Below are positions 1-64,000 of a stretch of 64,000 nt of DNA, one piece after another (position 1 is the stretch's first letter; every line of letters starts with the position of its first letter). The stretch is from Roseofilum halophilum BLCC-M91 (GTDB lineage Bacteria > Cyanobacteriota > Cyanobacteriia > Cyanobacteriales > Desertifilaceae). The translations under genes were made by a program, and so were the position numbers. The notes beneath the pieces are model-generated. The model was not told the DNA's origin. It saw nothing but the letters and a program-made list of their open reading frames with translations, and made no database searches. The stretch lies in NCBI RefSeq assembly GCF_030068445.1, contig NZ_JAQPOK010000090.1, positions 1-64,000 of the forward strand, given 5' to 3'.

Positions 1-3000
1 CGAGAGCAGTAGACGCGGCGCTGGTATTTCCGGCTGTATCTGTGGCGGTAGCCGTAATATTGTGATTTCCTTCTGTTAACGTGCTGGCGGTGAGCGTCCA
101 GTCTCCTGCACCATCGGCGGTGGTTGTGCCGACTGTGCCATCCACGCTGCTAGTGAGGGTTACCGTGCTGTTGGCTTCGGCTGTGCCGGTGAAGGTGGGT
201 GTGGTGTCGTTGGTAATGTTGTCGGTGTTGGAACTGCCGGTATCGGTAGCCGCCGTCATGTCGGGAGTTGAGGGAGCCGCCGGTGCGGTGGTGTCGATGA
301 CTAGAGCTTTGTTATCAGCAAGAGACTGTCCCCCCGGAATGGTGAGGGTAACGTTGTTTGCGGTGGCATCTTGTAGGGTTGCGCCACCGGCTAGGGTTAG
401 TCCGGTTGAGTTTAAGTCTGTGCTGTTTTCTCCTGCGCCTACGGTGTAGGTGGCTGAGGCGCTGTTGGCGTTGGCAAAGGGAGTGATGGTGAGTGTGCCG
501 CCACTATCTAAATTTAAGGTAAGGTTGCCACCTGCGAGGGTGACGGCTTCGGAGAAGTTGACGGTGACGTTGACAGTGCCTCCGACTCCGAATGTGCCGT
601 CGGTGGTGGTGGAGGTGATGGAGGTTATGGTGGGGAGTGCGTCGAAGGTTTGCGCTCCGGAAGCACTAAGGGTTCCGGTTTTGCTGGCGGAGGTGAAGGT
701 GATGTCGCTGAGGGTGGGGGCGGCGATGTTGAGGGTGTTGCCCGCAGTGGCTCCGGTGGCGATGTCGGCGACGAGGAAGAGTGTGCCGGTGTTGCCACTG
801 TTGATGGTTTGGGAAAGTCCGGTAAAAGGGAGGGTGTTGCCGGAGGTAACAACGGCTTGAGTTCCCAGGGAGGTATCGTCGGCATTGCCGAAGGTGGTGT
901 CGGTGGAATAGAAGAGTTCAAAGCTGTTGGCAGTAATATCGCCTGCAACATAAGTGCCTGCGGTGGTGAAGGTTGCGCCGGTTAGTTGGGCGTTGGCGGT
1001 GGTTACGGCTAAGTCTAACTGGTATAGAGGATGGTTGGTCGTATTTGGGAGTACGCTGGCGGCGGCAATGGGTGGTGAAGAGATAGCCACATTGGGTAGT
1101 ACATTGGCTAAACCTGGCGTGATGCCTTGGAATGTAAAGTCTGTACTATTGTTATTTGTGTCTGTACCATCAGGAACTCGCGATATTCCGTGATTGGCTA
1201 CACTGGGATCGTCTTCTAATCCTACCCCGGTTCCTTCTGTATAGGGAGCGCCTGTATCTCCTTCGTAGCTGACCGTATCAATGACTGTTGCTCCTTGTAC
1301 TAGGGCGACGGCATCGGGAGCGCCATTCTGAATTAAGTTAGTATCGGGAGTCACATCCAAGTCTGTATTGGGCACATTAGCAGCATTGGCACTAATCACG
1401 TAGTAGTCACCTGCTGCGAGATTTACATTGGGTAAATCTATCGTTTGAGCAGTAGTCGCGCCACCCCCCGTACCATTAATAATCAGCACGTCAAACGGGT
1501 CGAGGTTAATGGGGGAACTGCCAATATTTTTCAGTTCAATGAATTCGGCCGTATCAGTACCCGGTTGGTCGTAGTCAATTTCGTTGATCACTAAGGGTAT
1601 GACTTGTTGTTCGTAGGCTCCGATATCGACTGTGCCGTTGGAGATGCGGGCAAAGCTGGTACCCCGTTGGTCGGTGGTAATAGTGCCGGGAACGTCGGAA
1701 TTATTACCCGCATCAAGGGCGGGACTGCCGGCAATGAGGGCATGGGTTTGGGTGATGCCGCCATTATCAGCAAGGGTGGTGTTGATGACGGTGTTGGCAG
1801 CGACTCCGGTAATGTCAGTGCCACCGAAGCCCGTGCTTCCTGTGGTATCGCCAATGATGTTGAAGCCATTGCTGACGAAGGTTCCAGATACATCTGGGTT
1901 GGAACCGGCTGTGTTGCCTGCAATGATGGTATTTGTTACATTAATTGTACCCGTAGAGAAGTTAAAAATACCACCACCAGGACCAACACCACCACCATTC
2001 CCCGAAATAGTGCTATTTGTTACGTTAACTGTGCCCGTAGAAGAGTTAAAAATACCACCACCATCAACACCAGTACCATTCCCCGAAATAGTGCTATTTA
2101 TTATATCAATTGTGCCCGTAGAAGAGTTAAAAATACCACCACCATCACCACTACTACCATTACCATCAACGATCGCCAATCCATCAATCGTAATCTCAGC
2201 CGCACTATTAAAATTAAACACTCGCGAGGCATTATTCCCGCTCACCGTGAGCGAGGCATTTCCCGGCGCTTGAATCGTGACATCATTCGCCGCATTACTG
2301 AAATAACTCAGTTCTCCCGATGTGAGGGTAATGGTATCATCGGTGGCATCGGCGAACGTCGCGCCGGTAAACGTAATCGTATCTGCACCCGGATTAGCCG
2401 CAGCATGAATCAAAGCTTGTCGCAGGGAACCCGTACCGCTATCGTTGGTATTGGTGACTTCGGTACTCAGAGCAGTAGCAGCGAGTTCGTAAGCCAAGAC
2501 TTGACTACCATGGCCGAGAAATAACTGAGACCCCCTGGCACTAGCACCTAAAAAACCTGCGCCTAATGCGCTGCCACCATTATCTAGGAGTTGATTCGTA
2601 CCAGCAGCGATGGTGTAGGTTTCCGTGGGAGTTGCGGAGATGGTGGTGGTGGGGGAGAGCATGTCCCACACATGAAGCTCGCTAGTGGTTGCAGCCATCA
2701 GGAGCTTGCGCCCACCGACTTCATGGGCGATCGCCTGATAAACTAAGTCTGTACCGGGTACGGTAATGGCTGTGTTGTTAAAGTTAACAGCCGTTGCTGT
2801 TCCCAAATCGGCATCAAAGGCAAAAATATTGTCACCTGTTGTATTACCGCCATCGCTGGCGTAAATGTAGTCGTCGCCACTGCCATGGTCGAAATAGCTA
2901 ATGCCGCGAAAGCGTCCGCCAGTCCCCACATCTTGTTGCCATTGCTGAGTTAGGGTGAAGGATGTAGGATTATTGGTTACCGACCATTTGATGATTTGGT

Positions 3001-3370
3001 CGCGATTAACATCATCATTCCCATAGATAGATGTGCCATCGGTGGTAATGGATTCGGTTTTCTCGGTTGTTGCTTGATAAGTGGTGAGATTACTCGACCA
3101 GTCATTATCGATACGCCGAATTCCTTGGGTATCGTCTCCAGTGAAGAAAATATAGCTGCCCAATTCTAGGGCGCTTTTCGCTCCATCACCAAAATTATTA
3201 TAACTGTTGACGACAACACCATCGGAGGCTCGATACTCTACTGGCCCGCCATCAATGGTTCCTGCAAAGGGGTTTCCTGCGGTGGAAAAGTTGTTATTGA
3301 GATAGTGGTTATTATTGCCAATAGGACTATTGGTCATCCATTGAGCGGTGGTATTGTCGATTAAACTCAT
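1..3370 (-). CDS. Giant surface/secreted protein, N-terminal part (3' end beyond window)
   Basis: The frame is open from an ATG at 3370 to the left edge, about 1,123 codons, so the protein is incomplete here. Residues 1-300 look like a beta-propeller-type region with no signal peptide. A beta-helix section opens with a [15 protein letters not shown]-type motif. It contains three near-identical repeats (about 81-84 nt each) around IFNSSTGT and NSTISGN, and closes with a choice-of-anchor-Q-like tail (SPALDAG, TDQRG, DIGAYE). A lamin-tail-like domain ([16 protein letters not shown]) follows. Then come beta-rich modules and a bacterial Ig-like repeat ([16 protein letters not shown]) at the edge. 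The mosaic is typical of large cyanobacterial secreted proteins exported without a Sec signal, possibly by type I secretion (inference). The ligand is unknown. Confidence 0.85.
1929..2163 (-). repeat. Triplicated beta-helix coding repeat
   Basis: Three copies of an 81-84 nt unit sit inside the giant surface protein gene. Each encodes a GGGIFN(S/F)STGT segment followed by an asparagine/threonine-rich NST-type segment. The CCCGTAG(A) core recurs at about 1950, 2034 and 2115. The spacing is a multiple of three, so the repeat adds coils to the helix without breaking the frame. Confidence 0.8.
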
Positions 3371-3480
3371 CGTTAGTTAAGTGTGAGACGGCTAATGGCA
3401 GGATGACACCTTGGGAAAACTAGGATAAGACTCCACATCAGTTTATGGGTTTTCCAGACTTACTGTTGCCACCGGAAGCT

Positions 3481-4977
3481 TCAAGATTTAGGCAAGATGC
3501 GGGATAAACCCCATTTGGCAAGCGCCCAAAAGCCGATCGCCAAACCGAAACTGAGTAAGACGGCAATGAGGAAGGGATGGGGGTACGCTCCGGGATGTTT
3601 GCTGAAAAAGGGAAACGTCATGGCTTGTTGTTTAAAGATTAATGTGGAACTAGAGGCTGCGATCGCCCCTGCACCGATCCCGATACCGATCGCCTGAATA
3701 TGGTCTTGTAGGTCTTGGTTTTGCTGCTGTAGAATGCGATCGCCTTCTGCTTGTTCGATCGCCACTAAACCGCGAATGGTGGCGATCGCCGTATCCAACA
3801 GTCGCCCACCTTCAGCTAGATAGGTGAGGTTAGCGGTGATTTGGGTTTGGAACTTGCGAAACTGGCGATCGGCTAACTTCAGCGTTGACGTTAAATTACT
3901 GTTCGTAATATTCTCAATATAGATGATTTTCTGCTCATAATTCTCCCGATGCCGATCAATCGTATTATGGAAATCTGACAAACTTCGTAAATTTTGGGAA
4001 TAGGCCAGAGAAATATCCAGCAACGTCTTTAAATTTCGCTTCAGTTGCTTCAGTTCCTCTAGAGATAAATGAGGCAGTTGATCGTCAGAAATAGTGCTAG
4101 GAAATTGCCGAATAATCTGTTCAACCTTCTGGATATGCTTCAATCCTTCCTCATATTTCACCTGACTCTCGTGATAATTCCTATGATTTTTGCGATCGTA
4201 GAAAAACAATTGTGCAAAATCAAATTGTGCCCGTTCTAATCGCGTTAGACTATCTTTGCGAAACGTCAGAAACAACCAAATCTTACCATAATAGCTATCC
4301 GGTTCCGGACTGCAAAACTCATAAACATAACCATTAAAACATCGCCAACGATTTCTTAATGGTGGTGCTTCTAGCACAGAAGGCAACCCTAAAAAACTCA
4401 GTAAACAAATTTCAGCAAATTCAGTTAAATCCTCCGGATCTTCTGTCAGTTGGGCACTCAAGATCAGGGTTTTACCCAAAAACCCCATTCTTAAACTCTG
4501 GCAAAGTTTTTGCTGCTCCAGATTATTTTTAGCGCTAACTGTCGTCCCTGTAAAAAAATGAATCGAGGGTTTGAGATCTGGTAATTCTGCCAGATCTAAT
4601 CCATCTTTACCGCTCAAATCTGGCAAATAGAACGTAAACGAGCCAATATAACTATCATCCAACCATTGGGGATAAAAAAAGCCCTTAAACGGAGGCAACC
4701 ACGCCAGAATAAAAGGCTGAATTGGACGGTTATTGTTTACCTGAGCATCCAACAGATCAAACATTCGTGTTTTGGGAGGTTCTGAGCGCCACTGCAACTG
4801 AAGCGGCGCACCTTGAGAGTCACTGGCGTGATAATCGTTTAACAGTACCTCATAATACGCTTGAATGTCTGAACGGTTGAGATAGATGCGATCGGTGTTA
4901 GTTAAACTTCCCGTTTGTAAGTGATACGTGAACAGGCGCAACGTCACCTTATAGAGTTTTGGGAATCCTTTAATCAC
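3481..4977 (-). CDS. Two-TM coiled-coil membrane protein of unknown family (paralogue of 50195-51571)
   Basis: The protein has 498 aa and a GTG start at 4977; an in-frame TAA lies just upstream, so no longer start exists. I do not recognise a named domain. Residues 1-240 look globular and beta-rich. Residues about 265-415 are helical and coiled-coil-like. The segment DTAIATIRGLVAIEQAEGDR precedes two hydrophobic stretches: a Gly/Ala/Ser-rich one ending ASSSTLIF, and one near the C-terminus (FLIAVLLSFGLAIGFWALAK). The same layout and conserved block occur in the protein at 50195-51571, so the two are distant paralogues. It lies between a DUF3419 gene and the giant surface protein on the same strand. 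A membrane-anchored sensor or effector is possible, but the function is unknown. Confidence 0.85.
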   Translation of the reverse strand: MIKGFPKLYKVTLRLFTYHLQTGSLTNTDRIYLNRSDIQAYYEVLLNDYHASDSQGAPLQLQWRSEPPKTRMFDLLDAQVNNNRPIQPFILAWLPPFKGFFYPQWLDDSYIGSFTFYLPDLSGKDGLDLAELPDLKPSIHFFTGTTVSAKNNLEQQKLCQSLRMGFLGKTLILSAQLTEDPEDLTEFAEICLLSFLGLPSVLEAPPLRNRWRCFNGYVYEFCSPEPDSYYGKIWLFLTFRKDSLTRLERAQFDFAQLFFYDRKNHRNYHESQVKYEEGLKHIQKVEQIIRQFPSTISDDQLPHLSLEELKQLKRNLKTLLDISLAYSQNLRSLSDFHNTIDRHRENYEQKIIYIENITNSNLTSTLKLADRQFRKFQTQITANLTYLAEGGRLLDTAIATIRGLVAIEQAEGDRILQQQNQDLQDHIQAIGIGIGAGAIAASSSTLIFKQQAMTFPFFSKHPGAYPHPFLIAVLLSFGLAIGFWALAKWGLSRILPKS

Positions 4978-5013
4978 GGTTTAAAGTTAAATCCAATTGA
5001 TCATCCATGGCAA

Positions 5014-5126
5014 CGATCAGAAACCGAGTTTCTGACAACATTTTTCTATCCTATCCCAGATTTTCCTAGAAACCGGGTTTCTCCCACTCTATCATCCATG
5101 GCGACGATCGAAAACCCGGTTTCTCC
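5014..5126. repeat. Short palindromic repeats around GAAACCGGGTTTC
   Basis: Three imperfect copies of the palindrome GAAACCGGGTTTC lie in the gap downstream of the DUF3419 gene. Two of them share a longer flank beginning ATCATCCATGGC. The same palindrome appears three more times at 46160-46660, so it is a dispersed intergenic repeat that can form hairpins. Confidence 0.7.
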
Positions 5127-5130
5127 CACT

Positions 5131-6240
5131 CTACAATAACTCTTCTACATGGAAGGCGCTATAGAAAAATGCTTTATCTTGATGATACAGATGGCGGGCT
5201 AAATCGGAAAGGGGTTTAATTTGACTTGACTCTTCCGGAGAACAATGGCGGGGAACTAATAAATTCCAATAGGCTAACCTGCCCCCTTTACGCCCTTTTT
5301 GAATCATTTTTTCTAGAATTTGGTGATAAGAATCTAAGGACATATATTCAAACATATCACTGAGATTGTAACGATCAATAGTCCGATCGGGTAACTGATT
5401 GAGAAAGCTTTCTACCGAACAACAGTGCCATTCTAGGCGATGGAGATTGGCGCGAATGGTGTCAAAATGTTCTGGACGGAGGGCATAGGGTAGGGCTGTG
5501 GTATGATGACCGGTTAAAATCCATTGCAAATAGGGATTATCTGCCGGGTTCAGTTGGGTTAAAGCATATTCGGTACGCTCAAAAATCCGTTCAGCAACAT
5601 TGTCCGTCACATATTGAAAAAAACTGGGGTCTCGCCCTAGGTTTCCCATCACAGTGCGAGAGAAAAAAATCCGAAACATCCATCGCCAACGCCAGCTATT
5701 CCAAACGCGATCGTAAAAGGTTTGTCGCTCCTGGAGTGTTCCCCCTTGCAAGAGTCGTTGAATCTGGTTTTTGCGATGCACTAAGGGTAAAATATAGCGG
5801 CGAAAAATCTGAAAGTAGCGCTCAAATTTACCACTATTTCCGATTCCCCGGTCAATTTCTTGGGGGTGGTTATCCCAAAATTGTTGTCCTTGAGGGGAAA
5901 GGTGGGAACGACAGCGCTGATAGAGGGTTGTTCGGGTAATGGGTTCTGGGATTTCGAGTTCACTCCCGATTAGATATAATAGCTCTGGATGACTCAAGCA
6001 CCGATAGGCTGCCACCCGCAATTCTAAACTGGCTAGTTGTGCTAAACTCAGGTCTAGGGCAATGACTCGTTGTGGGGATTGGGTTAAGAGGGCTAGGGTA
6101 TTCTCACCGGCGGAAGCGATGGATAAACAGGTATCTCCAGGTTGAATGGCTAACCCTTGCAGGAGAATATCTGCATCCTCCCAACATTGACCATAGCGAA
6201 TGTGGGAGAATTGGGCACGGGTTTCAATTTCGCTAGACAT
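5131..6240 (-). CDS. DUF3419 (BtaA-like) family protein
   Basis: The protein has 369 aa and an ATG start at 6240. The N-terminal motif YGQCWEDADILL is followed by a Rossmann-like nucleotide motif (CLSIASAGENTLALL). Both are characteristic of DUF3419, the family that includes BtaA. BtaA transfers the 3-amino-3-carboxypropyl group from S-adenosylmethionine to diacylglycerol in betaine-lipid synthesis. Near the C-terminus, DRYNLSDMFEYMS is also conserved in the family. No BtaB-like methyltransferase is adjacent, so betaine-lipid synthesis cannot be assumed, and the substrate remains open. The length is normal for the family. The gene follows tRNA-Gly on the same strand. Confidence 0.82.
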   Translation of the reverse strand: MSSEIETRAQFSHIRYGQCWEDADILLQGLAIQPGDTCLSIASAGENTLALLTQSPQRVIALDLSLAQLASLELRVAAYRCLSHPELLYLIGSELEIPEPITRTTLYQRCRSHLSPQGQQFWDNHPQEIDRGIGNSGKFERYFQIFRRYILPLVHRKNQIQRLLQGGTLQERQTFYDRVWNSWRWRWMFRIFFSRTVMGNLGRDPSFFQYVTDNVAERIFERTEYALTQLNPADNPYLQWILTGHHTTALPYALRPEHFDTIRANLHRLEWHCCSVESFLNQLPDRTIDRYNLSDMFEYMSLDSYHQILEKMIQKGRKGGRLAYWNLLVPRHCSPEESSQIKPLSDLARHLYHQDKAFFYSAFHVEELL

Positions 6241-6277
6241 GGTTTTTCCCCTATGCCAATGGGTGAGTTGTTTAGCA

Positions 6278-6348
6278 AGCGGGTAGCGGGAATCGAACCC
6301 GCATATTCAGCTTGGGAAGCTGACATTTTACCACTAAATTATACCCGC
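6278..6348 (-). tRNA. tRNA-Gly (anticodon CCC)
   Basis: A 71-nt cloverleaf is read on the minus strand. The 7-bp acceptor stem is GCGGGTA paired with TACCCGC, followed by a U discriminator, as usual for glycine tRNAs. The anticodon stem TCAGC/GCTGA encloses loop TTCCCAA, giving anticodon CCC. The T-arm GGGTTCGATTCCC is canonical. No CCA is encoded. Confidence 0.95.
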
Positions 6349-6395
6349 AACTTAAGATTAAAGTTATTTCAAATTCTAATATACCTCTAGATGGG

Positions 6396-7151
6396 CTATT
6401 TGTCAATAGTCCGATCCCGATCGGGGGTTAAAATTTCTCGTAGTTGTTGATAATAGCGGTTGGCATAGTACCAGCGAGGATTAGTTTTGAGATTGACTGA
6501 TTCGATTTTGCTGCCCAGCTCATTGACGACTCGGTTAAGATTCTGGAGTTGGGTCTGATAGTATTCCCGTTCGGCCATGAGTTGATCGATGGTGGCTTGT
6601 AATTTTTGATTGGTTTTGAGGCTCTGAGTTTGTTGCTGCCAGAGGTGTTGGCGGTCGAGGTTTAAGTGTTGGTTGTCTTGGCTGAGTCGATCGAGTTGTT
6701 GCTGTAAGTTTTCAATTTCTAAGAGGAGTTGATCGTAGCGAGTTTGGCGCAGTTGCTGTTGCCAATTTTGGGTCAGAGGGGTCGTTTCAGTTAGAGAGTC
6801 TGGGGAGGGTTCGGCAGGGATGACTTGGGGTTCGGGGCATAACCATTGAACGGCTTCCATGAGTTTGGCTGGGGTTAATTCTGCGGTTTTACCTAATGGA
6901 TGCTGCTTAAAAATACCGCCGATACATTTTGAGGCATACCAGGATTGATTGGGGCGCAAATGGCAGGTGATGTCATAGACGACGGAATAGTTAAAGGGTT
7001 GCCAATAGACTTTAAATTTAAATTTTTTCTGTTGTTGGGCCCAGGTAGCAAATTGGGGGCTACCGACTTCTATGCCGGATTCAGATTGGGCTGGGTTCTG
7101 GGCGCTGGAGCGAGGGTTAATGTGATAAGTGACGAGGGGATAGGTTTTCAT
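6396..7151 (-). CDS. Coiled-coil protein of unknown function
   Basis: The protein has 251 aa with an ATG at 7151, 28 nt downstream of the Cache-HAMP-cNMP gene. Residues 1-105 form a soluble, aromatic-rich domain I cannot assign (KFKFKVYWQPFNYSVVYD, YASKCIGGIFKQHP). After a proline-rich linker, residues about 125-225 are a Gln/Leu/Asn-rich coiled coil. The C-terminus is basic and aromatic (NPRWYYANRYYQQLREIL). It has no signal peptide or TM segment. Position and strand suggest it is the last protein gene of the sensor operon, and it could be a soluble scaffold or partner of the Cache-HAMP proteins (inference). Confidence 0.75.
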   Translation of the reverse strand: MKTYPLVTYHINPRSSAQNPAQSESGIEVGSPQFATWAQQQKKFKFKVYWQPFNYSVVYDITCHLRPNQSWYASKCIGGIFKQHPLGKTAELTPAKLMEAVQWLCPEPQVIPAEPSPDSLTETTPLTQNWQQQLRQTRYDQLLLEIENLQQQLDRLSQDNQHLNLDRQHLWQQQTQSLKTNQKLQATIDQLMAEREYYQTQLQNLNRVVNELGSKIESVNLKTNPRWYYANRYYQQLREILTPDRDRTIDK

Positions 7152-7179
7152 GGCGATCGCGGTTGGGAGCTAGAGAGAT

Positions 7180-9057
7180 TCAGAGATTAAAGAGGGTTTT
7201 CATCCGAGATTTAATTTGCTCTAAGAGGTCGGTTTCGTTTTCTTCTAGTAGGCCATATTCTGCAAGGAGTTGCTTGCGCTCTTCGAGTTCGGTTTGGTGA
7301 CGATGGAGGTCTTGGGCAATTTGTTCGGCCATTTGGGGATATTGGTGGAGGACTTTACCAAAGTTGAGGCGATTGATGGAGAAGAGGGTGGTTTCTTCGA
7401 TCGCGATCGCCGTTGCGGTGCGCGTCCCCCCCAACATCAGCGCGAGTTCTCCAAAGGATTTTCCCGTAGAGAGGGTAACTAAGGGCTTGTTGATTTTTTC
7501 AACAAAGATGCGGACGGAACCGGTGAGGATGGTATAAAACTCATCTCCGGGTTGATCTTCGCGACAGATATAATCCCCGACATGAAAGCGTTTAATCTTG
7601 CCGTTCGTGATTAACTGCCGTAACTGTTCAGAGGTTAGGTGTTGATAGTAGGGCACTTGTGCAAGAAGCTGAGGTAGATGGGGATGGTAGTCATAAACGG
7701 CGCGAATACAGGAGGCTTTTTTCTGCCATTTTTTCAAGGCGGTGAGTTCATAGGGGTTGTCTTTCGACTGGCTCACCTGGAAATTCAAGAGGTTGAGCTG
7801 TTCTTCCAAGCTTTGTTGGCGATCGCCCGTCTCTACCGCCATCTCGACAAACACTCTGGCCAATTCTCCCACTTCATCCTTACGTTCGGTTAAGCTCTCT
7901 AAGGTTTGGGGATCAAAGGACTTGGATTTAATTTGATTGGCGGCTTCACCAAATTGAAAAATCGGTTTAAGAACCCAGCGACTGACTCCTAAACCCACCC
8001 CTAGAGCCGCTAATAAAATCAAGGCTTCTAAAACCAGCGTAATCCGAGCCTGGATTTGCACTTGCTGCATAAAATCTTCTTCAGGGACGATCGCCACAAT
8101 CAGCAAATCTAGACCTAAGCGATCGCGAAAGCTTTTGACTTGGAAATAGAGTTTTTTCCTTTGCCACCGAAAAGATGAGTTGATGGTACTTTCAACTTGA
8201 GAGAAGCTGCCCAATTCATCTAACAAGCTTTGGGCGATCGCCGCGATCAACTGGTTTTCACTCTCAGCAATATTCAATCCCCCTGAACTCTCCACTGCTT
8301 CTGCAATCACTTCAGGGTTAGAGCTGGCAATCAATAACCCTTGGCGATCGATAATTAAAGCTTGTCCCGTCTTACCAATGGTTAAAGTTTGCAGAAATTC
8401 GTTAATCTGGCCAAAGAGCAGATCGACCCCCAAAACACCAACGACTTCACCTTGAGGATCTTTAACCACTTGAGCCGCAGTAATGGCTAATTCTTGGCTA
8501 TCAAAATCTCGATAGATATCACTCCAAATCGGTCGATCGGATGGCAGAGCCGCTTGATACCAAGGGCGACTTCGGGGATCGTAATTGGGAGTTCGTTGGA
8601 CAATTTGGGTTGGCTGCCCCTCTGAAGTTGTTGCATAACTCATTAATGTAGAATTGGTCGTTTTTCCCGCTCTAGTTATTCCCACTTCTCCCGATTCAAG
8701 AATGGTTGCCCCCCGAAATTCACCTTCAGGATTACTAAAATAGAGACGGGTAACCCCCTCAAACATTTGAATTTGATGCCAAAAATAAGACTCTAACCGT
8801 GTTGAATTTCCCGGATCAAGAGTACCTAACGTAATACTTTGAAGATTGAGTTGATTGATGGTATGGGGAATCGATAGATAGTCCCGAAGGTTATTTTCTA
8901 CATGAGCTGTAACGGTATTCGCAAGTTCCACAGAAACAATATTGACATTTTGTTTTGTATTTTGGAATAAAGCGATCGCAACCAATCCTACGACTAAAAT
9001 AGACGGTGCAACAATGAGGATAGGAAGACGATATTTAATAGAAAAATTTTTAATCAT
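7180..9057 (-). CDS. Cache-HAMP membrane sensor with C-terminal cyclic-nucleotide-binding domain
   Basis: The protein has 625 aa. TM1 is about residues 10-30. The periplasmic part is a double-Cache sensor (RPWYQAA at 165-170, WSDIYRDF, GVLGVDLLFGQI). TM2 is about 338-360, followed by HAMP and a short helix (to about 430). A linker with motif ALKKWQKKASCIR (440-452) matches the C-termini of the next two proteins. Residues 465-590 form a cNMP-binding domain. Its phosphate-binding cassette FGELALMLGGTRTATA (535-550) keeps the Glu and Arg that contact the nucleotide, so cAMP or cGMP binding is expected. There is no kinase, cyclase or chemoreceptor domain. The start overlaps the upstream gene by 8 nt, which suggests translational coupling. 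Confidence 0.9.
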   Translation of the reverse strand: MIKNFSIKYRLPILIVAPSILVVGLVAIALFQNTKQNVNIVSVELANTVTAHVENNLRDYLSIPHTINQLNLQSITLGTLDPGNSTRLESYFWHQIQMFEGVTRLYFSNPEGEFRGATILESGEVGITRAGKTTNSTLMSYATTSEGQPTQIVQRTPNYDPRSRPWYQAALPSDRPIWSDIYRDFDSQELAITAAQVVKDPQGEVVGVLGVDLLFGQINEFLQTLTIGKTGQALIIDRQGLLIASSNPEVIAEAVESSGGLNIAESENQLIAAIAQSLLDELGSFSQVESTINSSFRWQRKKLYFQVKSFRDRLGLDLLIVAIVPEEDFMQQVQIQARITLVLEALILLAALGVGLGVSRWVLKPIFQFGEAANQIKSKSFDPQTLESLTERKDEVGELARVFVEMAVETGDRQQSLEEQLNLLNFQVSQSKDNPYELTALKKWQKKASCIRAVYDYHPHLPQLLAQVPYYQHLTSEQLRQLITNGKIKRFHVGDYICREDQPGDEFYTILTGSVRIFVEKINKPLVTLSTGKSFGELALMLGGTRTATAIAIEETTLFSINRLNFGKVLHQYPQMAEQIAQDLHRHQTELEERKQLLAEYGLLEENETDLLEQIKSRMKTLFNL

Positions 9058-10450
9058 TTTTTATCGGATTTTTTTGACGAATTCGTTGAGATTTTTGCTT
9101 TAATTTATCCCAATAGCTTAAGTTTAACTCTGGAGATCGATCCGAATCTTCTGAAGAGGAAATATTTGCTTTTTTTTGATAACTACTTAAGGACTCAATC
9201 CGTTGTTCTAATCGAGTTTGTCGTTCTTGAATTAACACAGCCATTTCTTCAAAAACACGACTAAACTGGCCGATTTCATCATTGCGTTTAACTAGGTCAA
9301 TATTTTTTTGAGGATTAAACTTTTGATTTTTTACTTTTTTGGCAGTTGTATTCAAACGGAGTAGGGGAGATACCACCAATTGATTCATATTCCAAACCGC
9401 TAAAATACTGCCAATAAAGGCTGTCACCATCAGGAAGACTTGAATTCTGTTGTTTTGACCAGAGTTAAAGACATCAGACTCAGATAAAATGACAAGCGTT
9501 ACCCAGTTTAAATTCCATTGGCTTTCAATGGGTTCCACCCACACCAAATACCGTTGATTATTTTGCACAAAAATCAAAGATTGAGCTTCAGAAATTAGAC
9601 TAAAATCACTCAATTGACGAATTAACATTTCTCCAACTCCCTGAATTATTGGATCGGGGCTTTCTGTAATCATTAAATGAGTTTCGGATTCTGGATCGAG
9701 TACGGTTAATGGATCGGGATCGGAACTGGCAATAAATTGTCCATTTTGTTGAATAATTAAAATTTTTGCTGCTTTACTAATGGATAAATCACGGAGAAAT
9801 TCATGGATACTATTGAGAAAATAATCGACTGCTACAACTCCAACTAAATTCCCTTGGCGATCGCGCACGGCTTGAGCGGCGGTAATGGCTAATTGGCGAG
9901 TGGTAAAATCTGGATAGACGGGACTCCAAACCAGATTATTGCTTTTCTCTGCTGCTTGATACCAGGGGCGAGTAGTTGGATTAAATACTGCGTTTTGATT
10001 TAGGATTTGACCTCGTTCCCCTCCTCGATTTAGGGTATAAGTAACCAATTGATAATCCGTTTCTTTCCCAGCATATGATTGAGAAAATCGCCCATTATCC
10101 CTAATTTTAACACCAACAAAATCTCGATTTGAATAGCCAAAATAAATGTTATTAATTGACGAAAACAATCGAATTTGATTATAAAAATGAAGGGTTAATT
10201 GCTGTGGATCGTTCCAGATTGATGGATTAGAGTGATAAGGATTTAAGCTCAGTTTGTGAATCATCTCTGGTTTACGAAGATTGATGCGAACTTGGCTTTT
10301 AATTTGATTCACAGATTCTCGCATCCAATTCCTGGAGAGTTCATGTACCGTTTGATCTCGATTATAAGTGGCAAGAAATCCAGTAAGTCCTAAAGTTGCA
10401 ATTAAGGGCGTAACGGTTAAAATAGGAATGATTTTTTTCAAAGAAACCAT
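9050..10450 (-). CDS. Cache-HAMP membrane sensor without output domain (second of three)
   Basis: The protein has 466 aa with an ATG at 10450. TM1 is about residues 7-27. The double-Cache periplasmic domain carries RPWYQAA (161-167) and LAITAAQAVRD. TM2 is about 337-355. HAMP and a short helix follow (RNDEIGQFSRVFEEMAVLIQ). It ends soon after with SYWDKLKQKSQRIRQK (445-460). This short motif resembles the tail of the neighbouring sensor and the linker of the cNMP-containing one. No enzymatic domain is present. The gene lies 17 nt below 10468 and overlaps the next gene by 8 nt, so the three are very probably one operon. A role in ligand sensing by conformational change or oligomerisation is inferred. 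Confidence 0.88.
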   Translation of the reverse strand: MVSLKKIIPILTVTPLIATLGLTGFLATYNRDQTVHELSRNWMRESVNQIKSQVRINLRKPEMIHKLSLNPYHSNPSIWNDPQQLTLHFYNQIRLFSSINNIYFGYSNRDFVGVKIRDNGRFSQSYAGKETDYQLVTYTLNRGGERGQILNQNAVFNPTTRPWYQAAEKSNNLVWSPVYPDFTTRQLAITAAQAVRDRQGNLVGVVAVDYFLNSIHEFLRDLSISKAAKILIIQQNGQFIASSDPDPLTVLDPESETHLMITESPDPIIQGVGEMLIRQLSDFSLISEAQSLIFVQNNQRYLVWVEPIESQWNLNWVTLVILSESDVFNSGQNNRIQVFLMVTAFIGSILAVWNMNQLVVSPLLRLNTTAKKVKNQKFNPQKNIDLVKRNDEIGQFSRVFEEMAVLIQERQTRLEQRIESLSSYQKKANISSSEDSDRSPELNLSYWDKLKQKSQRIRQKNPIKND

Positions 10451-10467
10451 AAATAGACCTGAGTAAA

Positions 10468-11709
10468 TTATTCTTTATTTCTAATCCATTGAGCTTTACG
10501 CTTTAAGGCTTTAAAATAAGCAACTTCCAGCTCTTGGGCTTGGTTTAAGTTAGCATTTTGCATTCTGAGTTTTCGGACTTGTTCTGCCAAATTTTGTTGC
10601 CGAGAATCCACGACTTTAATCATTTCATCAAACCCCCGCGCTAGTTGCCCGATTTCATCCCCTCTGTGACTGATTTTCCGTAGCTTTTGAGATTTGATCG
10701 TTAAGTTACCCTCGGTCACTTGATTAACATTTTTGGCGATTTCTAAGATGGGTTGGGTCATTTTTTGGGATAAAATATAGACAATTAGCAATAAAGTTAC
10801 TGAAACTAAACAGCCCCAAAGGAGTAAATTTTTGGCAATGGTTCCCGAAACTTGAAAGGCTTCTTCTCGCGTAATTTCTACCAGGATGGCTAAGTTTTTA
10901 TCTTCTAGCCATCGGTAACTGCCAATCACTTCCACTTGTTGATGATTTTGATAAAAATCAATCCCATCTTGACCGGACATTACGGCATCAATTCCTGGAC
11001 TGCGTACCCATTCATTGGCTAAGTCTGTATTTTGGGTATCGACCAAGCGATTTTCTTGTCCCTGTTTGCGGATTAAATAGGCTTCATCGGTTTCTCCAAG
11101 TCCGGTGGCTTCTTGCATAATTTCATGGATTTTTTCTAGGGATAAATCGACTGATAATACCCCTATTCTTTCCCCTTGCTCGTTGAGTAAGGGGGTGGCG
11201 AAGGTCATGGCAGTTTCCCGTGTAATGGGGGAAGTATATAAGGTGGGGCGAACGGTGTCTAGGTTTTCTTTCGTAAAATAAGTAACGGTATTTCCCAAGG
11301 GTTGGTAGTTCCCTTCTTCTTCTCCTTGAGTTGAGATCGATACGATGCCGCTATTGGTGGAGATGGATAAGGATTGGAATGTGTTTTCGGTTTCTAAAAT
11401 GGTGTTGAAGTAATTCTGAAGCACTTGATAGGCTTGCCGATTGTTGGTGTTGAGATAGGTTTGATAGGAGTCGAAAATGGTGGGGCTTTGGGAGATCAAT
11501 AAGATGGTTTTGTGTTGTTGGTAAAACCAGTTATCAATCTGATTTTCTTTAATCGAAATGACCACTTCCATTTGACTGGTAATGGATTTTTTGAGCAGTT
11601 CAACGGACTGATAGTAAATGACGATCGCCAATCCCACCACTGTGACGAGGGACAAGATGGAAAAATAACCCACATGCTGGATCAGTAAACTATTATGCCA
11701 ACGTTTCAT
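10468..11709 (-). CDS. Cache-HAMP membrane sensor without output domain (first of three)
   Basis: The protein has 413 aa with an ATG at 11709. TM1 is about residues 14-33. A periplasmic dCache region (ENTFQSLSIST, PITRETAMTFATPLLNEQG, GVLSVDLSLEKIHEIM) is followed by TM2 (LLLWGCLVSVTLLLIVYIL), HAMP (ILEIAKNVNQVTEGNLTI) and a short helix (RGDEIGQLARGFDEMIK). The C-terminus, VAYFKALKRKAQWIRNKE, is the tail motif shared with its two neighbours. There is no histidine kinase, GGDEF, PP2C or methyl-accepting domain. The gene begins 43 nt after the DUF4159-like tail-module gene, so the sensors may be co-transcribed with the phage-tail-like genes. Confidence 0.88.
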   Translation of the reverse strand: MKRWHNSLLIQHVGYFSILSLVTVVGLAIVIYYQSVELLKKSITSQMEVVISIKENQIDNWFYQQHKTILLISQSPTIFDSYQTYLNTNNRQAYQVLQNYFNTILETENTFQSLSISTNSGIVSISTQGEEEGNYQPLGNTVTYFTKENLDTVRPTLYTSPITRETAMTFATPLLNEQGERIGVLSVDLSLEKIHEIMQEATGLGETDEAYLIRKQGQENRLVDTQNTDLANEWVRSPGIDAVMSGQDGIDFYQNHQQVEVIGSYRWLEDKNLAILVEITREEAFQVSGTIAKNLLLWGCLVSVTLLLIVYILSQKMTQPILEIAKNVNQVTEGNLTIKSQKLRKISHRGDEIGQLARGFDEMIKVVDSRQQNLAEQVRKLRMQNANLNQAQELEVAYFKALKRKAQWIRNKE

Positions 11710-11752
11710 TCTGGTTTCCTCATGATGTCTTGTTCGTCTGCTCCCTCTGAGC

Positions 11753-13147
11753 CTACTGTTGCAATTGGGTTAAATGCCGTCTGCGCCAGGCAAAATGTAA
11801 GAGATTAATCCCCAGCTCTTGGGCGTTGCGAATTTTTTCTCTGGGTAACTCTAGTCCACTATCGAGTCCCCAGGCTAGGGATAAATCCCCGATCGCCAAA
11901 ATGACCCCTCCCCAATTAAACAACCGCACCGGATTTTGCTTGATTTTCGGTAAAGCGCTAAATAAAAAGGGTTGGGTTTTAATCGGATGCCATGGGGATA
12001 ATTGCCCCAAGTGAGTGCCAGACATGCCTAAATTGAGGGATAATTGTTCGATGGAGCCACAAATTTCTTCAATTTGGCGACTTAATTCTTGCTCACAGGC
12101 GGCTAATTCTTCGTTTAATTGGGTTTTTACGTCCTGTAACTCGGCAGTATCCCCAATATCGGCGATCGCCTCTAGGAGTTCTTGCTGAACAAAACTTAAC
12201 TCGTCTACCTGGGTTTCTTCTTCCAATAGCTCAATGAAGATGACTCCCCCTAATCCTAAATAAGATCGTAAACTAGCCTGTTGAGCCTCATTGGTATTCA
12301 GCGCTTGCTCATAGCTTAAATAAATTAAATCATAGTTTTGCCAAGCCAATCCCTGACGAGCAGCCGTCGCTTCCCAAGACTCCTCAACCCCTTGGGAAAT
12401 CTCTGTATTCCAAGTCACCGCATCAACCCCATCAATGCCTCGCATTCCCGGATCGAGAAGCTCAAAGGCTTGTAGTAAACAGGATAAATTAGAAGCGGTG
12501 AGGCGATCGCCCCCATTCCCCCCCTGCATATAAGCCACCTGTACCGTTCCTTGGGGGCGCACCCCCACAGGAGAACGATAGCGCAGATCCAACTGATTAA
12601 TCTGCGGAGCAAATACATTCCCCGATGCAGATAATTGCACCGTTCCCGGAGAGAGCTGCAACCGGCATAATTCCACCTCTAAACCCGATGGCGGACTACT
12701 TTTTTCATCGATGCGGAACGTCTCCCGAACCAGTTCCGCCTCAGAAGTGCGCTGGAGAGTCTCCGGATCGACATAACTGAGAACCAAATACACCGTAACC
12801 GGCGTTTCCTTGGGGGTGAGAGCGATGCGAAAGGCGATCGCCTCATCTACAATAATCGGATTCCCCATCCGGTCAATAGCCATCCCCGGTTGCAACTCCA
12901 CCCAGCGTCCATCTCGATACTGGGCCGGGATGTCCTCCGGTGCTGGAATTACCTTCACCCCCAAACCATAGACAATTCCAGGTTGATGGAGCGCTTGATA
13001 ATACAAATTCTGGCGCTGTCGATGGTAATCATGGGCCCGTTGCCAACGATGAGCATTCAGCAGCAAACCATCCTGAACAACCAACCGCTCTAGGGGAACA
13101 GGGTAGGGAAACTCTGTCCCGCTTCCCGAATCAGCAGATAACGTCAC
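11753..13147 (-). CDS. Tail-module protein with C-terminal DUF4159-like domain
   Basis: The protein has 464 aa and a GTG start at 13147. The first 200 residues (LVVQDGLLLNAHRWQRAHDY, GIVYGLGVKV, LQPGMAIDRMGNPIIV) resemble proteins found beside contractile-tail baseplate genes in bacteria. They describe a surface-exposed beta domain of unknown role. The C-terminal half (about 240-460) resembles DUF4159, a glutamine-amidotransferase-like fold often described as a putative carbohydrate-binding or regulatory domain (YDLIYLSYEQ, SYLGLGGVIFIE, LGINLLHFAWRRR). A coiled coil is inserted at about 315-370. It lies 97 nt below the tail-I-like gene and 43 nt above the sensors. The assignment of the N-terminus rests on remembered resemblance and gene order. 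Confidence 0.72.
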   Translation of the reverse strand: MTLSADSGSGTEFPYPVPLERLVVQDGLLLNAHRWQRAHDYHRQRQNLYYQALHQPGIVYGLGVKVIPAPEDIPAQYRDGRWVELQPGMAIDRMGNPIIVDEAIAFRIALTPKETPVTVYLVLSYVDPETLQRTSEAELVRETFRIDEKSSPPSGLEVELCRLQLSPGTVQLSASGNVFAPQINQLDLRYRSPVGVRPQGTVQVAYMQGGNGGDRLTASNLSCLLQAFELLDPGMRGIDGVDAVTWNTEISQGVEESWEATAARQGLAWQNYDLIYLSYEQALNTNEAQQASLRSYLGLGGVIFIELLEEETQVDELSFVQQELLEAIADIGDTAELQDVKTQLNEELAACEQELSRQIEEICGSIEQLSLNLGMSGTHLGQLSPWHPIKTQPFLFSALPKIKQNPVRLFNWGGVILAIGDLSLAWGLDSGLELPREKIRNAQELGINLLHFAWRRRHLTQLQQ

Positions 13148-13244
13148 AAGCCTTACTCAATCGAGATCTGTAAGAGATAGTATGACCATAAAACTGTCAT
13201 CTTAAGACAAAAATTAAAACTTAATTAACTTTTGCCCTATCCAC

Positions 13245-14240
13245 CTAACCCATGTGCAACTCATAGGTACAAAATGCCGGTTTTTGCTGCACAATCACCT
13301 GACGCACCAAAGCCTCATCCACTGACCCCGGAGGATCGGGTCGCAAATGTACCCGAAAATGGAACGGTTGTCCGCCCCCCAAGAGGGCATCTTGTCCTAA
13401 AATCGAATTGCCCAAAACCAAGCCTTGACTAAAGGTTTCTAAAATTGCAATATGTTTATCTTCCTCCCGTTCCACCTCTTCATCTAAGGGTAAACCCGTA
13501 GCCAAATGTAAATAGAGTCGCAATCCCCTGCGAGTGCCTCGCCAGCGATAAATCTCTAGGGCATGGCGAATGAGCGATCGCTGTTGCTCTAAACTCAAAT
13601 AAGACTGCAATTCCCAACCCACCCAATGGGCCAAAAACGGCAGCATCGATTCAGGAGCCGTCAACGGGTCGAGATAAGCCGATAAACTCCCCATCATCTG
13701 CACATCCGGGTTAAACGTTTCCTCAATAATCTTCAAAAACCGCCCCACAAAATCCACTTCCCGATAGATTTGGGGCAAAAAGTCTAAATACTTAGATTGG
13801 GGACGCACATAAAAGTTAATATCCGCCACATCAATCAATTGGCTGGCTGTTCCCGGAACTGCGCCATAAACTTGAAGCCGACCACTATAATTAATCCGTA
13901 AACTCGAATCTTCTCTTAAGGCGAAAAACCCTTCAAAAAAATCATCCGGGGGTTGAAATTCTAGCACAATATCTTCAGTCGTTCCCGGAGCAATTTGGGG
14001 ATGTTCGGTCTCGCAAGAATACCAAGCTTGGGGTAAATTTCCCCGAAATTCTAGGGTCACACTCAGGGGTTGTTCTCCAGGATTTCCCAGTTTCACCATA
14101 AGCTGGCTCAGTTCTCCCGGAATTAGCATTAAAGGAATACCTTCCGGGGCTAAAGGGTCATCCAGAAATTCTGGGTCTGCATCCGGCAGACGCATGGGAA
14201 TCACATCAAAATAAAGAGGACTAGAACGGGCAAGAGTCAT
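13245..14240 (-). CDS. Phage tail-I-like baseplate protein of a contractile injection system
   Basis: The protein has 331 aa with an ATG at 14240. Residues 1-150 form an Ig-like beta domain (SVTLEFRGNLPQAWYSC). From residue about 155 the sequence matches the bacterial tail-protein domain of the TIGR02242 type: YLDFLPQIYREVDFVGRFLK, then YLDPLTAPESMLPFLAHWVG and IYRWRGTRRGLRLYL. In extracellular and thylakoid-anchored contractile injection systems such proteins sit at the baseplate periphery, next to the J-like wedge protein encoded just upstream. No capsid, terminase or portal genes are present, so this is not a prophage. Sheath and tube genes are not in the window. Confidence 0.85.
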   Translation of the reverse strand: MTLARSSPLYFDVIPMRLPDADPEFLDDPLAPEGIPLMLIPGELSQLMVKLGNPGEQPLSVTLEFRGNLPQAWYSCETEHPQIAPGTTEDIVLEFQPPDDFFEGFFALREDSSLRINYSGRLQVYGAVPGTASQLIDVADINFYVRPQSKYLDFLPQIYREVDFVGRFLKIIEETFNPDVQMMGSLSAYLDPLTAPESMLPFLAHWVGWELQSYLSLEQQRSLIRHALEIYRWRGTRRGLRLYLHLATGLPLDEEVEREEDKHIAILETFSQGLVLGNSILGQDALLGGGQPFHFRVHLRPDPPGSVDEALVRQVIVQQKPAFCTYELHMG

Positions 14241-14380
14241 GGGTTTGATTGACTAGAAATTTCATACGGATGGACTGATGTCACTACGAGTGGGGGATTG
14301 ACACTAATGTTAATAAAAAGTCATAGAAATATTCCGTTTTTGGATCTCCTCTAAAGCATGATTAGAAAATGGGTAATTCA

Positions 14381-16558
14381 TTACTCGATGATATTAATCA
14401 TGTGATTCGATCGCAGATTCGGATCGGCCCAGGAACAAATGAGACCGGTGGGGCCGGGGTCAACGAGGGGGACGGGTTGGCTTCTAATCCATTGGCCAGC
14501 CGTGGATAGACGCAGTTCAAACAGTTGCACGGCTCCTAAACGGCGAATACCGGGGACTTGTTGCAACAGGGCGATCGCATCGGACATATAGGCCGGTTGA
14601 CCCAGGGGCCACCCATTCCCCCCTGGGCCGCCGTTCAGGGGGTTAAAGAACCGATACAGGGTCACATTCAGGGCGTGGAGTACCTCGGTTTGGGCTTCTG
14701 GAGTGCGATAGGCCGGGTCTAGGGCAACTTCGGTTTGCACGGAGAGTCCCACATAATCGGGTTCTAAAAGTTCGACTTGCACGCCCAGTAAGCGCCTCTC
14801 ATCTAGGTAAGTCATTAGTTTACGGTGCAGGGGAGGATTGAGGCGAAATTGTTCCGGAGGGATGCCGACTCCCTGTTCGATCGCCTGTCGGTTGCTGTCA
14901 GGAACCACCAAGAGCTGTACGGTTCCCGGTTTTTTGGGGTCGGTGGGTAAGCAGGTGGCGCGGGCGATCGCCCCATCTGAGCCTAAAATGGTCAGAGATT
15001 CAAAGTCTTCTGGAGTCACCGCGCGATCGCGAGTTCGCAACATTTGCGGCACGCGCATGGCTGCTTGTTCAATGGTTTCTGCTTCTGTTCCCTGGCGAGC
15101 GGGGATCAGGTTCACCACATTTGCTACATAGGGAACCGCAGATTTCAGGGTGTTCAGACTGCGAGGTTCCACATTGCCGCGCAGACCTCCCCCCGTGCGA
15201 TAGCGGCTCATTTGCACGGTTGCACCCCTGGGGGGAATGGCTCCATATTGGTGTTCCATGGTTGGAGGTTGGATCAGGGGGCGATCCTGTCCCCGTTGCA
15301 GAATGGCGCGGATATCTTTGGCTTGTTTGAGTTGGGCCGGTTCCCGGATCAGGGGGCCAAACTGGAGCGTACCGGTGAGGGAGTCGATCAGATAATGGCG
15401 ATCGCCTGGACTCGACTGAGAAAAATCGGTTACCTCTTCCCACCGTTGGGGGGTTTCCCCGGTCGGGGTGACGATCAGATATTCATCTTCTTGGCGATCG
15501 AGAATGGGCGATCGCCGCAATTGGAAGATTTGCCCCGGCTCCCCATTACTATTGCCGAGTAGGTCATTTTCGATCGTTTCACATTGGGTCGCTTCTGTGG
15601 TTCCACCGATGGCTTTCACCCCAATACCGATAATTTGCGGCGATCGCGTGTAAGCGGGTTGAGTCAAGCGCGGGGTAGCATAGACACAGCGCAACCATCG
15701 CCCTTGATAGGCCGTAAATTGGGCGACCGGGAACGTTAAGGGTAAATGTAAGGTAATATCCACCCCTTGCAGGGCATTCCCCCCCCGTTGGGCAATATCG
15801 GCAAAGCTAAAGCCTTGGGTTTCATCGTCTGACTCTTCCAGCAGTACCGGCTGCCAATACTGACCATTCCAGGCTTCCCACCGTCGCGGGGGGTCGGTGG
15901 GGTCGATACCGGTGGGGGTGGCTTCTTGGCCTTTGAATGTGAGAATAATTACATTACCATCTAAGGATTCTTGGGGATCAAAGACCAGATAGAAACAGTT
16001 CCCCGGTTGCGGTTGGGCGTTGAAAACCGGCAGTTCCGGGCCTGACCATTCCCTGGTGGGGGTAAGGTTCCAGAGGTTGGTGAAGCGATCGCGTAAAATT
16101 TGCGGCGTTTCCTCGATCTGGTCGGCTCCCAGGAAATGGTTAATTTGGGGATTACCGATGGTTAGGGGGCGATCGGTACTAAACACAATCGGTTCGAGTT
16201 GGGGATTGCGTTCCGTCGCTACTTCAATCCCCGCCGGTATCGTATACGACTCCGGCAAATCCGACACCAAATAAAACGTCACTTCTGTGGTAGCTGGATG
16301 CGGCGGCTCTAAGCGAATACCGAGCAACTCTAAGAATAAAATATAATTGCGCCGAGGCAGTTGATTAAACCGCAACAGCATTTGATGGGTTAACCAGGCA
16401 AACAGTTCAATCATCGTAATGCCTGGATCGCTAGGATTATGATTCGTCCACTCCGGACAATAGCGGGGAATTCTCAGCAGACATTCTTCGATTAAATCTT
16501 GATATTCTCGGTCATCTAAATTCGCTTTCGGCAATTTCGGTAAGAAGTCAAAAACCAT
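14381..16558 (-). CDS. Baseplate assembly protein, J/gp47-like (TIGR02243-type)
   Basis: The protein has 725 aa with an ATG at 16558. The N-terminus (PRYCPEWTNHNPSDPGITM, IELFAWLTHQMLLRFNQLP, ELLGIRL) is a strong signature of the TIGR02243 putative baseplate assembly family. The middle is beta-rich. The C-terminal third holds the J-like segment (RDRAVTPEDFESLTI) and a wedge domain. The length fits the family. The protein would form baseplate wedges that trigger sheath contraction. It is the first gene of the tail-like module, 38 nt downstream of a periplasmic binding lipoprotein on the same strand, so it has little room for its own promoter. Confidence 0.9.
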   Translation of the reverse strand: MVFDFLPKLPKANLDDREYQDLIEECLLRIPRYCPEWTNHNPSDPGITMIELFAWLTHQMLLRFNQLPRRNYILFLELLGIRLEPPHPATTEVTFYLVSDLPESYTIPAGIEVATERNPQLEPIVFSTDRPLTIGNPQINHFLGADQIEETPQILRDRFTNLWNLTPTREWSGPELPVFNAQPQPGNCFYLVFDPQESLDGNVIILTFKGQEATPTGIDPTDPPRRWEAWNGQYWQPVLLEESDDETQGFSFADIAQRGGNALQGVDITLHLPLTFPVAQFTAYQGRWLRCVYATPRLTQPAYTRSPQIIGIGVKAIGGTTEATQCETIENDLLGNSNGEPGQIFQLRRSPILDRQEDEYLIVTPTGETPQRWEEVTDFSQSSPGDRHYLIDSLTGTLQFGPLIREPAQLKQAKDIRAILQRGQDRPLIQPPTMEHQYGAIPPRGATVQMSRYRTGGGLRGNVEPRSLNTLKSAVPYVANVVNLIPARQGTEAETIEQAAMRVPQMLRTRDRAVTPEDFESLTILGSDGAIARATCLPTDPKKPGTVQLLVVPDSNRQAIEQGVGIPPEQFRLNPPLHRKLMTYLDERRLLGVQVELLEPDYVGLSVQTEVALDPAYRTPEAQTEVLHALNVTLYRFFNPLNGGPGGNGWPLGQPAYMSDAIALLQQVPGIRRLGAVQLFELRLSTAGQWIRSQPVPLVDPGPTGLICSWADPNLRSNHMINIIE

Positions 16559-16596
16559 AATCTATTCCTGTCTGCAAAAATTCTGGTCAATCTAGT

Positions 16597-17511
16597 TTAA
16601 CGCTCAATTGGGCGAATTTTTAGCAGTTCTTCACTGGCACGGCGAATCGAATCTAGGGTTCCTGGATTAATTAAACCGTAGTAGTCGAAGACATACACCT
16701 GTTGGGTTTTCACCGCTTTGAGTTCTGACCAAAATCCCTGGGATTCTAACTCTTTTAAGGGAGATTGGCGACCAAACTCGATTACAATTAGAATATCAGG
16801 ATCGATTTGTAAGATTTTTTCTGGGGAGAGGGTAATATAGCCGCTAATGGGGGCATTTCCCTGTAGGTTGGCCGTGACATTCTCAAAGTTGAAGCGGTTT
16901 AAAAGATCCCCAGACCAGCTATTTTTATTCGGCGATAGGATGGGCTGGGTACTGGCCAGAATTAAGGTGGCCGGGCCAGGGGAGGTCGAGGGAGGAATTA
17001 AGGTTTGATATTGGCTTAAAAGCGGTTGAGGGTCAACATTAATGGCTGAGGCGATCGCCTCCGTCAATGATTCTAAGCTCTCCCAACTCTCTAAAGCAGC
17101 TAAATAGGTCTCAATATTCAGCTCTGCTAACCGATCGGCAATGCGATCGTGAAACCCGGTTGCTCCAATGACTAGATCGGGTTTCAGAGCAATAATTTTC
17201 TCTAAACTCGGCGCAGTTTGCCCCTGACTGACAGCAGGGATCTGGGCAAACCGGGGGTCATTCTCTAGTAAGGGACTGCCGGGAATACCCACTAATTTGG
17301 AAGCGTCTAACCGGTGCAAAATATCCGCAGACAGAGAGGTTAAGGCAACCACTCGCTCGACCCGTTCTGTTCTGATTTCTTCTGGAGAACTAAGGGTTGT
17401 TTCTGCTGGGGGAGAACTCTGGGGTTGAGTACAGGCAAATAGACTCAAACTCAGACAGATGGCTAAACCGACTCTGAGCCACCGAGTATATTTGTGCCTG
17501 TTCCTCAACAT
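16597..17511 (-). CDS. Periplasmic-binding lipoprotein, Fe-siderophore/cobalamin type (BtuF/FhuD-like)
   Basis: I place the start at ATG 17511. It gives a lipoprotein signal (basic N-terminus, hydrophobic core, LSLFAC lipobox), has AGGAG about 10 nt upstream, and avoids overlap with the bacterioferritin gene that a longer start would cause. The mature protein has the helical-backbone binding fold of class III solute-binding proteins: VVALTSLSADILHRLDASKL near the start, then KPDLVIGATG, NIETYLA and a C-terminal DSIRRASEELL. These proteins deliver ferric siderophores, heme or cobalamin to ABC importers, but no permease or ATPase lies nearby. The bacterioferritin context favours iron (inference). 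Confidence 0.85.
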   Translation of the reverse strand: MLRNRHKYTRWLRVGLAICLSLSLFACTQPQSSPPAETTLSSPEEIRTERVERVVALTSLSADILHRLDASKLVGIPGSPLLENDPRFAQIPAVSQGQTAPSLEKIIALKPDLVIGATGFHDRIADRLAELNIETYLAALESWESLESLTEAIASAINVDPQPLLSQYQTLIPPSTSPGPATLILASTQPILSPNKNSWSGDLLNRFNFENVTANLQGNAPISGYITLSPEKILQIDPDILIVIEFGRQSPLKELESQGFWSELKAVKTQQVYVFDYYGLINPGTLDSIRRASEELLKIRPIER

Positions 17512-17524
17512 GGCTCGATCGCTC

Positions 17525-17992
17525 CTACATCTGAGATTGCAGATAATTTTGCAACCCAATTTTCTCAATCAATCCCAATTGTTTCTCTAACCAGTAGGCG
17601 TGATCTTCTTCCGTATCGGCTAGAATCACTTTTAAGATTTCGCGAGTTTGATAATCTTGTTGGGTTTCGCAAACGGCGATCGCCTCTTTCAAATCTCCTA
17701 CGACCCGATACTCTAAATCTAAGTCACTTTGCAGCATTGCTGGCACAGTCGAGCCAATGTTCAGCCCGTCCTGTTGGGACAGATCTGGAGTCGTTTCTAA
17801 AAACAATAACCGCTTAATAATCGCATCCGCATGTTGGGTTTCTTCCTGCATTTCATGATCGATGCGCTCATAGAGCTTATTCAATCCCCAATCGTCATAC
17901 ATACGAGAATGGGTAAAATACTGATCCCGTGCGGCGAGTTCACTTTTGAGTAGTTTTTGCAGTTGGGCAATAACTCGATCGTTCCCTTTCAT
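17525..17992 (-). CDS. bfrB: Bacterioferritin subunit with ferroxidase site (BfrB-type)
   Basis: The protein has 155 aa. In E. coli Bfr numbering the di-iron ligands are kept: Glu18, Glu51, His54, Glu94, and a C-terminal Glu128/His131 pair shifted by one residue. Position 52, the heme-ligating Met in classical bacterioferritin, is Thr. The subunit should therefore oxidise and store iron but not bind heme on its own. Its neighbour (18062-18526) shows the reverse pattern. This matches the split bacterioferritin pair described in Synechocystis, where one subunit carries di-iron ligands and the other heme ligands. The stop is 13 nt before the binding lipoprotein start, so the two are probably co-transcribed. 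Confidence 0.92.
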
Positions 17993-18061
17993 CTTTTAAT
18001 TCTCACTCAATCCTTTAACTGATTATTTTCCCATCGCTACCCCTGAGTCAGGGGAACGTCC

Positions 18062-18526
18062 TTACATCATCGATTGCAAGTAATTTTCTAATCCTGAATT
18101 TTCGATCAGCCATTGTTGGGATTCGAGCCAATCAATGGACTCTTCTATATCCTCTAGAATTTCTTCTAGCATATCCCGACTAATATAGTCCTGAACCGAT
18201 TCGCACAGTTGAATCGACCGTTGCAGATCTGCACGTATTTCTTGGTACATCGTCAGATCGTTTTGCAACACTTCCGGCACGGTTTCACCGATGAGCAGTT
18301 TACCTAAATCTTGCAGATTGGGTAAACCTTCCAGAAATAAAATCCGCTCAATCAGCTTATCGGCATGTTTCATCGCTGTAATCGATGCCTTATACACTTT
18401 ATCGTTGAGCTGATGAAGTCCCCAGTTTTTGCAGATTCTGGCATGGAGGAAAAACTGGTTAATTGCCGTCAATTGAAGCTTGAGAGCTGCATTTAATTGG
18501 GTTTTAACATTGGGGTCACCCTGCAT
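18062..18526 (-). CDS. bfrA: Bacterioferritin subunit with heme Met but no ferroxidase site (BfrA-type)
   Basis: The protein has 154 aa with an ATG at 18526. In E. coli numbering Met52 and His54 are present (AMKHAD), so heme can be ligated at a subunit interface. The ferroxidase residues are lost: Glu18 is Gln, Glu51 is Ala, Glu94 is Tyr, and the C-terminal EExH motif is EESI. It should act as the heme/electron-relay partner of the ferroxidase-competent subunit in a mixed 24-mer. The gene is 69 nt upstream of that partner and is divergent from bfd. A candidate Fur box lies between them. Confidence 0.92.
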
Positions 18527-18646
18527 TCGTGTTCTCCTAACTGATGGATTGCTCTTCGATCCAGAGTAGGTCTGGGTTTCGAGCTGTCTTCGCTCATCGT
18601 ACTTGACTTCTGAGGGGCTGTCAATGCATAATAGGAAGTGTTACTT

Positions 18647-18665
18647 GAGAATTGTTTTCATTAAC
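18647..18665. promoter_or_regulatory. Candidate Fur box between bfrA and bfd
   Basis: The 19-mer GAGAATTGTTTTCATTAAC matches 13 of 19 positions of the classical Fur consensus GATAATGATAATCATTATC. It lies in the 192-bp divergent gap between bacterioferritin and bfd, upstream of a TATACT element (18687-18692) that could be the bfd -10 box. Iron control fits the genes. The match is moderate and unproven. Confidence 0.45.
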
Positions 18666-18718
18666 TTAATCTTAAGTTAAGCAAGTTATACTCAATCTAG
18701 TGGAGGCAGTGAACCTGG

Positions 18719-18961
18719 ATGTACATTTGTATCTGTCATGCAGTTACAGACCGTGAAATTCGCAAGGCGGTCGCCCAAGGAGCCTGTTCTGTCGATATGG
18801 TCTGCGATCGCCTGAAAGTCTCCAGTAGTTGTGGTCGTTGTTGGGAACATGCCCATCAAGTGGTTGAGGAAGCGATCGCGGAACATCAAGCCCCTGTAGA
18901 AATTACATCTATTGCCCGTAAACCTCAAGAGGTCTATGGCGATCGCCGTAAAGCTTCTTAA
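18719..18961 (+). CDS. bfd: Bacterioferritin-associated ferredoxin, [2Fe-2S] (Bfd)
   Basis: The protein has 80 aa with ATG 18719 and GGAGG 12 nt upstream. The four cluster ligands are Cys4, Cys6, Cys38 and Cys41 (MYICICHAVTD and SSCGRCWEH), the BFD-like fold arrangement. Bfd passes electrons to bacterioferritin heme to release stored Fe2+. Here it is divergent from the bfrA-bfrB pair, which gives functional context. The C-terminal 25 residues are a basic extension. Confidence 0.92.
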   Translation: MYICICHAVTDREIRKAVAQGACSVDMVCDRLKVSSSCGRCWEHAHQVVEEAIAEHQAPVEITSIARKPQEVYGDRRKAS

Positions 18962-19018
18962 AAATGGTTCGCCATTTGTTGCACTTAAATCTTAATAAGA
19001 AAATAATCTTTCATCTGC

Positions 19019-19225
19019 CTATTGAGTAAGAGTAACTATCCAGGGTTGGAATATCTCCAGCCATTGGGGGCGACTCACGACCCAGGTAGGATAGAGAGAA
19101 TAATGATAATCTTCACCCGGTATCAAGGGAAACGGAGCCGTCTGGTTTAAGGGAACCCAGACGGCTCCAGCACCATGGGGGATTGGCGGTGAATTAGGCT
19201 TTCGCAGCACAAAGGGCAGCGCCAA
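19019..19225 (-). CDS. Possible small protein downstream of glucokinase
   Basis: The frame encodes 68 aa and its start overlaps the glk 3' end by 32 nt. The composition (VWVPLNQTAPFPLIPGEDYH, PTWVVSRPQWLEIFQPWI) is protein-like and not repeat-derived. I recognise no family, signal peptide or TM segment. It may be a real short gene read after glk, or the tail of a decayed gene. Confidence 0.3.
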   Translation of the reverse strand: MALPFVLRKPNSPPIPHGAGAVWVPLNQTAPFPLIPGEDYHYSLYPTWVVSRPQWLEIFQPWIVTLTQ

Positions 19226-20237
19226 TCAAGCCCACTTCCTGATTGGTAACAATATAAATGGGAATTTGTTGGAGTAGTCTGGACATCCGGCCTTTATTCA
19301 GGAACGCTTGTAAAAACTGGCCATCGGTCATCAGGGATAAGTTTTTGGCGGCCACTCCTCCAGCAATATAGAGTCCTCCGTAGGGGAGTAACTTGAGGGC
19401 TAGATTTCCCGCTTCTGCGCCATAAGCCTCGATAAAGATATTCATGGTTTCTTCACTGAGGCGATCGCTCTTTTGTTGGGCCGATTGAGAGATCGCGGCG
19501 GCCGGATCGATGGCTGTCTCAGTATTCTCTTTACCCATCTGGGACTTCCAGGTTTTAAACACCTGGATTAACTCGCTGGATTCTTCAGCCCATTGGCGAT
19601 CGCGCAAAAACTCGTAAATAGCCACAATTCCCATACCAGAAACCACCCGCTCTACCGAGACCCGCTCCCATTGGTACTTCTCTAACAAATAGTGCAACAA
19701 ATCCGACTCTAGAAGATTACGAGGCGCAAAATCAGTATGACCCCCTTCGCAAGAAAACACCTGATAGTTTCCGCCAGCATCGGGAGTCAAAAAGCCTTCT
19801 CCTAAACCCGTTCCTGCACCAATGACCGCGATCGGGGCTTGGGGTTGGGGTTGGGCTTCCTGTAGACAATAGAGATCCTCCTGGCCGAGGCCCAAAATGC
19901 CGTAACCAATCGCGGCAAAATCATTAATCAAGCTCACCTGTTGTAGATGTAACTCTTCTTGCAGGCGATCGCCCTGGAGATGCCAAATCAGGTTAGTTAA
20001 TTTCGCTTCATTCTTTTCCACTGGGCCGGCGATCGCAAAACAGGCCCGTTCCGGATATCCCCGATCTGCTCCCTCTTCCCGCAAAAACTGGTTCACGATC
20101 GGAACCAAATCCCCAAACTCCTGACTGGGATAACTCTGCTGGGCCAAAACCTGCAACGGCTCCCCCTCTGAGGACTGTTCCACCAGTCTGAGAATCGTTT
20201 TCGTACCGCCAATGTCACCCGCTAATAATACCGTCAT
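19194..20237 (-). CDS. glk: Glucokinase
   Basis: I place the start at ATG 20237, where the protein opens directly with the phosphate-binding motif (MTVLLAGDIGGTKT). A longer start would add nine non-conserved residues and overlap the upstream gene. The protein has 347 aa. Hexokinase-fold motifs follow: LTNLIWHLQG, LINDFAAIGYG (substrate-binding Asn-Asp), GAGTGLGEGFL and GGVAAKNL. It phosphorylates glucose with ATP in the cytosol. The 1-nt gap to the histidine-phosphatase gene upstream indicates an operon. Confidence 0.92.
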   Translation of the reverse strand: MTVLLAGDIGGTKTILRLVEQSSEGEPLQVLAQQSYPSQEFGDLVPIVNQFLREEGADRGYPERACFAIAGPVEKNEAKLTNLIWHLQGDRLQEELHLQQVSLINDFAAIGYGILGLGQEDLYCLQEAQPQPQAPIAVIGAGTGLGEGFLTPDAGGNYQVFSCEGGHTDFAPRNLLESDLLHYLLEKYQWERVSVERVVSGMGIVAIYEFLRDRQWAEESSELIQVFKTWKSQMGKENTETAIDPAAAISQSAQQKSDRLSEETMNIFIEAYGAEAGNLALKLLPYGGLYIAGGVAAKNLSLMTDGQFLQAFLNKGRMSRLLQQIPIYIVTNQEVGLIGAALCAAKA

Positions 20238-20238
20238 T

Positions 20239-20886
20239 TTAATTAAACCGAACTCTACTTTCACGAGAACTCAAATGGGAAGTATCCCCATTTAACTCCA
20301 TAACCGAGCGATCGCCCTCCCTAACCACCTTGACCAAAGCGCATAAGGAAGCCTTCACATCTGCTCCTCTCACCCCATCCACTAATCCCATGGCCATTCC
20401 TAACACAGATGCACCATGGCCGACAAACAACAAATCCTCATGAGCAAACCGATCCGCTAATGCTTTGATCGTTTGTCCTGCACGGGCAAAACATTGGGTC
20501 TCAGTTTCGGGATAGGAAGGTGTTCCCTGAATAGGAAGCTCTGGATCGATACGCGGAAACTGGGCCGCCAATTCTGATAATGACCGAGTTTCCGGCATAT
20601 GTGTCATCCACTCTGGATTTAACCACTCTCCCAACCCCCAATGCAAGCCTACCGGTAAATCCAGAACCTCCGCCACTCCATGGGCCGTTTGCACCGTTCG
20701 CAGAAAGGGGGAAGCAAAAATCCGGGTAATGCGTTCTGATTGTAACCGATGAGCTAATTCCTGAACTTGAATCAAGCCATCTTCAGATAAGGGGGGATCG
20801 TAGGGGCGATCGGCCGTATTAAACCACTCTGGATTGACAAAATCCAAGCGGTTCGCATGTCGTGCAATCCAAATCGTTTGAGCCAT
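20239..20886 (-). CDS. Histidine phosphatase family protein (phosphoglycerate-mutase-like)
   Basis: The protein has 215 aa. The catalytic motif near the N-terminus is ARHANR (RHG variant), followed by LSEDGLIQVQELAHRL, SPFLRTVQTA and the second catalytic histidine in LLFVGHGASVLGMA. These place it in the branch-2-like SixA/GpmB phosphatases. The substrate cannot be read from sequence. It is encoded directly upstream of glucokinase, so a sugar or sugar-phosphate substrate is plausible. An AT-rich repeat (AATTAAAAATTAAA) lies just upstream of the ATG. Confidence 0.85.
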   Translation of the reverse strand: MAQTIWIARHANRLDFVNPEWFNTADRPYDPPLSEDGLIQVQELAHRLQSERITRIFASPFLRTVQTAHGVAEVLDLPVGLHWGLGEWLNPEWMTHMPETRSLSELAAQFPRIDPELPIQGTPSYPETETQCFARAGQTIKALADRFAHEDLLFVGHGASVLGMAMGLVDGVRGADVKASLCALVKVVREGDRSVMELNGDTSHLSSRESRVRFN

Positions 20887-20964
20887 GATTTCAATTAAAA
20901 ATTAAACTTAAAAATTACAGGTCATCGTCTATTTTTGTATCCGTAGCCTCCCCATCTTCTAGGT

Positions 20965-22233
20965 TTACGAAGAAGTTTGATCGAAAGAACCAGAGGCATA
21001 ATCATCTAAATCAGCACTATTTTCTAACCTTAACCCCTGGGGGGTTTTGACAATGATGTTATCACCTCCCAAGGCTTGGGCCTCCGCTAGAGCTTCTCCA
21101 GCCGTAACAATTAAGGTCACTTCCGTATCATCATTGCGAGGGACGGCACTACTAACTCCTAAGCTAACGGTAATATAGGGGCTGATGGGGGAATTCGGAT
21201 GCACTAATTTTAGGCTACTGATCTCTGAGTGGATATAGGTCGCCACTTGCATGGCTCCTTCCACATTCGTTTGAGGTAATAAAATGGCAAACATCTCTCC
21301 CCGATAGCGAGCCACCATATCGGCTGGACGTTTAACCACCGAGCAAATGGCATCGGCGATCGTTTTTAAGCATTCATTACTGGTTTGGGAACCGTAGCTA
21401 TAGACATAGGGCTTAAAATAATCGACCCGACAGACAATCAAGGATAGGGGTTTTAAGTCCCGTTTCATCCGTCGCCATTCTTGTTCAATATATTCGTTAA
21501 AGCGGCGGCGGTTGGGCAGTTGGGTGAGGCGATCGAGAAGAGTAAGATTTTTAACTTGTTTGTTGACCGCTTCAAGTTCTTGACGAGTTGCCCATTCTAG
21601 ATGAGAAAGTCGCTCATATTGATAAATAATGAAATAACAGACTAGACCAATCATGGCCAAAAAGAGAAACGATTCCACGTTAATGGCGTGGGATAAGTCA
21701 CTGGGGGGAAAGCGAAAAATCCAGCGATTCAGGCAAAAATAGGCAATGACAACCGCTTGAGAGATGATATGAATCAGCCAAAAGACAGGAATGGCAGTGG
21801 CTTGCATGACAAACATCACCAGCCACATTTCTGGATTAAATTCGGAAACTCCAGCAACGGTTCCCAGAATCTGGGGTAATAGGGTGACTGACCATGATAA
21901 TCCCAGGAATAGGAGGCTAGGATGACGGCGACCAAATTGGGTTTTTTGTAATCCCCAACAGCCTAAAAGGGCAAATAGGCTGGTGATGCGAGCGCCAAGA
22001 AGTTGACTGGCAAATTGCTCACCATGGAGAATGGCTTCAAATAAGGCTAAGGCAAACACTCCGCCCAGGGTAATCCAGATGGTTGGCTGAAGACGGGCTA
22101 GGATCTGGAATTGTCGCCATCCGGGTTCAATGTGTGAGTTGATAGGCGAGTTACTTGCCCCAGGGATTTTGCGGTCTTCTGAGGGGGCTGAGTCGGTTGG
22201 AGAAGATGATTTTGGCTTAGATCCCTGATTCAT
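20965..22233 (-). CDS. Membrane protein with degenerate GGDEF domain
   Basis: The protein has 422 aa with ATG 22233. After a polar N-terminal 40 residues, six or so hydrophobic segments (about 45-205) form a MASE-like membrane sensor. A short helix leads to a GGDEF domain (DRLTQLPNRRRFNEYI). The signature is RYRGEMFAIL, in which GG(D/E)EF is replaced by RGEMF. The first metal-binding Asp (LDIDHFK type) is Arg (CRVDYFK). Diguanylate cyclase activity is therefore unlikely. It may bind nucleotide or act as a regulatory partner. It is encoded alone, with no EAL or PilZ neighbour. Confidence 0.85.
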   Translation of the reverse strand: MNQGSKPKSSSPTDSAPSEDRKIPGASNSPINSHIEPGWRQFQILARLQPTIWITLGGVFALALFEAILHGEQFASQLLGARITSLFALLGCWGLQKTQFGRRHPSLLFLGLSWSVTLLPQILGTVAGVSEFNPEMWLVMFVMQATAIPVFWLIHIISQAVVIAYFCLNRWIFRFPPSDLSHAINVESFLFLAMIGLVCYFIIYQYERLSHLEWATRQELEAVNKQVKNLTLLDRLTQLPNRRRFNEYIEQEWRRMKRDLKPLSLIVCRVDYFKPYVYSYGSQTSNECLKTIADAICSVVKRPADMVARYRGEMFAILLPQTNVEGAMQVATYIHSEISSLKLVHPNSPISPYITVSLGVSSAVPRNDDTEVTLIVTAGEALAEAQALGGDNIIVKTPQGLRLENSADLDDYASGSFDQTSS

Positions 22234-22401
22234 GGTTTTAGGCTATCCGATCGCCATTTCCGTAAGGGAAGGTTGAATCGGTTTTTGAGAGTTTACATTA
22301 AGCTAGGTTCTCAGGTACAGGCTGGATTAACTCAAGAGCAATAGGTCATAGATTACAATTTTAGCTGAAAGGTTGTTCTCTCTGACGATTTTGAGAACAG
22401 G

Positions 22402-23865
22402 ATGTGTTTAGGTTTCGGTATGGTGAATATTAATCAAGAATTTCAACAGGCTTATCAGTACCAGCGAGAGGGGAGTTGGGATGCTGCTCGCCAGGGATAT
22501 GAACGAGTTTTAGAACTTGACCCCCAACATATTAGTACCCTGGTTAATTTAGGAGTTTTATATAAAAAACAGGGGGAGTATGGGCAAGCGGCGCGGTTAT
22601 ATGAGCAGGTGTTGCAACACAAACCGAATCATGTGATTGCACATTATAACTTGGCGTTGGTTTATGAGCTACAGGGGCGCTTATCGGAGGCGGTGCGCCA
22701 TTATAGCCATGGGTTGTTGTTTCAACCGACGGATGAAAATTTAGGGAAACATCTTCAGCAGGCGTTGGTTGCTGTGGGAAGCTTTAAGAGCGATCGCCCT
22801 TTATATGAGCAAGCTTTGCATCAGGTTTCCCTGAGTTTGCCTTCTTTGATGGAGTTGATTAATTTTCTGCGCCGGGAAGAGTATTTAGAGGTGGCGATCG
22901 CCCTTTTGCAGGTGGCGATCGAGCAATATCCTGAGCGATCGGCACTCTATTCTCTCTCTGGCGGGATTTATAATCAGATGGGCAATTATGCTGAGGCGAT
23001 GAAGTGCTTTGAACAGGCGCTTGAGCGCTCTCCTGAAGAGCCGAATTATCTTCAATCTCTAGGGATCACGTTCGCCAAACAAGAACAGTGGGAAGCCGCT
23101 CAACCCTATCTGCAACAGGCAGTTACTCTTGCGCCTAATTTGCGTAAAGCCCAGCGATGGCTGAATTTTGTCAATGTTGTCTGCGGCGATCGCCCTCAAG
23201 TTGAATTTAACAGCCACAATCAAGCGATCCAATTCCAGATTACGGGTAAAAATCTGGATGTGGAGTTAACCCAGGTCAACGATCGCCAGTTTTACGAGCA
23301 GCCCGAACTCGATTTTATCAATGAGACACTCAGGCGGCGATCGGTTATTGTCGATGTGGGCGCAAATTCTGGTAACCACCTGGTTTATTTTGCCAAAATC
23401 TTAGGAGCAGAAACCGTCATTCCCATCGAATTTCAACCCGATATTATTGCCGCTCTCAAAACCAATATTGCCCTGAATCAGATTACCAATGTAGACCTCT
23501 CTAAATTAGGCTATGCTGTCGGTAAAACTCCCGGTCGCGCCCAACTGCAAAACCATCCCACGGGCGATCTCTGTTTAACTGAACTGAAGGAAGACCCCAA
23601 TGGAGCCGTAGAAGTTTTACCCCTGGATCGGTTGATTGCCTCTAATATCGATTTCATTAAAATGGATGTCCAAGGATTAGAAATTGAAGTGTTAGAAGGA
23701 GCTGAAGGGCTGTTGCAGCAATTTCAACCCGATGGACTCATTGAAGTCACCAAAAGAAATCAACCCCTGTTTTTGAGTTTCTTAGAGCGGATCAATTATC
23801 AAATTATCAAAGAGTTTCGAGAATGGAATTATAGCAACTTTTATATTCAGTCTAGGGTTCAGTAA
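22402..23865 (+). CDS. TPR protein with C-terminal FkbM-type methyltransferase domain
   Basis: The protein has 487 aa with ATG 22402; a second ATG at 22420 is also possible. Residues 10-260 form TPR repeats (NLGVLYKKQGEYGQAARLYE, NLALVYELQGRLSEAVRHY, SGGIYNQMGNYAEAMKCF). Residues about 310-480 are an FkbM methyltransferase: motif I IVDVGANSGNHLVYFA, then acidic IPIEFQPD and IDFIKMDVQGLEIEVLEGA. Such TPR-FkbM fusions often modify glycans or natural products in cyanobacteria, with the TPR part binding partners. The substrate is unknown. The gene stands alone, between a GGDEF gene on the other strand and a Uma2 gene. Confidence 0.88.
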   Translation: MCLGFGMVNINQEFQQAYQYQREGSWDAARQGYERVLELDPQHISTLVNLGVLYKKQGEYGQAARLYEQVLQHKPNHVIAHYNLALVYELQGRLSEAVRHYSHGLLFQPTDENLGKHLQQALVAVGSFKSDRPLYEQALHQVSLSLPSLMELINFLRREEYLEVAIALLQVAIEQYPERSALYSLSGGIYNQMGNYAEAMKCFEQALERSPEEPNYLQSLGITFAKQEQWEAAQPYLQQAVTLAPNLRKAQRWLNFVNVVCGDRPQVEFNSHNQAIQFQITGKNLDVELTQVNDRQFYEQPELDFINETLRRRSVIVDVGANSGNHLVYFAKILGAETVIPIEFQPDIIAALKTNIALNQITNVDLSKLGYAVGKTPGRAQLQNHPTGDLCLTELKEDPNGAVEVLPLDRLIASNIDFIKMDVQGLEIEVLEGAEGLLQQFQPDGLIEVTKRNQPLFLSFLERINYQIIKEFREWNYSNFYIQSRVQ

Positions 23866-24000
23866 GATTGACATACCGCACTTTGCGCTCTCGGTGGCGG
23901 ATATTCAAACCCCGATTCTTTCATTGAAGTGAGGGAAAAATTGGCGATCGGCTAAAATAGATCAATTTCTAGCCCATTTCTATGATACTAAGAGGTCAAG

Positions 24001-24615
24001 ATGGTACAGACACCAACCGTACCGGAAACGGAAACCCTATTACTAGAGTTACCCAAAACTCTAAAGCTCTATGTTACCCAAGAACAGTTTGAAATTCTAG
24101 CCGCCAGTAATCGAGAATTACAACTAGAAAGAACAGCAAACGGAGAATTAATCGTGAATCCACCAACGGGCTGGGAAACTGGAGAACAAAATAGCAGTAT
24201 TTCTGGCGAGTTGTATCTATGGTGGCGCAATGCAGGTGAACCGGGGAAAGTGTTTGACTCATCGACTGGATTTATTTTACCCAATGGCGCGAATCTCTCT
24301 CCTGATGCATCTTGGGTGAGTCAAGAGCGTTGGGATGCACTCAATGAGGAACAAAAGAGAAGCTTTGCTCATATTTGTCCCGATTTTGTGGTGGAATTAA
24401 GATCGCACTCAGATACCATGAAATCCCTGGGAGAGAAAATGCAAGAGTATCTGGATAATGGAGCCAGATTGGGTTGGCTAATCAATCCAAAAACCAGAAA
24501 AGTGGAAGTGTATCGAGTCGGTTTAGAGGTGGAAGTATTGTCAAATCCAACTGAGTTATCCGGTGAGGCAGTTTTGCCGGGTTTCGTTTTAGAGCTGCAT
24601 CGGGTGTGGGATTAG
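24001..24615 (+). CDS. Uma2 family (DUF820) putative endonuclease
   Basis: The protein has 204 aa with ATG 24001. It has the restriction-endonuclease-like fold of Uma2: GELIVNPPTGWETG, then LSPDASWVS, PDFVVELRS (catalytic Asp and Glu), and KMQEYLDNGARLGWLINP. Uma2 proteins are greatly expanded in cyanobacteria. They are predicted PD-(D/E)XK nucleases, though the biological role is largely unproven. It is one of three copies in this window and is not paired with an obvious antitoxin. Confidence 0.88.
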   Translation: MVQTPTVPETETLLLELPKTLKLYVTQEQFEILAASNRELQLERTANGELIVNPPTGWETGEQNSSISGELYLWWRNAGEPGKVFDSSTGFILPNGANLSPDASWVSQERWDALNEEQKRSFAHICPDFVVELRSHSDTMKSLGEKMQEYLDNGARLGWLINPKTRKVEVYRVGLEVEVLSNPTELSGEAVLPGFVLELHRVWD

Positions 24616-24720
24616 GGCGATCGCGTTAGGGAAACGGAGTTTTATCGCCCCCATGCCCCATCCTGTACAATAGGGTAAAAAGTTGACCCTTTTTAACGTT
24701 TAATTTTACACTTGATTTTA

Positions 24721-25464
24721 ATGAACAGGATCGAAACCCTAGAAACTCAACTCTATTACCTCCAACAGTTTGCCGATCGCCTCGTCAATACCCAACTGGC
24801 TCACCTCAATGTCGTTAGCATTGGTCTCATTTTTATCGCCGGACTACTGACAAGCTTAACCCCCTGTATGCTCTCCATGCTCCCCCTCACCGTAGCTTAC
24901 ATCGGCGGCTACGAAACCGAAAACCGTCTACAATCAGCCCTTCAATCCCTATGGTTTGCTGCCGGTTTAGCCACTACCCTCGCCCTTCTAGGAGTCGTCG
25001 CGGCGATCGTCGGTCAAGTCTATGGGCAAATTGGTATCGGATTACCCATAATAGTCAGTATTATCGCCATCCTCATGGGACTCAACCTCCTAGAAGCCTT
25101 ACCCCTACAATTGCCCGCGTCTGGGGGCATGGATTGGATCTCCCCCAACTTCCCCAACAGCGTCCGCTCCTACCTGATCGGCTTAACCTTCGGCTTAGTC
25201 GCCTCCCCCTGTAGCACCCCCGTACTCGCCACCCTCCTGGCTTGGATCTCCACCACCCAAAACCCGATTCTCGGTAGTGGTTTACTCCTCGCCTATACTG
25301 CGGGCTATGTCTCTCCCCTGGTACTGGCGGGAACCTTCACCGCTTCGATTAAAAAACTTTTAGCCCTCCGGCAATGGTCAGGATGGATTACTCCGACCAG
25401 TGGCGTGTTATTAGTAGGATTTGGGGTAATTTCGCTCCTGTCTCGTCTTGTCCCGATTAGTTGA
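24721..25464 (+). CDS. ccdA: CcdA-type thiol-disulfide transporter for cytochrome c maturation
   Basis: I use ATG 24721; a TTG lies 9 nt upstream. The protein has 247 aa with six hydrophobic segments. The two Cys-Pro elements expected of CcdA are present: [14 protein letters not shown] in TM1 and [16 protein letters not shown] in TM4. CcdA carries reducing equivalents across the thylakoid or plasma membrane to keep apocytochrome c thiols reduced. The downstream Ccs1 gene begins 8 nt later, giving a system II cytochrome c assembly operon. Confidence 0.92.
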
Positions 25465-25471
25465 TTTTCTG

Positions 25472-26854
25472 ATGACTTCCGATCAAAATGCTTCTGCTCC
25501 CCTCCCCTTCCATCCCCTGCAATGGTGGAAAAAACAAGTGCTGCCCACCTTAGCTGATTTACGGTTAGCGATTATTCTGCTGTTGGCGATCGCCCTCTTC
25601 AGCATTTCCGGTACAGTCATAGAACAGGGGCAATCTCTCGAATTTTACCAAACCAACTACCCCGAAGACCCCGCCCTATTCGGCTTCCTCTCCTGGAAAG
25701 TCCTCTTAACCATTGGCTTAGATCATGTCTATAGCACCTGGTGGTTTTTGGCGCTGCTCGTCTGGTTCGGCTCAAGTTTAACCGCTTGCACCTTTACTCG
25801 CCAACTGCCCACCCTCAAAGCGGCTAACCGGTGGAGCTATTACAAAACGCCCAAACAATTCCAAAACCTGGCGCTCAGTACCCAACTCAATCAAGGCTCG
25901 AATGACCGCCTAGAACCCATCCTAAAACAATACGGGTATCGCGTCTTTCGGGAAGGCGACATGCTTTACGCTCGCAAAGGCATTATCGGTAGAATTGGCC
26001 CCATTGTTGTTCATGCCAGTATGCTGATTATCCTAGCTGGATCGATTTTAGGCTCTATGACCGGATTTATAGCCCAAGAAATCATTCCCAGTGGCGACAC
26101 CTTCCAGATTAAAAATATCATTGAAGCCGGGCCCTTCGCCCAATCCCAAGTCCCCAAAGATTGGTCAGTGCGCGTGAATCGCTTTTGGATTGACTATAGT
26201 CCAGAGGGCAGAATTGAGCAATTCTATTCCGATTTATCCGTCTTAGATAACCAGGGAGAAGAAGTTAAGCGCGAAGAAATCCATGTCAATCAACCCCTGC
26301 GCTATCGGGGGGTAACCTTGTATCAGGCCGATTGGGCGATCGCATCTGTTAAAGTCAGACTCAATAACTCTCCCATCTTCAAAATTCCCATGGCTCAACT
26401 GCCGATTCAAACTGAGGGCAGAATTTGGGGAACCTGGATACCCACCAACCCAGATATGAGCGAAGGAGTCGCCCTAGTCACCAAGGATTTACAGGGAACT
26501 CTCGTGGTTTACGATAACCAGGGACAACTCATCGGAACCGTGCGCCAGGGCATGGACATCGAGGTTAATGGCGTGACGCTAAAAGTCCTAGAAGTCATTG
26601 GCAGCACTGGATTACAGATCAAGTCCGACCCTGGTATTCCCGTCGTTTATACCGGATTTGGGCTATTGATGATCGCCGTCGTGATGAGTTATTTTTCCCA
26701 CTCTCAAATCTGGGCCTTACAAAGTGGAGATAACTTTTACGTGGGTGGAAAAACGAACCGCGCTCAAGTCACCTTTGAACAAGAAGTGCTGAAAATCCTT
26801 GACCAAGTTCAGGAGGATACACCATCACCTGGTGAACTACCCACACTGACCTGA
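25472..26854 (+). CDS. ccs1: Cytochrome c biogenesis protein Ccs1 (ResB-like)
   Basis: The ATG at 25472, eight nt after the ccdA stop, is preferred over a longer frame that would overlap ccdA. The protein has 460 aa. TM1 ([22 protein letters not shown]), TM2 ([19 protein letters not shown]), TM3 ([19 protein letters not shown], containing a conserved His) and a large lumenal ResB domain (about 205-400) precede TM4 ([20 protein letters not shown]). Ccs1/ResB works with CcsA in heme delivery and ligation on the p-side of the membrane. The CcsA partner is not in the window. Confidence 0.92.
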
Positions 26855-26959
26855 CGGTACAGTATGGGCTTCCAACTTCTCGATCGCCCAGATTGTAGCG
26901 TGCATCCAATCATGGTATAGTTGATACAATTTTTGCCCAAAGAATAACGACATTAAACC

Positions 26960-27673
26960 ATGGACTTATCCAATAATAATACCGCGAAAAATCTCGAAGC
27001 TGCCTTTGGTGGGGAATCAATGGCCAACCGTAAATATTTATTTTTTGCCGAAGTGACCAAAAAGTTAGGGATGACAGAACTGGCTAAACTGTTTAGAGAA
27101 ACGGCGAATCAGGAAACTGAACATGCTTTTGCCCATTTTCGCTTAATCCATCCCGAACTGGTGGTTGACGATCCCGCATCGTTGACAGAAGAACAAAAAA
27201 AGGCGATCGCCTCCCGGTGCTTAGAATTAGCTATTGAAGGGGAAACCTACGAATACACCACCATGTATCCCGAATTTGCCGAAGCGGCAAGAAGCGATCG
27301 CGACAGTGACGCAGTAGCTGAATTTGAAGCTCAAACCCAAGAATCCCAAGAACACGCCCAAATCTTCCGTAAAGCAGCCCACAATTTCGGCTTACTCACC
27401 AGCATTGAACAGCATCATGCCCGACAATATACGGATGCTATGAGTGTTTTAGAGGGTGAAACGGTGACGAAAAAAGCCCCCAGCGATGAAGAAGCAACCC
27501 AAAAATGGATTTGTCGTCAATGTTCGATGATCTACGATCCCGTCAAAGGCGATCCCGATTCTGGAATTGCTCCGGGAACTCCGTTTGCTGCCATTCCCGA
27601 TGATTGGACTTGCCCCATCTGTGGAGCGCAGAAAAAGCTATTTGTTCCCTATGAAGAACCTGCCGCAGCTTAG
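26960..27673 (+). CDS. rbr: Rubrerythrin
   Basis: The protein has 237 aa with ATG 26960. Residues 10-170 are a ferritin-like di-iron four-helix domain with Glu/His ligands ([45 protein letters not shown]). Residues 185-230 form a rubredoxin domain with two Cys-x2-Cys pairs ([12 protein letters not shown] and [11 protein letters not shown]). It reduces hydrogen peroxide at the di-iron site using electrons from the rubredoxin Fe(Cys)4 centre. It is monocistronic, with about 105 nt of upstream sequence. Confidence 0.93.
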
Positions 27674-27832
27674 GAAAGCCCGTAGTGTTGTAACCAGATG
27701 AGGCTATCTTTATACCATTTCTTTAGCATTTTTGTTCTGTTGGTGCTGCTCGGCCTCCTGTGATGGGGTATCCTAAGTAACGATCGCCATAACCGATCCG
27801 GTCAACACTAATCACTGAATGAGAGGAAATCC

Positions 27833-29242
27833 ATGACAGAGCCATCTCACGGGACTAAACTGAATCCTAGCTCTAGCTTTAGCGTCAAAATGCGGGTTAA
27901 ACTCCAAAATCGTACCGGCGCTCTAGCTAGAGTGACTGGGGCTATAGCATCCGTTGGGGGAAGTTTAGGGGAAATTAATCTTGTAGAACGCACCCTTGAT
28001 TTTACCCTGCGGGAAATTACGGTTGATGCTGGGTCAACGGAACAAGCGGAAGAAATTGTACAAGGGATTAAAGTTCTACCCAATATTGAAGTGCTGGAAG
28101 TGTCGGATCAAACGTTCGATCTGCATAAGGGCGGGAAGATTACTATTGAGAGCAAAATAGCTATTAAAGGCCAGTCGGACTTGGCCATGGCCTATACTCC
28201 TGGAGTGGGTCGCATCTGTAAGGCGATCGCCGAAAATCCGGAAAAAGCCTTTGATTTAACCATTAAAAGCAACACTATTGCCATTGTTACCGATGGTAGC
28301 GCCGTCTTGGGATTGGGGAATTTGGGCCCCTTGGGCGCTTTGCCGGTGATGGAAGGAAAAGCCATGCTGTTTAAGGATTTTGGCGGACTCGATGCTTTTC
28401 CGGTTTGTCTGGATACCCAGGATACAGAAGAAATTATCGAAACCGTAAAACGGATGGCTCCGGTGTTTGGTGGGGTGAATTTGGAAGATATCAGCGCTCC
28501 CCGATGCTTTGAAATTGAACGCCGTCTGAAGGAAGAGTTGGATATTCCCATTTTCCATGATGACCAACATGGAACGGCGATCGTCACTCAAGCTGCCCTC
28601 TATAATGCCCTGAAATGGGTGAAAAAGAGCCTGGAAGAGGTGCAAATTGTGATTAATGGGGCCGGGGCTGCTGGGGTGGCGATCGCCCATCTTTTGCAAG
28701 AAGCCGGAGCGAAAAACATCGTCATGTGTGACTCCAAGGGGATTTTGTCTAAACAACGATCTGACCTGAATGCCGCCAAACAGGAGTTTGCAGTGGCTGA
28801 ATCGGGGTCTTTAGCCGATGCCATGAAAAACACCGATGTGTTTATTGGGGTGAGTGTGCCAGGGGTGCTGACTCCGGGAATGGTGAGTACCATGGCCAAA
28901 GATGCGATCGTGTTTGCTATGGCTAACCCCATTCCGGAAATTCAACCGGAGCTGGTTAGTGATGATGTGGCAGTGATGGCTACCGGACGCAGCGATTATC
29001 CGAATCAAATCAACAATGTGTTAGCCTTCCCTGGGGTATTTCGCGGCGCTTTAGATTGCCGCGCTCGCAGTATTACCCGCAAAATGTGCATTGAAGCAGC
29101 AGGGGCGATCGCTTCTTTAGTCAGTCCCACGGATCTGAGTCCCCATAACATCATTCCTTCTGTATTCGATTCTCGCGTTGCTCCTGCCGTATCTGCGGCT
29201 GTGCAACAAGCTGCCCGGGCCGAAGGGGTTGCCCAGTGTTAA
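27833..29242 (+). CDS. ACT-domain NAD(P)-dependent malic enzyme
   Basis: The protein has 469 aa with ATG 27833 and GAGAGGAA upstream. An N-terminal ACT domain (about 18-95, KLQNRTGALARVTGAIASVG) suggests allosteric control by a small ligand. The malic-enzyme core follows: AMAYTPGVGRICKA, the catalytic Lys in GALPVMEGKAMLFK, metal-binding acidic residues in VNLEDISAP and FHDDQHGTAIV, and the NAD(P) fold with GAGAAGVAIAHLL. It decarboxylates malate to pyruvate and CO2. The ACT plus short malic enzyme architecture is common in cyanobacteria. Cofactor preference cannot be assigned here. Confidence 0.92.
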   Translation: MTEPSHGTKLNPSSSFSVKMRVKLQNRTGALARVTGAIASVGGSLGEINLVERTLDFTLREITVDAGSTEQAEEIVQGIKVLPNIEVLEVSDQTFDLHKGGKITIESKIAIKGQSDLAMAYTPGVGRICKAIAENPEKAFDLTIKSNTIAIVTDGSAVLGLGNLGPLGALPVMEGKAMLFKDFGGLDAFPVCLDTQDTEEIIETVKRMAPVFGGVNLEDISAPRCFEIERRLKEELDIPIFHDDQHGTAIVTQAALYNALKWVKKSLEEVQIVINGAGAAGVAIAHLLQEAGAKNIVMCDSKGILSKQRSDLNAAKQEFAVAESGSLADAMKNTDVFIGVSVPGVLTPGMVSTMAKDAIVFAMANPIPEIQPELVSDDVAVMATGRSDYPNQINNVLAFPGVFRGALDCRARSITRKMCIEAAGAIASLVSPTDLSPHNIIPSVFDSRVAPAVSAAVQQAARAEGVAQC

Positions 29243-29257
29243 AAGAGTAGGGAATGG

Positions 29258-29325
29258 GGGAATGGGGGGACGCGGGGACGCGGGGACACGGAGACGCGGG
29301 GATGCAGGGACATGGAGAACTCCCT
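29258..29325 (+). repeat. G-rich octamer minisatellite
   Basis: Degenerate copies of an 8-mer (GGGGACGC, GGGGACAC, GGAGACGC, GGGGATGC) follow the malic enzyme stop. Related arrays occur at 49545-49672 and 62243-62281. The purine-rich strand contains many runs of three or more G. Confidence 0.75.
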
Positions 29326-29364
29326 ATTGCCTATTGCCTTCCCCCCTTGGGGGGACAGGTTTGC

Positions 29365-29403
29365 CCCCATTACCTATTACCTATTACCGCGCGAAGCGCT
29401 ATA
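29365..29403 (+). repeat. Solo right end of the CCCATTA/AAGCGCTGTA repeat family
   Basis: Heptamer-like ATTACCT units lead into CGCGCGAAGCGCTATA. This matches the right end of the elements at 34532-34697 and 46686-46838, but has no matching left end. Confidence 0.6.
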
Positions 29404-29406
29404 ACT

Positions 29407-29781
29407 ATGAAAACTGCTTTCCATTGGATCGGTACTACTGTTAGCACTCTTATTCTTGGCTCTCCCTTCGTCGCTTGGGCAGGGCCAACGCTATACTACG
29501 AGAAATTATGGTTAGACCTGTCGGTTTCGGCTTGTTTACAGAAAGCAGAACAGGCGATCGCCTTGACGGAGGTTCCCATCTTAAATGTCAATGCCAGCCG
29601 CGTGTTGGCTGTCAGTCCTACCGTCTCCGTGGCGATCGACTGTGAGGCGATCGACAATCAAACCCGCAGTATCATTATGGTCAGTAGCGATGGCAATGAA
29701 CCCATGACAGCCATTAACCTAACCCAAACCTTAAAAGAAGCCATGAGCCAAATCAATCATAAAGATCCAGATTCAAACTAA
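29407..29781 (+). CDS. Small secreted protein of unknown function
   Basis: The start is ATG 29407, just after a repeat end; the open frame upstream is only repeat sequence. The protein has 124 aa. Residues 1-25 are a Sec signal peptide (MKTAFHWIGTTVSTLIL, cleavage after AWA). The mature part (ACLQKAEQAIALTEVPIL, VAIDCEAIDNQTRSIIMVSS) has two Cys and an alpha/beta pattern. I do not recognise a named family. The 3' end overlaps the convergent Uma2 gene by 29 nt. Confidence 0.65.
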   Translation: MKTAFHWIGTTVSTLILGSPFVAWAGPTLYYEKLWLDLSVSACLQKAEQAIALTEVPILNVNASRVLAVSPTVSVAIDCEAIDNQTRSIIMVSSDGNEPMTAINLTQTLKEAMSQINHKDPDSN

Positions 29782-30325
29782 ATCCCGGCAATATGGATTC
29801 CCCAGACAATTCTGTAGGCAAACTTCGCACCTCTACTTCCCTTTGTGGCCGATAAATTTCCACCTCTTGCTGTTGGGGATTAATCAACCATGCCAATTGT
29901 ACCCCCGCATCCATATATTCCCTCATTTTGGCACGCAACTGTTCTAAACTATCCGTTGCCGACCTTAATTCGATGACAAAATCGGGCGCAATTGGCGGAA
30001 ATTTCCGTCGTTGTTCGGGGGTTAAAGCTAAATAGCGTTCCCGGCGAATCCAAGCCGCATCTGGAGACCGATCCCCACCATTGGGTAGCTTAAATACAGT
30101 AGAGGAACTGAAGGTATAACCCAGGTTAGTTTGTCGATTCCAAATACTCAAATCAGTGATTAAATCTGCTTCTCGCTTTCCACTATCACCTCCTACGGGG
30201 GACATAATAATGAGTTCTCCTCTAACATTTCGTTCAAAGCTCAAATCGCTGTTATTTTGGCATAAGTGATAGAATTGCTCATCACTGAGGTTAACAGTAT
30301 CTAAATTTAATGTCAAAGGACTCAT
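29753..30325 (-). CDS. Uma2 family (DUF820) putative endonuclease
   Basis: The protein has 190 aa with ATG 30325. Conserved Uma2 blocks are GELIIMSPVGGDSGKREADL, DRSPDAAWIRRERY, APDFVIELRSATDSLEQLRA (Asp and Glu of the predicted nuclease site) and KMREYMDAGVQLAWLINP. It is clearly related to the copy at 24001-24615. An AT-rich repeat of TTTTTAA units directly precedes the start codon, as for two other minus-strand genes here. Confidence 0.87.
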   Translation of the reverse strand: MSPLTLNLDTVNLSDEQFYHLCQNNSDLSFERNVRGELIIMSPVGGDSGKREADLITDLSIWNRQTNLGYTFSSSTVFKLPNGGDRSPDAAWIRRERYLALTPEQRRKFPPIAPDFVIELRSATDSLEQLRAKMREYMDAGVQLAWLINPQQQEVEIYRPQREVEVRSLPTELSGESILPGFSLNLDLYD

Positions 30326-30393
30326 AATATCAATTAAAAATTAAAAATTAAAAATGAAGCAATCGCCGAGAATATCAAAATCATGAGATTTCT

Positions 30394-30576
30394 TCAGCCC
30401 ACGGCATAATCGGTCATTTCGCGCCTAATCGGAGGGAAAAACCCGAAAACAATATCCTGTTTAGGTACACCCAAGTTAACTAAATCTGCCGCCATATCAT
30501 GCTCAGTTGAGTTAGCAAAAATCCAGATTTTTTCATTGCGAATATCCATATGCATGACACAATGATATTGTATCAT
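30394..30576 (-). pseudogene. 5'-truncated XisI-type protein
   Basis: The 60 codons match the C-terminal half of XisI-family proteins: MHMDIRNEKIWIFANSTEHD and DLVNLGVPKQDIVFGFFPP, ending in DYAVG. XisI was named from fdxN-element excision in Anabaena, and the family is widespread in cyanobacteria, usually beside XisH. Here the N-terminal half is absent: an in-frame TAA lies immediately upstream of the first Met, and no XisH gene is nearby. It is therefore probably a relic. Confidence 0.65.
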
Positions 30577-30670
30577 GCTTTACGGATTTGAGCGGTTTGG
30601 ATGCCAACCTATTTGCGTCCCAGATAGAAAACGTTATAGTTACTTTAGAGGCAACCCAAAAACCAGAATT

Positions 30671-31678
30671 ATGTTCCATTCCCCTGAATCTATGAATACA
30701 GTAGATTACCTTCGCATTAGCCTGATTGACCGATGTAATTTTCGGTGTGAGTATTGTATGCCTGCGGGGGAAGAACTGAACTATATTTTAAGTCAAAATC
30801 TGCTCACATCTGATGAAATTCTCACTCTCTTAAACGAGGTGTTTATTCCCCTTGGGTTTACCCGGTTTCGCTTAACGGGAGGCGAACCTTTGCTGCGTCC
30901 GGGTGTCGTCGATATCGTGCGGCAAATTGCCCAACTGCCCCAAACCCAAGATTTGGCCATGACCACGAATGGATTTTTACTCGATACGATGGCGCAAGAC
31001 CTGTATGATGCGGGTTTAAGGCGGATTAATATTAGCCTGGATTCCTTGGAACCGGAGACCTTTGACAAAATTATCGGCAATCGGGGTAAAAGTCGCTGGG
31101 AGCGAACCTGGGCAGGGATTCAGAAGGCCTATGAGGTGGGGTTCAACCCCTTAAAATTGAATGTGGTGGTGATTCCTGGGGTGAATGACCATGAGGTGTT
31201 AAATTTAGCGGCATTGACCCTAGAGCGGCAATGGCATGTGAGATTTATCGAGTTTATGCCCATTGGCAATGGTCATTTATTTAGCGAGCGAGCTTGGATA
31301 CCTTCGGAGGAGTTGCGCCAAAGAATTCGGGAGCGTTGGGGACTGACGGAGGGAGAGGTGCGCGGAAATGGGCCGGCTGATGTGTTCCAAATTCCTGGCG
31401 CTCAGGGGACGTTGGGGTTTATTAGTCAGATGTCGGAGTGTTTTTGCGATCGCTGCAACCGAATGCGATTATCTGCCGATGGGTGGTTGCGTCCCTGTCT
31501 GCTGAATGAGACGGGACAGATCGATCTTAAAACCGGGTTGCGATCGCACCTTCGATTAACCGAGTTACGCCAACAAGTCGCCGATCTCCTACAGATTAAA
31601 CCAGAGATTAATTTCAAACAACGGGAATCGGGCACAGAAGGCACATATACCCGCACCATGTCCCAAATTGGAGGATAG
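30671..31678 (+). CDS. moaA: GTP 3',8-cyclase, molybdenum cofactor biosynthesis
   Basis: The start ATG 30671 places the radical-SAM motif at the usual distance; a longer frame from 30575 adds non-conserved sequence. The protein has 335 aa. The N-terminal [4Fe-4S] ligands are Cys22, Cys26 and Cys29 (CNFRCEYC), followed by [11 protein letters not shown]. The C-terminal cluster ligands lie in [20 protein letters not shown]. The protein ends in Gly-Gly (MSQIGG), which is needed for activity in MoaA. It converts GTP to 3',8-cyclo-GTP, the first step of molybdopterin synthesis. No other moa genes are adjacent. Confidence 0.95.
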
Positions 31679-31689
31679 TACCGCGCCCA

Positions 31690-32274
31690 TTACCCATTAC
31701 CCATCACCATCAAGTAATCCGCCAGAGCTTCATAAGCCGGTAAAGTGGTGGCATCATTGGCCGCATTACCCGCGACGGGATGAGAGGCAAAACGGGCGAT
31801 CGCCATATCCGCTTCCGGATCGATATAAAGGGACTGCCCATGCACCCCTCTCGCCATAAATGCACCATGGTCATTATGGGTAATCCACCACATACTGCGA
31901 TAGCTCCAACCCTGAAGAAAGGAATAGCCAGCATCCGCAAAAGCCCGGCGATCGCCACCGACACGAATATTAGCAATAACCGCTTCCGGCACAATCTGTT
32001 CGCCCGCCAACTTACCATCATCTAACATCATTTGACCCAACCGAGCCATATCTCGTAAACCCACATTCAACCCCCCTCCAGCAAAAGGTGTGCCAATAGA
32101 ATCTACCGTAAAATAAGCATCCATATCTGCACCCATTTTGCTCCAAATTTTCTCCGAGAGAACCTCAGTCAAGGGTTGCCCGGTGACTCGACTAATCAAC
32201 CAACCCAGAACATCAGTATTGAGGATCAGCAAGCACGCACTTAAGAAAAGAATCAATAGGGTTTTGAAATTCAT
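31690..32274 (-). pseudogene. Truncated serine hydrolase (class C beta-lactamase-like), C-terminal part
   Basis: The frame has 194 codons. Residues 20-190 match the C-terminal half of beta-lactamase-family serine hydrolases (TDVLGWLISRVTGQPLTEVL, GGGLNVGLRDMARLGQMML, HGAFMARGVHGQSLYIDPEA). The N-terminal half with the catalytic SxxK serine-lysine is missing. Instead, an 18-residue hydrophobic leader (MNFKTLLILFLSACLLIL) is joined directly to the middle of the domain. The last codons run into CCCATTA repeats. The product cannot be catalytic by the normal mechanism. The leader join may be chance or may follow a deletion. Confidence 0.6.
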
Positions 32275-32307
32275 TAGTGTCTCAAATGTTGGAGCTGAAT
32301 TTATCGA

Positions 32308-32380
32308 TACAGCACTTTTGGTTCCGTAGGGTAGGTTATATTACGCCATATAACTTACCCTAGATTTACGGAAATATTAA
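32308..32380. repeat. Left-end-like repeat fragment and hairpin
   Basis: TACAGCACTT at 32308 resembles the left inverted repeat TACAGCGCTT found elsewhere in the window. It is followed by an imperfect hairpin (AGGGTAGGTTATAT paired with ATATAACTTACCCT). No right end is seen. Confidence 0.4.
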
Positions 32381-32434
32381 GCAGAATAGCAGGGCTTTTT
32401 AGCGGTTCTTAGTCGAGAAACCGTAGCGGCCATT

Positions 32435-32677
32435 CTACTCGTCATCATCGTCATCGTCATCATCGTCGTCGTCGTCATCGTCATCATCGTCATCGTCATC
32501 GTCGTCGTCATCATCGTCGTCATGATTTTCAGCCTGGTAGTAGGAGTCTGAACTCAAAACGTCTGACTCTTGAAGATGCTCCTGCTGAACAGGGGAAAGG
32601 GCCGATCGCGCCATCCCTTCAAGACCGAGTAGGATAGACAGTATAGCGGCGATCGCCAAAATCCATTGATTGATCAT
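32435..32677 (-). CDS. Small exported protein with 27-residue poly-aspartate tail
   Basis: The protein has 80 aa with ATG 32677. Residues 1-24 are a signal peptide or membrane anchor (MINQWILAIAAILSILLGLE). A short polar stalk (LSPVQQEHLQESDVLSSDSY) follows. Residues 53-79 are 27 consecutive Asp, ending with Glu80 and stop. Fifteen Asp codons are GAC and twelve are GAT in irregular order, so the run is not a simple uninterrupted trinucleotide microsatellite at DNA level. Poly-Asp tracts bind Ca2+ and other divalent cations, and a mineral- or metal-binding role is inferred. I know no named family. Confidence 0.6.
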   Translation of the reverse strand: MINQWILAIAAILSILLGLEGMARSALSPVQQEHLQESDVLSSDSYYQAENHDDDDDDDDDDDDDDDDDDDDDDDDDDDE

Positions 32678-32773
32678 TTGATTGACAATTGTGCTTAATG
32701 TATAGGTTGAATATCCGTATCGTAAAACACGATATAGATCCTGTCAATTCTATAACAACCTCACCTGATTATT

Positions 32774-33766
32774 TTAAGCTAAAGAACCGCCGCAACTTGA
32801 CCCTGCTCCGGCGGTGCAACCGTAACAATAGGGAGCCGTTCTCACCTGCTCTATTACCTCTAAATTGCCCCACTCTAACAGTTTTTCTACCGTTAGCGTT
32901 TCCCCGTTAGCTGTCCGTGCCGGAATGCCTTCCATTTGATTAAAATCACAATCATAAATTTGCCCTAAATAATCCACCGATAATTCTTGCTTGCACATTA
33001 AGCTGGGCACAGTTTGAAGATTAAAGTTATCTTCTAGAAATTGCAGATATGGATCGTATAAATTACGTCGTTTCAGATACTCTTTGGTGCGCCCGATGGG
33101 TAAGTTGGTAATTGTCAGTAGATGATTAAACTCAACATTGAAATGCTCTTGCAAATACTGTTTATAAGCGATCTCTAGGTTCTGTTGGTTTGGAGTTAGG
33201 GCAAAGCGATCGGAATTGGGCATGGCTGGATTATAAACTAAATCCAGGATTAGATGGGACTCTCGACCGTAACCGAGTTGATTTAACTGTTGCAGAGCGC
33301 GAATCGATCCCTGATAGACTCCACTGCCGCGCATTTTATCCACATTGTCTTCGAGATAACAGGGTAAGGAAGCCACGACTCGCACGTGGCGATCGGCAAA
33401 GTATTGGGGTAGATCTTGATAACCTTCAATAAAAAAGATCGTTAAATTAGAGCGCACAATAATTTCTTTTTCCGCTTTTCTGGCTGCTTCGACGAGGGGA
33501 CGAAAGCCATAATTCATTTCTGGCGCTCCTCCCGTGAGATCCACGGTTTTAATCTGGGGAAACTTTTCGATCAGTTGAATCAGTTGATGGCAGATTTCTG
33601 GAGTTAGCTCTTCGGTTCGTTTGGGCCCAGCTTCGACATGACAATGGGTACAGGCAAGGTTGCAGCGTTTACCTAGATTAATTTGTAATACTGTAATTTC
33701 CTCTTTCTTCAGAGGGGCTTTCAGTTTGCGCTCGAAAGGAGTAATGTTAGTCTTTAGCATGGGCAA
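32774..33766 (-). CDS. arsS: Arsenosugar biosynthesis radical SAM protein ArsS-like
   Basis: The protein has 330 aa. ATG 33766 is used; a second Met lies two codons in. The radical-SAM cluster ligands are Cys35, Cys39 and Cys42 (CNLACTHC), followed by VDLTGGAPEMN. The C-terminal Cys-rich segment (TAPYCYGCTAGAGSSCGG) and SLMCKQELSVDYLGQIYDCD are typical of the ArsS/DUF3641 family. ArsS transfers the deoxyadenosyl group to dimethylarsenite in arsenosugar synthesis. The ArsM methyltransferase usually found beside it is not in the window. Confidence 0.88.
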   Translation of the reverse strand: MPMLKTNITPFERKLKAPLKKEEITVLQINLGKRCNLACTHCHVEAGPKRTEELTPEICHQLIQLIEKFPQIKTVDLTGGAPEMNYGFRPLVEAARKAEKEIIVRSNLTIFFIEGYQDLPQYFADRHVRVVASLPCYLEDNVDKMRGSGVYQGSIRALQQLNQLGYGRESHLILDLVYNPAMPNSDRFALTPNQQNLEIAYKQYLQEHFNVEFNHLLTITNLPIGRTKEYLKRRNLYDPYLQFLEDNFNLQTVPSLMCKQELSVDYLGQIYDCDFNQMEGIPARTANGETLTVEKLLEWGNLEVIEQVRTAPYCYGCTAGAGSSCGGSLA

Positions 33767-33844
33767 CAGTAGACTGGCAAGGTGTGATTATTGAGTCAGG
33801 GTGGATGGCTCCACCCTAAATACTCTATCGCAATTTAAAATAAT

Positions 33845-34507
33845 TTACCGATTGAGGATATCTGGCCAATGGCGATCGGCTTTGGCAATATTACCGGGTA
33901 TATCTCGGCTCCATTGAGCTTGCACGCTTTTACTATAGTTCAGATATAATTGTCCTTCATAGATTGTCCAAGCATCGGGATCGACTGGGGCAAGGTTCCC
34001 TTCGCTCATGGCTTTGGCGCAGTATCCCCCATATCGAGGAGCGTATTGGGTGGGGTTAGCGGCAAATTTGTCTCGGTTTTCGGCGCTGGTAAAGTACCAG
34101 GTGGTTCCCTTCCACTCCTGTTGATATTCGGCTGTGCCCATCATGGCATCTGCGCCCTGGCTTTGAGTAAAATAGGCGACTGGATCGGCTCCTCGGATGG
34201 CTACACCTTGGCGTGAGAAAACAGGGGGGTTTTTCGTTGCACCGGCACAAGGATTTCCGGCGCAGGGGTTTCCGGCGCAGGGATTTTTACCGGCACAGGG
34301 ATTGCCCGCACAGGGATCTCCGGCGCAAGGGTTTCCAGCGCAAGGGTTTCCGGCGCAAGGATTGCCCGCACAGGGATTGCCAGCACAGGCTTTGTTAGAA
34401 ATGGAGGTTTGTCCAGCCTCGTTCTGTCCTTGGGCATAGGTGTGGGCGGTAATACCAACGCTAAAAATAGAGGCGATCGCCAGGGTGGTAATGTAATGTA
34501 GTTTCAT
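33845..34507 (-). CDS. Secreted YHS-domain protein with Cys-rich CAGNP repeats
   Basis: I place the start at ATG 34507, where a clean signal peptide begins (MKLHYITTLAIASIFSVG, cleavage near AQG). Longer frames run into a MITE. The protein has 220 aa. Residues 41-90 are ten tandem CAGNP-type pentapeptides, one Cys each, with variants CAGDP and CAGKNP. Residues 96-218 form a YHS-type domain (GADPVAYFTQSQGAD, FTSAENRDKFAANPTQYAPR, YGGYCAKAMSEG). YHS domains are linked to metal handling. Ten regularly spaced Cys suggest soft-metal (Cu/Zn/Hg) binding or a redox role outside the cytoplasm (inference). Confidence 0.85.
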   Translation of the reverse strand: MKLHYITTLAIASIFSVGITAHTYAQGQNEAGQTSISNKACAGNPCAGNPCAGNPCAGNPCAGDPCAGNPCAGKNPCAGNPCAGNPCAGATKNPPVFSRQGVAIRGADPVAYFTQSQGADAMMGTAEYQQEWKGTTWYFTSAENRDKFAANPTQYAPRYGGYCAKAMSEGNLAPVDPDAWTIYEGQLYLNYSKSVQAQWSRDIPGNIAKADRHWPDILNR

Positions 34508-34531
34508 CAATGACTCCAATACGATTAAGGA

Positions 34532-34697
34532 TACAGCGCTTTTCGATGTTATGAGATACAGTAATGGAAATTTGAAGGGTTGAGTGCCTTCCCATGAAAA
34601 TCCTGAAGAACGGACATCATAGCGTGAAAAATGGTTTTCCAATTAGCCATTACCAATTACCCATTACCAATTACCCATTACCGCGCGAAGCGCTGTA
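34532..34697. mobile_element. MITE-like element with TACAGCGCTT terminal inverted repeats (copy 1)
   Basis: A 166-bp element is bounded by perfect 10-bp inverted repeats (TACAGCGCTT and AAGCGCTGTA). A related copy lies at 46686-46838 (153 bp). The outer TA on both sides would be the TA target duplication expected of IS630/Tc1-type elements. The right part has tandem heptamers (CCCATTA type). No ORF is intact. It sits 24 bp upstream of the YHS gene start codon, in its promoter region. Confidence 0.7.
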
Positions 34698-34841
34698 ACT
34701 GTAAGTGTTCTTATCTTCTACTAAACCCTAGGGAACTGAAGCTGCTCTGAGAGAAGTCTGAACCCTTGCTGAGAATTTTCGGTTTGGGGTTTGTTTTAGG
34801 TTAGGGTTGATTTCAGAAGTATTTGACTTATAAGTGATGCT

Positions 34842-35453
34842 ATGCAACCTACTGACTGGCTGGTGAATGAACAAGGGGAACGGTTGCCTCTAACGCCTGC
34901 AAGTTCTCCAGAAACGGGGGAAAAACCCTATCGGTTATATCGCTTTCTGACGGATTTAGAAACCATTTTGTGGGAGATTCCAGGCGATCGCCAACGGTTA
35001 CCTAAAATTGCTGGCTGTTTGCGGAGACTCTTGGATTATTCGCCTTGGTTACAAACCTATTATTTAGAGCCGAGTCCGAATCCTGGATGGTCGATTTTAT
35101 CGTTGTATGACGAACCAGATTTTAAGCTCACGATGCAAATGGTGGCGTGGTTGCCGGGGAATGTTTCCCCCATTCATAATCATGGGACTTGGGGAGTGGT
35201 TGCCTTGTTAAGTGGACAGGAAAAAAATCGGTTTTGGCGCAGAAGTCCAACCCCAGAATTTAGCGATCGCCTTGAATCGGTAGGCTCGTATATTTTAAGC
35301 CCTGGAGAAATTATAACTTTTCTGCCTGATGCCATTCATAGCGTGGAACCTTTAGGGGATGAACCCGCGATAACGTTAAATTTATACGGAGAAACCAAGG
35401 TAGAAAACCGGTTTGAATTCGATCCGGTGAATCACCAAGCCTGGAATTTTTAG
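34842..35453 (+). CDS. Cupin protein, cysteine dioxygenase type I-like
   Basis: The protein has 203 aa with ATG 34842. The metal-binding cupin motif [18 protein letters not shown] supplies two His, and a third is in [12 protein letters not shown]. This is the 3-His arrangement of cysteine dioxygenases and related thiol dioxygenases. The fold would oxidise a small thiol such as cysteine or 3-mercaptopropionate using Fe(II) and O2. The exact substrate is not predictable here. It is convergent with the amino-acid ABC ATPase gene, with a 4-bp stop overlap. Confidence 0.85.
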
Positions 35454-36202
35454 CCGATCCGACTGAGAAAGGATTTGAGGCGATCGCTCTTCGGTTGGGT
35501 AAAGAGCGCTTGAGGATCGCCAGATTCCTCAATAATGCCTTGGTGAAAGAACAGCACCTTATTGGAGACTTCCCGCGCAAACTGCATCTCATGGGTAACC
35601 ACCACCATCGTCATTCCTTCTTGAGCCAGTTGTTTCATAACGCTGAGAACTTCCCCCACTAACTCCGGATCGAGGGCGCTGGTGGGTTCATCAAACAGGA
35701 GAACACTGGGTTTCATACATAAGCTGCGGGCGATCGCCACCCGTTGCTTTTGTCCCCCAGAAAGCTGTTCCGGATAGAAAGAAGCTTTCTCGCCTAAACC
35801 CACTTTTTCTAAGTAATGGATCGCTCGTTCTCGACACTCAGATTCCGATTCTTTTAATACCTTCATCGGCGCAAGCATCAAATTTTTTAAAACCGTTAAG
35901 TGGGGAAACAGATTAAAATGCTGAAATACCATACCCACCCGACTCCGCAATTCCCGTAGGGTCTCTTGAGTCACTTGGGCATGGGAAATATCAATTCCCA
36001 TCACTTCTAACCGTCCTTTATTGATCGATTCTAGACGATTTAAGCACCGTAAAAATGTCGTTTTTCCACATCCAGAAGGGCCAATAACCGAGACGACATC
36101 CCCTTCATACAAAGTCGTCGTTACCCCTTTTAGCACTTCCAGGTCGTGAAAGCTTTTATGCAAATCTTTACATTCAATTACAGTAGTTGTTGAATTGACC
36201 AT
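35450..36202 (-). CDS. glnQ: Polar amino-acid ABC transporter ATPase (GlnQ-like)
   Basis: The protein has 250 aa with ATG 36202. Walker A is [11 protein letters not shown], the Q-loop region [19 protein letters not shown] is typical of polar amino-acid importers, the ABC signature is [15 protein letters not shown], and Walker B is [14 protein letters not shown]. It energises uptake of glutamine or another polar amino acid. The permease and binding protein are fused in the divergently transcribed gene at 36354-37856; the 151-bp gap probably holds both promoters. Confidence 0.93.
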
Positions 36203-36353
36203 AGTTCTTGAACCATTGTTAGGAGGTTTGACTTTAAAATATCTGAACGGTCAAGCTCTAAAATGTATCCAAGATTACTTTTATTCCTCCATCAACCCTT
36301 AATACTAAACAACGGTCTGATGTGGTTATATTGAGAGTATAGGAGCAAAGATC

Positions 36354-37856
36354 GTGGAGACCAAACTGTTGAAGCGTAACATTCAAGTTTTTCTGGCGAT
36401 CGCCAGTTGTCTACTGGTCATCCTCTTCACCAGTGTATCCACGATGGGCCAAGATTCTCCCTCCAGCCTGAAAGTTGCCACCGAACCCACCTTTCCCCCC
36501 TTTGAAATGCAAGACCAAGGAACGGGAGAATTAACAGGATTTGATATTCAGTTAATGAAAGCCATTGGTGAAGCAGCCGAACTCAACATTGAATTTATCA
36601 CCTTACCCTTTGATGGCATTATTCCCGCGCTCCAGTCCAACACCGTGGATGCAGCCATTAGTGGCATGACGATCACCGCAGAGAGGGCCCAAACCGTATC
36701 CTTTTCTCGCCCCTATTTTAAGGCCGGTTTAGCGATCGCCGTCCAAGACAATAACACCAACATTCAAAGTTTTGCCGATCTAGAAGGCAAACGCATCGCC
36801 GTTCAAATTGGCACAACCGGCGCACAAGAAGCCAGCACCATCGAAGGCGCAACCGTCAGTTCCTTTGATTCCGCCTCTTTAGCCCTACAAGAGCTAATTA
36901 ATGGCAAAGTCGATGCAGTAGTCAATGATGGCCCAGTAACCTTATATGCCATCAAAGAAGCCGGATTACAAGGCGTAAAAGTTGTAGGCGAATTAGTCAC
37001 CGAAGAATATTATGGCATTGCCTTGCCGAAAGACTCCCCTTATTTAGATGACATTAACAATGCCCTAGGATTACTGATTCAAAATGGGGGCTATCGCGAG
37101 GTCTATCAAACGTGGTTTGCGGGCGAACCCCCCGAATTGCCCCTGGTTCCCCCTTCCTTAGAAACCGCACAAGTGATAAGTTTCGATTGGGGAAAACTGT
37201 TTGCCAACTTACTTCAAGGTTCAACCATTACCTTACTGCTCACGGCTCTGGCTTTTACCTTCGGGTTAATCGGGGGCACAGCCGTGGCGATCGCCCTCAT
37301 TTCCCCCTACAAACCCCTGCGCCTCATCTGCCGCATCTATGTAGACTTCTTCCGGGGAACCCCCATGTTAGTGCAACTGTTTATGATCTACTTTGGTCTT
37401 CCCGGTTTATTCCGAGAATTAGGTCTAGACTTCAGTTTCGATCGCTTCCCCGCAGCCGTCTTAGCCCTAAGCTTAAATAGTGCCGCCTACCTCGCCGAAA
37501 TCATGCGCGGGGGCATTGAATCCATTGATAAAGGTCAATGGGAAGCCAGTCAATCCCTAGGCATGAGTCCCCTACAAACCATGCAAGATGTCATTTTTCC
37601 CCAAGCCTTACGGCGCATGTTACCGCCTTTGGGCAACGAATTTATTACCTTAGTCAAAGATACCAGTTTAGTCGCCGTAATTGGCTTTGAGGAACTCTTC
37701 CGCCAAGGTCAACTCATGGTGGCAACCACCTATCGCTCCTTTGAAATTTATTTAGCCGTAGCTTTAATGTATCTGGTCTTAACCACCCTATCTTCCTTTG
37801 GATTTAAGTGGCTAGAAGCCAGGATGAATCCCTTACAGCGCCGGAAAGCTGCTTAA
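36354..37856 (+). CDS. Fused solute-binding/permease protein of polar amino-acid ABC importer (GlnH-GlnP)
   Basis: The protein has 500 aa and GTG 36354 as apparent start, with AGGAGC upstream. After an N-terminal membrane segment (VFLAIASCLLVILFTSV), residues 40-265 form a type-2 periplasmic binding domain (KVATEPTFPPFEMQDQ, GFDIQLMKAIGE, DAAISGMTITAERA). Residues 285-490 are the permease (GSTITLLLTALAFTFGLIGG, FFRGTPMLVQLFMIYFGLPG). Its ATPase-coupling loop is QSLGMSPLQTMQDVIFPQAL. Fusion of binder and permease is known in this importer class. The partner ATPase is the divergent glnQ. Confidence 0.92.
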   Translation: METKLLKRNIQVFLAIASCLLVILFTSVSTMGQDSPSSLKVATEPTFPPFEMQDQGTGELTGFDIQLMKAIGEAAELNIEFITLPFDGIIPALQSNTVDAAISGMTITAERAQTVSFSRPYFKAGLAIAVQDNNTNIQSFADLEGKRIAVQIGTTGAQEASTIEGATVSSFDSASLALQELINGKVDAVVNDGPVTLYAIKEAGLQGVKVVGELVTEEYYGIALPKDSPYLDDINNALGLLIQNGGYREVYQTWFAGEPPELPLVPPSLETAQVISFDWGKLFANLLQGSTITLLLTALAFTFGLIGGTAVAIALISPYKPLRLICRIYVDFFRGTPMLVQLFMIYFGLPGLFRELGLDFSFDRFPAAVLALSLNSAAYLAEIMRGGIESIDKGQWEASQSLGMSPLQTMQDVIFPQALRRMLPPLGNEFITLVKDTSLVAVIGFEELFRQGQLMVATTYRSFEIYLAVALMYLVLTTLSSFGFKWLEARMNPLQRRKAA

Positions 37857-37908
37857 CGCTCTGGGGAATGGGTTCTTTGCCCATCCCCAACCAAAAAAGA
37901 TCAAGAGA

Positions 37909-38715
37909 TTATCGACTACTCTCACAAGGAACCGGCCTTAAATTACTTTTATTGCCCGGAAATCCATCGGAAACCCAACCGGATACTGGAGAAAGAATGG
38001 AAACCCAAGATCGCCCCGTGCTATCTGTTCGAGCAGCAGTCGATCGCAGCCGGATCAACGTCCCTGGCACTAGAGTCTCGACCACCCTTGCCGCTTCAGT
38101 TGGTGCAGAGCGCACATTGAGACCATCATCAACTAAAGGAGTGACTCGACGACACAAGCTGGTAGTCGGTTGAGGGCGGTTCATTGGGGGACGACTCGGT
38201 ACAACGGTTGAAGAAGAATTATTACATTCTCGTAAACGGTTGTCTGAAATAAATCCAGGACGGGGTTCGAGTACCGTGCGCCATTCGTCCACCTGTTCTG
38301 TGGTTAAAACAAGCTGTTCGCCCGCCAGTATCCCCCTAACCGGTCTAGATTCGAGAGAGCGACTTTCATAAATGAATGAATTGACATTAGCACACCGGGT
38401 TACTTGTTCGACTGTGCAAGGTTTAAGATCTTCGGTACGCACAAAACCCACAGTAGGTTCACTAATGGCAATCCACCCGCCTCCTCCGTTCCCTGCGAGG
38501 GTAACGCGATCGTTGGCTTGCAGGCCGCGAATTTGACCGGACTCAAAATTACGTTCGTAGTAGATAAAGGTTCCTGTACGAGCTGCTCTACATTCTCCAA
38601 CAATGCTTTGGGCAACGTAGGAGGGGGGAGTAGAGGCGATCGCTGGCAAAGAACGACCGGGAAAATTGACCATCATTAATCCAAAAACGACTAATCCACG
38701 AATGCCATATTTCAT
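37909..38715 (-). CDS. Secreted bacterial SH3-domain protein
   Basis: The protein has 268 aa with ATG 38715. The N-terminal signal peptide (GIRGLVVFGLMMVNFPGRSL) is followed by three SH3-like modules: about 35-95 (GLQANDRVTLAGNGGGGWIA), 100-155 (RGILAGEQLVLTTEQ) and 185-265 (LNVRSAPTEAARVVETLVPG). The last two modules end in tryptophan-containing strands (SWVSILSPVSGWVSDGF). Such proteins bind cell-wall peptides or other periplasmic partners. No catalytic domain is attached. Confidence 0.85.
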   Translation of the reverse strand: MKYGIRGLVVFGLMMVNFPGRSLPAIASTPPSYVAQSIVGECRAARTGTFIYYERNFESGQIRGLQANDRVTLAGNGGGGWIAISEPTVGFVRTEDLKPCTVEQVTRCANVNSFIYESRSLESRPVRGILAGEQLVLTTEQVDEWRTVLEPRPGFISDNRLRECNNSSSTVVPSRPPMNRPQPTTSLCRRVTPLVDDGLNVRSAPTEAARVVETLVPGTLIRLRSTAARTDSTGRSWVSILSPVSGWVSDGFPGNKSNLRPVPCESSR

Positions 38716-38943
38716 ACTGTTTCACTCCTGAAGTCATAGGAATCCTGAGCAATCGATGACCCACTACGGTTCGAGTGCGATCGCGCTGCCCTTTAGTCTT
38801 TCTAGTTAAAGATATATCATCAAATTAACCTCAATCCGGTTCTTTATTCCGGAGCCAGAAGTGGTAAAGTAGAATTCAAACCATTATGGTAAATCGTTCA
38901 TCTTCGTCTTTTTCTGCCTCGCTTCAGTTATCCCAATACTGCT

Positions 38944-39468
38944 ATGAAGCTCAAATCTACAGTTACAGCCTTGATGTTGTCCTTATTGGCGGTTGGGGCA
39001 ACAGCCCAAATCAAGACAAATAAGACTCAAACCTTTGCTTGTGGCGCTTCCCGTAATGGGATTCCCACCACCTTGGCTCTCGTGCCGAGAGGGAATATTC
39101 CCATTATTCGCTGGGTTTCAGAGTATTTTACTCCGTTTGGCTATGACCCTCAAACTCGGTGCGAGCAAGTTTCTAATCGCCTACAAACTTACCAAGAACA
39201 AGGGATTGCTAATTTTATTACCACAGGCATTCAAGATGGTCTGGATGTTATTTGTGTCTCTAGTGTCTTGGGGGGGCCCTGTACAGGGCTACTCTTTACT
39301 CTCCAACCTGGAGAGAGTGCAAGCCGAGTTATTCAAGATTTGTTTGATGTGGGACAATATGGTTTAAATCCTCTATTACAAGGTTCCAATACCGATCAAG
39401 TCTATATCGATTTGAACCAACTGCTCCAGGAAGCCCCTACAGATCTAGATTCCGTGGAATCCCTTTAG
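38944..39468 (+). CDS. COP23-domain protein
   Basis: The protein has 174 aa with ATG 38944. A signal peptide (MKLKSTVTALMLSLLAVG) precedes a COP23-type domain: TFACGASRNGIPTTLALVPR, PIIRWVSEYFTPFGYDPQTR and CEQVSNRLQTYQEQG, with four Cys. The family is named after the circadian-oscillating 23-kDa membrane-associated protein of cyanobacteria. Its biochemical role is unknown. A rho-independent terminator lies 20 nt after the stop. Confidence 0.85.
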   Translation: MKLKSTVTALMLSLLAVGATAQIKTNKTQTFACGASRNGIPTTLALVPRGNIPIIRWVSEYFTPFGYDPQTRCEQVSNRLQTYQEQGIANFITTGIQDGLDVICVSSVLGGPCTGLLFTLQPGESASRVIQDLFDVGQYGLNPLLQGSNTDQVYIDLNQLLQEAPTDLDSVESL

Positions 39469-39488
39469 TTTAAGCTAAAATTCTTTCT

Positions 39489-39513
39489 AAAGAACCAAGA
39501 TTGGTTCTTTTTT
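39489..39513 (+). terminator. Rho-independent terminator after COP23 gene
   Basis: The stem AAAGAACC pairs with GGTTCTTT around loop AAGATT, and a T-rich run follows. It is correctly placed to end the COP23 transcript. Confidence 0.85.
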
Positions 39514-40201
39514 CTCTTGTTTTAAATTGATATAACTTGAATTGATCGAATTTTCTCGGTACACTAATTAAATCGACTCAACACAATTTAGCTAGTGTTG
39601 ACACTGACTTTATGTTCAGTGTTTTCTTGTCCTCACTGCTTCCTGTTCAAGGATTGCCATTACACGGGTGCTTTTTGATGCTCAAAAATAAGTTGAATAA
39701 CGGATATTTCTAGAGAATTTATTAGGAATAGATGGGATCTCTACCCAAGGTTCTTGCCTGTATTCCCAGAAAATATCAGGACTAGAATCAGTTTTTGGTA
39801 TTAATTACAACTCAAAAAAGAGAAATACTGAATCGATCAATTCCTGTTAAGTCCCGAATCCTCCGGATGATTGATTAAATCTCATGAACTATAAAAACAA
39901 CTCTATTTTTTCTCTGTCAATTCCTATCCTTGATTAGTGATTCTTTGTTGAGGACGAATTGTTTGTCTCTCTGGAACCAATCTTTTGGGTTAATGGCAGA
40001 AGTGTAAATTCAATTTTGACCTCAATTGTTGGATGAGGAGAGTCTTGTGGGTTGACATTTGGGGCATCAATTTCTAAAAATGGGTGACACCCCTATACCC
40101 ATAAACGCTATTATATGGTATGGGGAGTGCGTTTCGGTAAACCCAACCCACTCAAACAGAGGTGGGATAACCGTAATTCATAGATTTGGAGTGGATTGAC
40201 G
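39514..40201. other. Long AT-rich intergenic region with no supported gene
   Basis: I see no coding frame of useful length in these roughly 690 nt. A second hairpin (ACACTGA at 39601-39607 with TCAGTGT at 39616-39622, then TTTTC) could be another terminator. The last 100 nt presumably carry the promoter of the twin-protease gene. No tRNA or inverted-repeat mobile element was recognised. Confidence 0.5.
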
Positions 40202-42643
40202 ATGCAACGCCTCATCCTATTATTGGTGGCTGGTCTGAGTAGTATATCGGTGGGCTTATCCTTAAAATTACTTCACAATCAAGTGTCTTATCCTCACTGC
40301 CAAATTGCCTCTGCCTCTATAGATTTATCTTATACCGAGCTAAAAAATATTGCAGAAGCGATTACAGTAAAAGTGAAAACAGGCACGACGGGCGGATCGG
40401 GAACCTTAATTCACCGAGAAGGCAGAATCTATACTGTCCTCACAACGGCCCATGTCATTGCTACGGGAGAGTCTTATCATATAGAAACGCCAGATGGTCA
40501 AATCTATAGAGCAACTCGGATTAAGGATTTAGTGATTGAAGATCGAGACATACAACTGTTGCAATTTCAAGCGGATCAAAAGTATCAAATTGCTCAATTC
40601 GGATCGTCCCATGTTTTAACGGCAAAGGAAAAAGTAGTGGCGGCGGGATTTGCTGACGATATTCCGGGCTTAAATTTAACGAAAGGAGAGATAACACTGC
40701 TCCCAGACCAATCCCTGCAACAGGGGTATCAAATCGGATATAGCAATGATATTTACAAAGGGATGAGTGGGGGGCCGATCCTAAATTTGCAGGGAGAAGT
40801 GATTAGTATTAATGGGATGATGGCTTACCCTCTGTGGGGTAATCCCTATGTATTTGAAGATGGGTCGCGACCGGATAGTGGCTTACAAAATCGAATGCGA
40901 GAAGTAGCTTGGGGTATTCCCATACACCATATTGCAGAAGTGGTTCCTGAATGGGTGAATCTGAATTTAGTCCATCAGGTGGATGCGATCGCCCAACAAA
41001 CAACGGTTTTAATTGCCAATTCTAAAAGTACCGGCTCTGGGGTGATTGTAGCTCAGAATGATTCAACCTATTATGTCTTAACCGCCGAGCATGTGATTCG
41101 CAACCCCAGTAACTACAAGATTGTCACGCCAGATGGTCAGTGTTATTCCATGGAGTTAGACAAAGTACAACCCCTAGAAGGGGTTGATTTAGCTATTGTG
41201 GAATTTGAAAGCCATACCCCTTATCAAGTGGCGACTTTAGCTGATTATGATTGGCGTAGCTCGGAGGATTTAAATTATGTCTTTGTTTCAGGTTGGCCGG
41301 TTTCTACTCCTCACGGCTCTGCTCATCCTCCCACCCGTCTATTAACGAGTGGACGATTACTCAGTCAGGACTCACAGATTCAAAGCGCTCTAGAGGTAAC
41401 CCAAAGACAACGGGGAATTGAGTCCTTATCTCTCACCTATGGCTATGAGATGGTGTACTCGAATCTCACTGCTCCGGGAATGAGTGGGGGATTAATCTTA
41501 GACACTCAAGGTCATGTGATTGGCGTTCATGGTCGCGGTTCAGGGGAAATTAAAGAAGACGATCGGGGAGAAATTCGCCCCCTAAAACTCGGTTATGGGT
41601 TGGGAATCCCCATGCAAACCTTTTTACAGTTAGCTTCTTCCGTGGGGATCGATCGCGCCTGGCTAGATGTTGATTCTATGCCGCCCCCCCAGTTACACGC
41701 CACGGAACTCAAGCAAATTCAAGTTTCTCTGTTGCGACATTTGGACACGCCCGAAAGTAGTACGAATGAGATCGCCTGGTTTAATTATGGCATTAGTCTT
41801 TGGCAATTAGAGCAGTATGAAGAGGCAATGCTGGCCTTTAATTGGGCGATTCAACAGGATCAATCTTTCTATCAAGCTTGGTATGGTTTGGGAATGATGT
41901 TGCGGTTTCAGAAGCGTTACAATGAAGCCTTAGCTGCATTTGAAGAGGCGATCGCCGAAAGTGAAGGACGCTTTGCTCCCGCTTGGCGGGCGCGGGCTGA
42001 AGAGTTCGTCTGGTTAAATCGCTATGATGAGGCTCTGCAATCGGTGGAACAGGCTATTACTTTAGTGCCTAATGATATCCATCTGCAAGAACTCCAAGGT
42101 CATTTGTTACAACGACTCCAGCGCTATTCAGAGGCCATTCGGGTGTATCAAGAGGCTCTGAAGTTATGGAAGCAAGATCGAGGGGTTGCCCTGTCCGTTC
42201 AGATTACCGATCACGAAGGCGTGGAACGTGAGGTTCTTTGGGATCGTGCTTCTGCCTTAAGTTTACCGGAAAATCTGGCCATTTTGTATGAAAATCGCGG
42301 AGATGTTAGAGGGGCAGTCACCGCCAAATTAGGGGTGATTTCCCATGGAGAGTCTCAGAACTCAGCCTTGAAGTTCAATTTAGCTTTGGCTTATCTGAAT
42401 CGAGGCAATCGCTTTGCTGGAGAAGAACAATGGCAACAGGCGATCGCCGATTATAGTCGAGCGCTGGAACTCGAACCGGAAAATGCGTTTACCTACGGAA
42501 ACCGGGGGTTAGCCCGGTCTCGCATTGGAGATCGGGAAGGGGCGATCGCCGATTTTCAACAAGCGGCTGAACTTTTTGATACACAAGCAGATGTAACCAA
42601 TTTTCAACGCGCCCTGGAAGCTTTGAAGCAGTTGGGGAGTTAA
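40202..42643 (+). CDS. Twin trypsin-like protease domains fused to TPR repeats
   Basis: The protein has 813 aa, using ATG 40202 over a TTG six nt upstream. A signal or anchor helix (LILLLVAGLSSISVGLSL) is followed by protease domain 1 (about 45-245; His in TVLTTAHVIA, Asp in EDRDIQLLQF, Ser in KGMSGGPIL). Protease domain 2 spans about 255-475 (His in VLTAEHVIRN, Asp in EGVDLAIVEF, Ser in GMSGGLILD). Both triads are complete. The C-terminal 300 residues are TPRs (NYGISLWQLEQYEEAMLAF, YGLGMMLRFQKRYNEALAAF, ADYSRALELEPENAFTYGN). It is likely a periplasmic protease that recognises partners through its TPRs. The substrate is unknown. Confidence 0.88.
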   Translation: MQRLILLLVAGLSSISVGLSLKLLHNQVSYPHCQIASASIDLSYTELKNIAEAITVKVKTGTTGGSGTLIHREGRIYTVLTTAHVIATGESYHIETPDGQIYRATRIKDLVIEDRDIQLLQFQADQKYQIAQFGSSHVLTAKEKVVAAGFADDIPGLNLTKGEITLLPDQSLQQGYQIGYSNDIYKGMSGGPILNLQGEVISINGMMAYPLWGNPYVFEDGSRPDSGLQNRMREVAWGIPIHHIAEVVPEWVNLNLVHQVDAIAQQTTVLIANSKSTGSGVIVAQNDSTYYVLTAEHVIRNPSNYKIVTPDGQCYSMELDKVQPLEGVDLAIVEFESHTPYQVATLADYDWRSSEDLNYVFVSGWPVSTPHGSAHPPTRLLTSGRLLSQDSQIQSALEVTQRQRGIESLSLTYGYEMVYSNLTAPGMSGGLILDTQGHVIGVHGRGSGEIKEDDRGEIRPLKLGYGLGIPMQTFLQLASSVGIDRAWLDVDSMPPPQLHATELKQIQVSLLRHLDTPESSTNEIAWFNYGISLWQLEQYEEAMLAFNWAIQQDQSFYQAWYGLGMMLRFQKRYNEALAAFEEAIAESEGRFAPAWRARAEEFVWLNRYDEALQSVEQAITLVPNDIHLQELQGHLLQRLQRYSEAIRVYQEALKLWKQDRGVALSVQITDHEGVEREVLWDRASALSLPENLAILYENRGDVRGAVTAKLGVISHGESQNSALKFNLALAYLNRGNRFAGEEQWQQAIADYSRALELEPENAFTYGNRGLARSRIGDREGAIADFQQAAELFDTQADVTNFQRALEALKQLGS

Positions 42644-42661
42644 CTAATCTGAATTTTGATT

Positions 42662-43306
42662 TCAACTTGGCGATCGCCAGGAATTCCTCCAAATCTTAGC
42701 CGCAGCTAAAGGTTGGGGATTCTTAACACATTCTGCTAAAAAAGTGAGGTCAATCTCTGAAAGAAACTCACTGTTACCAATCCGTTCATAACCATAATTG
42801 GATTCTGATTCCACCGGAAGATTGGAACGCAAATGATAGACTAAAATCTCGCCATTTTGCCAAAACCAGACTTCAGACACTTGCAAGCGACGATACACCT
42901 CTAATTTATTAATTCCACCATGGGTAACCACCACTTCAATCGCTAAATCGGGAACCTCCTTATCTGTGCCAAAACAGTATCCCTCATCCGCTTCTAGTCC
43001 CGCTCGCTGTTCCTCCTGTTTCAAGGTAGTGGAGCCAAAGGGAAAATATTCGATATCGGCTTCTAAAAAGTAAAGTTCTAGTAAATTGCCAATGCGAGTT
43101 TTTTCCGTTTCATGGCGACGAGAGGTGGACATGATTTCTAAAACTCCATCTAAATAAGTAACCCGATAACCGCCATTGTCTCCAATGATATTGAGCAAGC
43201 TTTCATAGTATTCCCAAGTGGCGCTATTGGTCAAATAGCGGTCTTCTGAATCCTGGTGAGATAAAGGAGGTTGAGGAAATAGAGTGTTGAGTTTTAGGTC
43301 TAGCAT
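42662..43306 (-). CDS. Uma2 family (DUF820) putative endonuclease
   Basis: The protein has 214 aa with ATG 43306. It belongs to a different Uma2 subgroup from the other two in the window. Blocks are YLDGVLEIMSTSRRHETEKT, EADEGYCFGT, VPDLAIEVVVTHGGINKLEV (Asp and Glu of the predicted nuclease centre) and RRLQVSEVWFWQNGEILVYH. The function is unproven in vivo. It is convergent with the protease gene. AT-rich AATTAAAAATTAAA sequence directly precedes its start. Confidence 0.85.
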   Translation of the reverse strand: MLDLKLNTLFPQPPLSHQDSEDRYLTNSATWEYYESLLNIIGDNGGYRVTYLDGVLEIMSTSRRHETEKTRIGNLLELYFLEADIEYFPFGSTTLKQEEQRAGLEADEGYCFGTDKEVPDLAIEVVVTHGGINKLEVYRRLQVSEVWFWQNGEILVYHLRSNLPVESESNYGYERIGNSEFLSEIDLTFLAECVKNPQPLAAAKIWRNSWRSPS

Positions 43307-43498
43307 AATTCAATTAAAAATTAAAGATTAAACATGCATACTTTAGCTATAATTTATCACAAACAGATAAAGAGCGACAAAGAAAGGAGCATATCTCGAT
43401 CTTCGCTGAGGATCTCCTTGTCCCCCTGTCTCCCCTCTTTGCGGGATTTCCAAGTCACTCTACAATCTAAGATATTGGGCGATGGAGAAACTAAGATT

Positions 43499-44902
43499 AT
43501 GACGCAAGATGCAGCCAAGACTCGGATTGAAACCGATAGTATGGGGGAAATTGAGGTGCGGAGCGATCGCTATTGGGGAGCGCAAACCCAGCGATCGCTC
43601 AAATATTTCTCGATTGGTCACAATTTTATCCCTCAAGAGGTAATTGTGGCCTTTGCCATCTTGAAAAAAGCCGCCGCGATCGCCAATCAGGAATTGGGTA
43701 AGCTGCCAGAGGATAAGGCCAAATTAATTACTCAAGCCGCCGATGAAATTATTGCCAGTAAACTCGACGATCATTTTCCCCTGCGCGTGTGGATGACGGG
43801 AAGTGGGACGCAGTGCAACATGAATGTCAATGAGGTGATTGCCAATCGGGCGATCGCCTTTGCTGGGGGAAAACTCGGAAGCAAAACCCCCATCCATCCC
43901 AACGATCATGTCAATATGTCCCAGTCCTCCAATGATACCTTTCCCACCGCCATGCATATTGCCGCAGTGTTGGCACTTCATCAGCACCTGATTCCGAAGG
44001 TAACCAAAATGCGGGATGCTCTGCAACAGAAATCAGAGGAGTTTGCCCAGATTGTCAAAATTGGCCGCACCCATCTCCAAGATGCCGTTCCCCTCACCCT
44101 CGGTCAAGAGTTTTCGGGTTATGTAGCCCAATTAACCGCAGACTTGAAGCGCATCGAACAAACCCTACCCGATTTGTATGAATTAGCACTGGGAGGAACC
44201 GCCGTCGGTACGGGGTTAAATGCACCCAAAGGCTTTGCCCAATTGGTGGCGCGAAAAATTCACCATTTAACCGGCTATCCCTTTATTTCTGCGCCCAATA
44301 AATTTGCGGTAATTGCGGCCCATGATGCCATTATTATGGCCAGTGGAGCCTTAAAAACCTTAGCTTGTTCCTTGATGAAAATTGCCAATGATATTCGCTT
44401 TTTAGGGAGCGGGCCGCGCTGTGGTTTAGGAGAGTTAATTTTACCAGAAAATGAACCGGGTTCTTCGATTATGCCGGGTAAGGTCAATCCCACCCAATGC
44501 GAGGCTATGACGATGGTTGCGGCTCAGGTCATCGGCTATGATACGGCCATTAGTATTGCCGGTTCCCAAGGTCATTTTGAGCTGAATGTTTTTAAGCCAA
44601 TGATGATTTTTAATCTGTTGGAATCCATGACCTTATTGGGTGATACTTGCAATAATTTTACTGATTTTCTGTTAGATGGACTGCAAGCAAATCAGAAAAA
44701 AATTAATACTTATCTGAACGAGTCGTTAATGTTAGTGACCGCTCTGAGTCCGGCGATCGGCTATGATAATGCAGCGAAAGTCGCCCATTATGCCCTAGAA
44801 AAAGACTTAACCCTGAAACAAGCCTGTTTGGAATTGGGCTATATTTCCGCCGAAGAATTCGATCGCATTGTCGTAGCCGAAAATATGGTTTATCCCCAGT
44901 AA
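43499..44902 (+). CDS. fumC: Fumarate hydratase class II
   Basis: The protein has 467 aa. ATG 43499 matches the family N-terminus ([20 protein letters not shown]). A longer open frame upstream, from 43334, has no conservation. Signature blocks are present: [53 protein letters not shown] (catalytic His region) and the SS loop [13 protein letters not shown] with the catalytic Ser. It interconverts fumarate and malate and is fully soluble. It stands alone. Confidence 0.95.
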
Positions 44903-44967
44903 TACCAGATCAATGCTTCCCTGCGATCGCCAAAATCCGAGCATTTCCCCCCGAACAACAGCATCAA

Positions 44968-45129
44968 GTGATTGAATTCATTGAACGCTTGGAAGGGCGA
45001 TCGCAGCAACCCCCCGAAAACACCAGCCCCGATCCTAGCTTGGACAAAGAGCAAGCGTTTTTTGAGCTGGCTGGCCTGTGGGAAAATAAAGAGATAACCT
45101 CTGAATCCTTGCGTCTACAAGCCTGGTAA
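44968..45129 (+). pseudogene. Orphan antitoxin remnant (DUF2281/VapB-like)
   Basis: The frame encodes VIEFIERLEGRSQQPPENTS, an acidic linker, then QAFFELAGLWENKEITSESL and RLQAW. Both halves resemble small cyanobacterial antitoxins that pair with PIN toxins. In-frame sequence continues upstream as AIAKIRAFPPEQQHQ without an ATG. An ATG in another frame at 44912 would restore it with a one-base shift. No PIN toxin gene follows. It is probably a decayed antitoxin. Confidence 0.5.
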
Positions 45130-45161
45130 TGCACGATAATCAAAACCAACGAGAATAAAAT

Positions 45162-45263
45162 ATGGTTTTCTTAATTGAACTCAAAACCTTAACCATATGG
45201 ATGACCAATAATAATGGAACCCGATTTGTAACCCTAGTCCCCGACAAAGGAGAAAATCAATGA
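45162..45263 (+). CDS. Short ORF overlapping the DUF4926 gene
   Basis: The 33-codon frame (MVFLIELKTLTIWMTNNN start) ends in an ATGA overlap with the next gene. The overlap suggests translational coupling, which supports real translation. There is no recognisable domain. It may be a leader-type ORF or a relic. Confidence 0.3.
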   Translation: MVFLIELKTLTIWMTNNNGTRFVTLVPDKGENQ

Positions 45264-45583
45264 AAACTCAACATCCTTTATTTTCCCAAGTTGCCCTCAC
45301 TGAAGACTTGCCCCAATATCAGCTAAAACAAGGCGATACTGCCACCATTGTTGAACATTATCCCATGCCAGAATCCCAAGAAGATGGGTATAGTTTAGAA
45401 GGGTTTGATGTTCCGGAAATCACCATTGAAGTAAGGGCTTCACAGATTATACTCTTGAGTGACTATTTGAGAGAAGAAGCGATTTTAAGTAAATTTCGCA
45501 ATCTGTCAGAACAGCGACAACAACAACTAGAAGAATACCTTGATTTTCTTTTGCAAAAAGACCAAACGACTCCGGTGAGTTAA
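45260..45583 (+). CDS. DUF4926-like protein with antitoxin-like C-terminus
   Basis: The protein has 107 aa with ATG 45260 and AAAGGAGAA upstream. Residues 8-70 resemble DUF4926 (VALTEDLPQYQLKQGDTATI, then VEHYPMPESQEDGYSLEGFD). This small SH3-like domain is common in cyanobacterial toxin-antitoxin neighbourhoods. Residues 78-100 (ILSKFRNLSEQRQQQLEEYL) resemble the DUF2281 helix found in small antitoxins. It may therefore be a fused adaptor or antitoxin. No toxin gene is adjacent. Confidence 0.6.
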   Translation: MKTQHPLFSQVALTEDLPQYQLKQGDTATIVEHYPMPESQEDGYSLEGFDVPEITIEVRASQIILLSDYLREEAILSKFRNLSEQRQQQLEEYLDFLLQKDQTTPVS

Positions 45584-45627
45584 GAAGTGCGATCGCCAAG
45601 AGACGCGGAGGAACCCGGATTTCTCAA

Positions 45628-45741
45628 TCAGGCAGAAGGATCTTGTACTAAATTCGCGATCGCTTCTCCTAATCGCGTAATATAATGAGTTGTTCTTTGA
45701 TGGTCATCGCTGTACCACTTTCGGATTAATGTACTCATCAT
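45628..45741 (-). CDS. Small ORF of unknown function
   Basis: The 37-aa frame (MMSTLIRKWYSDDHQRTTHY, then ITRLGEAIANLVQDPSA) reads like the C-terminus of a protein, not chance. Its start overlaps, in another frame, a duplicated copy of the DRLYDEYI-coding segment from 46055-46079. It is likely a remnant beside the AbrB gene. Confidence 0.3.
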   Translation of the reverse strand: MMSTLIRKWYSDDHQRTTHYITRLGEAIANLVQDPSA

Positions 45742-45784
45742 ACAAGCGATCGCCGATTCCCAGATAAGTGTCGTAAACGCGATC

Positions 45785-46024
45785 CTAAATTTTGGCCGGT
45801 TCTAAGTAAACTTTACCATCAGGAGAAATGGCAAAATGGATGGAGTCACCCGGTTTGAGTTGCAACCAGTCGATAATTTCGGGGGGTAGGGCAATTTCCC
45901 CAGAAGGAGTGATTTGAGTGAATGCCATTTCTTTTTTAATCTGCTCAGTTTTGGCAGCAATTTTAGCTTTCCTGCTCTCGGAAAAATGTGCAGTGAGCTG
46001 AGAAAATTTGTGATGACCGGTCAT
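45785..46024 (-). CDS. AbrB/MazE-type antitoxin-like DNA-binding protein
   Basis: The protein has 79 aa with ATG 46024. Residues 33-79 form a SpoVT/AbrB swapped-hairpin domain (MAFTQITPSGEIALPPEIID, WLQLKPGDSIHFAISPDG). Residues 1-32 are a basic helix (SRKAKIAAKTEQIKKE). The start overlaps the stop of the upstream small gene by the ATGA arrangement, so they are coupled. The usual PIN or MazF toxin is not seen. It could regulate its own operon or be an orphan antitoxin. Confidence 0.7.
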   Translation of the reverse strand: MTGHHKFSQLTAHFSESRKAKIAAKTEQIKKEMAFTQITPSGEIALPPEIIDWLQLKPGDSIHFAISPDGKVYLEPAKI

Positions 46025-46131
46025 AGTAAACCCTCTTGTTCCAGTTCTAAAATATACTCATCATACAAGCGATCGCCAATTGGGATATACGTTTCATAAA
46101 AGCGATCGCTGCCCGTCTTATCGCCTCCCAT
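46021..46131 (-). CDS. Small acidic protein coupled to the AbrB-type gene
   Basis: The start ATG 46131 gives 36 aa (MGGDKTGSDRFYETYIPIGD, then RLYDEYILELEQEGLL). A longer frame would run into the MITE array. The stop overlaps the AbrB start by ATGA. A 25-bp stretch coding GDRLYDEY is duplicated at 45733-45757 on the other side of the AbrB gene. No family is recognised. Confidence 0.4.
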   Translation of the reverse strand: MGGDKTGSDRFYETYIPIGDRLYDEYILELEQEGLL

Positions 46132-46195
46132 CTTACTCTCTCCTTGCGATCGCTCCCCGAAAGAAACCGGGTTTCTGCCCCAGTCAATCCAGTAG

Positions 46196-46554
46196 TGCCG
46201 TGACACAGCTAAAAATGTGCATTAGCGTAGGGTGGGTTAGGCGGCTAAAACCTAGACTGTGACAGAAATCTCTCAATCCGCCGTAACCCACCATTTTAGG
46301 GTTGTCACGGCAGTAGTGCCGTGACACAGCTAAAAATGTGCATTAGCGTAGGGTGGGTTAGGCGGCTAAAACCTAGACTGTGACAGAAATCTCTCAATCC
46401 GCCGTAACCCACCATTTTAGGGTTGTCAAGGCAGTAGTGCCATGACACAGCTAAAATAGTGCATTAGCGTAGGGTGGGTTAGGCGGCTAAAACATAGACT
46501 CTGACAGCAATCTATCAATCCGCCGTAACCCACCATTTTAGGGTTGTCAAGGCA
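46196..46554. mobile_element. Three tandem 117-bp MITE-like elements
   Basis: Copies at 46196-46312, 46317-46433 and 46438-46554 repeat with a 121-bp period, separated by GTAG. Each begins TGCCGTGACA (TGCCATGACA in copy 3) and ends with its complement (TGTCACGGCA, or TGTCAAGGCA in copies 2 and 3). The inverted similarity extends to about 19 bp (inner CTAAAA/TTTTAG). Inside, GGTGGGTTAGGCGG and CCGCCGTAACCCACC can pair, so each copy can fold into a long hairpin. There is no coding capacity. Confidence 0.8.
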
Positions 46555-46558
46555 GTAG

Positions 46559-46585
46559 GGTGCGTTAGCGACAGCGTAACGCACC
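46559..46585. repeat. Palindrome GGTGCGTTA...TAACGCACC
   Basis: A perfect 9-bp inverted repeat around a 9-nt loop lies directly after the MITE array and shares the AGGGTG(G/C)GTTA theme of that array. It is a probable dispersed hairpin repeat. Confidence 0.6.
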
Positions 46586-46594
46586 AACTGCTGA

Positions 46595-46664
46595 GGCAAA
46601 AGAAACCGGGTTTCTGCCCAAGTTGTGGACACCAACCACAGATACGCAAGAAACCCGGTTTCTA
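46595..46664. repeat. Two GAAACCGGGTTTC palindromes
   Basis: Copies of the same palindrome seen at 5014-5126 and near 46161 lie in this gap, one in each orientation of its flank. Confidence 0.65.
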
Positions 46665-46685
46665 AAACCTCGTGGGGGGGGGAAT

Positions 46686-46838
46686 TACAGCGTTTTTCGA
46701 TGTTATGAGGTACAGTAATCGAAATGTTCCTTGAGAGTGTTGTCCCATGAAAAGCCTGAAGAATGGGCACGCATAGCGTAAAAAATGGTTTTCCCTTCTG
46801 CCCATTACCCATTACCGATTACCGCGCGAAGCGCTGTA
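46686..46838. mobile_element. MITE-like element with TACAGCGCTT terminal inverted repeats (copy 2)
   Basis: The element is 153 bp, with left end TACAGCGTTT and right end AAGCGCTGTA. The interior is about as long and clearly similar to 34532-34697 (shared CGATGTTATGAG, ACAGTAAT, CCCATGAAAA, AAAATGGTTTTCC). It differs in heptamer number near the right end. It lies about 110 bp upstream of the CHAT gene. Confidence 0.7.
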
Positions 46839-46841
46839 AGT

Positions 46842-46876
46842 CCCTCTCCCGTGGGAGAGGGATATAGGGAGAGGGC
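46842..46876 (+). repeat. CCCTCTCCCGTGGGAGAGGG palindromic repeat
   Basis: A perfect palindrome is followed by AGGGAGAGGGCA. The same unit, in triplicate and in frame, is inside the downstream CHAT gene at 48556-48672. Confidence 0.75.
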
Positions 46877-46947
46877 AGCCCGATTGCGCTACACTCAAGC
46901 TATCCCCCCCAATTGTTAATTGTTCATTATTCATTGTTAATTGTGAC

Positions 46948-49533
46948 ATGGAACGCATCCCTGCCTACCTGAACCTAATCCAAGAACTGCTCACCTGTCC
47001 CAGGGGTGAAGAAGCGCAACGGCTCAATGACAACCGCGAGTTGCTGGATCGGGACTTTTTGCTCACCTGCGGACAGATAGCGCAACAGATGCAGGAGGAG
47101 GGGAGGGAAAATGAGGCCCGGTTTCTGCTCGACCTGGTGCAACAGTTGGCACAAGCGCTAGACCTGGAGGGGGGAGAAGGAGGAGCAAACGTCACCGAGC
47201 AAGAGTATTTAAGTTTTCTGATGCAAGTGTTGCAAGCCACAGCAGAGAGCAACGGAGATGCAGCAGTCGTTCATCCGCTCTTGCAACAGAACTTAGAGAA
47301 ATTAGACTTGAACTTGGCCCAGATCTTGAAAGCTTGGGCTACAGAAAGACTAGAAACCGCAACTTCCTCAGAGCGGGAATTTATTGCCAATGTTCTCTAT
47401 TACTTTAATCTGATCGTCTCTAGCTTTCGCTATGGCAGCAGAGCCAACAACATCGAAATTGCCATCGCTTGTCTAGAGATATTCTTGCAAGTTTTTACGC
47501 GCCAAGACGCTCCAGAGTATTGGGCGATCGCCCAAAATAGTTTAGGAAACAAATACTCCGATCGCCTGCGGGGAGAGCGTGCCCAGAACCTGGAGCGGGC
47601 GATCGCCTGTTATGAAGCGGCTTTAGAAGTGAGAACCCGCAGCGCCTTCCCCCAAAACCATGTCGAAACCCTCTTTAACCTCGGCCTCGCCTATCGGGAC
47701 GCTTCCCAACCCCAACAAGCCTATGACAGCTTTGCCGCCGCCATTGACACCCTAGAGAGCATCCGCAGCGCCATCATCATCGGCGGCGAGGCCGACAAAC
47801 AGAAACTGGCGGAAGAATGGCAGAAACTCTACCGCAACATGATCGAAGTCTGCCTAGACCTGGACAACCCCAGCGCCGCCCTGGAATATGCCGAGCGCAG
47901 CAAAGCCAGAAACCTCGTAGACCTGATCGCCGCCACCCGCCTCAAACCCGAAACCCTCCCCCAAGAAGTCTGGGAGCGCTACAACCAGCTCTATCAACAG
48001 TGGTGGCAGCTCCAGCAGCAAACCAACGGCAGCAGCCCCCAGGCTTCCAGCCCCGACGACAGCCGCAGCCTCCAGGTCTCGGTCTCCCCTAGCGCCGTTC
48101 CCTCCCCCTCCCTCACCCAGCTCCGTCAACAGCTCGACGACTTCATCGCCACCGAAATCACCCCCCACGACCCCAAATTCCGCTTTGGGCAATCTGTCCA
48201 ACCCATCCGCTACCGAGAAATTCAGGCCCTAGTCCCTGCCCACACCGCCCTGATCGAATGGTACTTTACCTCCCAAGGCATCCACGCCTTCATCGTCACC
48301 CCCGAAGCCCAACAGCCCACCCTCTTCTCCACCGACAGCAGCGCCGTCGATGCCCTAGAACAGTTAAAAGATGAGTATTTAACCGATTATCTCCACCGCG
48401 ATAACCACTGGCGACAAACCCTCCCCACCTACCTCCACCGGTTAGCCCACCTCCTGCAACTCCCTAACCTCCTCTCCCACATCCCCCCCGACTGCCAACA
48501 CCTGATCCTCGTCCCCTACCGCTACCTCCACCTCTTCCCCCTCCACGCCCTACCCATCCCCTCCCCCGTAGGAGAGGGAGCAGGAGAAAAAGACACCCCC
48601 TCGCCCGTGGGAGAGGGGGCAGGGGGAGAGGGCATCCCCTCCCCCGTGGGAGAGGGGGCAGGGGGAGAGGGCATCCTGAGCGACCAATTCCCCCAAGGCA
48701 TCCGCTACATCCCCAGTAGCCAAATCCTGCAACTCTCCCTCTCCGAAACTCTCCCACAACCCACAGATAAATCCCTCTTTGCCATCCAAAACCCCACCCG
48801 CGACCTCACCTTTGCCCAGATTGAAGTCGAAGCCATTCAAAGCGCCTTCAACCCTGCCACCGTCCTCCCTGGCAAAGCTGCCCATAAAACCGCCTTCACC
48901 CAAGCCACTCCCCAATTCAAAACCCTCCAGTTTGCCCATTTCTCCTGTCACGGCTTCTTCAACTTCAGCAACCCCCGCCATTCCGGACTCATCCTCGCCA
49001 ACGCCCAACTCCCCGCAACTCCCACCCCCGAAAAAGGTCTCGCCGTCATCCGCTCCCGACGGGGCAACTTCAACGTCGCCGAATGCCTCACCGTCCCCGA
49101 AATCTTTAATCTGCGCTTACCCCAATGTCGGCTGGTTACCCTCTCTGCCTGCGAAACCGGCATCACCGACATCGCCACCACCAGCGACGAATATATCAGC
49201 ATTCTCGCCGGATTTTTCTTTGCCGGTGCGCGGAACGTCCTAGGCACACTCTGGGCAGTCAATGACCTCTCTACCGCCATTTTCATGATTCGCTTCTACG
49301 AAACCCTCTTGACCCAACCCCAACCCCCCGTTGCCCTCTCCCTCAAACACACCCAAGAGTGGATGCGCTCCCTAACCTGCGCCGATTTGGTAAACTGGAT
49401 TAGCACCTGTTCCCTCATGCCCGAAGCCCATAAACCCTCCATACAACAACGATTCTCCCTCGGCTTCAAACCTCACTATCAACCCTATCAATCCCCCTAC
49501 CACTGGGCCGCCTTTTACGCCGTAGGCCAATAA
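46948..49533 (+). CDS. TPR-CHAT caspase-like protease
   Basis: The protein has 861 aa with ATG 46948. Residues 1-300 are helical with TPRs (IEIAIACLEIFLQVF, LERAIACYEAALEVRTR, LFNLGLAYRDASQPQQAYDS). The CHAT peptidase domain occupies about 430-860. The catalytic dyad is His668 (AHFSCHGFFN) and Cys735 (LSACETGITD), followed by AGARNVLGTLWAVND. CHAT proteases are caspase relatives used in bacterial conflict and cell-death systems and activated by sensor modules. Residues 537-575 are a low-complexity insertion made of three 13-residue repeats derived from an intergenic palindrome. Downstream on the same strand are a small helical protein and a two-TM coiled-coil protein that may be partner or substrate (inference). 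Confidence 0.9.
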   Translation: MERIPAYLNLIQELLTCPRGEEAQRLNDNRELLDRDFLLTCGQIAQQMQEEGRENEARFLLDLVQQLAQALDLEGGEGGANVTEQEYLSFLMQVLQATAESNGDAAVVHPLLQQNLEKLDLNLAQILKAWATERLETATSSEREFIANVLYYFNLIVSSFRYGSRANNIEIAIACLEIFLQVFTRQDAPEYWAIAQNSLGNKYSDRLRGERAQNLERAIACYEAALEVRTRSAFPQNHVETLFNLGLAYRDASQPQQAYDSFAAAIDTLESIRSAIIIGGEADKQKLAEEWQKLYRNMIEVCLDLDNPSAALEYAERSKARNLVDLIAATRLKPETLPQEVWERYNQLYQQWWQLQQQTNGSSPQASSPDDSRSLQVSVSPSAVPSPSLTQLRQQLDDFIATEITPHDPKFRFGQSVQPIRYREIQALVPAHTALIEWYFTSQGIHAFIVTPEAQQPTLFSTDSSAVDALEQLKDEYLTDYLHRDNHWRQTLPTYLHRLAHLLQLPNLLSHIPPDCQHLILVPYRYLHLFPLHALPIPSPVGEGAGEKDTPSPVGEGAGGEGIPSPVGEGAGGEGILSDQFPQGIRYIPSSQILQLSLSETLPQPTDKSLFAIQNPTRDLTFAQIEVEAIQSAFNPATVLPGKAAHKTAFTQATPQFKTLQFAHFSCHGFFNFSNPRHSGLILANAQLPATPTPEKGLAVIRSRRGNFNVAECLTVPEIFNLRLPQCRLVTLSACETGITDIATTSDEYISILAGFFFAGARNVLGTLWAVNDLSTAIFMIRFYETLLTQPQPPVALSLKHTQEWMRSLTCADLVNWISTCSLMPEAHKPSIQQRFSLGFKPHYQPYQSPYHWAAFYAVGQ
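48556..48672 (+). repeat. In-frame triplicate palindromic repeat inside the CHAT gene
   Basis: Three 39-nt units (48556-48594, 48595-48633, 48634-48672) each encode 13 residues of the type IPSPVGEGAGGEG. The DNA core CCCGTGGGAGAGGGGGCAGG is shared with the intergenic copy at 46842-46876. The unit length keeps the reading frame. The insertion lies before the CHAT catalytic residues, probably in a surface loop. Confidence 0.85.
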
Positions 49534-49544
49534 TCGGGAATGGG

Positions 49545-49714
49545 GGAATGGGGGAATGGGGGAGTGGGGAAGACACGGAGACACGGAGACACGGGGACGC
49601 GGAGAATGAGGGAATGGGGGAATGGGGGAATGGGGAAGACACGGGGACACGGGGACGCGGAGAATGAGATAATTCTTCATTGTTAATTGTTAATTGTTAA
49701 TTGTTAATTGTTCA
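49545..49714 (+). repeat. G-rich octamer array followed by AATTGTT heptamers
   Basis: Two blocks of GGGGAATG-like units and GACACGGA-like octamers lie between the CHAT stop and 49672. Four perfect GTTAATT heptamers (about 49683-49711) then run almost to the start codon of the next gene. Similar heptamers occur just upstream of the CHAT start (46910-46946). Confidence 0.8.
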
Positions 49715-49715
49715 A

Positions 49716-50054
49716 ATGATTACTCCCAAAGAAATGATCGCCAAATTCTTCCAAGTCTGGGCAACCAACCCGGATGATATCTTTACCACCTCCGGAGCCA
49801 TTGCCGGTTTAGAAAAACTAGAAGAAATGATGCCCAAACTCGCATCGGAATCGGATGAGGTACTCATGCAACGGTTAATGGCATGGTGTTCCGATTATCC
49901 GCAACTGACGGAGAAAATCTTGGAAAGCCCACCGCGCAAGTTGTCCGAAGAAAATAACGAACCCCCGCCAGATACTGAAGATAATAGTATCGCCAACCGC
50001 TTTCCGAAAACCTCTAAAGTCCTGGAGGAGAGAAGCCGGAATAATGAACAATGA
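49716..50054 (+). CDS. Small helical protein of unknown function beside CHAT gene
   Basis: The start ATG 49716 gives 112 aa; earlier codons are in repeat sequence. Residues 1-70 are amphipathic helices (KEMIAKFFQVWATNPDDIF, GLEKLEEMMPKLASESDEVL, MQRLMAWCSDYPQLTEKILE). A disordered acidic and basic tail follows (about 70-112). No TM segment or known motif is visible. A compact helical N-domain next to a CHAT protease could be an adaptor, but this rests only on position. The tail may extend into repeat-derived sequence, since heptamer repeats begin at the stop. Confidence 0.65.
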   Translation: MITPKEMIAKFFQVWATNPDDIFTTSGAIAGLEKLEEMMPKLASESDEVLMQRLMAWCSDYPQLTEKILESPPRKLSEENNEPPPDTEDNSIANRFPKTSKVLEERSRNNEQ

Positions 50055-50194
50055 ACAATGAATAATGAACAATTGTCATTGCGACCGCAGGGAAGCAATC
50101 GCCGAGTTTACCGAGATGATCGAGATTGCTTCATTCCACTGCGTTCCATTCGCAATGACTGATCGTCACTGACTTATATAAAAAATCTATCTCA

Positions 50195-51571
50195 ATGAAA
50201 CATCCGCCAGAACCGAATCCAGATGCTTTTCTCTTAGCCCCTAATCTCTATTTATGGGCGTATCAACTTGCGGATAAAAAAACGGATGCAACCTTTTGGA
50301 ACGCCGCCAACCTCCTATTATCTCGCTTTGGCAAAACTCTAGAGATTACGGAGCGCGAAAAAAGCCGCGTTTTACTAGCTCAAGGTTCTTCTATTGGCTT
50401 CAAACTCCAAGATTCCCCAGAGATTAGTGGCTATCTTCAACCCTTGAAACTTAAAGATAGCTATGCTGTCCGTGCCAATCTCGGCTATGATGATGAACAG
50501 GATGCCCTCGATCGCGTGGATGTTCAGCAACTGTCAGCCCTCCAATTCAACTGGGTTCCACCCCAGGAAAATTTCCTAGGACAAACCCTGCTCGTCACAG
50601 CCTATTTAAGTCGGGTGAATCAACAGCGCGATCTAAAAAAACTTCGGAATTTAGCAGATCACTGCTATCAGGTTTTATTCACCCAATCCCCCCAATTTTG
50701 TCGCCAAGGAACACTGTTTGGTAGCCCCATTTTTGAATATAACCCCACTTCTGAAGATGACACCGCGCCCCATGTCCTGATTTGGTTGTTTCGAGATGAA
50801 GAAGCCCAGGATAAAATTAATACTTGCATGAGTTATTTTACCGATCTGCTGTTCTATCGAGCCAAAATTGTTAAAGCCTTTCAAAACAGTCGCTCGATGT
50901 ACGATCAACTTGATCGAGCTTACAATATTCTAGAAACCAAGCTCGACAACTTACAGAAAGAACTGGATCGCCACAATGATGCCAGTCGTGATGATTATTT
51001 GGAGTCGTTCAAAACCAGCTTGAAATATTTTGCCCAGGAGTCTCTCCCCTACACGCGCAACTTGGGAAAACTGGAAGATTTTAAGAAGACTATTGCAATA
51101 AATGTTTACAATTACAATGAGCAAGTTGCACAAATTTGTGATAGACTAGGACTTGATAAGGAAGAACTATCATTTATCCAACAGTTTAGCGACAATAAGG
51201 GGCAACACTTCGATCGCCAAATTGAAGCAGATTTAGGCTATTTTAATAACGGGATAGATTTGTTTAATACAGCGATCGCCTCCATCCGAGGAACAGTAGA
51301 AATCGACCAAGCAGAGAGCGATCGCAACCTAGAGCATCAGATCCAAACCTTTGGGAGTGCCATTGCCGTGGGTGCGATCGTTGCCTCCACCTCCACCCTC
51401 ATCTTCCAGGAACCCTGGACATTGCCCTGGCAAGAGCATCATGGCGATCGCCCCCATCCCTTTATTATCGCCCTTCTGGTGAGCTTTGCCTTCGCTCTAT
51501 TAGCCTGGGGTGGCGTAAAACTGTTAATCTGGTGCAGTGCTAGGAGGCGATCAGGTCGCAAAAACCCTTAA
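50195..51571 (+). CDS. Two-TM coiled-coil membrane protein of unknown family (paralogue of 3481-4977)
   Basis: The protein has 458 aa with ATG 50195. Residues 1-225 look soluble (LLAPNLYLWAYQLADKKTD, GQTLLVTAYLSRVNQQRDL, HVLIWLFRDEEAQDKI). Residues 235-370 are coiled coil. The conserved block NTAIASIRGTVEIDQAESDR leads into hydrophobic helix 1 (GSAIAVGAIVASTSTLIF), a short loop, and helix 2 (PFIIALLVSFAFALLAWGG). Order and block match the 498-aa protein at 3481-4977. A C-terminal helical hairpin after a long coiled coil is reminiscent of membrane-pore or tether designs. It follows the CHAT gene and the small helical gene on the same strand. Confidence 0.83.
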   Translation: MKHPPEPNPDAFLLAPNLYLWAYQLADKKTDATFWNAANLLLSRFGKTLEITEREKSRVLLAQGSSIGFKLQDSPEISGYLQPLKLKDSYAVRANLGYDDEQDALDRVDVQQLSALQFNWVPPQENFLGQTLLVTAYLSRVNQQRDLKKLRNLADHCYQVLFTQSPQFCRQGTLFGSPIFEYNPTSEDDTAPHVLIWLFRDEEAQDKINTCMSYFTDLLFYRAKIVKAFQNSRSMYDQLDRAYNILETKLDNLQKELDRHNDASRDDYLESFKTSLKYFAQESLPYTRNLGKLEDFKKTIAINVYNYNEQVAQICDRLGLDKEELSFIQQFSDNKGQHFDRQIEADLGYFNNGIDLFNTAIASIRGTVEIDQAESDRNLEHQIQTFGSAIAVGAIVASTSTLIFQEPWTLPWQEHHGDRPHPFIIALLVSFAFALLAWGGVKLLIWCSARRRSGRKNP

Positions 51572-51578
51572 CAAGTGT

Positions 51579-51652
51579 TCTGTGAAGAGCGTCGTCAAGT
51601 TTATGAGCGATCGCATCATCGTCATGAATCGCGGTAAAGTAGAAGGAATCGA
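51579..51652 (+). pseudogene. Relic of an oligopeptide-type ABC ATPase
   Basis: An in-frame stretch encodes SVVKFMSDRIIVMNRGKVEG. It closely resembles the H-loop-proximal segment of Opp/Dpp-family ATPases (usually HDLSVVKFMSDRI). The rest of the gene is missing, and the fragment is joined to unrelated sequence at both ends. It is a short remnant, and coincidence is possible but unlikely. Confidence 0.45.
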
Positions 51653-51726
51653 GAGAAATGGCGATCGCCAAAATCCAGACAAGCAGCTCTCTAAATCATC
51701 AAACGAAATCCTAATAGGAGCAGATC

Positions 51727-51954
51727 ATGTCATTAGCCATTAAAGATTTGGTAGAGATGGTAGAGCCTTTACCCGATGAAATCCAACAACAAATCGTCGC
51801 TCATGTGCGCGAGTATATTGCCGATTTACAGGATGAAAAACAGTGGGATGAGTCCTTTCGTCGCACCCAATCCGCCTTAGTTGCAGCCGCACGACAAGCG
51901 AAACAAGAACGGGCTGCGGGAAAAGCGACAAAAATGGATTATGAGCAGTTATGA
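51727..51954 (+). CDS. Antitoxin of RelE/ParE-type toxin-antitoxin pair
   Basis: The protein has 75 aa with ATG 51727 and AGGAGCAG upstream. It is helical and charged: SLAIKDLVEMVEPLPDEIQQ and QIVAHVREYIADLQDEKQWD, then a basic tail AARQAKQERAAGKATKMDY. Its last codons overlap the toxin start by 4 nt (ATGA), the usual arrangement for antitoxin-first modules. It should bind and neutralise the downstream toxin and repress the operon. Confidence 0.8.
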   Translation: MSLAIKDLVEMVEPLPDEIQQQIVAHVREYIADLQDEKQWDESFRRTQSALVAAARQAKQERAAGKATKMDYEQL

Positions 51955-52214
51955 AATCTGAGGTTCTGCCTTCATTTTGGCAGCAGTATCGTCAGCTTAA
52001 TCATGAAGTTCGAGAACGTACTCGCAAGGCCTATCGGCTATGGGCGGACAATCCCTTTCATCCCTCTCTCCATTTTAAGTGTATTAACTCAGAGGAGGAG
52101 ATTTGGTCAGTACGAGTGACGCGCAATTATCGAGTTTTGGGATTCAAGGAAAACGATACAGTAACCTGGTTTTGGATTGGCAATCATGATGATTATGAAC
52201 GCTTCTTTGGCTAA
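51951..52214 (+). CDS. RelE/ParE superfamily toxin
   Basis: The protein has 87 aa with ATG 51951. It has the RelE-like fold with early helices (SFWQQYRQLNHEVRERTRKA, YRLWADNPFHPSLHFKC) and strands IWSVRVTRNYRVLGFKE and TWFWIGNHDDYERFFG. Basic residues Arg/Lys in the middle strand and the terminal HDDYERF resemble YafQ/HigB-type ribosome-dependent mRNases. The cellular target is not proven. It forms a complete module with the overlapping antitoxin. Confidence 0.85.
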   Translation: MKSEVLPSFWQQYRQLNHEVRERTRKAYRLWADNPFHPSLHFKCINSEEEIWSVRVTRNYRVLGFKENDTVTWFWIGNHDDYERFFG

Positions 52215-52309
52215 CCTAGTTATCTGATATAAAGAGCGATCGCAACCGAAAGACAGAAATAAGGAATAGGGAGGCCCAAAAATTCCTCCTTACTCCTCAC
52301 TCCTGAGAC

Positions 52310-53023
52310 TCAACCAAAGATATTTTCCGAACGATAATCAGCTTCCGGTTCGGCAGCAAAGGGAGCATCCGTTTTACCCTTAGCTCTAGCTTTCGCCTTT
52401 GATGCACTGCGCTTGAGCGCTTGCAAACGGGCTTCATAGCGGCTGCGTTGGCGTTTTTTCGGGTTTTGTTCAATTAAGATCTTTAAGGCACTACCGAGAC
52501 TCTTGTAGGCATTGGGTAGGGTATAGCCAAAACGGGTGGCTAAGGCGATCGCCTTTTCATCCGCTTGAATGGCTTCGTGTAAAGTCTTTTCAGGGTTATT
52601 TTTCTGATAGAGGCGATAACCGGAAACGCCACATAACGCCAGAGCGAGCAGAAGCAACAAGCCATCTTGTACCCAAAGCTCTCCCACTGCGCCCCCTAAA
52701 CCAATGGCTAGGGCTGCCATTTCCCAGCCATCTTTGGGAATCGTATCATTCTGAATCCGCCCCACTTCATGCCAAAAGAGAAGATTGCGTTGGTCGATCG
52801 CCAGTTGATCCCATTTGGCTAAATCAATCTGAATTTCCACTTCATCATTGCCAATTTCTTCGGATCGCACCAAGGGAGGGTTCATTTCTGTTGCCACCTC
52901 TACGATCACCCAACTTTGCAGTTCTGGCGGCAATAAGCCTTTTAAGCGGCGCAGTTCGTTCATTTCTGCTCTCGCAGAGGAGGTTGCATAGGATTTCATA
53001 TCGCTTGCCCTAGAATCTGACAA
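52310..53023 (-). CDS. DUF3318 protein
   Basis: The protein has 237 aa with ATG 53023. It matches the cyanobacterial DUF3318 family: EMNELRRLKGLLPPELQSWV, EIQIDLAKWDQLAIDQRNLL, FWHEVGRIQNDTIPKDGWE. A hydrophobic hairpin (about 105-140, ALAIGLGGAVGELWVQDGLL) suggests membrane association. The C-terminal 60 residues are basic (KKRQRSRYEARLQALKRSAS). The family has no established function. It shares a strand with the helicase-like gene upstream, with a 68-nt gap. Confidence 0.8.
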   Translation of the reverse strand: MSDSRASDMKSYATSSARAEMNELRRLKGLLPPELQSWVIVEVATEMNPPLVRSEEIGNDEVEIQIDLAKWDQLAIDQRNLLFWHEVGRIQNDTIPKDGWEMAALAIGLGGAVGELWVQDGLLLLLALALCGVSGYRLYQKNNPEKTLHEAIQADEKAIALATRFGYTLPNAYKSLGSALKILIEQNPKKRQRSRYEARLQALKRSASKAKARAKGKTDAPFAAEPEADYRSENIFG

Positions 53024-53091
53024 AACAAGTAGGTCGTCTTATGTCGAGTATATCTTGGACGCTGGCTGAATGGGTTTTTATTTCTCATTTG

Positions 53092-55203
53092 CTACTGATG
53101 ACTGAACTTAAGACTCGCACTCACTAAAGCAAACAAGGGCCCCGTTTGTTCTGTACCATTGACGGCGAGATCGCTATGGCACAGATAAACTCGCTCTTCT
53201 GCGCGACTGAGTAAATCGAGTAAGATGCGTCTGAGTCGTTCTTCATCGGCTTCTTGAGTCTGTTCTACTGTCCAAGGTTTACCTAAACGGTGCTGTAAAA
53301 ACAGGGGCGCGGCCCATAAATTAGCGGCTCCCCCTTTCAGCCAGAGGGGAGAGCTGGCATCGAGCCAAAAGTGCCATCGGTGGGACAGACGACTGGAACG
53401 GTATTGGAAAATGGTGGCCAGGGTGACGGTGTTGGCTTTGGGGCCGGTGGGTCGCACGGGGTAGGGGTTGGCGGCGATCGCCCCTTGGCGCAGGAGCTGG
53501 ATGAATTGCTTGAGGGGGGAGTGCTGGGGATGCAAGCGATGATGGATCTGCCAATAGTGATGGGCCGTTTCCATCAGTTCCCGGATGGCGGCTAGTTGGT
53601 CGTAGGGCAGGGTATGGGTGAGGAAAAACCGGGTAATGGCGCGATCGAGGAAGATGAGGGGAGTGGTGAGTAGGCGTTCTGAGTGTTCTTGTTTTTGATT
53701 CTCAATCCAGGTTCTAATTTGATTGTAGGCGGTGCTGGGACGATAGCCTAAGCGATCCCATCGGTCAAAGACTTCCATGGGGAGTAGGTGGGGACGATCG
53801 GGGTCGGGAACATAGCAGTAATCGGCGATCAAACCGGCTCGCACGGGGTCAATCCAATAGGGGGGCGGTTGGTTGGGTTGGGCGGTTCCCAGGAGGGGAT
53901 GGCTGAGGATAATTAGCATTTCGGCGATCGCCTCTCGGTTCACCAGTCGCCCTAAACCGGGATACACCAAGGTTAGCAGGGTAAGCAGAGCGCGAATGAG
54001 GGGGGAGGCGATCAGGGGGCGCTGTTCGTTCAGGGGACGCAGGGGAATATCGGCTCGATCCAGGAGATGGAGCAGGGTATAGCGGGCGATGTCGTCTAAA
54101 CCGGGGGCGATGATGGCGATGTCTTGGGGGGGGATGTGTTGGTTCTGAACGGCATCGATGATGGTTTCGGCGGTTTGCCGTAGAAGTTGCGATCGCGAGA
54201 CGGTTTGCAAAGATTGGATCGATTCGGGAGGCAGTCGCACGGGTTGGGCGAATAGGGGGTTAATGACTTGTTCGATTTGGTCGAGGTCTAGAGTTCTCGC
54301 TAGTCCTTGGTTGGGGCGATTTCCCAGATCTTCAATCTGGCAACGCTGGGCAATTTGGCCCATGTACTGGGGGTCAGCATTTAAGCCAATGCGAATCGCC
54401 CCCTCTCGGTTGTAGGTGAATAGACAGGGGCGCTCATGCTCCAGAAATAGCTCGAACAAATAGCGCATGATGGCGGGGTATTCGTCTACATCATCGGCGC
54501 AGAGGCTCTGATAGCGTTCTAGGAGATAGGTTTGGTAGTGGCGATCGCCGATCAGATATTGTCCATACAGATCCAGCGCCAGTCCGTAGGTGAGAAGGCC
54601 ATGGGTTAAGCACCAACTGCGCCATTGCTTGAGCGCCACGCCGATGTTATCCCAAATATCCGGAGTTTTGGCCCAGCTTCCCAGTTCTCCCTCTTCCAGA
54701 ATTGTGGGAATATCGGCGATCGCCACACCACTGGCAGCCCCTAGGGCCCAGGTATCCAACAGTTGCCGTACCAACCGCACGGGAGACACCCCTTCTAAAC
54801 TTAAGGCTCCCCGCTCTAAATCCTCTTGCCATAGGGCTTGGGCTAATTCTTGCTCGGTTTCGGGCCGCAGACGCACCGGAAACTGGGATTCGATCGCCAG
54901 GTGCTGCATTAATTGGGGCCAAAAGAGACTGACTTGATTGAGGCAAAAGCCTAGGGGAGTGGTGGTTTGGCTCAACAATCCCCCGCGAGGGGGGTCTAAG
55001 CGAGTGAGGCGATCGTCCAAATCTAGACGATTATCCCCCGTTGCCGCGAACACCAGAATCATCGGGTTAGCCGTATAGCCAGCATCCCATTCCGACCAGA
55101 CTTGCTCGCCGATATACTCAACCAGGCGACGGGTTTTACCACTACGGGACGGCCCCACGATCCAAAAGGAATTGAAAGACACGCTACACGAGTTAGAAGA
55201 CAT
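53092..55203 (-). CDS. UvrD/AddB-like P-loop ATPase, putative recombination helicase
   Basis: The protein has 703 aa with ATG 55203. The Walker A motif is GPSRSGKT (17-24). A Walker-B-like acidic motif sits in LCADDVDEYPAIM, resembling motif II of SF1 helicases. Other conserved blocks are IIDAVQNQHIPPQDIAIIAP, LRPLNEQRPLIASPLIRALL and C-terminal RVYLCHSDLAVNGTEQTGPL. No RecB-type nuclease motif is visible. Cyanobacterial annotation often calls such proteins recombinase family. A role in DNA repair is likely but unproven. The ribosome-binding site GGGGAGGA, 10 nt upstream of the ATG, lies within the right end of a decayed IS200/IS605 element. Confidence 0.8.
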   Translation of the reverse strand: MSSNSCSVSFNSFWIVGPSRSGKTRRLVEYIGEQVWSEWDAGYTANPMILVFAATGDNRLDLDDRLTRLDPPRGGLLSQTTTPLGFCLNQVSLFWPQLMQHLAIESQFPVRLRPETEQELAQALWQEDLERGALSLEGVSPVRLVRQLLDTWALGAASGVAIADIPTILEEGELGSWAKTPDIWDNIGVALKQWRSWCLTHGLLTYGLALDLYGQYLIGDRHYQTYLLERYQSLCADDVDEYPAIMRYLFELFLEHERPCLFTYNREGAIRIGLNADPQYMGQIAQRCQIEDLGNRPNQGLARTLDLDQIEQVINPLFAQPVRLPPESIQSLQTVSRSQLLRQTAETIIDAVQNQHIPPQDIAIIAPGLDDIARYTLLHLLDRADIPLRPLNEQRPLIASPLIRALLTLLTLVYPGLGRLVNREAIAEMLIILSHPLLGTAQPNQPPPYWIDPVRAGLIADYCYVPDPDRPHLLPMEVFDRWDRLGYRPSTAYNQIRTWIENQKQEHSERLLTTPLIFLDRAITRFFLTHTLPYDQLAAIRELMETAHHYWQIHHRLHPQHSPLKQFIQLLRQGAIAANPYPVRPTGPKANTVTLATIFQYRSSRLSHRWHFWLDASSPLWLKGGAANLWAAPLFLQHRLGKPWTVEQTQEADEERLRRILLDLLSRAEERVYLCHSDLAVNGTEQTGPLFALVSASLKFSHQ

Positions 55204-55205
55204 TT

Positions 55206-55568
55206 GTTGACATCCTCCCCTGCCTAAAGGCGAGGGGATTCCTAAACCTCACGATTTAGGTTTCTGTTTCATAGCAGTTGCCTTCACAGATTTACTCTGT
55301 TCCGGTCTTACACTCGCTCCGCAGACTGACACGGCAAGCCCTGCCGCCTTATGTGTTGAAATCTCAAAGAAGAAATCTTGATTTACTTTGTTGATTCAAG
55401 GGTTGGACTGCCCATTGCCCCATCCTCTTTTCCCGGTCTACCGATTTTTCTGCGCCGTTGCGGATTCCGCAAACTTTGAAGTTAGGCTTTCTGTTTCCAT
55501 CGTCGCGGGTGGGTCGACCAACTTTATTATACCGCAAAGCCGTCCTAAAAGGACGGGGTTTTCAACCC
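55206..55568 (-). mobile_element. Decayed IS200/IS605-type element lacking tnpA and most of tnpB
   Basis: About 360 bp are read on the minus strand. The left end near 55541-55568 holds hairpin CGTCCTTTTAGGACG preceded by GGGTTGAAAACCCC-like sequence. The right end near 55206-55240 is the hairpin CCCCTCGCCTTTAGGCAGGG followed by GAGGATGTCAA. Between them only the 3' tail of tnpB remains. The pairing of subterminal hairpins, with no terminal inverted repeats, is characteristic of IS200/IS605 elements. The omega-RNA of TnpB normally spans this tail and the right end. Confidence 0.75.
55249..55359 (-). pseudogene. tnpB: tnpB 3' remnant
   Basis: The minus-strand frame STHKAAGLAVSVCGASVR, then PEQSKSVKATAMKQKPKS and stop at 55249, matches the C-terminal tail of cyanobacterial TnpB proteins. 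The RuvC and zinc-finger regions are deleted, so no nuclease is made. Confidence 0.7.
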
Positions 55569-55646
55569 ATTTTTCTGATAAGATACGATTCATAGCGCCA
55601 GGCGCTGGTAATTGAACTCCATTTTCTCTGAATTTCCTGGAATCAC

Positions 55647-57002
55647 ATGGCTAAAGGCTCTCCCTGGCAAAAGTTGCAATCTTCCTTTCGCGTTCTCAAT
55701 CGCTGGTTTTGGCAAACCCCCGATCGCGCCTTAGATGATGCCTACGAAGCTGTGCTGAAAATTCAGGCGATCGAAGATGAATACTTTGGCGGACAAAAGA
55801 TTGTTCCTAATTCTCCCCAATATAATAGCACAGTTCAGTCTTATTTTAAGCAAGAACTGACTAACAACTTAAACGCCGCTCGCATTCGATTATCTGAATT
55901 CAATACCAGCCGCTTTTTCGTCAACTCTTCCTCTCGAAAACTCGCCAATAGCCTGTGGCAATCCAGCAGCATCAATCTCGACAAAAATCCCATTGAAGAC
56001 TCCCAACTTACCCTAGAGAAACTCACCACCATCGATCGAGTCTTAACTCGATACGGTTCCCAACCCTCATCCGATTCTAAAGCCGTCATTCCCGTCGATC
56101 AATCTCAATCCCTCACTGTACCCAAATCCAAATCTTCTCAATCCAATCGCTCCAAATCCCTACCACCACCGACGGTCGAAGAAATCACCAACGCCGAAAC
56201 CATTTCCGATCAATCCAGCTTTCTGCCCCGCACTATTTTAGGGACATTCAAACGAGTTCAAAAAGAACTCGATCCCAAAACCGAAGAAGAATTAATGAAT
56301 CGGTTTCGGATCTCCAAATTCAAGACAATTATTTCCCTAAGATTTATTTTACTGGCGTTTCTGATCCCCCTATTAACCCAACAAATTGCCAGCAACTTCA
56401 TCGTCGGGCCAATTGTCGATAAATTCAAAGATCGGGAGCAAATCTCCGTATTTTTGAATGAGGACATGGAAGCCGAAGCCTTCATGGAGTTAGAGAAATT
56501 TGAAAGCCAAATCAAATTTGAAATGCTCATTGGCGAGCTACCAGAAATGACTCCAGAAGAGGTACGAAAAGAACTGCATCATAAAGCCGAAGAAATCAAA
56601 GAAGAGTTCAAAACGCACAGTTCCGACGCAGTAAAAAACGTTTTTTCTGACTTTTTTGCCTTTGTCGCCTTTGGCTGGGTTGTTTATACCAGTAAGCGAG
56701 AAATTACCGTTCTTAAATCATTCATGGATGACCTAATTTACGGCTTAAGTGATAGTGCCAAAGCCTTTATTATTATCCTCTTTACCGATATGTTCGTTGG
56801 GTTCCACTCTCCCCACGGTTGGGAAGTCATTCTCGAAGGCTTATCCCGGCATTTTGGACTTCCCGAAAGTCGAGAATTTATTTTCCTTTTCATTGCCACC
56901 TTTCCCGTTATTCTAGATACCGTCTTTAAGTATTGGATTTTCCGCTACCTAAACCGTATTTCTCCCTCCTCTGTTGCCACCTATAAAGAAATGAATGAAT
57001 AA
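55647..57002 (+). CDS. pcxA: Proton extrusion protein PcxA (CemA family)
   Basis: The protein has 451 aa with ATG 55647. The N-terminal soluble part (KLQSSFRVLNRWFWQTPDRA, LDDAYEAVLKIQAIEDEYFG) is specific to cyanobacterial PcxA. A CemA domain follows from about residue 225: TM (IISLRFILLAFLIPLLTQQI), acidic helices (EDMEAEAFMELEKFESQIKF), and C-terminal TMs (VKNVFSDFFAFVAFGWVVY, AKAFIIILFTDMFVGFHSPH). The final EFIFLFIATFPVILDTVFKY is typical. PcxA is needed for light-induced Na+-dependent proton extrusion and links to inorganic carbon uptake. Confidence 0.92.
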   Translation: MAKGSPWQKLQSSFRVLNRWFWQTPDRALDDAYEAVLKIQAIEDEYFGGQKIVPNSPQYNSTVQSYFKQELTNNLNAARIRLSEFNTSRFFVNSSSRKLANSLWQSSSINLDKNPIEDSQLTLEKLTTIDRVLTRYGSQPSSDSKAVIPVDQSQSLTVPKSKSSQSNRSKSLPPPTVEEITNAETISDQSSFLPRTILGTFKRVQKELDPKTEEELMNRFRISKFKTIISLRFILLAFLIPLLTQQIASNFIVGPIVDKFKDREQISVFLNEDMEAEAFMELEKFESQIKFEMLIGELPEMTPEEVRKELHHKAEEIKEEFKTHSSDAVKNVFSDFFAFVAFGWVVYTSKREITVLKSFMDDLIYGLSDSAKAFIIILFTDMFVGFHSPHGWEVILEGLSRHFGLPESREFIFLFIATFPVILDTVFKYWIFRYLNRISPSSVATYKEMNE

Positions 57003-57163
57003 AGCGCACCGTATTAGATACCGTATGAGATAAAGCTCCATTTTCCAAAAATTGCCGTACTTGCATGTTGCACCTCTGAGACCTGGGTTTCCATTTCCTG
57101 TTGTTTAGCGTAGAATTCAGGAAGCGATAGAAGATAACTTTGAATTTTGAAGTTTTAATGGTT

Positions 57164-57757
57164 ATGACCCATTCTACAGATATTGTTACCCTAGCCCGTT
57201 GGATGGCCGCTGACTTTAGTAATCAAGAGCAAGCTTTTGAAAATCCGCCCTTTTTTGCCCATATTCGCGTTTGTATGCGTCCACTACCTTTCGATCTGAT
57301 GGGCAATATTAGTTTATATCTAGAGCAAGCCTACGATCTAGATGTCACTCAACCCTATCGCACCCGTATTCTGAACTTTGTCCTTAAGGAGAATCACATT
57401 GAAGTCGAAAATCATAAAGTTCTCGATGAACAAGAGTTTTATGGTGCATCTCGACAACCCGATCGCCTCCAGAAATTGACCGCAGACCGGATCGAAAAAC
57501 TGCCCGGATGTACCTTCCAAGTGCAATGGACGGGCCATAGTTTCAAAGCCACAGTCGAACCGGGAAAAGGTTGTGTAGTGGTTCGTAACGGTAAAACGAC
57601 TTATCTGGACAGCGAATTTGAAGTCAGTCCACAAGGACTGATTAGTTTAGATCGCGGACGTGACCTAGAAACCGATGAAAGGGTTTGGGGTTCCATTGCT
57701 GGCCCCTTCGAGTTTGTCCGTTGGGAAAACTTTGCCGATGAAGTACAAAGTCAATAG
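57164..57757 (+). CDS. cpcT: Phycobilin lyase, CpcT/CpeT family
   Basis: I choose ATG 57164, which starts at the family N-terminus (MTHSTDIVTLARWMAADFSN); another ATG lies 6 nt upstream. The protein has 197 aa. Key blocks are NPPFFAHIRVCMRPLPFDLM, LYLEQAYDLDVTQPYRTRIL, LPGCTFQVQWTGHSFKAT and YLDSEFEVSPQGLISLDRG. The beta-barrel lyases of this family attach phycocyanobilin or phycoerythrobilin to beta-subunit Cys153/155-type sites. CpcT versus CpeT cannot be decided without phylogeny. No phycobilisome structural genes are adjacent. Confidence 0.88.
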   Translation: MTHSTDIVTLARWMAADFSNQEQAFENPPFFAHIRVCMRPLPFDLMGNISLYLEQAYDLDVTQPYRTRILNFVLKENHIEVENHKVLDEQEFYGASRQPDRLQKLTADRIEKLPGCTFQVQWTGHSFKATVEPGKGCVVVRNGKTTYLDSEFEVSPQGLISLDRGRDLETDERVWGSIAGPFEFVRWENFADEVQSQ

Positions 57758-57782
57758 GAAATGACTCGCCCCTTTCTTCAAC

Positions 57783-58928
57783 ATGCCCGAACTCAAATAT
57801 GCCCTTGTCCATGAATGGTTAACCCCCTTAGCCACGGGGGGATCTGAACTGGTGGTTAAAGAGATTCTCAAACATATTGACGCGGATCTGTATGCTCTGA
57901 TTGACTTTGAATCCACGAACCCCGAAAGTTATCTCTATCAGCGCCAGATTGGAACCACGTTTTTACAGCACTTTCCCTTTGCCCGTCGAGGGGTACAAAA
58001 CTATCTGCCTCTGCTGCCCTTGGCGATCGAACAACTGGATTTAGGCGAGTATGATATTATCCTCTCCTCTTCCCATGCAGTCGCCAAAGGAGTCCTCACC
58101 CGTCCCGGACAACTGCACCTATGCTATTGCCATACTCCCATGCGCTATGGCTGGGATTTGACCTTTGACTATCTGAGGCAGAGCAAACTAGGCCGGGGTA
58201 TACCCGGTTGGGTCAGTCGCTATATCCTCCACAAAATGAGGCTATGGGACGTGATATCGGCCAATCGGGTGGATCGGTTCATTGCCAACTCCAAGCATAC
58301 TGCCAGGCGAATTTGGCGCTGCTATCGCCGTCAAGCAGAAGTGATTTACCCTCCTATCGATATCGATCGCTTTCCGTTTCAAGCCAAAAAACAGGATTTT
58401 TATGTCACCGTCTGCCGTTTGGTGAGCTACAAGCAAGTACGGCTCATGGTGGAGGCCTTTAACCAGTTGGGTCGGCATCTGGTAGTTATTGGTACAGGGC
58501 CTCAACGGGAGGAACTCGAAGAGATGGCCAAACCCAATATTGAGTTTCTGGGGTTTCAGTCCAATGAAGTGGTGAATCAATACATGAGTGAGGCTAAAGC
58601 CTTTGTGTATGCCGCTTGTGAAGACTTTGGCATGGCTATTGTCGAAGCACAAGCCTGTGGGACTCCCGTCATTGCCTATGGAGAAGGAGGCGCTTTAGAA
58701 ACGGTTCGCGATTTTCGGACTCACCCAGAGGGCGCAACCGGGTTATTATTCCCTCAGCAAACCCCAGAATCGTTGATGGAAGTGGTGGAACAGTTTGAGG
58801 AATTGGGGCGATCGCCCTTTAACCCCGAACAAATTCATACCCATTCGACCCAGTTTCACCCGAAAGTCTTTGAAGAGCGTTATAGTGATCTACTCAAACG
58901 GGCTTATCAAGACTTACAACAGTTCTGA
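57783..58928 (+). CDS. Glycosyltransferase family 4
   Basis: The protein has 381 aa with ATG 57783. The N-terminal Rossmann domain (ALVHEWLTPLATGGSELVVK, LILSSSHAVAKGV) and the C-terminal nucleotide-sugar domain (YVTVCRLVSYKQVRLMVEAF, GTGPQREELEEMA, YAACEDFGMAIVEAQACGTP) with the EX7E-type glutamates give GT-B fold, retaining GT4. The neighbours (sugar-phosphate transferase, gmd, fcl) suggest mannose or fucose addition to an exopolysaccharide or O-antigen-like glycan. It begins 25 nt after cpcT. Confidence 0.9.
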   Translation: MPELKYALVHEWLTPLATGGSELVVKEILKHIDADLYALIDFESTNPESYLYQRQIGTTFLQHFPFARRGVQNYLPLLPLAIEQLDLGEYDIILSSSHAVAKGVLTRPGQLHLCYCHTPMRYGWDLTFDYLRQSKLGRGIPGWVSRYILHKMRLWDVISANRVDRFIANSKHTARRIWRCYRRQAEVIYPPIDIDRFPFQAKKQDFYVTVCRLVSYKQVRLMVEAFNQLGRHLVVIGTGPQREELEEMAKPNIEFLGFQSNEVVNQYMSEAKAFVYAACEDFGMAIVEAQACGTPVIAYGEGGALETVRDFRTHPEGATGLLFPQQTPESLMEVVEQFEELGRSPFNPEQIHTHSTQFHPKVFEERYSDLLKRAYQDLQQF

Positions 58929-59059
58929 TGGGCAAGTTCTGATGGGTATAACTTTCCCAGCCCCGATCCCTAACTTCAGAATAATTGGAATCAAATTCTT
59001 CTGATTCGGGGTCAGTGGCTTTATGATTAGGTGTGTGTGGTGTGAAATAGAGGAGTACG

Positions 59060-59788
59060 ATGACTGCTGAGAGTCAATTTATCTCTGGCAAGACTGCTCG
59101 GATCTATGTCAAGCGCGGATTTCGTCCTCAACGATTTAGAGCGAGACATCAAGGTCTATCCATCAGTCTCAACGGAGAGTTTTTTAAACGGGCCTTCGAT
59201 ATTTTCTTCTCGCTGGCTGTTCTCGTCTTGTTTTCCCCGGTTTATCTTGTTCTAACCCTGTTGATTATACTGAACTCTCAGGGTTCTGTATTTTACATAC
59301 AAGAGCGTGTGGGAAAAGATTACAAACTGTTTAAGTGTATCAAATTTAGAACCATGATTCCCAATGCGGATCGGGTTCTCTCCGAGATGATGGCCGCTTC
59401 TCCCCAGATGCGGGAAGAGTTTGAGACTAACTTTAAGCTAAAACACGATCCGCGTATAACCTGGATTGGTAAGTTTCTCCGAGTCACTAGCTTGGATGAA
59501 TTTCCCCAATTCTGGAATGTCCTTAAGGGAGATATGAGCGTTGTTGGCCCCCGTCCCCTGGTTCCGGAAGAACTGCACAAGTATGGTAAACATATTGACA
59601 AAGTGTTAACCATTAAGCCGGGAATCACGGGGCTGTGGCAGGTATCAGGACGCAATGATATTCCCTACCCTCGGAGAATTCAAATTGACCTGTACTATGT
59701 AAATTTCAAGAATTTTTGGATGGATCTGTGGATTGTGATTAAAACCATTGGGGTGGTCATTTTCCCCAAAGGAAATGGAGCTTACTAA
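59060..59788 (+). CDS. Undecaprenyl-phosphate sugar-phosphate transferase (WcaJ-like catalytic domain)
   Basis: The protein has 242 aa with ATG 59060 and AGGAG 6 nt upstream. One membrane hairpin (IFFSLAVLVLFSPVYLVLTL) precedes the catalytic domain: YIQERVGKDYKLFKCIKFRT, TSLDEFPQFWNVLKGDMSVV, GPRPLVPEELHKY, KPGITGLWQVSGRND. It starts glycan assembly by moving a hexose-1-phosphate to undecaprenyl phosphate at the cytoplasmic face. The long N-terminal membrane domain of full WcaJ is absent, as in PssE/PglC-size forms. Confidence 0.92.
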   Translation: MTAESQFISGKTARIYVKRGFRPQRFRARHQGLSISLNGEFFKRAFDIFFSLAVLVLFSPVYLVLTLLIILNSQGSVFYIQERVGKDYKLFKCIKFRTMIPNADRVLSEMMAASPQMREEFETNFKLKHDPRITWIGKFLRVTSLDEFPQFWNVLKGDMSVVGPRPLVPEELHKYGKHIDKVLTIKPGITGLWQVSGRNDIPYPRRIQIDLYYVNFKNFWMDLWIVIKTIGVVIFPKGNGAY

Positions 59789-59833
59789 TACAGCGCAAAG
59801 CGCGGTAATAGGTCATGGGTAATAGGTAATGGG
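59789..59833 (-). repeat. Solo right end of the CCCATTA/AAGCGCTGTA repeat family
   Basis: Read on the minus strand, heptamers (CCCATTACC and ATTACCT) end in CCGCGCTTTGCGCTGTA. This corresponds to the right ends at 34532-34697 and 46686-46838. It lies at the stop codon of the sugar transferase gene. Confidence 0.65.
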
Positions 59834-59928
59834 ACAATCTTTGCTCTCTGACAAGTCCCCATATATGATTAATGCCTGCCCTATACTACCCATACTAAAG
59901 TAAACGGCTCTAAAACCGGCTCTAAGAG

Positions 59929-59966
59929 ATAGGGAGTTCAGAAATAACCTGGACTCCCTATTTATT
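59929..59966 (+). terminator. Strong rho-independent terminator
   Basis: ATAGGGAGTTCAG pairs with CTGGACTCCCTAT over 13 bp (one G-T pair) around loop AAATAAC, followed by TTATT. It would end the transcript from the sugar transferase gene. Confidence 0.85.
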
Positions 59967-60150
59967 GGGGGTTGGGAACGGATCGATCCGGTTATAGAAT
60001 TAGAAAATAGGAAAAAGGAAAACTGAGATCGCCTAAGACCCAAGGACTAGGTGTTAAGCTAGATTGGGCATTTTCTGAATGCTCATAGGTTTTAGGGTCG
60101 GCATCAGGTACGATTAAACTCTAATTTATACGACGCAAGGAAAATTACCG

Positions 60151-61179
60151 ATGACACAACGTAAGCGATCGCTGATTACAGGAATTACCGGTCAAGATGG
60201 TTCCTATCTGAGTGAATTCTTACTCGAAAAGGGGTATGAAGTCCACGGAATCATTCGCCGCAGTTCTAGCTTCAACACCGATCGCATCGATCACATTTAT
60301 ATCGATCCCCATGAAGAAAAAGCCAGATTTTTCCTCCACTATGGCGATCTCACCGACGGCACAACCCTACGCCGGATCTTAGAAGAAATTGAACCCCAGG
60401 AAGTCTATAACTTAGGCGCTCAATCCCACGTGCGCGTCAGCTTCGACTCCCCCGAATATACGGTTGATACCGTCGCCATGGGAACCCTACGACTCCTAGA
60501 AGCCATTCGCGATTACCAACATCGTACCGGCAATCAGGTCAGATTCTACCAAGCCGGATCGTCGGAGATGTTTGGGAAAGTCCAAGAAGTGCCGCAAAAA
60601 GAAACCACCCCCTTCTATCCCCGTAGTCCCTACTCCTGCGCCAAAGTCTATGCCCATTGGCAAACTATCAACTACCGGGAATCCTACGATCTCTTTGCCT
60701 GTAACGGCATCCTGTTTAACCATGAATCCCCCCGTCGGGGAGAAACCTTTGTCACCCGTAAAATCACCCGTGCCGTTGCTCGGATTACAGCCGGACTGCA
60801 AAAGAAAATCTATCTGGGGAACTTAGACGCAAAACGGGATTGGGGCTACGCCAAAGACTATGTACGCGCCATGTGGCTGATGCTTCAGCAAGAGCAACCG
60901 GATGATTATGTAGTCGCCACCAATGAAACCCACTCCATTCGCGAATTTCTCGATATTGCCTTTACCCATGTAGGCTTAACCTGGCAAGATTATGTGGAGT
61001 TTGACGAGCGCTATCTGCGTCCTGCGGAAGTAGATTTACTCATTGGTGACCCCAGCAAAACCAAAGAAAAACTGGGTTGGGAACCCTCCGTTACCTTCGA
61101 GGAGCTAGTAAAATTAATGGTGGACTCAGATCGAGAAGCGCTAGAGAAAACCAAACAGTTGGGCAATGGATTTGACTAA
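60151..61179 (+). CDS. gmd: GDP-mannose 4,6-dehydratase
   Basis: The protein has 342 aa with ATG 60151. The NADP-binding motif [37 protein letters not shown] and the catalytic YxxxK in [10 protein letters not shown] are typical. The substrate-binding block [16 protein letters not shown] follows. It converts GDP-D-mannose to GDP-4-keto-6-deoxymannose, the first step to GDP-L-fucose. The downstream fcl gene starts 19 nt after the stop, giving a complete two-step pathway. Confidence 0.95.
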
Positions 61180-61198
61180 GGCAGATTGAGGAAAAAAG

Positions 61199-62149
61199 AT
61201 GACCACCATAGAATTGCAGGATAAGCGGATTTTGGTCACGGGGGGCGCGGGGTTTCTCGGTCGTCAGGTGATCGAGCAGCTTCAGTCAGCAGGGGCGAAT
61301 CCTGAGCAGATTACCATTGTGCGATCGCGCGATCGCGATCTGCGGCAAATGAGTGCCTGCGAGCAAGTTGTGCAAAATCAAGATATCATCATCCACCTGG
61401 CTGCCCATGTGGGGGGAATTGGTCTCAACCGGGAAAAACCGGCAGAACTGTTCTACGATAACTTGATGATGGGAACCCAGCTCATCCATGCAGCTTACCA
61501 AGCGGGTATCCAAAAGTTTGTTTGTGTGGGAACCATCTGCGCCTACCCGAAATTTACCCCCGTTCCCTTCAAAGAAGAAGACCTTTGGAACGGTTATCCC
61601 GAAGAAACCAATGCCCCCTATGGCATTGCCAAAAAAGCTCTCCTGGTTCAACTCCAATCCTATCGGCAACAATATGGATTTAATGGTATTTTCCTCTTGC
61701 CGGTAAACTTATACGGGCCAGAAGATAACTTTAATCCCAGCAGTTCCCATGTGATTCCTGCCTTAATTCGCAAAGTCCACGAAGCTCAACAACGGGGAGA
61801 TGCAACCCTTCTCGCTTGGGGAGATGGCTCGCCGAGTCGGGAGTTTCTCTATTCCACCGATGCAGCACGGGGCATTGTGATGGCCACTCAGAAGTACAAT
61901 GACTCTGAGCCGGTGAATTTAGGAACCGGTTACGAAATCACCATCCGCGATTTAGTGGAACTGATTTGTGAGTTAATGGACTTTAAGGGCGAAATTGTCT
62001 GGCAAACGGATAAGCCGAATGGTCAACCGCGCCGATGTTTGGACACCCAACGGGCAAAGGACTGGTTTGGGTTTACGGCGAATATGGAGTTTCGCGAAGG
62101 ACTGAAACGAACGATTGACTGGTATCGCACCCATGGGGAAGTTGAGTAA
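61199..62149 (+). CDS. fcl: GDP-L-fucose synthase
   Basis: The protein has 316 aa with ATG 61199. The Rossmann motif is [16 protein letters not shown]. Downstream blocks are [20 protein letters not shown], the active-site Ser/Cys region [15 protein letters not shown], catalytic YGIAKKA (YxxxK), and substrate block [19 protein letters not shown]. It epimerises and reduces GDP-4-keto-6-deoxymannose to GDP-L-fucose with NADPH. Its position after gmd confirms the pathway. Confidence 0.94.
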
Positions 62150-62191
62150 TTAGTGTTTCTCGATCCCCCCTTTCATGTCGGTGACAGCCGA

Positions 62192-62219
62192 AACCCCCCT
62201 TAAAAAGCAGGGGGTTTTC
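62192..62219 (+). terminator. Rho-independent terminator after fcl
   Basis: AACCCCC(C) pairs with GGGGGTT around a TTAAAAAGCA-type loop, and the strand runs into TTTTC. It ends the gmd-fcl operon. Confidence 0.8.
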
Positions 62220-62242
62220 ATTCTCCCCAGAAAAATATCAAG

Positions 62243-62336
62243 GTGGGGGATGGGGGGATAGGGAGATGGGGAGATAGGGGGATTAATTTACCCATTACCC
62301 ATTACCCATTACCCATTACCAGCCCAAAGCGCTATA
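62243..62336 (+). repeat. G-rich array plus CCCATTA heptamers and right-end motif
   Basis: GGGGGAT/GGGAGAT units (62243-62281) are followed by four ATTACCC heptamers and AGCCCAAAGCGCTATA. It is the fourth copy in the window of the same right-end arrangement, lying 26 nt upstream of the TerB-like gene. Confidence 0.7.
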
Positions 62337-62361
62337 TCGTTTTGATTTAAGGCAAAATACT

Positions 62362-62727
62362 ATGAATCCTTTCTTAAAAAATGTGGTCACCTTAACCGCT
62401 CTGGCGGCTGTAGTCGATGGTTCTGCTAATGATGAAGAAAAGCAATTGATTGTCGATCGCCTGGCCCATAAACTGGAAGTGACTCCAGATTTGGTTCATG
62501 AGGAACTCGATCGGGCGATCGCTAATGTGCAAGATGCGGCCAATAACCCTACCCTGGCGCTCCAGTTAGCCTACAAAGCCCTACGCACGCTCCCCTTCCA
62601 TCAACAAACCTTCGCTTTTGATGTGGCCAAAGAAGTCATTGATGTTAATGGTATAGAACCTGATGAAAGTAAGTTTATTTGGGCCTTGTTTCGGTTAGTC
62701 TTCCCCGAATCATCAGGAGAAGTTTAG
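62362..62727 (+). CDS. TerB-like small helical protein
   Basis: The protein has 121 aa with ATG 62362. The helical pattern with paired acidic residues (TLTALAAVVDGSANDEEKQL, DVAKEVIDVNGIEPDESKFI) resembles the TerB/tellurite-resistance fold, in which Asp/Glu residues bind a metal ion. This is a fold-level guess. The role is unknown. It precedes the acyl synthetase gene by 61 nt on the same strand. Confidence 0.6.
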   Translation: MNPFLKNVVTLTALAAVVDGSANDEEKQLIVDRLAHKLEVTPDLVHEELDRAIANVQDAANNPTLALQLAYKALRTLPFHQQTFAFDVAKEVIDVNGIEPDESKFIWALFRLVFPESSGEV

Positions 62728-62788
62728 TCGGCAGACCTTCTAGGGTCTTATAAACTGGAGAAAGTTTGAGTATGAGAGACCAACTAAG

Positions 62789-64000
62789 ATGAGTAATGGG
62801 TTTGTGGCATCTGATTATCCTAATCTGTCGGCTACAGAAAAAGCGAATTTAAGCCAAGCAGTTAATTATAGTCACCTGGGATCGATCGCCCAAATCTGGC
62901 CGATCGCCGCCGAGAAATTTGGCGATATTGTCGCTCTGGAAGATATCCATAGCAAACAGAAGATTACCCTCACCTATCGCCAAATGTACGAGCAGATGCA
63001 ACAAGTGGCGATCGCCCTGCAACAACTGGGGGTGAATTCCGGCGATCGCATCGCCCTGTTTGCCGATAATAGCCCGCGCTGGTTTGTAGTGGATCAAGGG
63101 ATCATGATGGCTGGAGCAGCCAATGCCGTTCGCTCTTCCCAGGCAGATATTGAAGAACTGCTCTATATTCTCCAAGATAGCGGCAGCAGTTTCCTAATCG
63201 TCGAAAACCTCAAAACCCTGGATAAACTCGCTCCTCGCTTAGACTCGATAACCCTACAAGCAATTATCCTCCTCAGCGATGAAGAGCCACCACAATCTTC
63301 TGGCGATGCGCCCCTGTATCTCAATTTTGGGCAATTGTGTAACCGCGCCCAAGGGCAATCCTATCAACCCGTAGAACACAATCCCAAGCAGTTAGCTACC
63401 CTGATCTATACCTCCGGAACCACGGGCAAACCCAAGGGGGCGATGCTCTCCCATGGTAATCTGCTTTATCAAATCAATACCTTCCCAGTCGTTTTAGCTC
63501 CCGATCCGGGGGAGCGCATCTTGAGCATTCTTCCCTCTTGGCATGTGTACGAGCGCACCATTGAATACTATCTGCTCTCCCAAGGTTGTTCCCAACGATA
63601 CACCAGTATTCGTCACTTCAAACAAGACCTCAAGAGCTACAAACCCCATTACATGATTGGTGTGCCTCGGTTGTGGGAATCCATTTATGAAGGCATTCAG
63701 AAAGAATTCCGAGAACAGCCCCAAAATCGGCAAAAATTAATTCAAACCTTTCTAGGCATTTCCGATCAATATGTCAGCGCCAAACGGATTCAGGAACAAC
63801 TAGAGCTAGAGAACCTCAGCCCCTCTGCTTCTGACAAGCTCTCTGCTACAGTAAAGGCGGGGCTGCTGGCTCCTTTACACTATTTAGGCGATCGCCTGAT
63901 TTATCAGAAAGTGCGACAAGCCACAGGCGGACAGATGAAACGGGTGATTAGTGGGGGCGGTTCCCTGGCCAAACATATCGATAAATTCTTTGAGATGATT
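62789..64000 (+). CDS. aas: Long-chain acyl-CoA/acyl-ACP synthetase, N-terminal part (cut by right edge)
   Basis: The frame opens at ATG 62789 and continues without stop to the edge (404 codons). It is an AMP-forming adenylate enzyme: RIALFADNSPRWFVVDQGIM, P-loop TLIYTSGTTGKPKGAMLSHG, SWHVYERTIEYYLLSQGC and GQMKRVISGGGSLAKHIDKF. In cyanobacteria this subtype with the YERTIEY motif is usually the acyl-ACP synthetase Aas, which recycles free fatty acids. The C-terminal domain that would confirm the call is outside the window. Confidence 0.9.
   Translation, partial: MSNGFVASDYPNLSATEKANLSQAVNYSHLGSIAQIWPIAAEKFGDIVALEDIHSKQKITLTYRQMYEQMQQVAIALQQLGVNSGDRIALFADNSPRWFVVDQGIMMAGAANAVRSSQADIEELLYILQDSGSSFLIVENLKTLDKLAPRLDSITLQAIILLSDEEPPQSSGDAPLYLNFGQLCNRAQGQSYQPVEHNPKQLATLIYTSGTTGKPKGAMLSHGNLLYQINTFPVVLAPDPGERILSILPSWHVYERTIEYYLLSQGCSQRYTSIRHFKQDLKSYKPHYMIGVPRLWESIYEGIQKEFREQPQNRQKLIQTFLGISDQYVSAKRIQEQLELENLSPSASDKLSATVKAGLLAPLHYLGDRLIYQKVRQATGGQMKRVISGGGSLAKHIDKFFEMI

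What the first reader, a model, noticed from the sequence alone, without database searches (positions are those of the whole stretch)
7180..16558. Phage-tail-like baseplate genes apparently co-transcribed with three Cache-HAMP sensors lacking output domains
On one strand, a TIGR02243-type baseplate protein, a tail-I-like protein and a DUF4159-fusion protein run directly into three membrane Cache-HAMP proteins; gaps are 140, 97, 43 and 17 nt, then an 8-nt overlap. Contractile injection systems in cyanobacteria can be membrane-anchored, and their trigger is poorly understood. Periplasmic ligand sensors encoded with baseplate genes could be the trigger or anchor. The family assignments are established. 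The functional link is inference from gene order. Sheath, tube and ATPase genes are not here, so this would be a detached sensory/baseplate module.
Basis: partly seen in the sequence, partly recalled or inferred. Interest (0 to 1): 0.65.

Follow-up and report, generated by a model that had tools for sequence, protein, structure and literature searches.

The report
Membrane sensors wired to injection baseplate
In a number of cyanobacteria the genes for the baseplate of a phage-tail-like injection machine are followed by genes for membrane sensors that carry the same short tail, which suggests that an outside signal tells the machine when or where to fire.

Summary
The six genes and spacings are real, with one correction: the third sensor carries a cyclic-nucleotide-binding domain. 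The adjacency is conserved. At 23 of 80 named loci holding the third baseplate gene (Cis13-like), the next conserved same-strand gene encodes a Cache-HAMP sensor, and in 23 of 23 a WD40-type gene follows. In the window's genus the injection genes are scattered, yet cis13-A-B-C stays together in 6 of 6 genomes. The sensory domain is exchanged between lineages (dCache; heme-type Tll0287-like), while HAMP, coil and a C-terminal stretch (LLxRSxxxRxK-like) are kept, so this tail is probably the output. Sheath, tube, spike, ATPase and gp25 genes exist elsewhere in the genome. Best reading: the sensors gate or recruit a cytoplasmic injection machine through Cis13, like Streptomyces CisA but different in architecture. 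Physical contact is inferred. Two results limit it: the same tail occurs in other loci, many beside MinD/ParA-like ATPases and some with peptide-export genes, so it is not specific to injection systems; and a Cis13 helical hairpin present at sensor loci cannot be separated from ancestry and also occurs without sensors.

The parts
14381..16558 (-). Cis11-like baseplate protein (TIGR02243), 725 aa
   Evidence: TIGR02243 631.9 bits; profile of 12 relatives matches PDB 9gtp_1K at 495 bits and Anabaena All3317 (7b5h) at 37.9 bits
13245..14240 (-). Cis12-like baseplate protein (TIGR02242, Tail_P2_I), 331 aa
   Evidence: TIGR02242 122 bits; Tail_P2_I 40.3 bits; 9gtp_E 35.6 bits
11753..13147 (-). Cis13-like connector, 464 aa: tail-fibre-like N-domain, DUF4159-like C-domain with a helical-hairpin insert (residues about 314-372)
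   Evidence: DUF4159 32.1 bits, CIS13_fam 39.6 bits, below cutoff; AlphaFold model pLDDT 81.7, pTM 0.63; fold matches Hoch_4089 Z 16.8 and phi812 baseplate chain Z 10.3; TssK is Foldseek's top row (E 3.3e-4, but TM-score 0.19) and Z 6.8
10468..11709 (-). Sensor A: TM-dCache-TM-HAMP-coil-tail, 413 aa, no catalytic domain
   Evidence: dCache_1 57.6 bits, HAMP 32.5 bits; two TM segments; tail match 92.7 bits
9050..10450 (-). Sensor B: TM-dCache-TM-HAMP-coil-tail, 466 aa, no catalytic domain
   Evidence: dCache_1 65.6 bits, HAMP 19.2 bits, under cutoff; two TM segments; tail match 101.2 bits; model with a last helix 444-460 at low confidence
7180..9057 (-). Sensor C: TM-dCache-TM-HAMP-coil-tail-cNMP-binding domain, 625 aa
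   Evidence: dCache_1 78.7, cNMP_binding 66.6, HAMP 25.9 bits; two TM segments; tail match 97 bits
6396..7151 (-). Neighbouring coiled-coil-like protein (orf251), function unknown; follows sensor C in 5 of 6 genomes of the genus, not in G003; probably not part of the module

Best explanation
A sensor cassette of a contractile injection system. Cis11, Cis12 and Cis13 are baseplate parts of a cytoplasmic phage-tail-like injector whose other genes lie elsewhere in the genome. Sensors A, B and C sit in the membrane with their Cache domains outside the cytoplasm (or in the thylakoid lumen). Ligand binding is passed through the second membrane helix and HAMP to a cytoplasmic coil and a short C-terminal stretch. 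That stretch binds the baseplate connector Cis13 (or a complex that holds it) and so docks the injector or releases it to fire. In sensor C a cyclic-nucleotide domain adds a second, internal input. Shown: gene content, conserved order, exchange of the sensory domain with conservation of HAMP and tail, purifying selection. Inferred: membrane orientation, the contact with Cis13, and the gating role.
For: A tail-bearing sensor is the next conserved same-strand gene after cis13 at 23 of 80 named loci (75 of the 80 have at least 1500 bases downstream), in 23 of 23 immediately followed by the same WD40-type gene, with one predicted TM segment in 21 of 23. In the genus, cis13-A-B-C is intact in 6 of 6 genomes although cis11 is elsewhere in 5 of 6 and cis12 in 1 of 6 (window). 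dN/dS of A, B, C against G004 and G005: 0.07 to 0.20. Different sensory domains, dCache or Tll0287-like, share the tail. In 8 genomes 10 of 126 dCache rows lie in open frames of at most 520 aa; 8 of these 10 are the cis13-linked ones, against 6 of the other 116. In the own genome the only tail-complete matches are the three window sensors (which scored 13 of 40 first-look candidates there). The Cis13 N-domain has a tail-fibre or baseplate-connector-like fold. [quoted passage not shown]
Against: The tail is not specific to injection systems: one search shows 26 tail-complete places without cis13 (13 with); of 20 read around four ORFs either side, none shows baseplate genes and 10 have a MinD/ParA-like ATPase in the locus, so the tail may bind a general partner. 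52 of 75 informative named loci have no adjacent sensor, so it is optional. Nine long-hairpin loci lack an adjacent sensor, and three of their genomes (G109, G132, G166) have no tail-complete match (13 candidates scored per genome). The hairpin-sensor association gives only 1 to 3 independent pairs on the tree. No contact, transcript or firing data.
Confidence: 0.48

Rival explanations
1. The sensors serve the injection system indirectly. The tail binds a general cyanobacterial signalling partner (for example a MinD/ParA-like ATPase or a cNMP-binding protein), which then controls synthesis, loading or placement of particles. Cis13 is only a genetic neighbour.
For: The same tail occurs in sensors whose loci hold MinD/ParA-like ATPases (10 of 20 loci; four proteins confirmed by family search), and in scanned examples a TIGR03896 cyclic-nucleotide protein and a TIGR03794 secretion protein; cNMP domains recur at both kinds of locus.
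Against: No such ATPase gene was seen beside the cassette in the window; the link that survives when the gene cluster breaks up is to cis13.
Confidence: 0.3
2. The sensors are membrane anchors that hold the particle at a membrane, without a real signalling role.
For: They have two TM segments each, and the window's baseplate proteins show no strong hydrophobic segment (19-residue maxima 0.95 to 1.3), unlike Anabaena Cis13.
Against: Two other conserved proteins with one predicted TM segment are in the genome (C14); the first of them directly follows the sensors at 23 of 23 sensor loci and follows cis13 within two ORFs at 22 of 52 others. Cache ligand motifs and heme-type Cache domains argue for sensing.
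Confidence: 0.12
3. The adjacency is inherited hitch-hiking without functional connection.
For: Related loci share ancestry; 27 of 88 informative loci carry it, and the hairpin association is not independent of the tree.
Against: At least 8 changes of the sensor trait on the Cis13 tree, exchange of sensor type at the same slot, and retention of cis13-A-B-C while the rest of the cluster dispersed.
Confidence: 0.07

Closest known systems
Streptomyces cytoplasmic CIS with membrane protein CisA
   Same: Baseplate genes directly followed by a membrane protein with an extracytoplasmic domain; CisA is needed for contraction and was proposed by its authors as a sensor or checkpoint (PMC12237407, passages and section 9 read). 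The nearest solved Cis11 relative is 9gtp (entry not opened, that it is this system is my inference).
   Different: CisA has one TM segment, an unstructured cytosolic N-part and a C-terminal extracytoplasmic domain; here there are two TM segments, Cache, HAMP and a tail, in up to three copies. CisA is predicted to touch Cis11, here Cis13 is proposed.
Anabaena thylakoid-anchored CIS (tCIS)
   Same: Cyanobacterial injection system with Cis11, Cis12 and Cis13 and membrane association.
   Different: tCIS Cis13 has a TM domain and Cis12 a long extension (PMC8894136, passages); here neither is present, and Cis11 is 725 rather than 1231 aa. The words Cache, HAMP and DUF4159 do not occur in that paper's main text.
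T6SS baseplate adaptor TssK and its membrane complex
   Same: TssK chains are among the top Foldseek rows for the Cis13 model, over its N-domain; TssK joins the baseplate to a membrane complex (role recalled; of the TssK papers only a search listing was seen).
   Different: The match is weak (TM-score 0.19; Z 6.8, within the background level the tool quotes); no TssJLM complex was looked for.
Sensors of cyanobacterial loci with MinD/ParA-like ATPases and NHLP-type export genes
   Same: HAMP plus the same C-terminal tail; the one such sensor scanned without a fusion (L237) matched only sensory and HAMP-like parts of other families.
   Different: Neighbours are a MinD/ParA-like ATPase and, in scanned examples, export genes instead of baseplate genes.

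Membership tests
Contractile injection system | TIGR02243 baseplate protein | tested here: met
   631.9 bits, cutoff 155.8; only match in the genome
Contractile injection system | Sheath, tube, spike, gp25-like, Pvc16-like and AAA ATPase genes in the same genome | tested here: met
   Sheath C6, tubes C6 and C155, gp25 C73, spike-like with Phage_base_V domain C27, AAA and Pvc16_N proteins C6; on four contigs besides the window's
Anabaena-type tCIS | Transmembrane domain in Cis13 | tested here: not met
   Window Cis13 maximum 19-residue hydropathy 1.3
Anabaena-type tCIS | Long Cis12 extension (about residues 610-1100) | tested here: not met
   Window Cis12 is 331 aa
Anabaena-type tCIS | Cis19 crown protein | not tested
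   Not searched
CisA-like firing factor | Membrane protein encoded directly after baseplate genes | tested here: met
CisA-like firing factor | One TM segment, cytosolic N-part, C-terminal extracytoplasmic domain | tested here: not met
   Two TM segments around a Cache domain, HAMP after the second
CisA-like firing factor | Required for contraction | not testable with these tools
   Needs mutants
Conventional Cache-HAMP receptors (kinase, MCP, GGDEF/EAL, phosphatase) | C-terminal catalytic or signalling domain | tested here: not met
   None found by Pfam in A or B; C has only a cNMP-binding domain
dCache_1AA amino-acid sensors | Y, R, W, Y, Y, D ligand residues | tested here: inconclusive
   C: Y159 R164 W166 Y167 Y182 D212; B: F156 R161 W163 Y164 Y179 D209; A: no such stretch. 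Motif positions partly from PMC10104139 and PMC11245519 passages, exact pattern recalled
sCache_heme (Tll0287-like) sensors | PF11845 with CxxCH | tested here: not met
   Not met in the three window sensors; both features present in five sensors at other loci (L058, L116, L123, L134, L158)

The most novel reading that the evidence does not exclude
A modular trigger for contractile injection: interchangeable periplasmic receptors (amino-acid-type dCache, heme-type Cache) linked by HAMP and a short conserved C-terminal stretch to the baseplate connector Cis13, so that an extracellular or luminal chemical signal, and in some versions a cyclic nucleotide, directly licenses firing of the cell's own injector. 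The same tail would also switch other machines such as peptide exporters, making it a general receptor-to-machine plug in cyanobacteria.
Probability: 0.3. Interest if true: 0.88.

Novelty: new variant of a known kind. Interest (0 to 1): 0.68.

Why it matters
What makes a cell-bound contractile injection system fire is poorly understood. Here is a genetically linked, domain-swappable set of membrane receptors, found in cyanobacteria including Planktothrix, Planktothricoides, Arthrospira, Pseudanabaena, Calothrix and Laspinema strains, with guessed ligand classes (amino acids; heme ligands such as NO) and a proposed contact (sensor tail with Cis13). Each step can be tested by gene removal and binding assays.

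Tried and rejected
Cis13 hairpin as proof of contact: insert length is bimodal (38 sequences with 82-109 residues, 54 with 36-40, and one interrupted frame, L112, reading 59). In the script's table of 88 informative loci: long with sensor 26, long without 9, short with 1 (L112), short without 52; Fisher 1.1e-13. The quick tree gives 3 changes of the hairpin, 8 of the sensor, and only 1 to 3 independent pairs, so this is not claimed as independent evidence.

Tail as an injection-specific module: rejected. Of 26 tail-complete non-cis13 places (reaching model position 95 or more, at least 60 bits, my recount) I read 20 and one; G149, G181, G281, G066 and G323 were not read.

Limits of the genome searches: one search scored at most 4 candidates per genome and at most 13, so their counts are lower bounds. 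Of the 25 genomes with a Cis13 match, G187 (weakest, E 5.9e-11) was not fetched. The named census kept the best 80 of 143 relatives.

Cis13 with its own TM helix at L118: set aside as a likely artefact of a false upstream start before a masked stretch.

Sequence relatives of Cis13 in the PDB: the single sequence gave two rows at E 0.43; the profile's best rows were designed and coiled-coil proteins, which I take as compositional.

dN/dS for sensor A against G003 used a guessed, wrong start and is discarded; G003 cis13 gave no dS value; G003 B (0.23) and C (0.10) rest on near-saturated dS.

G275 second tail sensor (L083/L191): no match to the injection queries within its 20 kb, part of which is masked.

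Literature: 'contractile injection system' with 'Cache domain' gave 0 papers; with 'HAMP' and 'baseplate' 20 papers, 15 listed. I opened two of them: in PMC12237407 'hamp' occurs in words such as 'hampered', in PMC10598620 in author names such as Hampton; the other 18 were not opened for this term. With five terms 1 paper; with 'histidine kinase' and 'cyanobacteria' 1 paper (passages mention GerE-linked kinases, no Cache sensors in what was shown). So these searches of an open-access library found no report of the linkage; subscription journals were not searchable.

Full report
Observation. In order of transcription: Cis11-like (TIGR02243, 631.9 bits), Cis12-like (TIGR02242, 122 bits), Cis13-like (DUF4159 32.1 bits; CIS13_fam 39.6 bits, under its cutoff), then sensors A, B and C. 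A and B are TM-dCache-TM-HAMP proteins that stop 49 and 62 residues after the HAMP match (in B that match is under Pfam's cutoff). No promoter- or terminator-like site lies in the 43-nt gap before A, though that scan is weak.

The rest of the machine. The genome (4.85 Mb, 169 contigs, a cyanobacterium) has one sheath gene and a tube gene on C6 beside an AAA ATPase and a Pvc16_N protein, two more tube-like genes at the end of C155, a gp25-like gene on C73, a spike-like gene with a Phage_base_V domain on C27, and on C14 two proteins with one predicted TM segment each, one of WD40 type (the second was scanned as a 1041-aa piece of a 1073-aa frame). TIGR02243 is single-copy. The system is therefore present but scattered.

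Conserved adjacency. In 59 relatives, the own genome included, 25 have a TIGR02243 match. In a sample of 386 cyanobacterial genomes, 25 have a Cis13-like match, a lower bound because at most four candidates per genome were scored. Reading the fetched loci, a Cache or Tll0287-type HAMP sensor is the next gene after cis13 in the window genome, G004, G036, G044, G136, G289, G230 and G275, from seven family groups and more than one order; seven of these eight are among the 25, of which 24 were read (G187 was not). In the named census 143 relatives were found and the best 80 kept; 23 of 80 have a tail-bearing sensor as the next conserved same-strand gene (in L112, L114 and L122 a short ORF or gene fragment lies between), among them Planktothrix, Planktothricoides, Arthrospira, Calothrix, Laspinema, Pseudanabaena, Coleofasciculus and Spirulina. 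Gaps between first possible starts run from -29 to 193 nt in 20 of 23, and 402, 416 and 635 nt in three. In 23 of 23 the next gene is a relative of the WD40-type protein L038:13785-15950, with one predicted TM segment in 21 of 23; among sensor-free informative loci it follows cis13 within two ORFs in 22 of 52. Pfam confirmed WD40 in the two relatives scanned.

The genus. In G001, G002, G003, G004 and G005 cis11 is away from cis13 (in G005 about 40 kb off on the same contig, still next to the same upstream fecB-like gene as in the window). In G003 cis12 is away too; in G005 a 188-aa ORF lies between cis12 and cis13. Yet cis13-A-B-C is intact in 6 of 6 genomes counting the window. dN/dS against G004 and G005 is 0.07 (A), 0.19 (B) and 0.16 to 0.20 (C). 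This is the strongest sign that the sensors belong with Cis13.

The tail. Aligning sensors from different lineages shows that the sensory part varies (dCache; in L058, L116, L123, L134 and L158 a Tll0287-like domain with CxxCH), while HAMP, a coil and a short C-terminal stretch, roughly LLxRSxxxRxK with one invariant arginine among 21 aligned, are kept. It lies at or near the end of the protein, or is followed by a cNMP domain or, in L190 and L122, by a further stretch. The model of B shows it as a last helix, 444-460, but at low confidence (block means 43 to 69). Of the 30 dCache loci read (of 126 rows), 24 are not at cis13, and one of those carries a tail-like end (L083, 46.8 bits). In the eight genomes 10 of 126 dCache rows sit in frames of at most 520 aa; 8 of the 10 are cis13-linked, one is L083, one a 150-aa frame (Fisher 1e-7).

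Against specificity. Over 386 genomes the HAMP-plus-tail profile also matches to its end at 26 places without cis13, against 13 at cis13 loci (my count; at most 13 candidates scored per genome). Of 20 of these places that were fetched, 10 hold a MinD/ParA-like ATPase with a shared N-terminal motif (L230-L232 and L234-L240), four of them confirmed by family search. In the examples scanned, a neighbour is TIGR03896 at 414 bits (L237) and a gene in L230 is TIGR03794 at 392 bits, that is NHLP-type peptide export; in L239 a Nif11 leader is fused to the sensor. The tail is thus a wider cyanobacterial module.

Cis13. The model (pLDDT 81.7, pTM 0.63) has an N-domain like phage tail-fibre or baseplate connectors (phi812 chain Z 10.3) and a C-domain like Hoch_4089 (Z 16.8). 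TssK is Foldseek's top row (E 3.3e-4, TM-score 0.19) but only Z 6.8, so this is a lead. The C-domain carries a helical hairpin (314-331, 335-372) that is long in 38 of 93 sequences, short in 54 and unclear in one interrupted frame. Every sensor locus in that set has the long form apart from the interrupted L112, but nine long-form loci lack a sensor, and on the quick tree the hairpin changes 3 times and the sensor 8, so the association may be ancestry.

Likely working. The sensors probably act as a checkpoint: a signal read outside is passed by HAMP to the tail, which meets Cis13 in the baseplate. Streptomyces CisA offers the precedent: encoded just after the baseplate, membrane-bound, needed for contraction, predicted to touch Cis11 (PMC12237407). 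Sensors B and C have the residues of amino-acid-binding dCache domains, with F for the first Y in B (pattern partly recalled). Tll0287-like domains bind heme c, and a HAMP-linked one binds NO (PMC12889525, a preprint, passages). Ligands are therefore guesses by class. Anabaena tCIS is a different lineage: the Cis11 profile matches All3317 at 37.9 bits but 9gtp at 495 bits, and tCIS Cis13 has a TM domain that the window Cis13 lacks.

Verdict. A functional link between sensors and injection system is likely (about 0.85, my estimate); the specific gating through Cis13 is about even.

Noticed in passing
L239:8108-9922 and L230-L232, L234-L240: Sensors with the same HAMP-tail lie in loci with a MinD/ParA-like ATPase, some with NHLP-type export genes; in L239 a Nif11 RiPP leader is fused to a sensor with HAMP and tail.
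   Followed up: partly
G000 contigs C6, C14, C27, C73, C90, C155: The injection-system genes of this genome are scattered instead of forming one cluster; in the genus cis11 and cis12 also sit at different places between species.
   Followed up: partly
L038:13785-15950 and 16056-18896; own genome C14: Two conserved proteins with one predicted TM segment (one WD40-type) follow cis13 or the sensors in many loci and may be the general membrane partners of this kind of injector.
   Followed up: partly
window 6278-6348, minus strand: tRNA-Gly (CCC) between orf251 and the DUF3419 gene, with a promoter-like site (11 of 12) just upstream.
   Followed up: no
window 5131-6240, minus strand: DUF3419 protein (PF11899, 241 bits), perhaps betaine-lipid type (recalled).
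   Followed up: no
window 16597-18526, minus strand: FecB-like periplasmic binding protein (PF01497) next to two ferritin-domain ORFs (PF00210, about 121 bits each); an iron-related neighbourhood upstream of cis11, also present in G005.
   Followed up: partly
L112: Nostoc sp. LPT MAG: cis13 reads as two ORFs (315 and 96 aa), an interrupted frame or assembly error.
   Followed up: no
L122/L154 and L130/L174: Two metagenome-assembled genomes hold both a long-hairpin and a short-hairpin Cis13, so perhaps two injection systems each.
   Followed up: no
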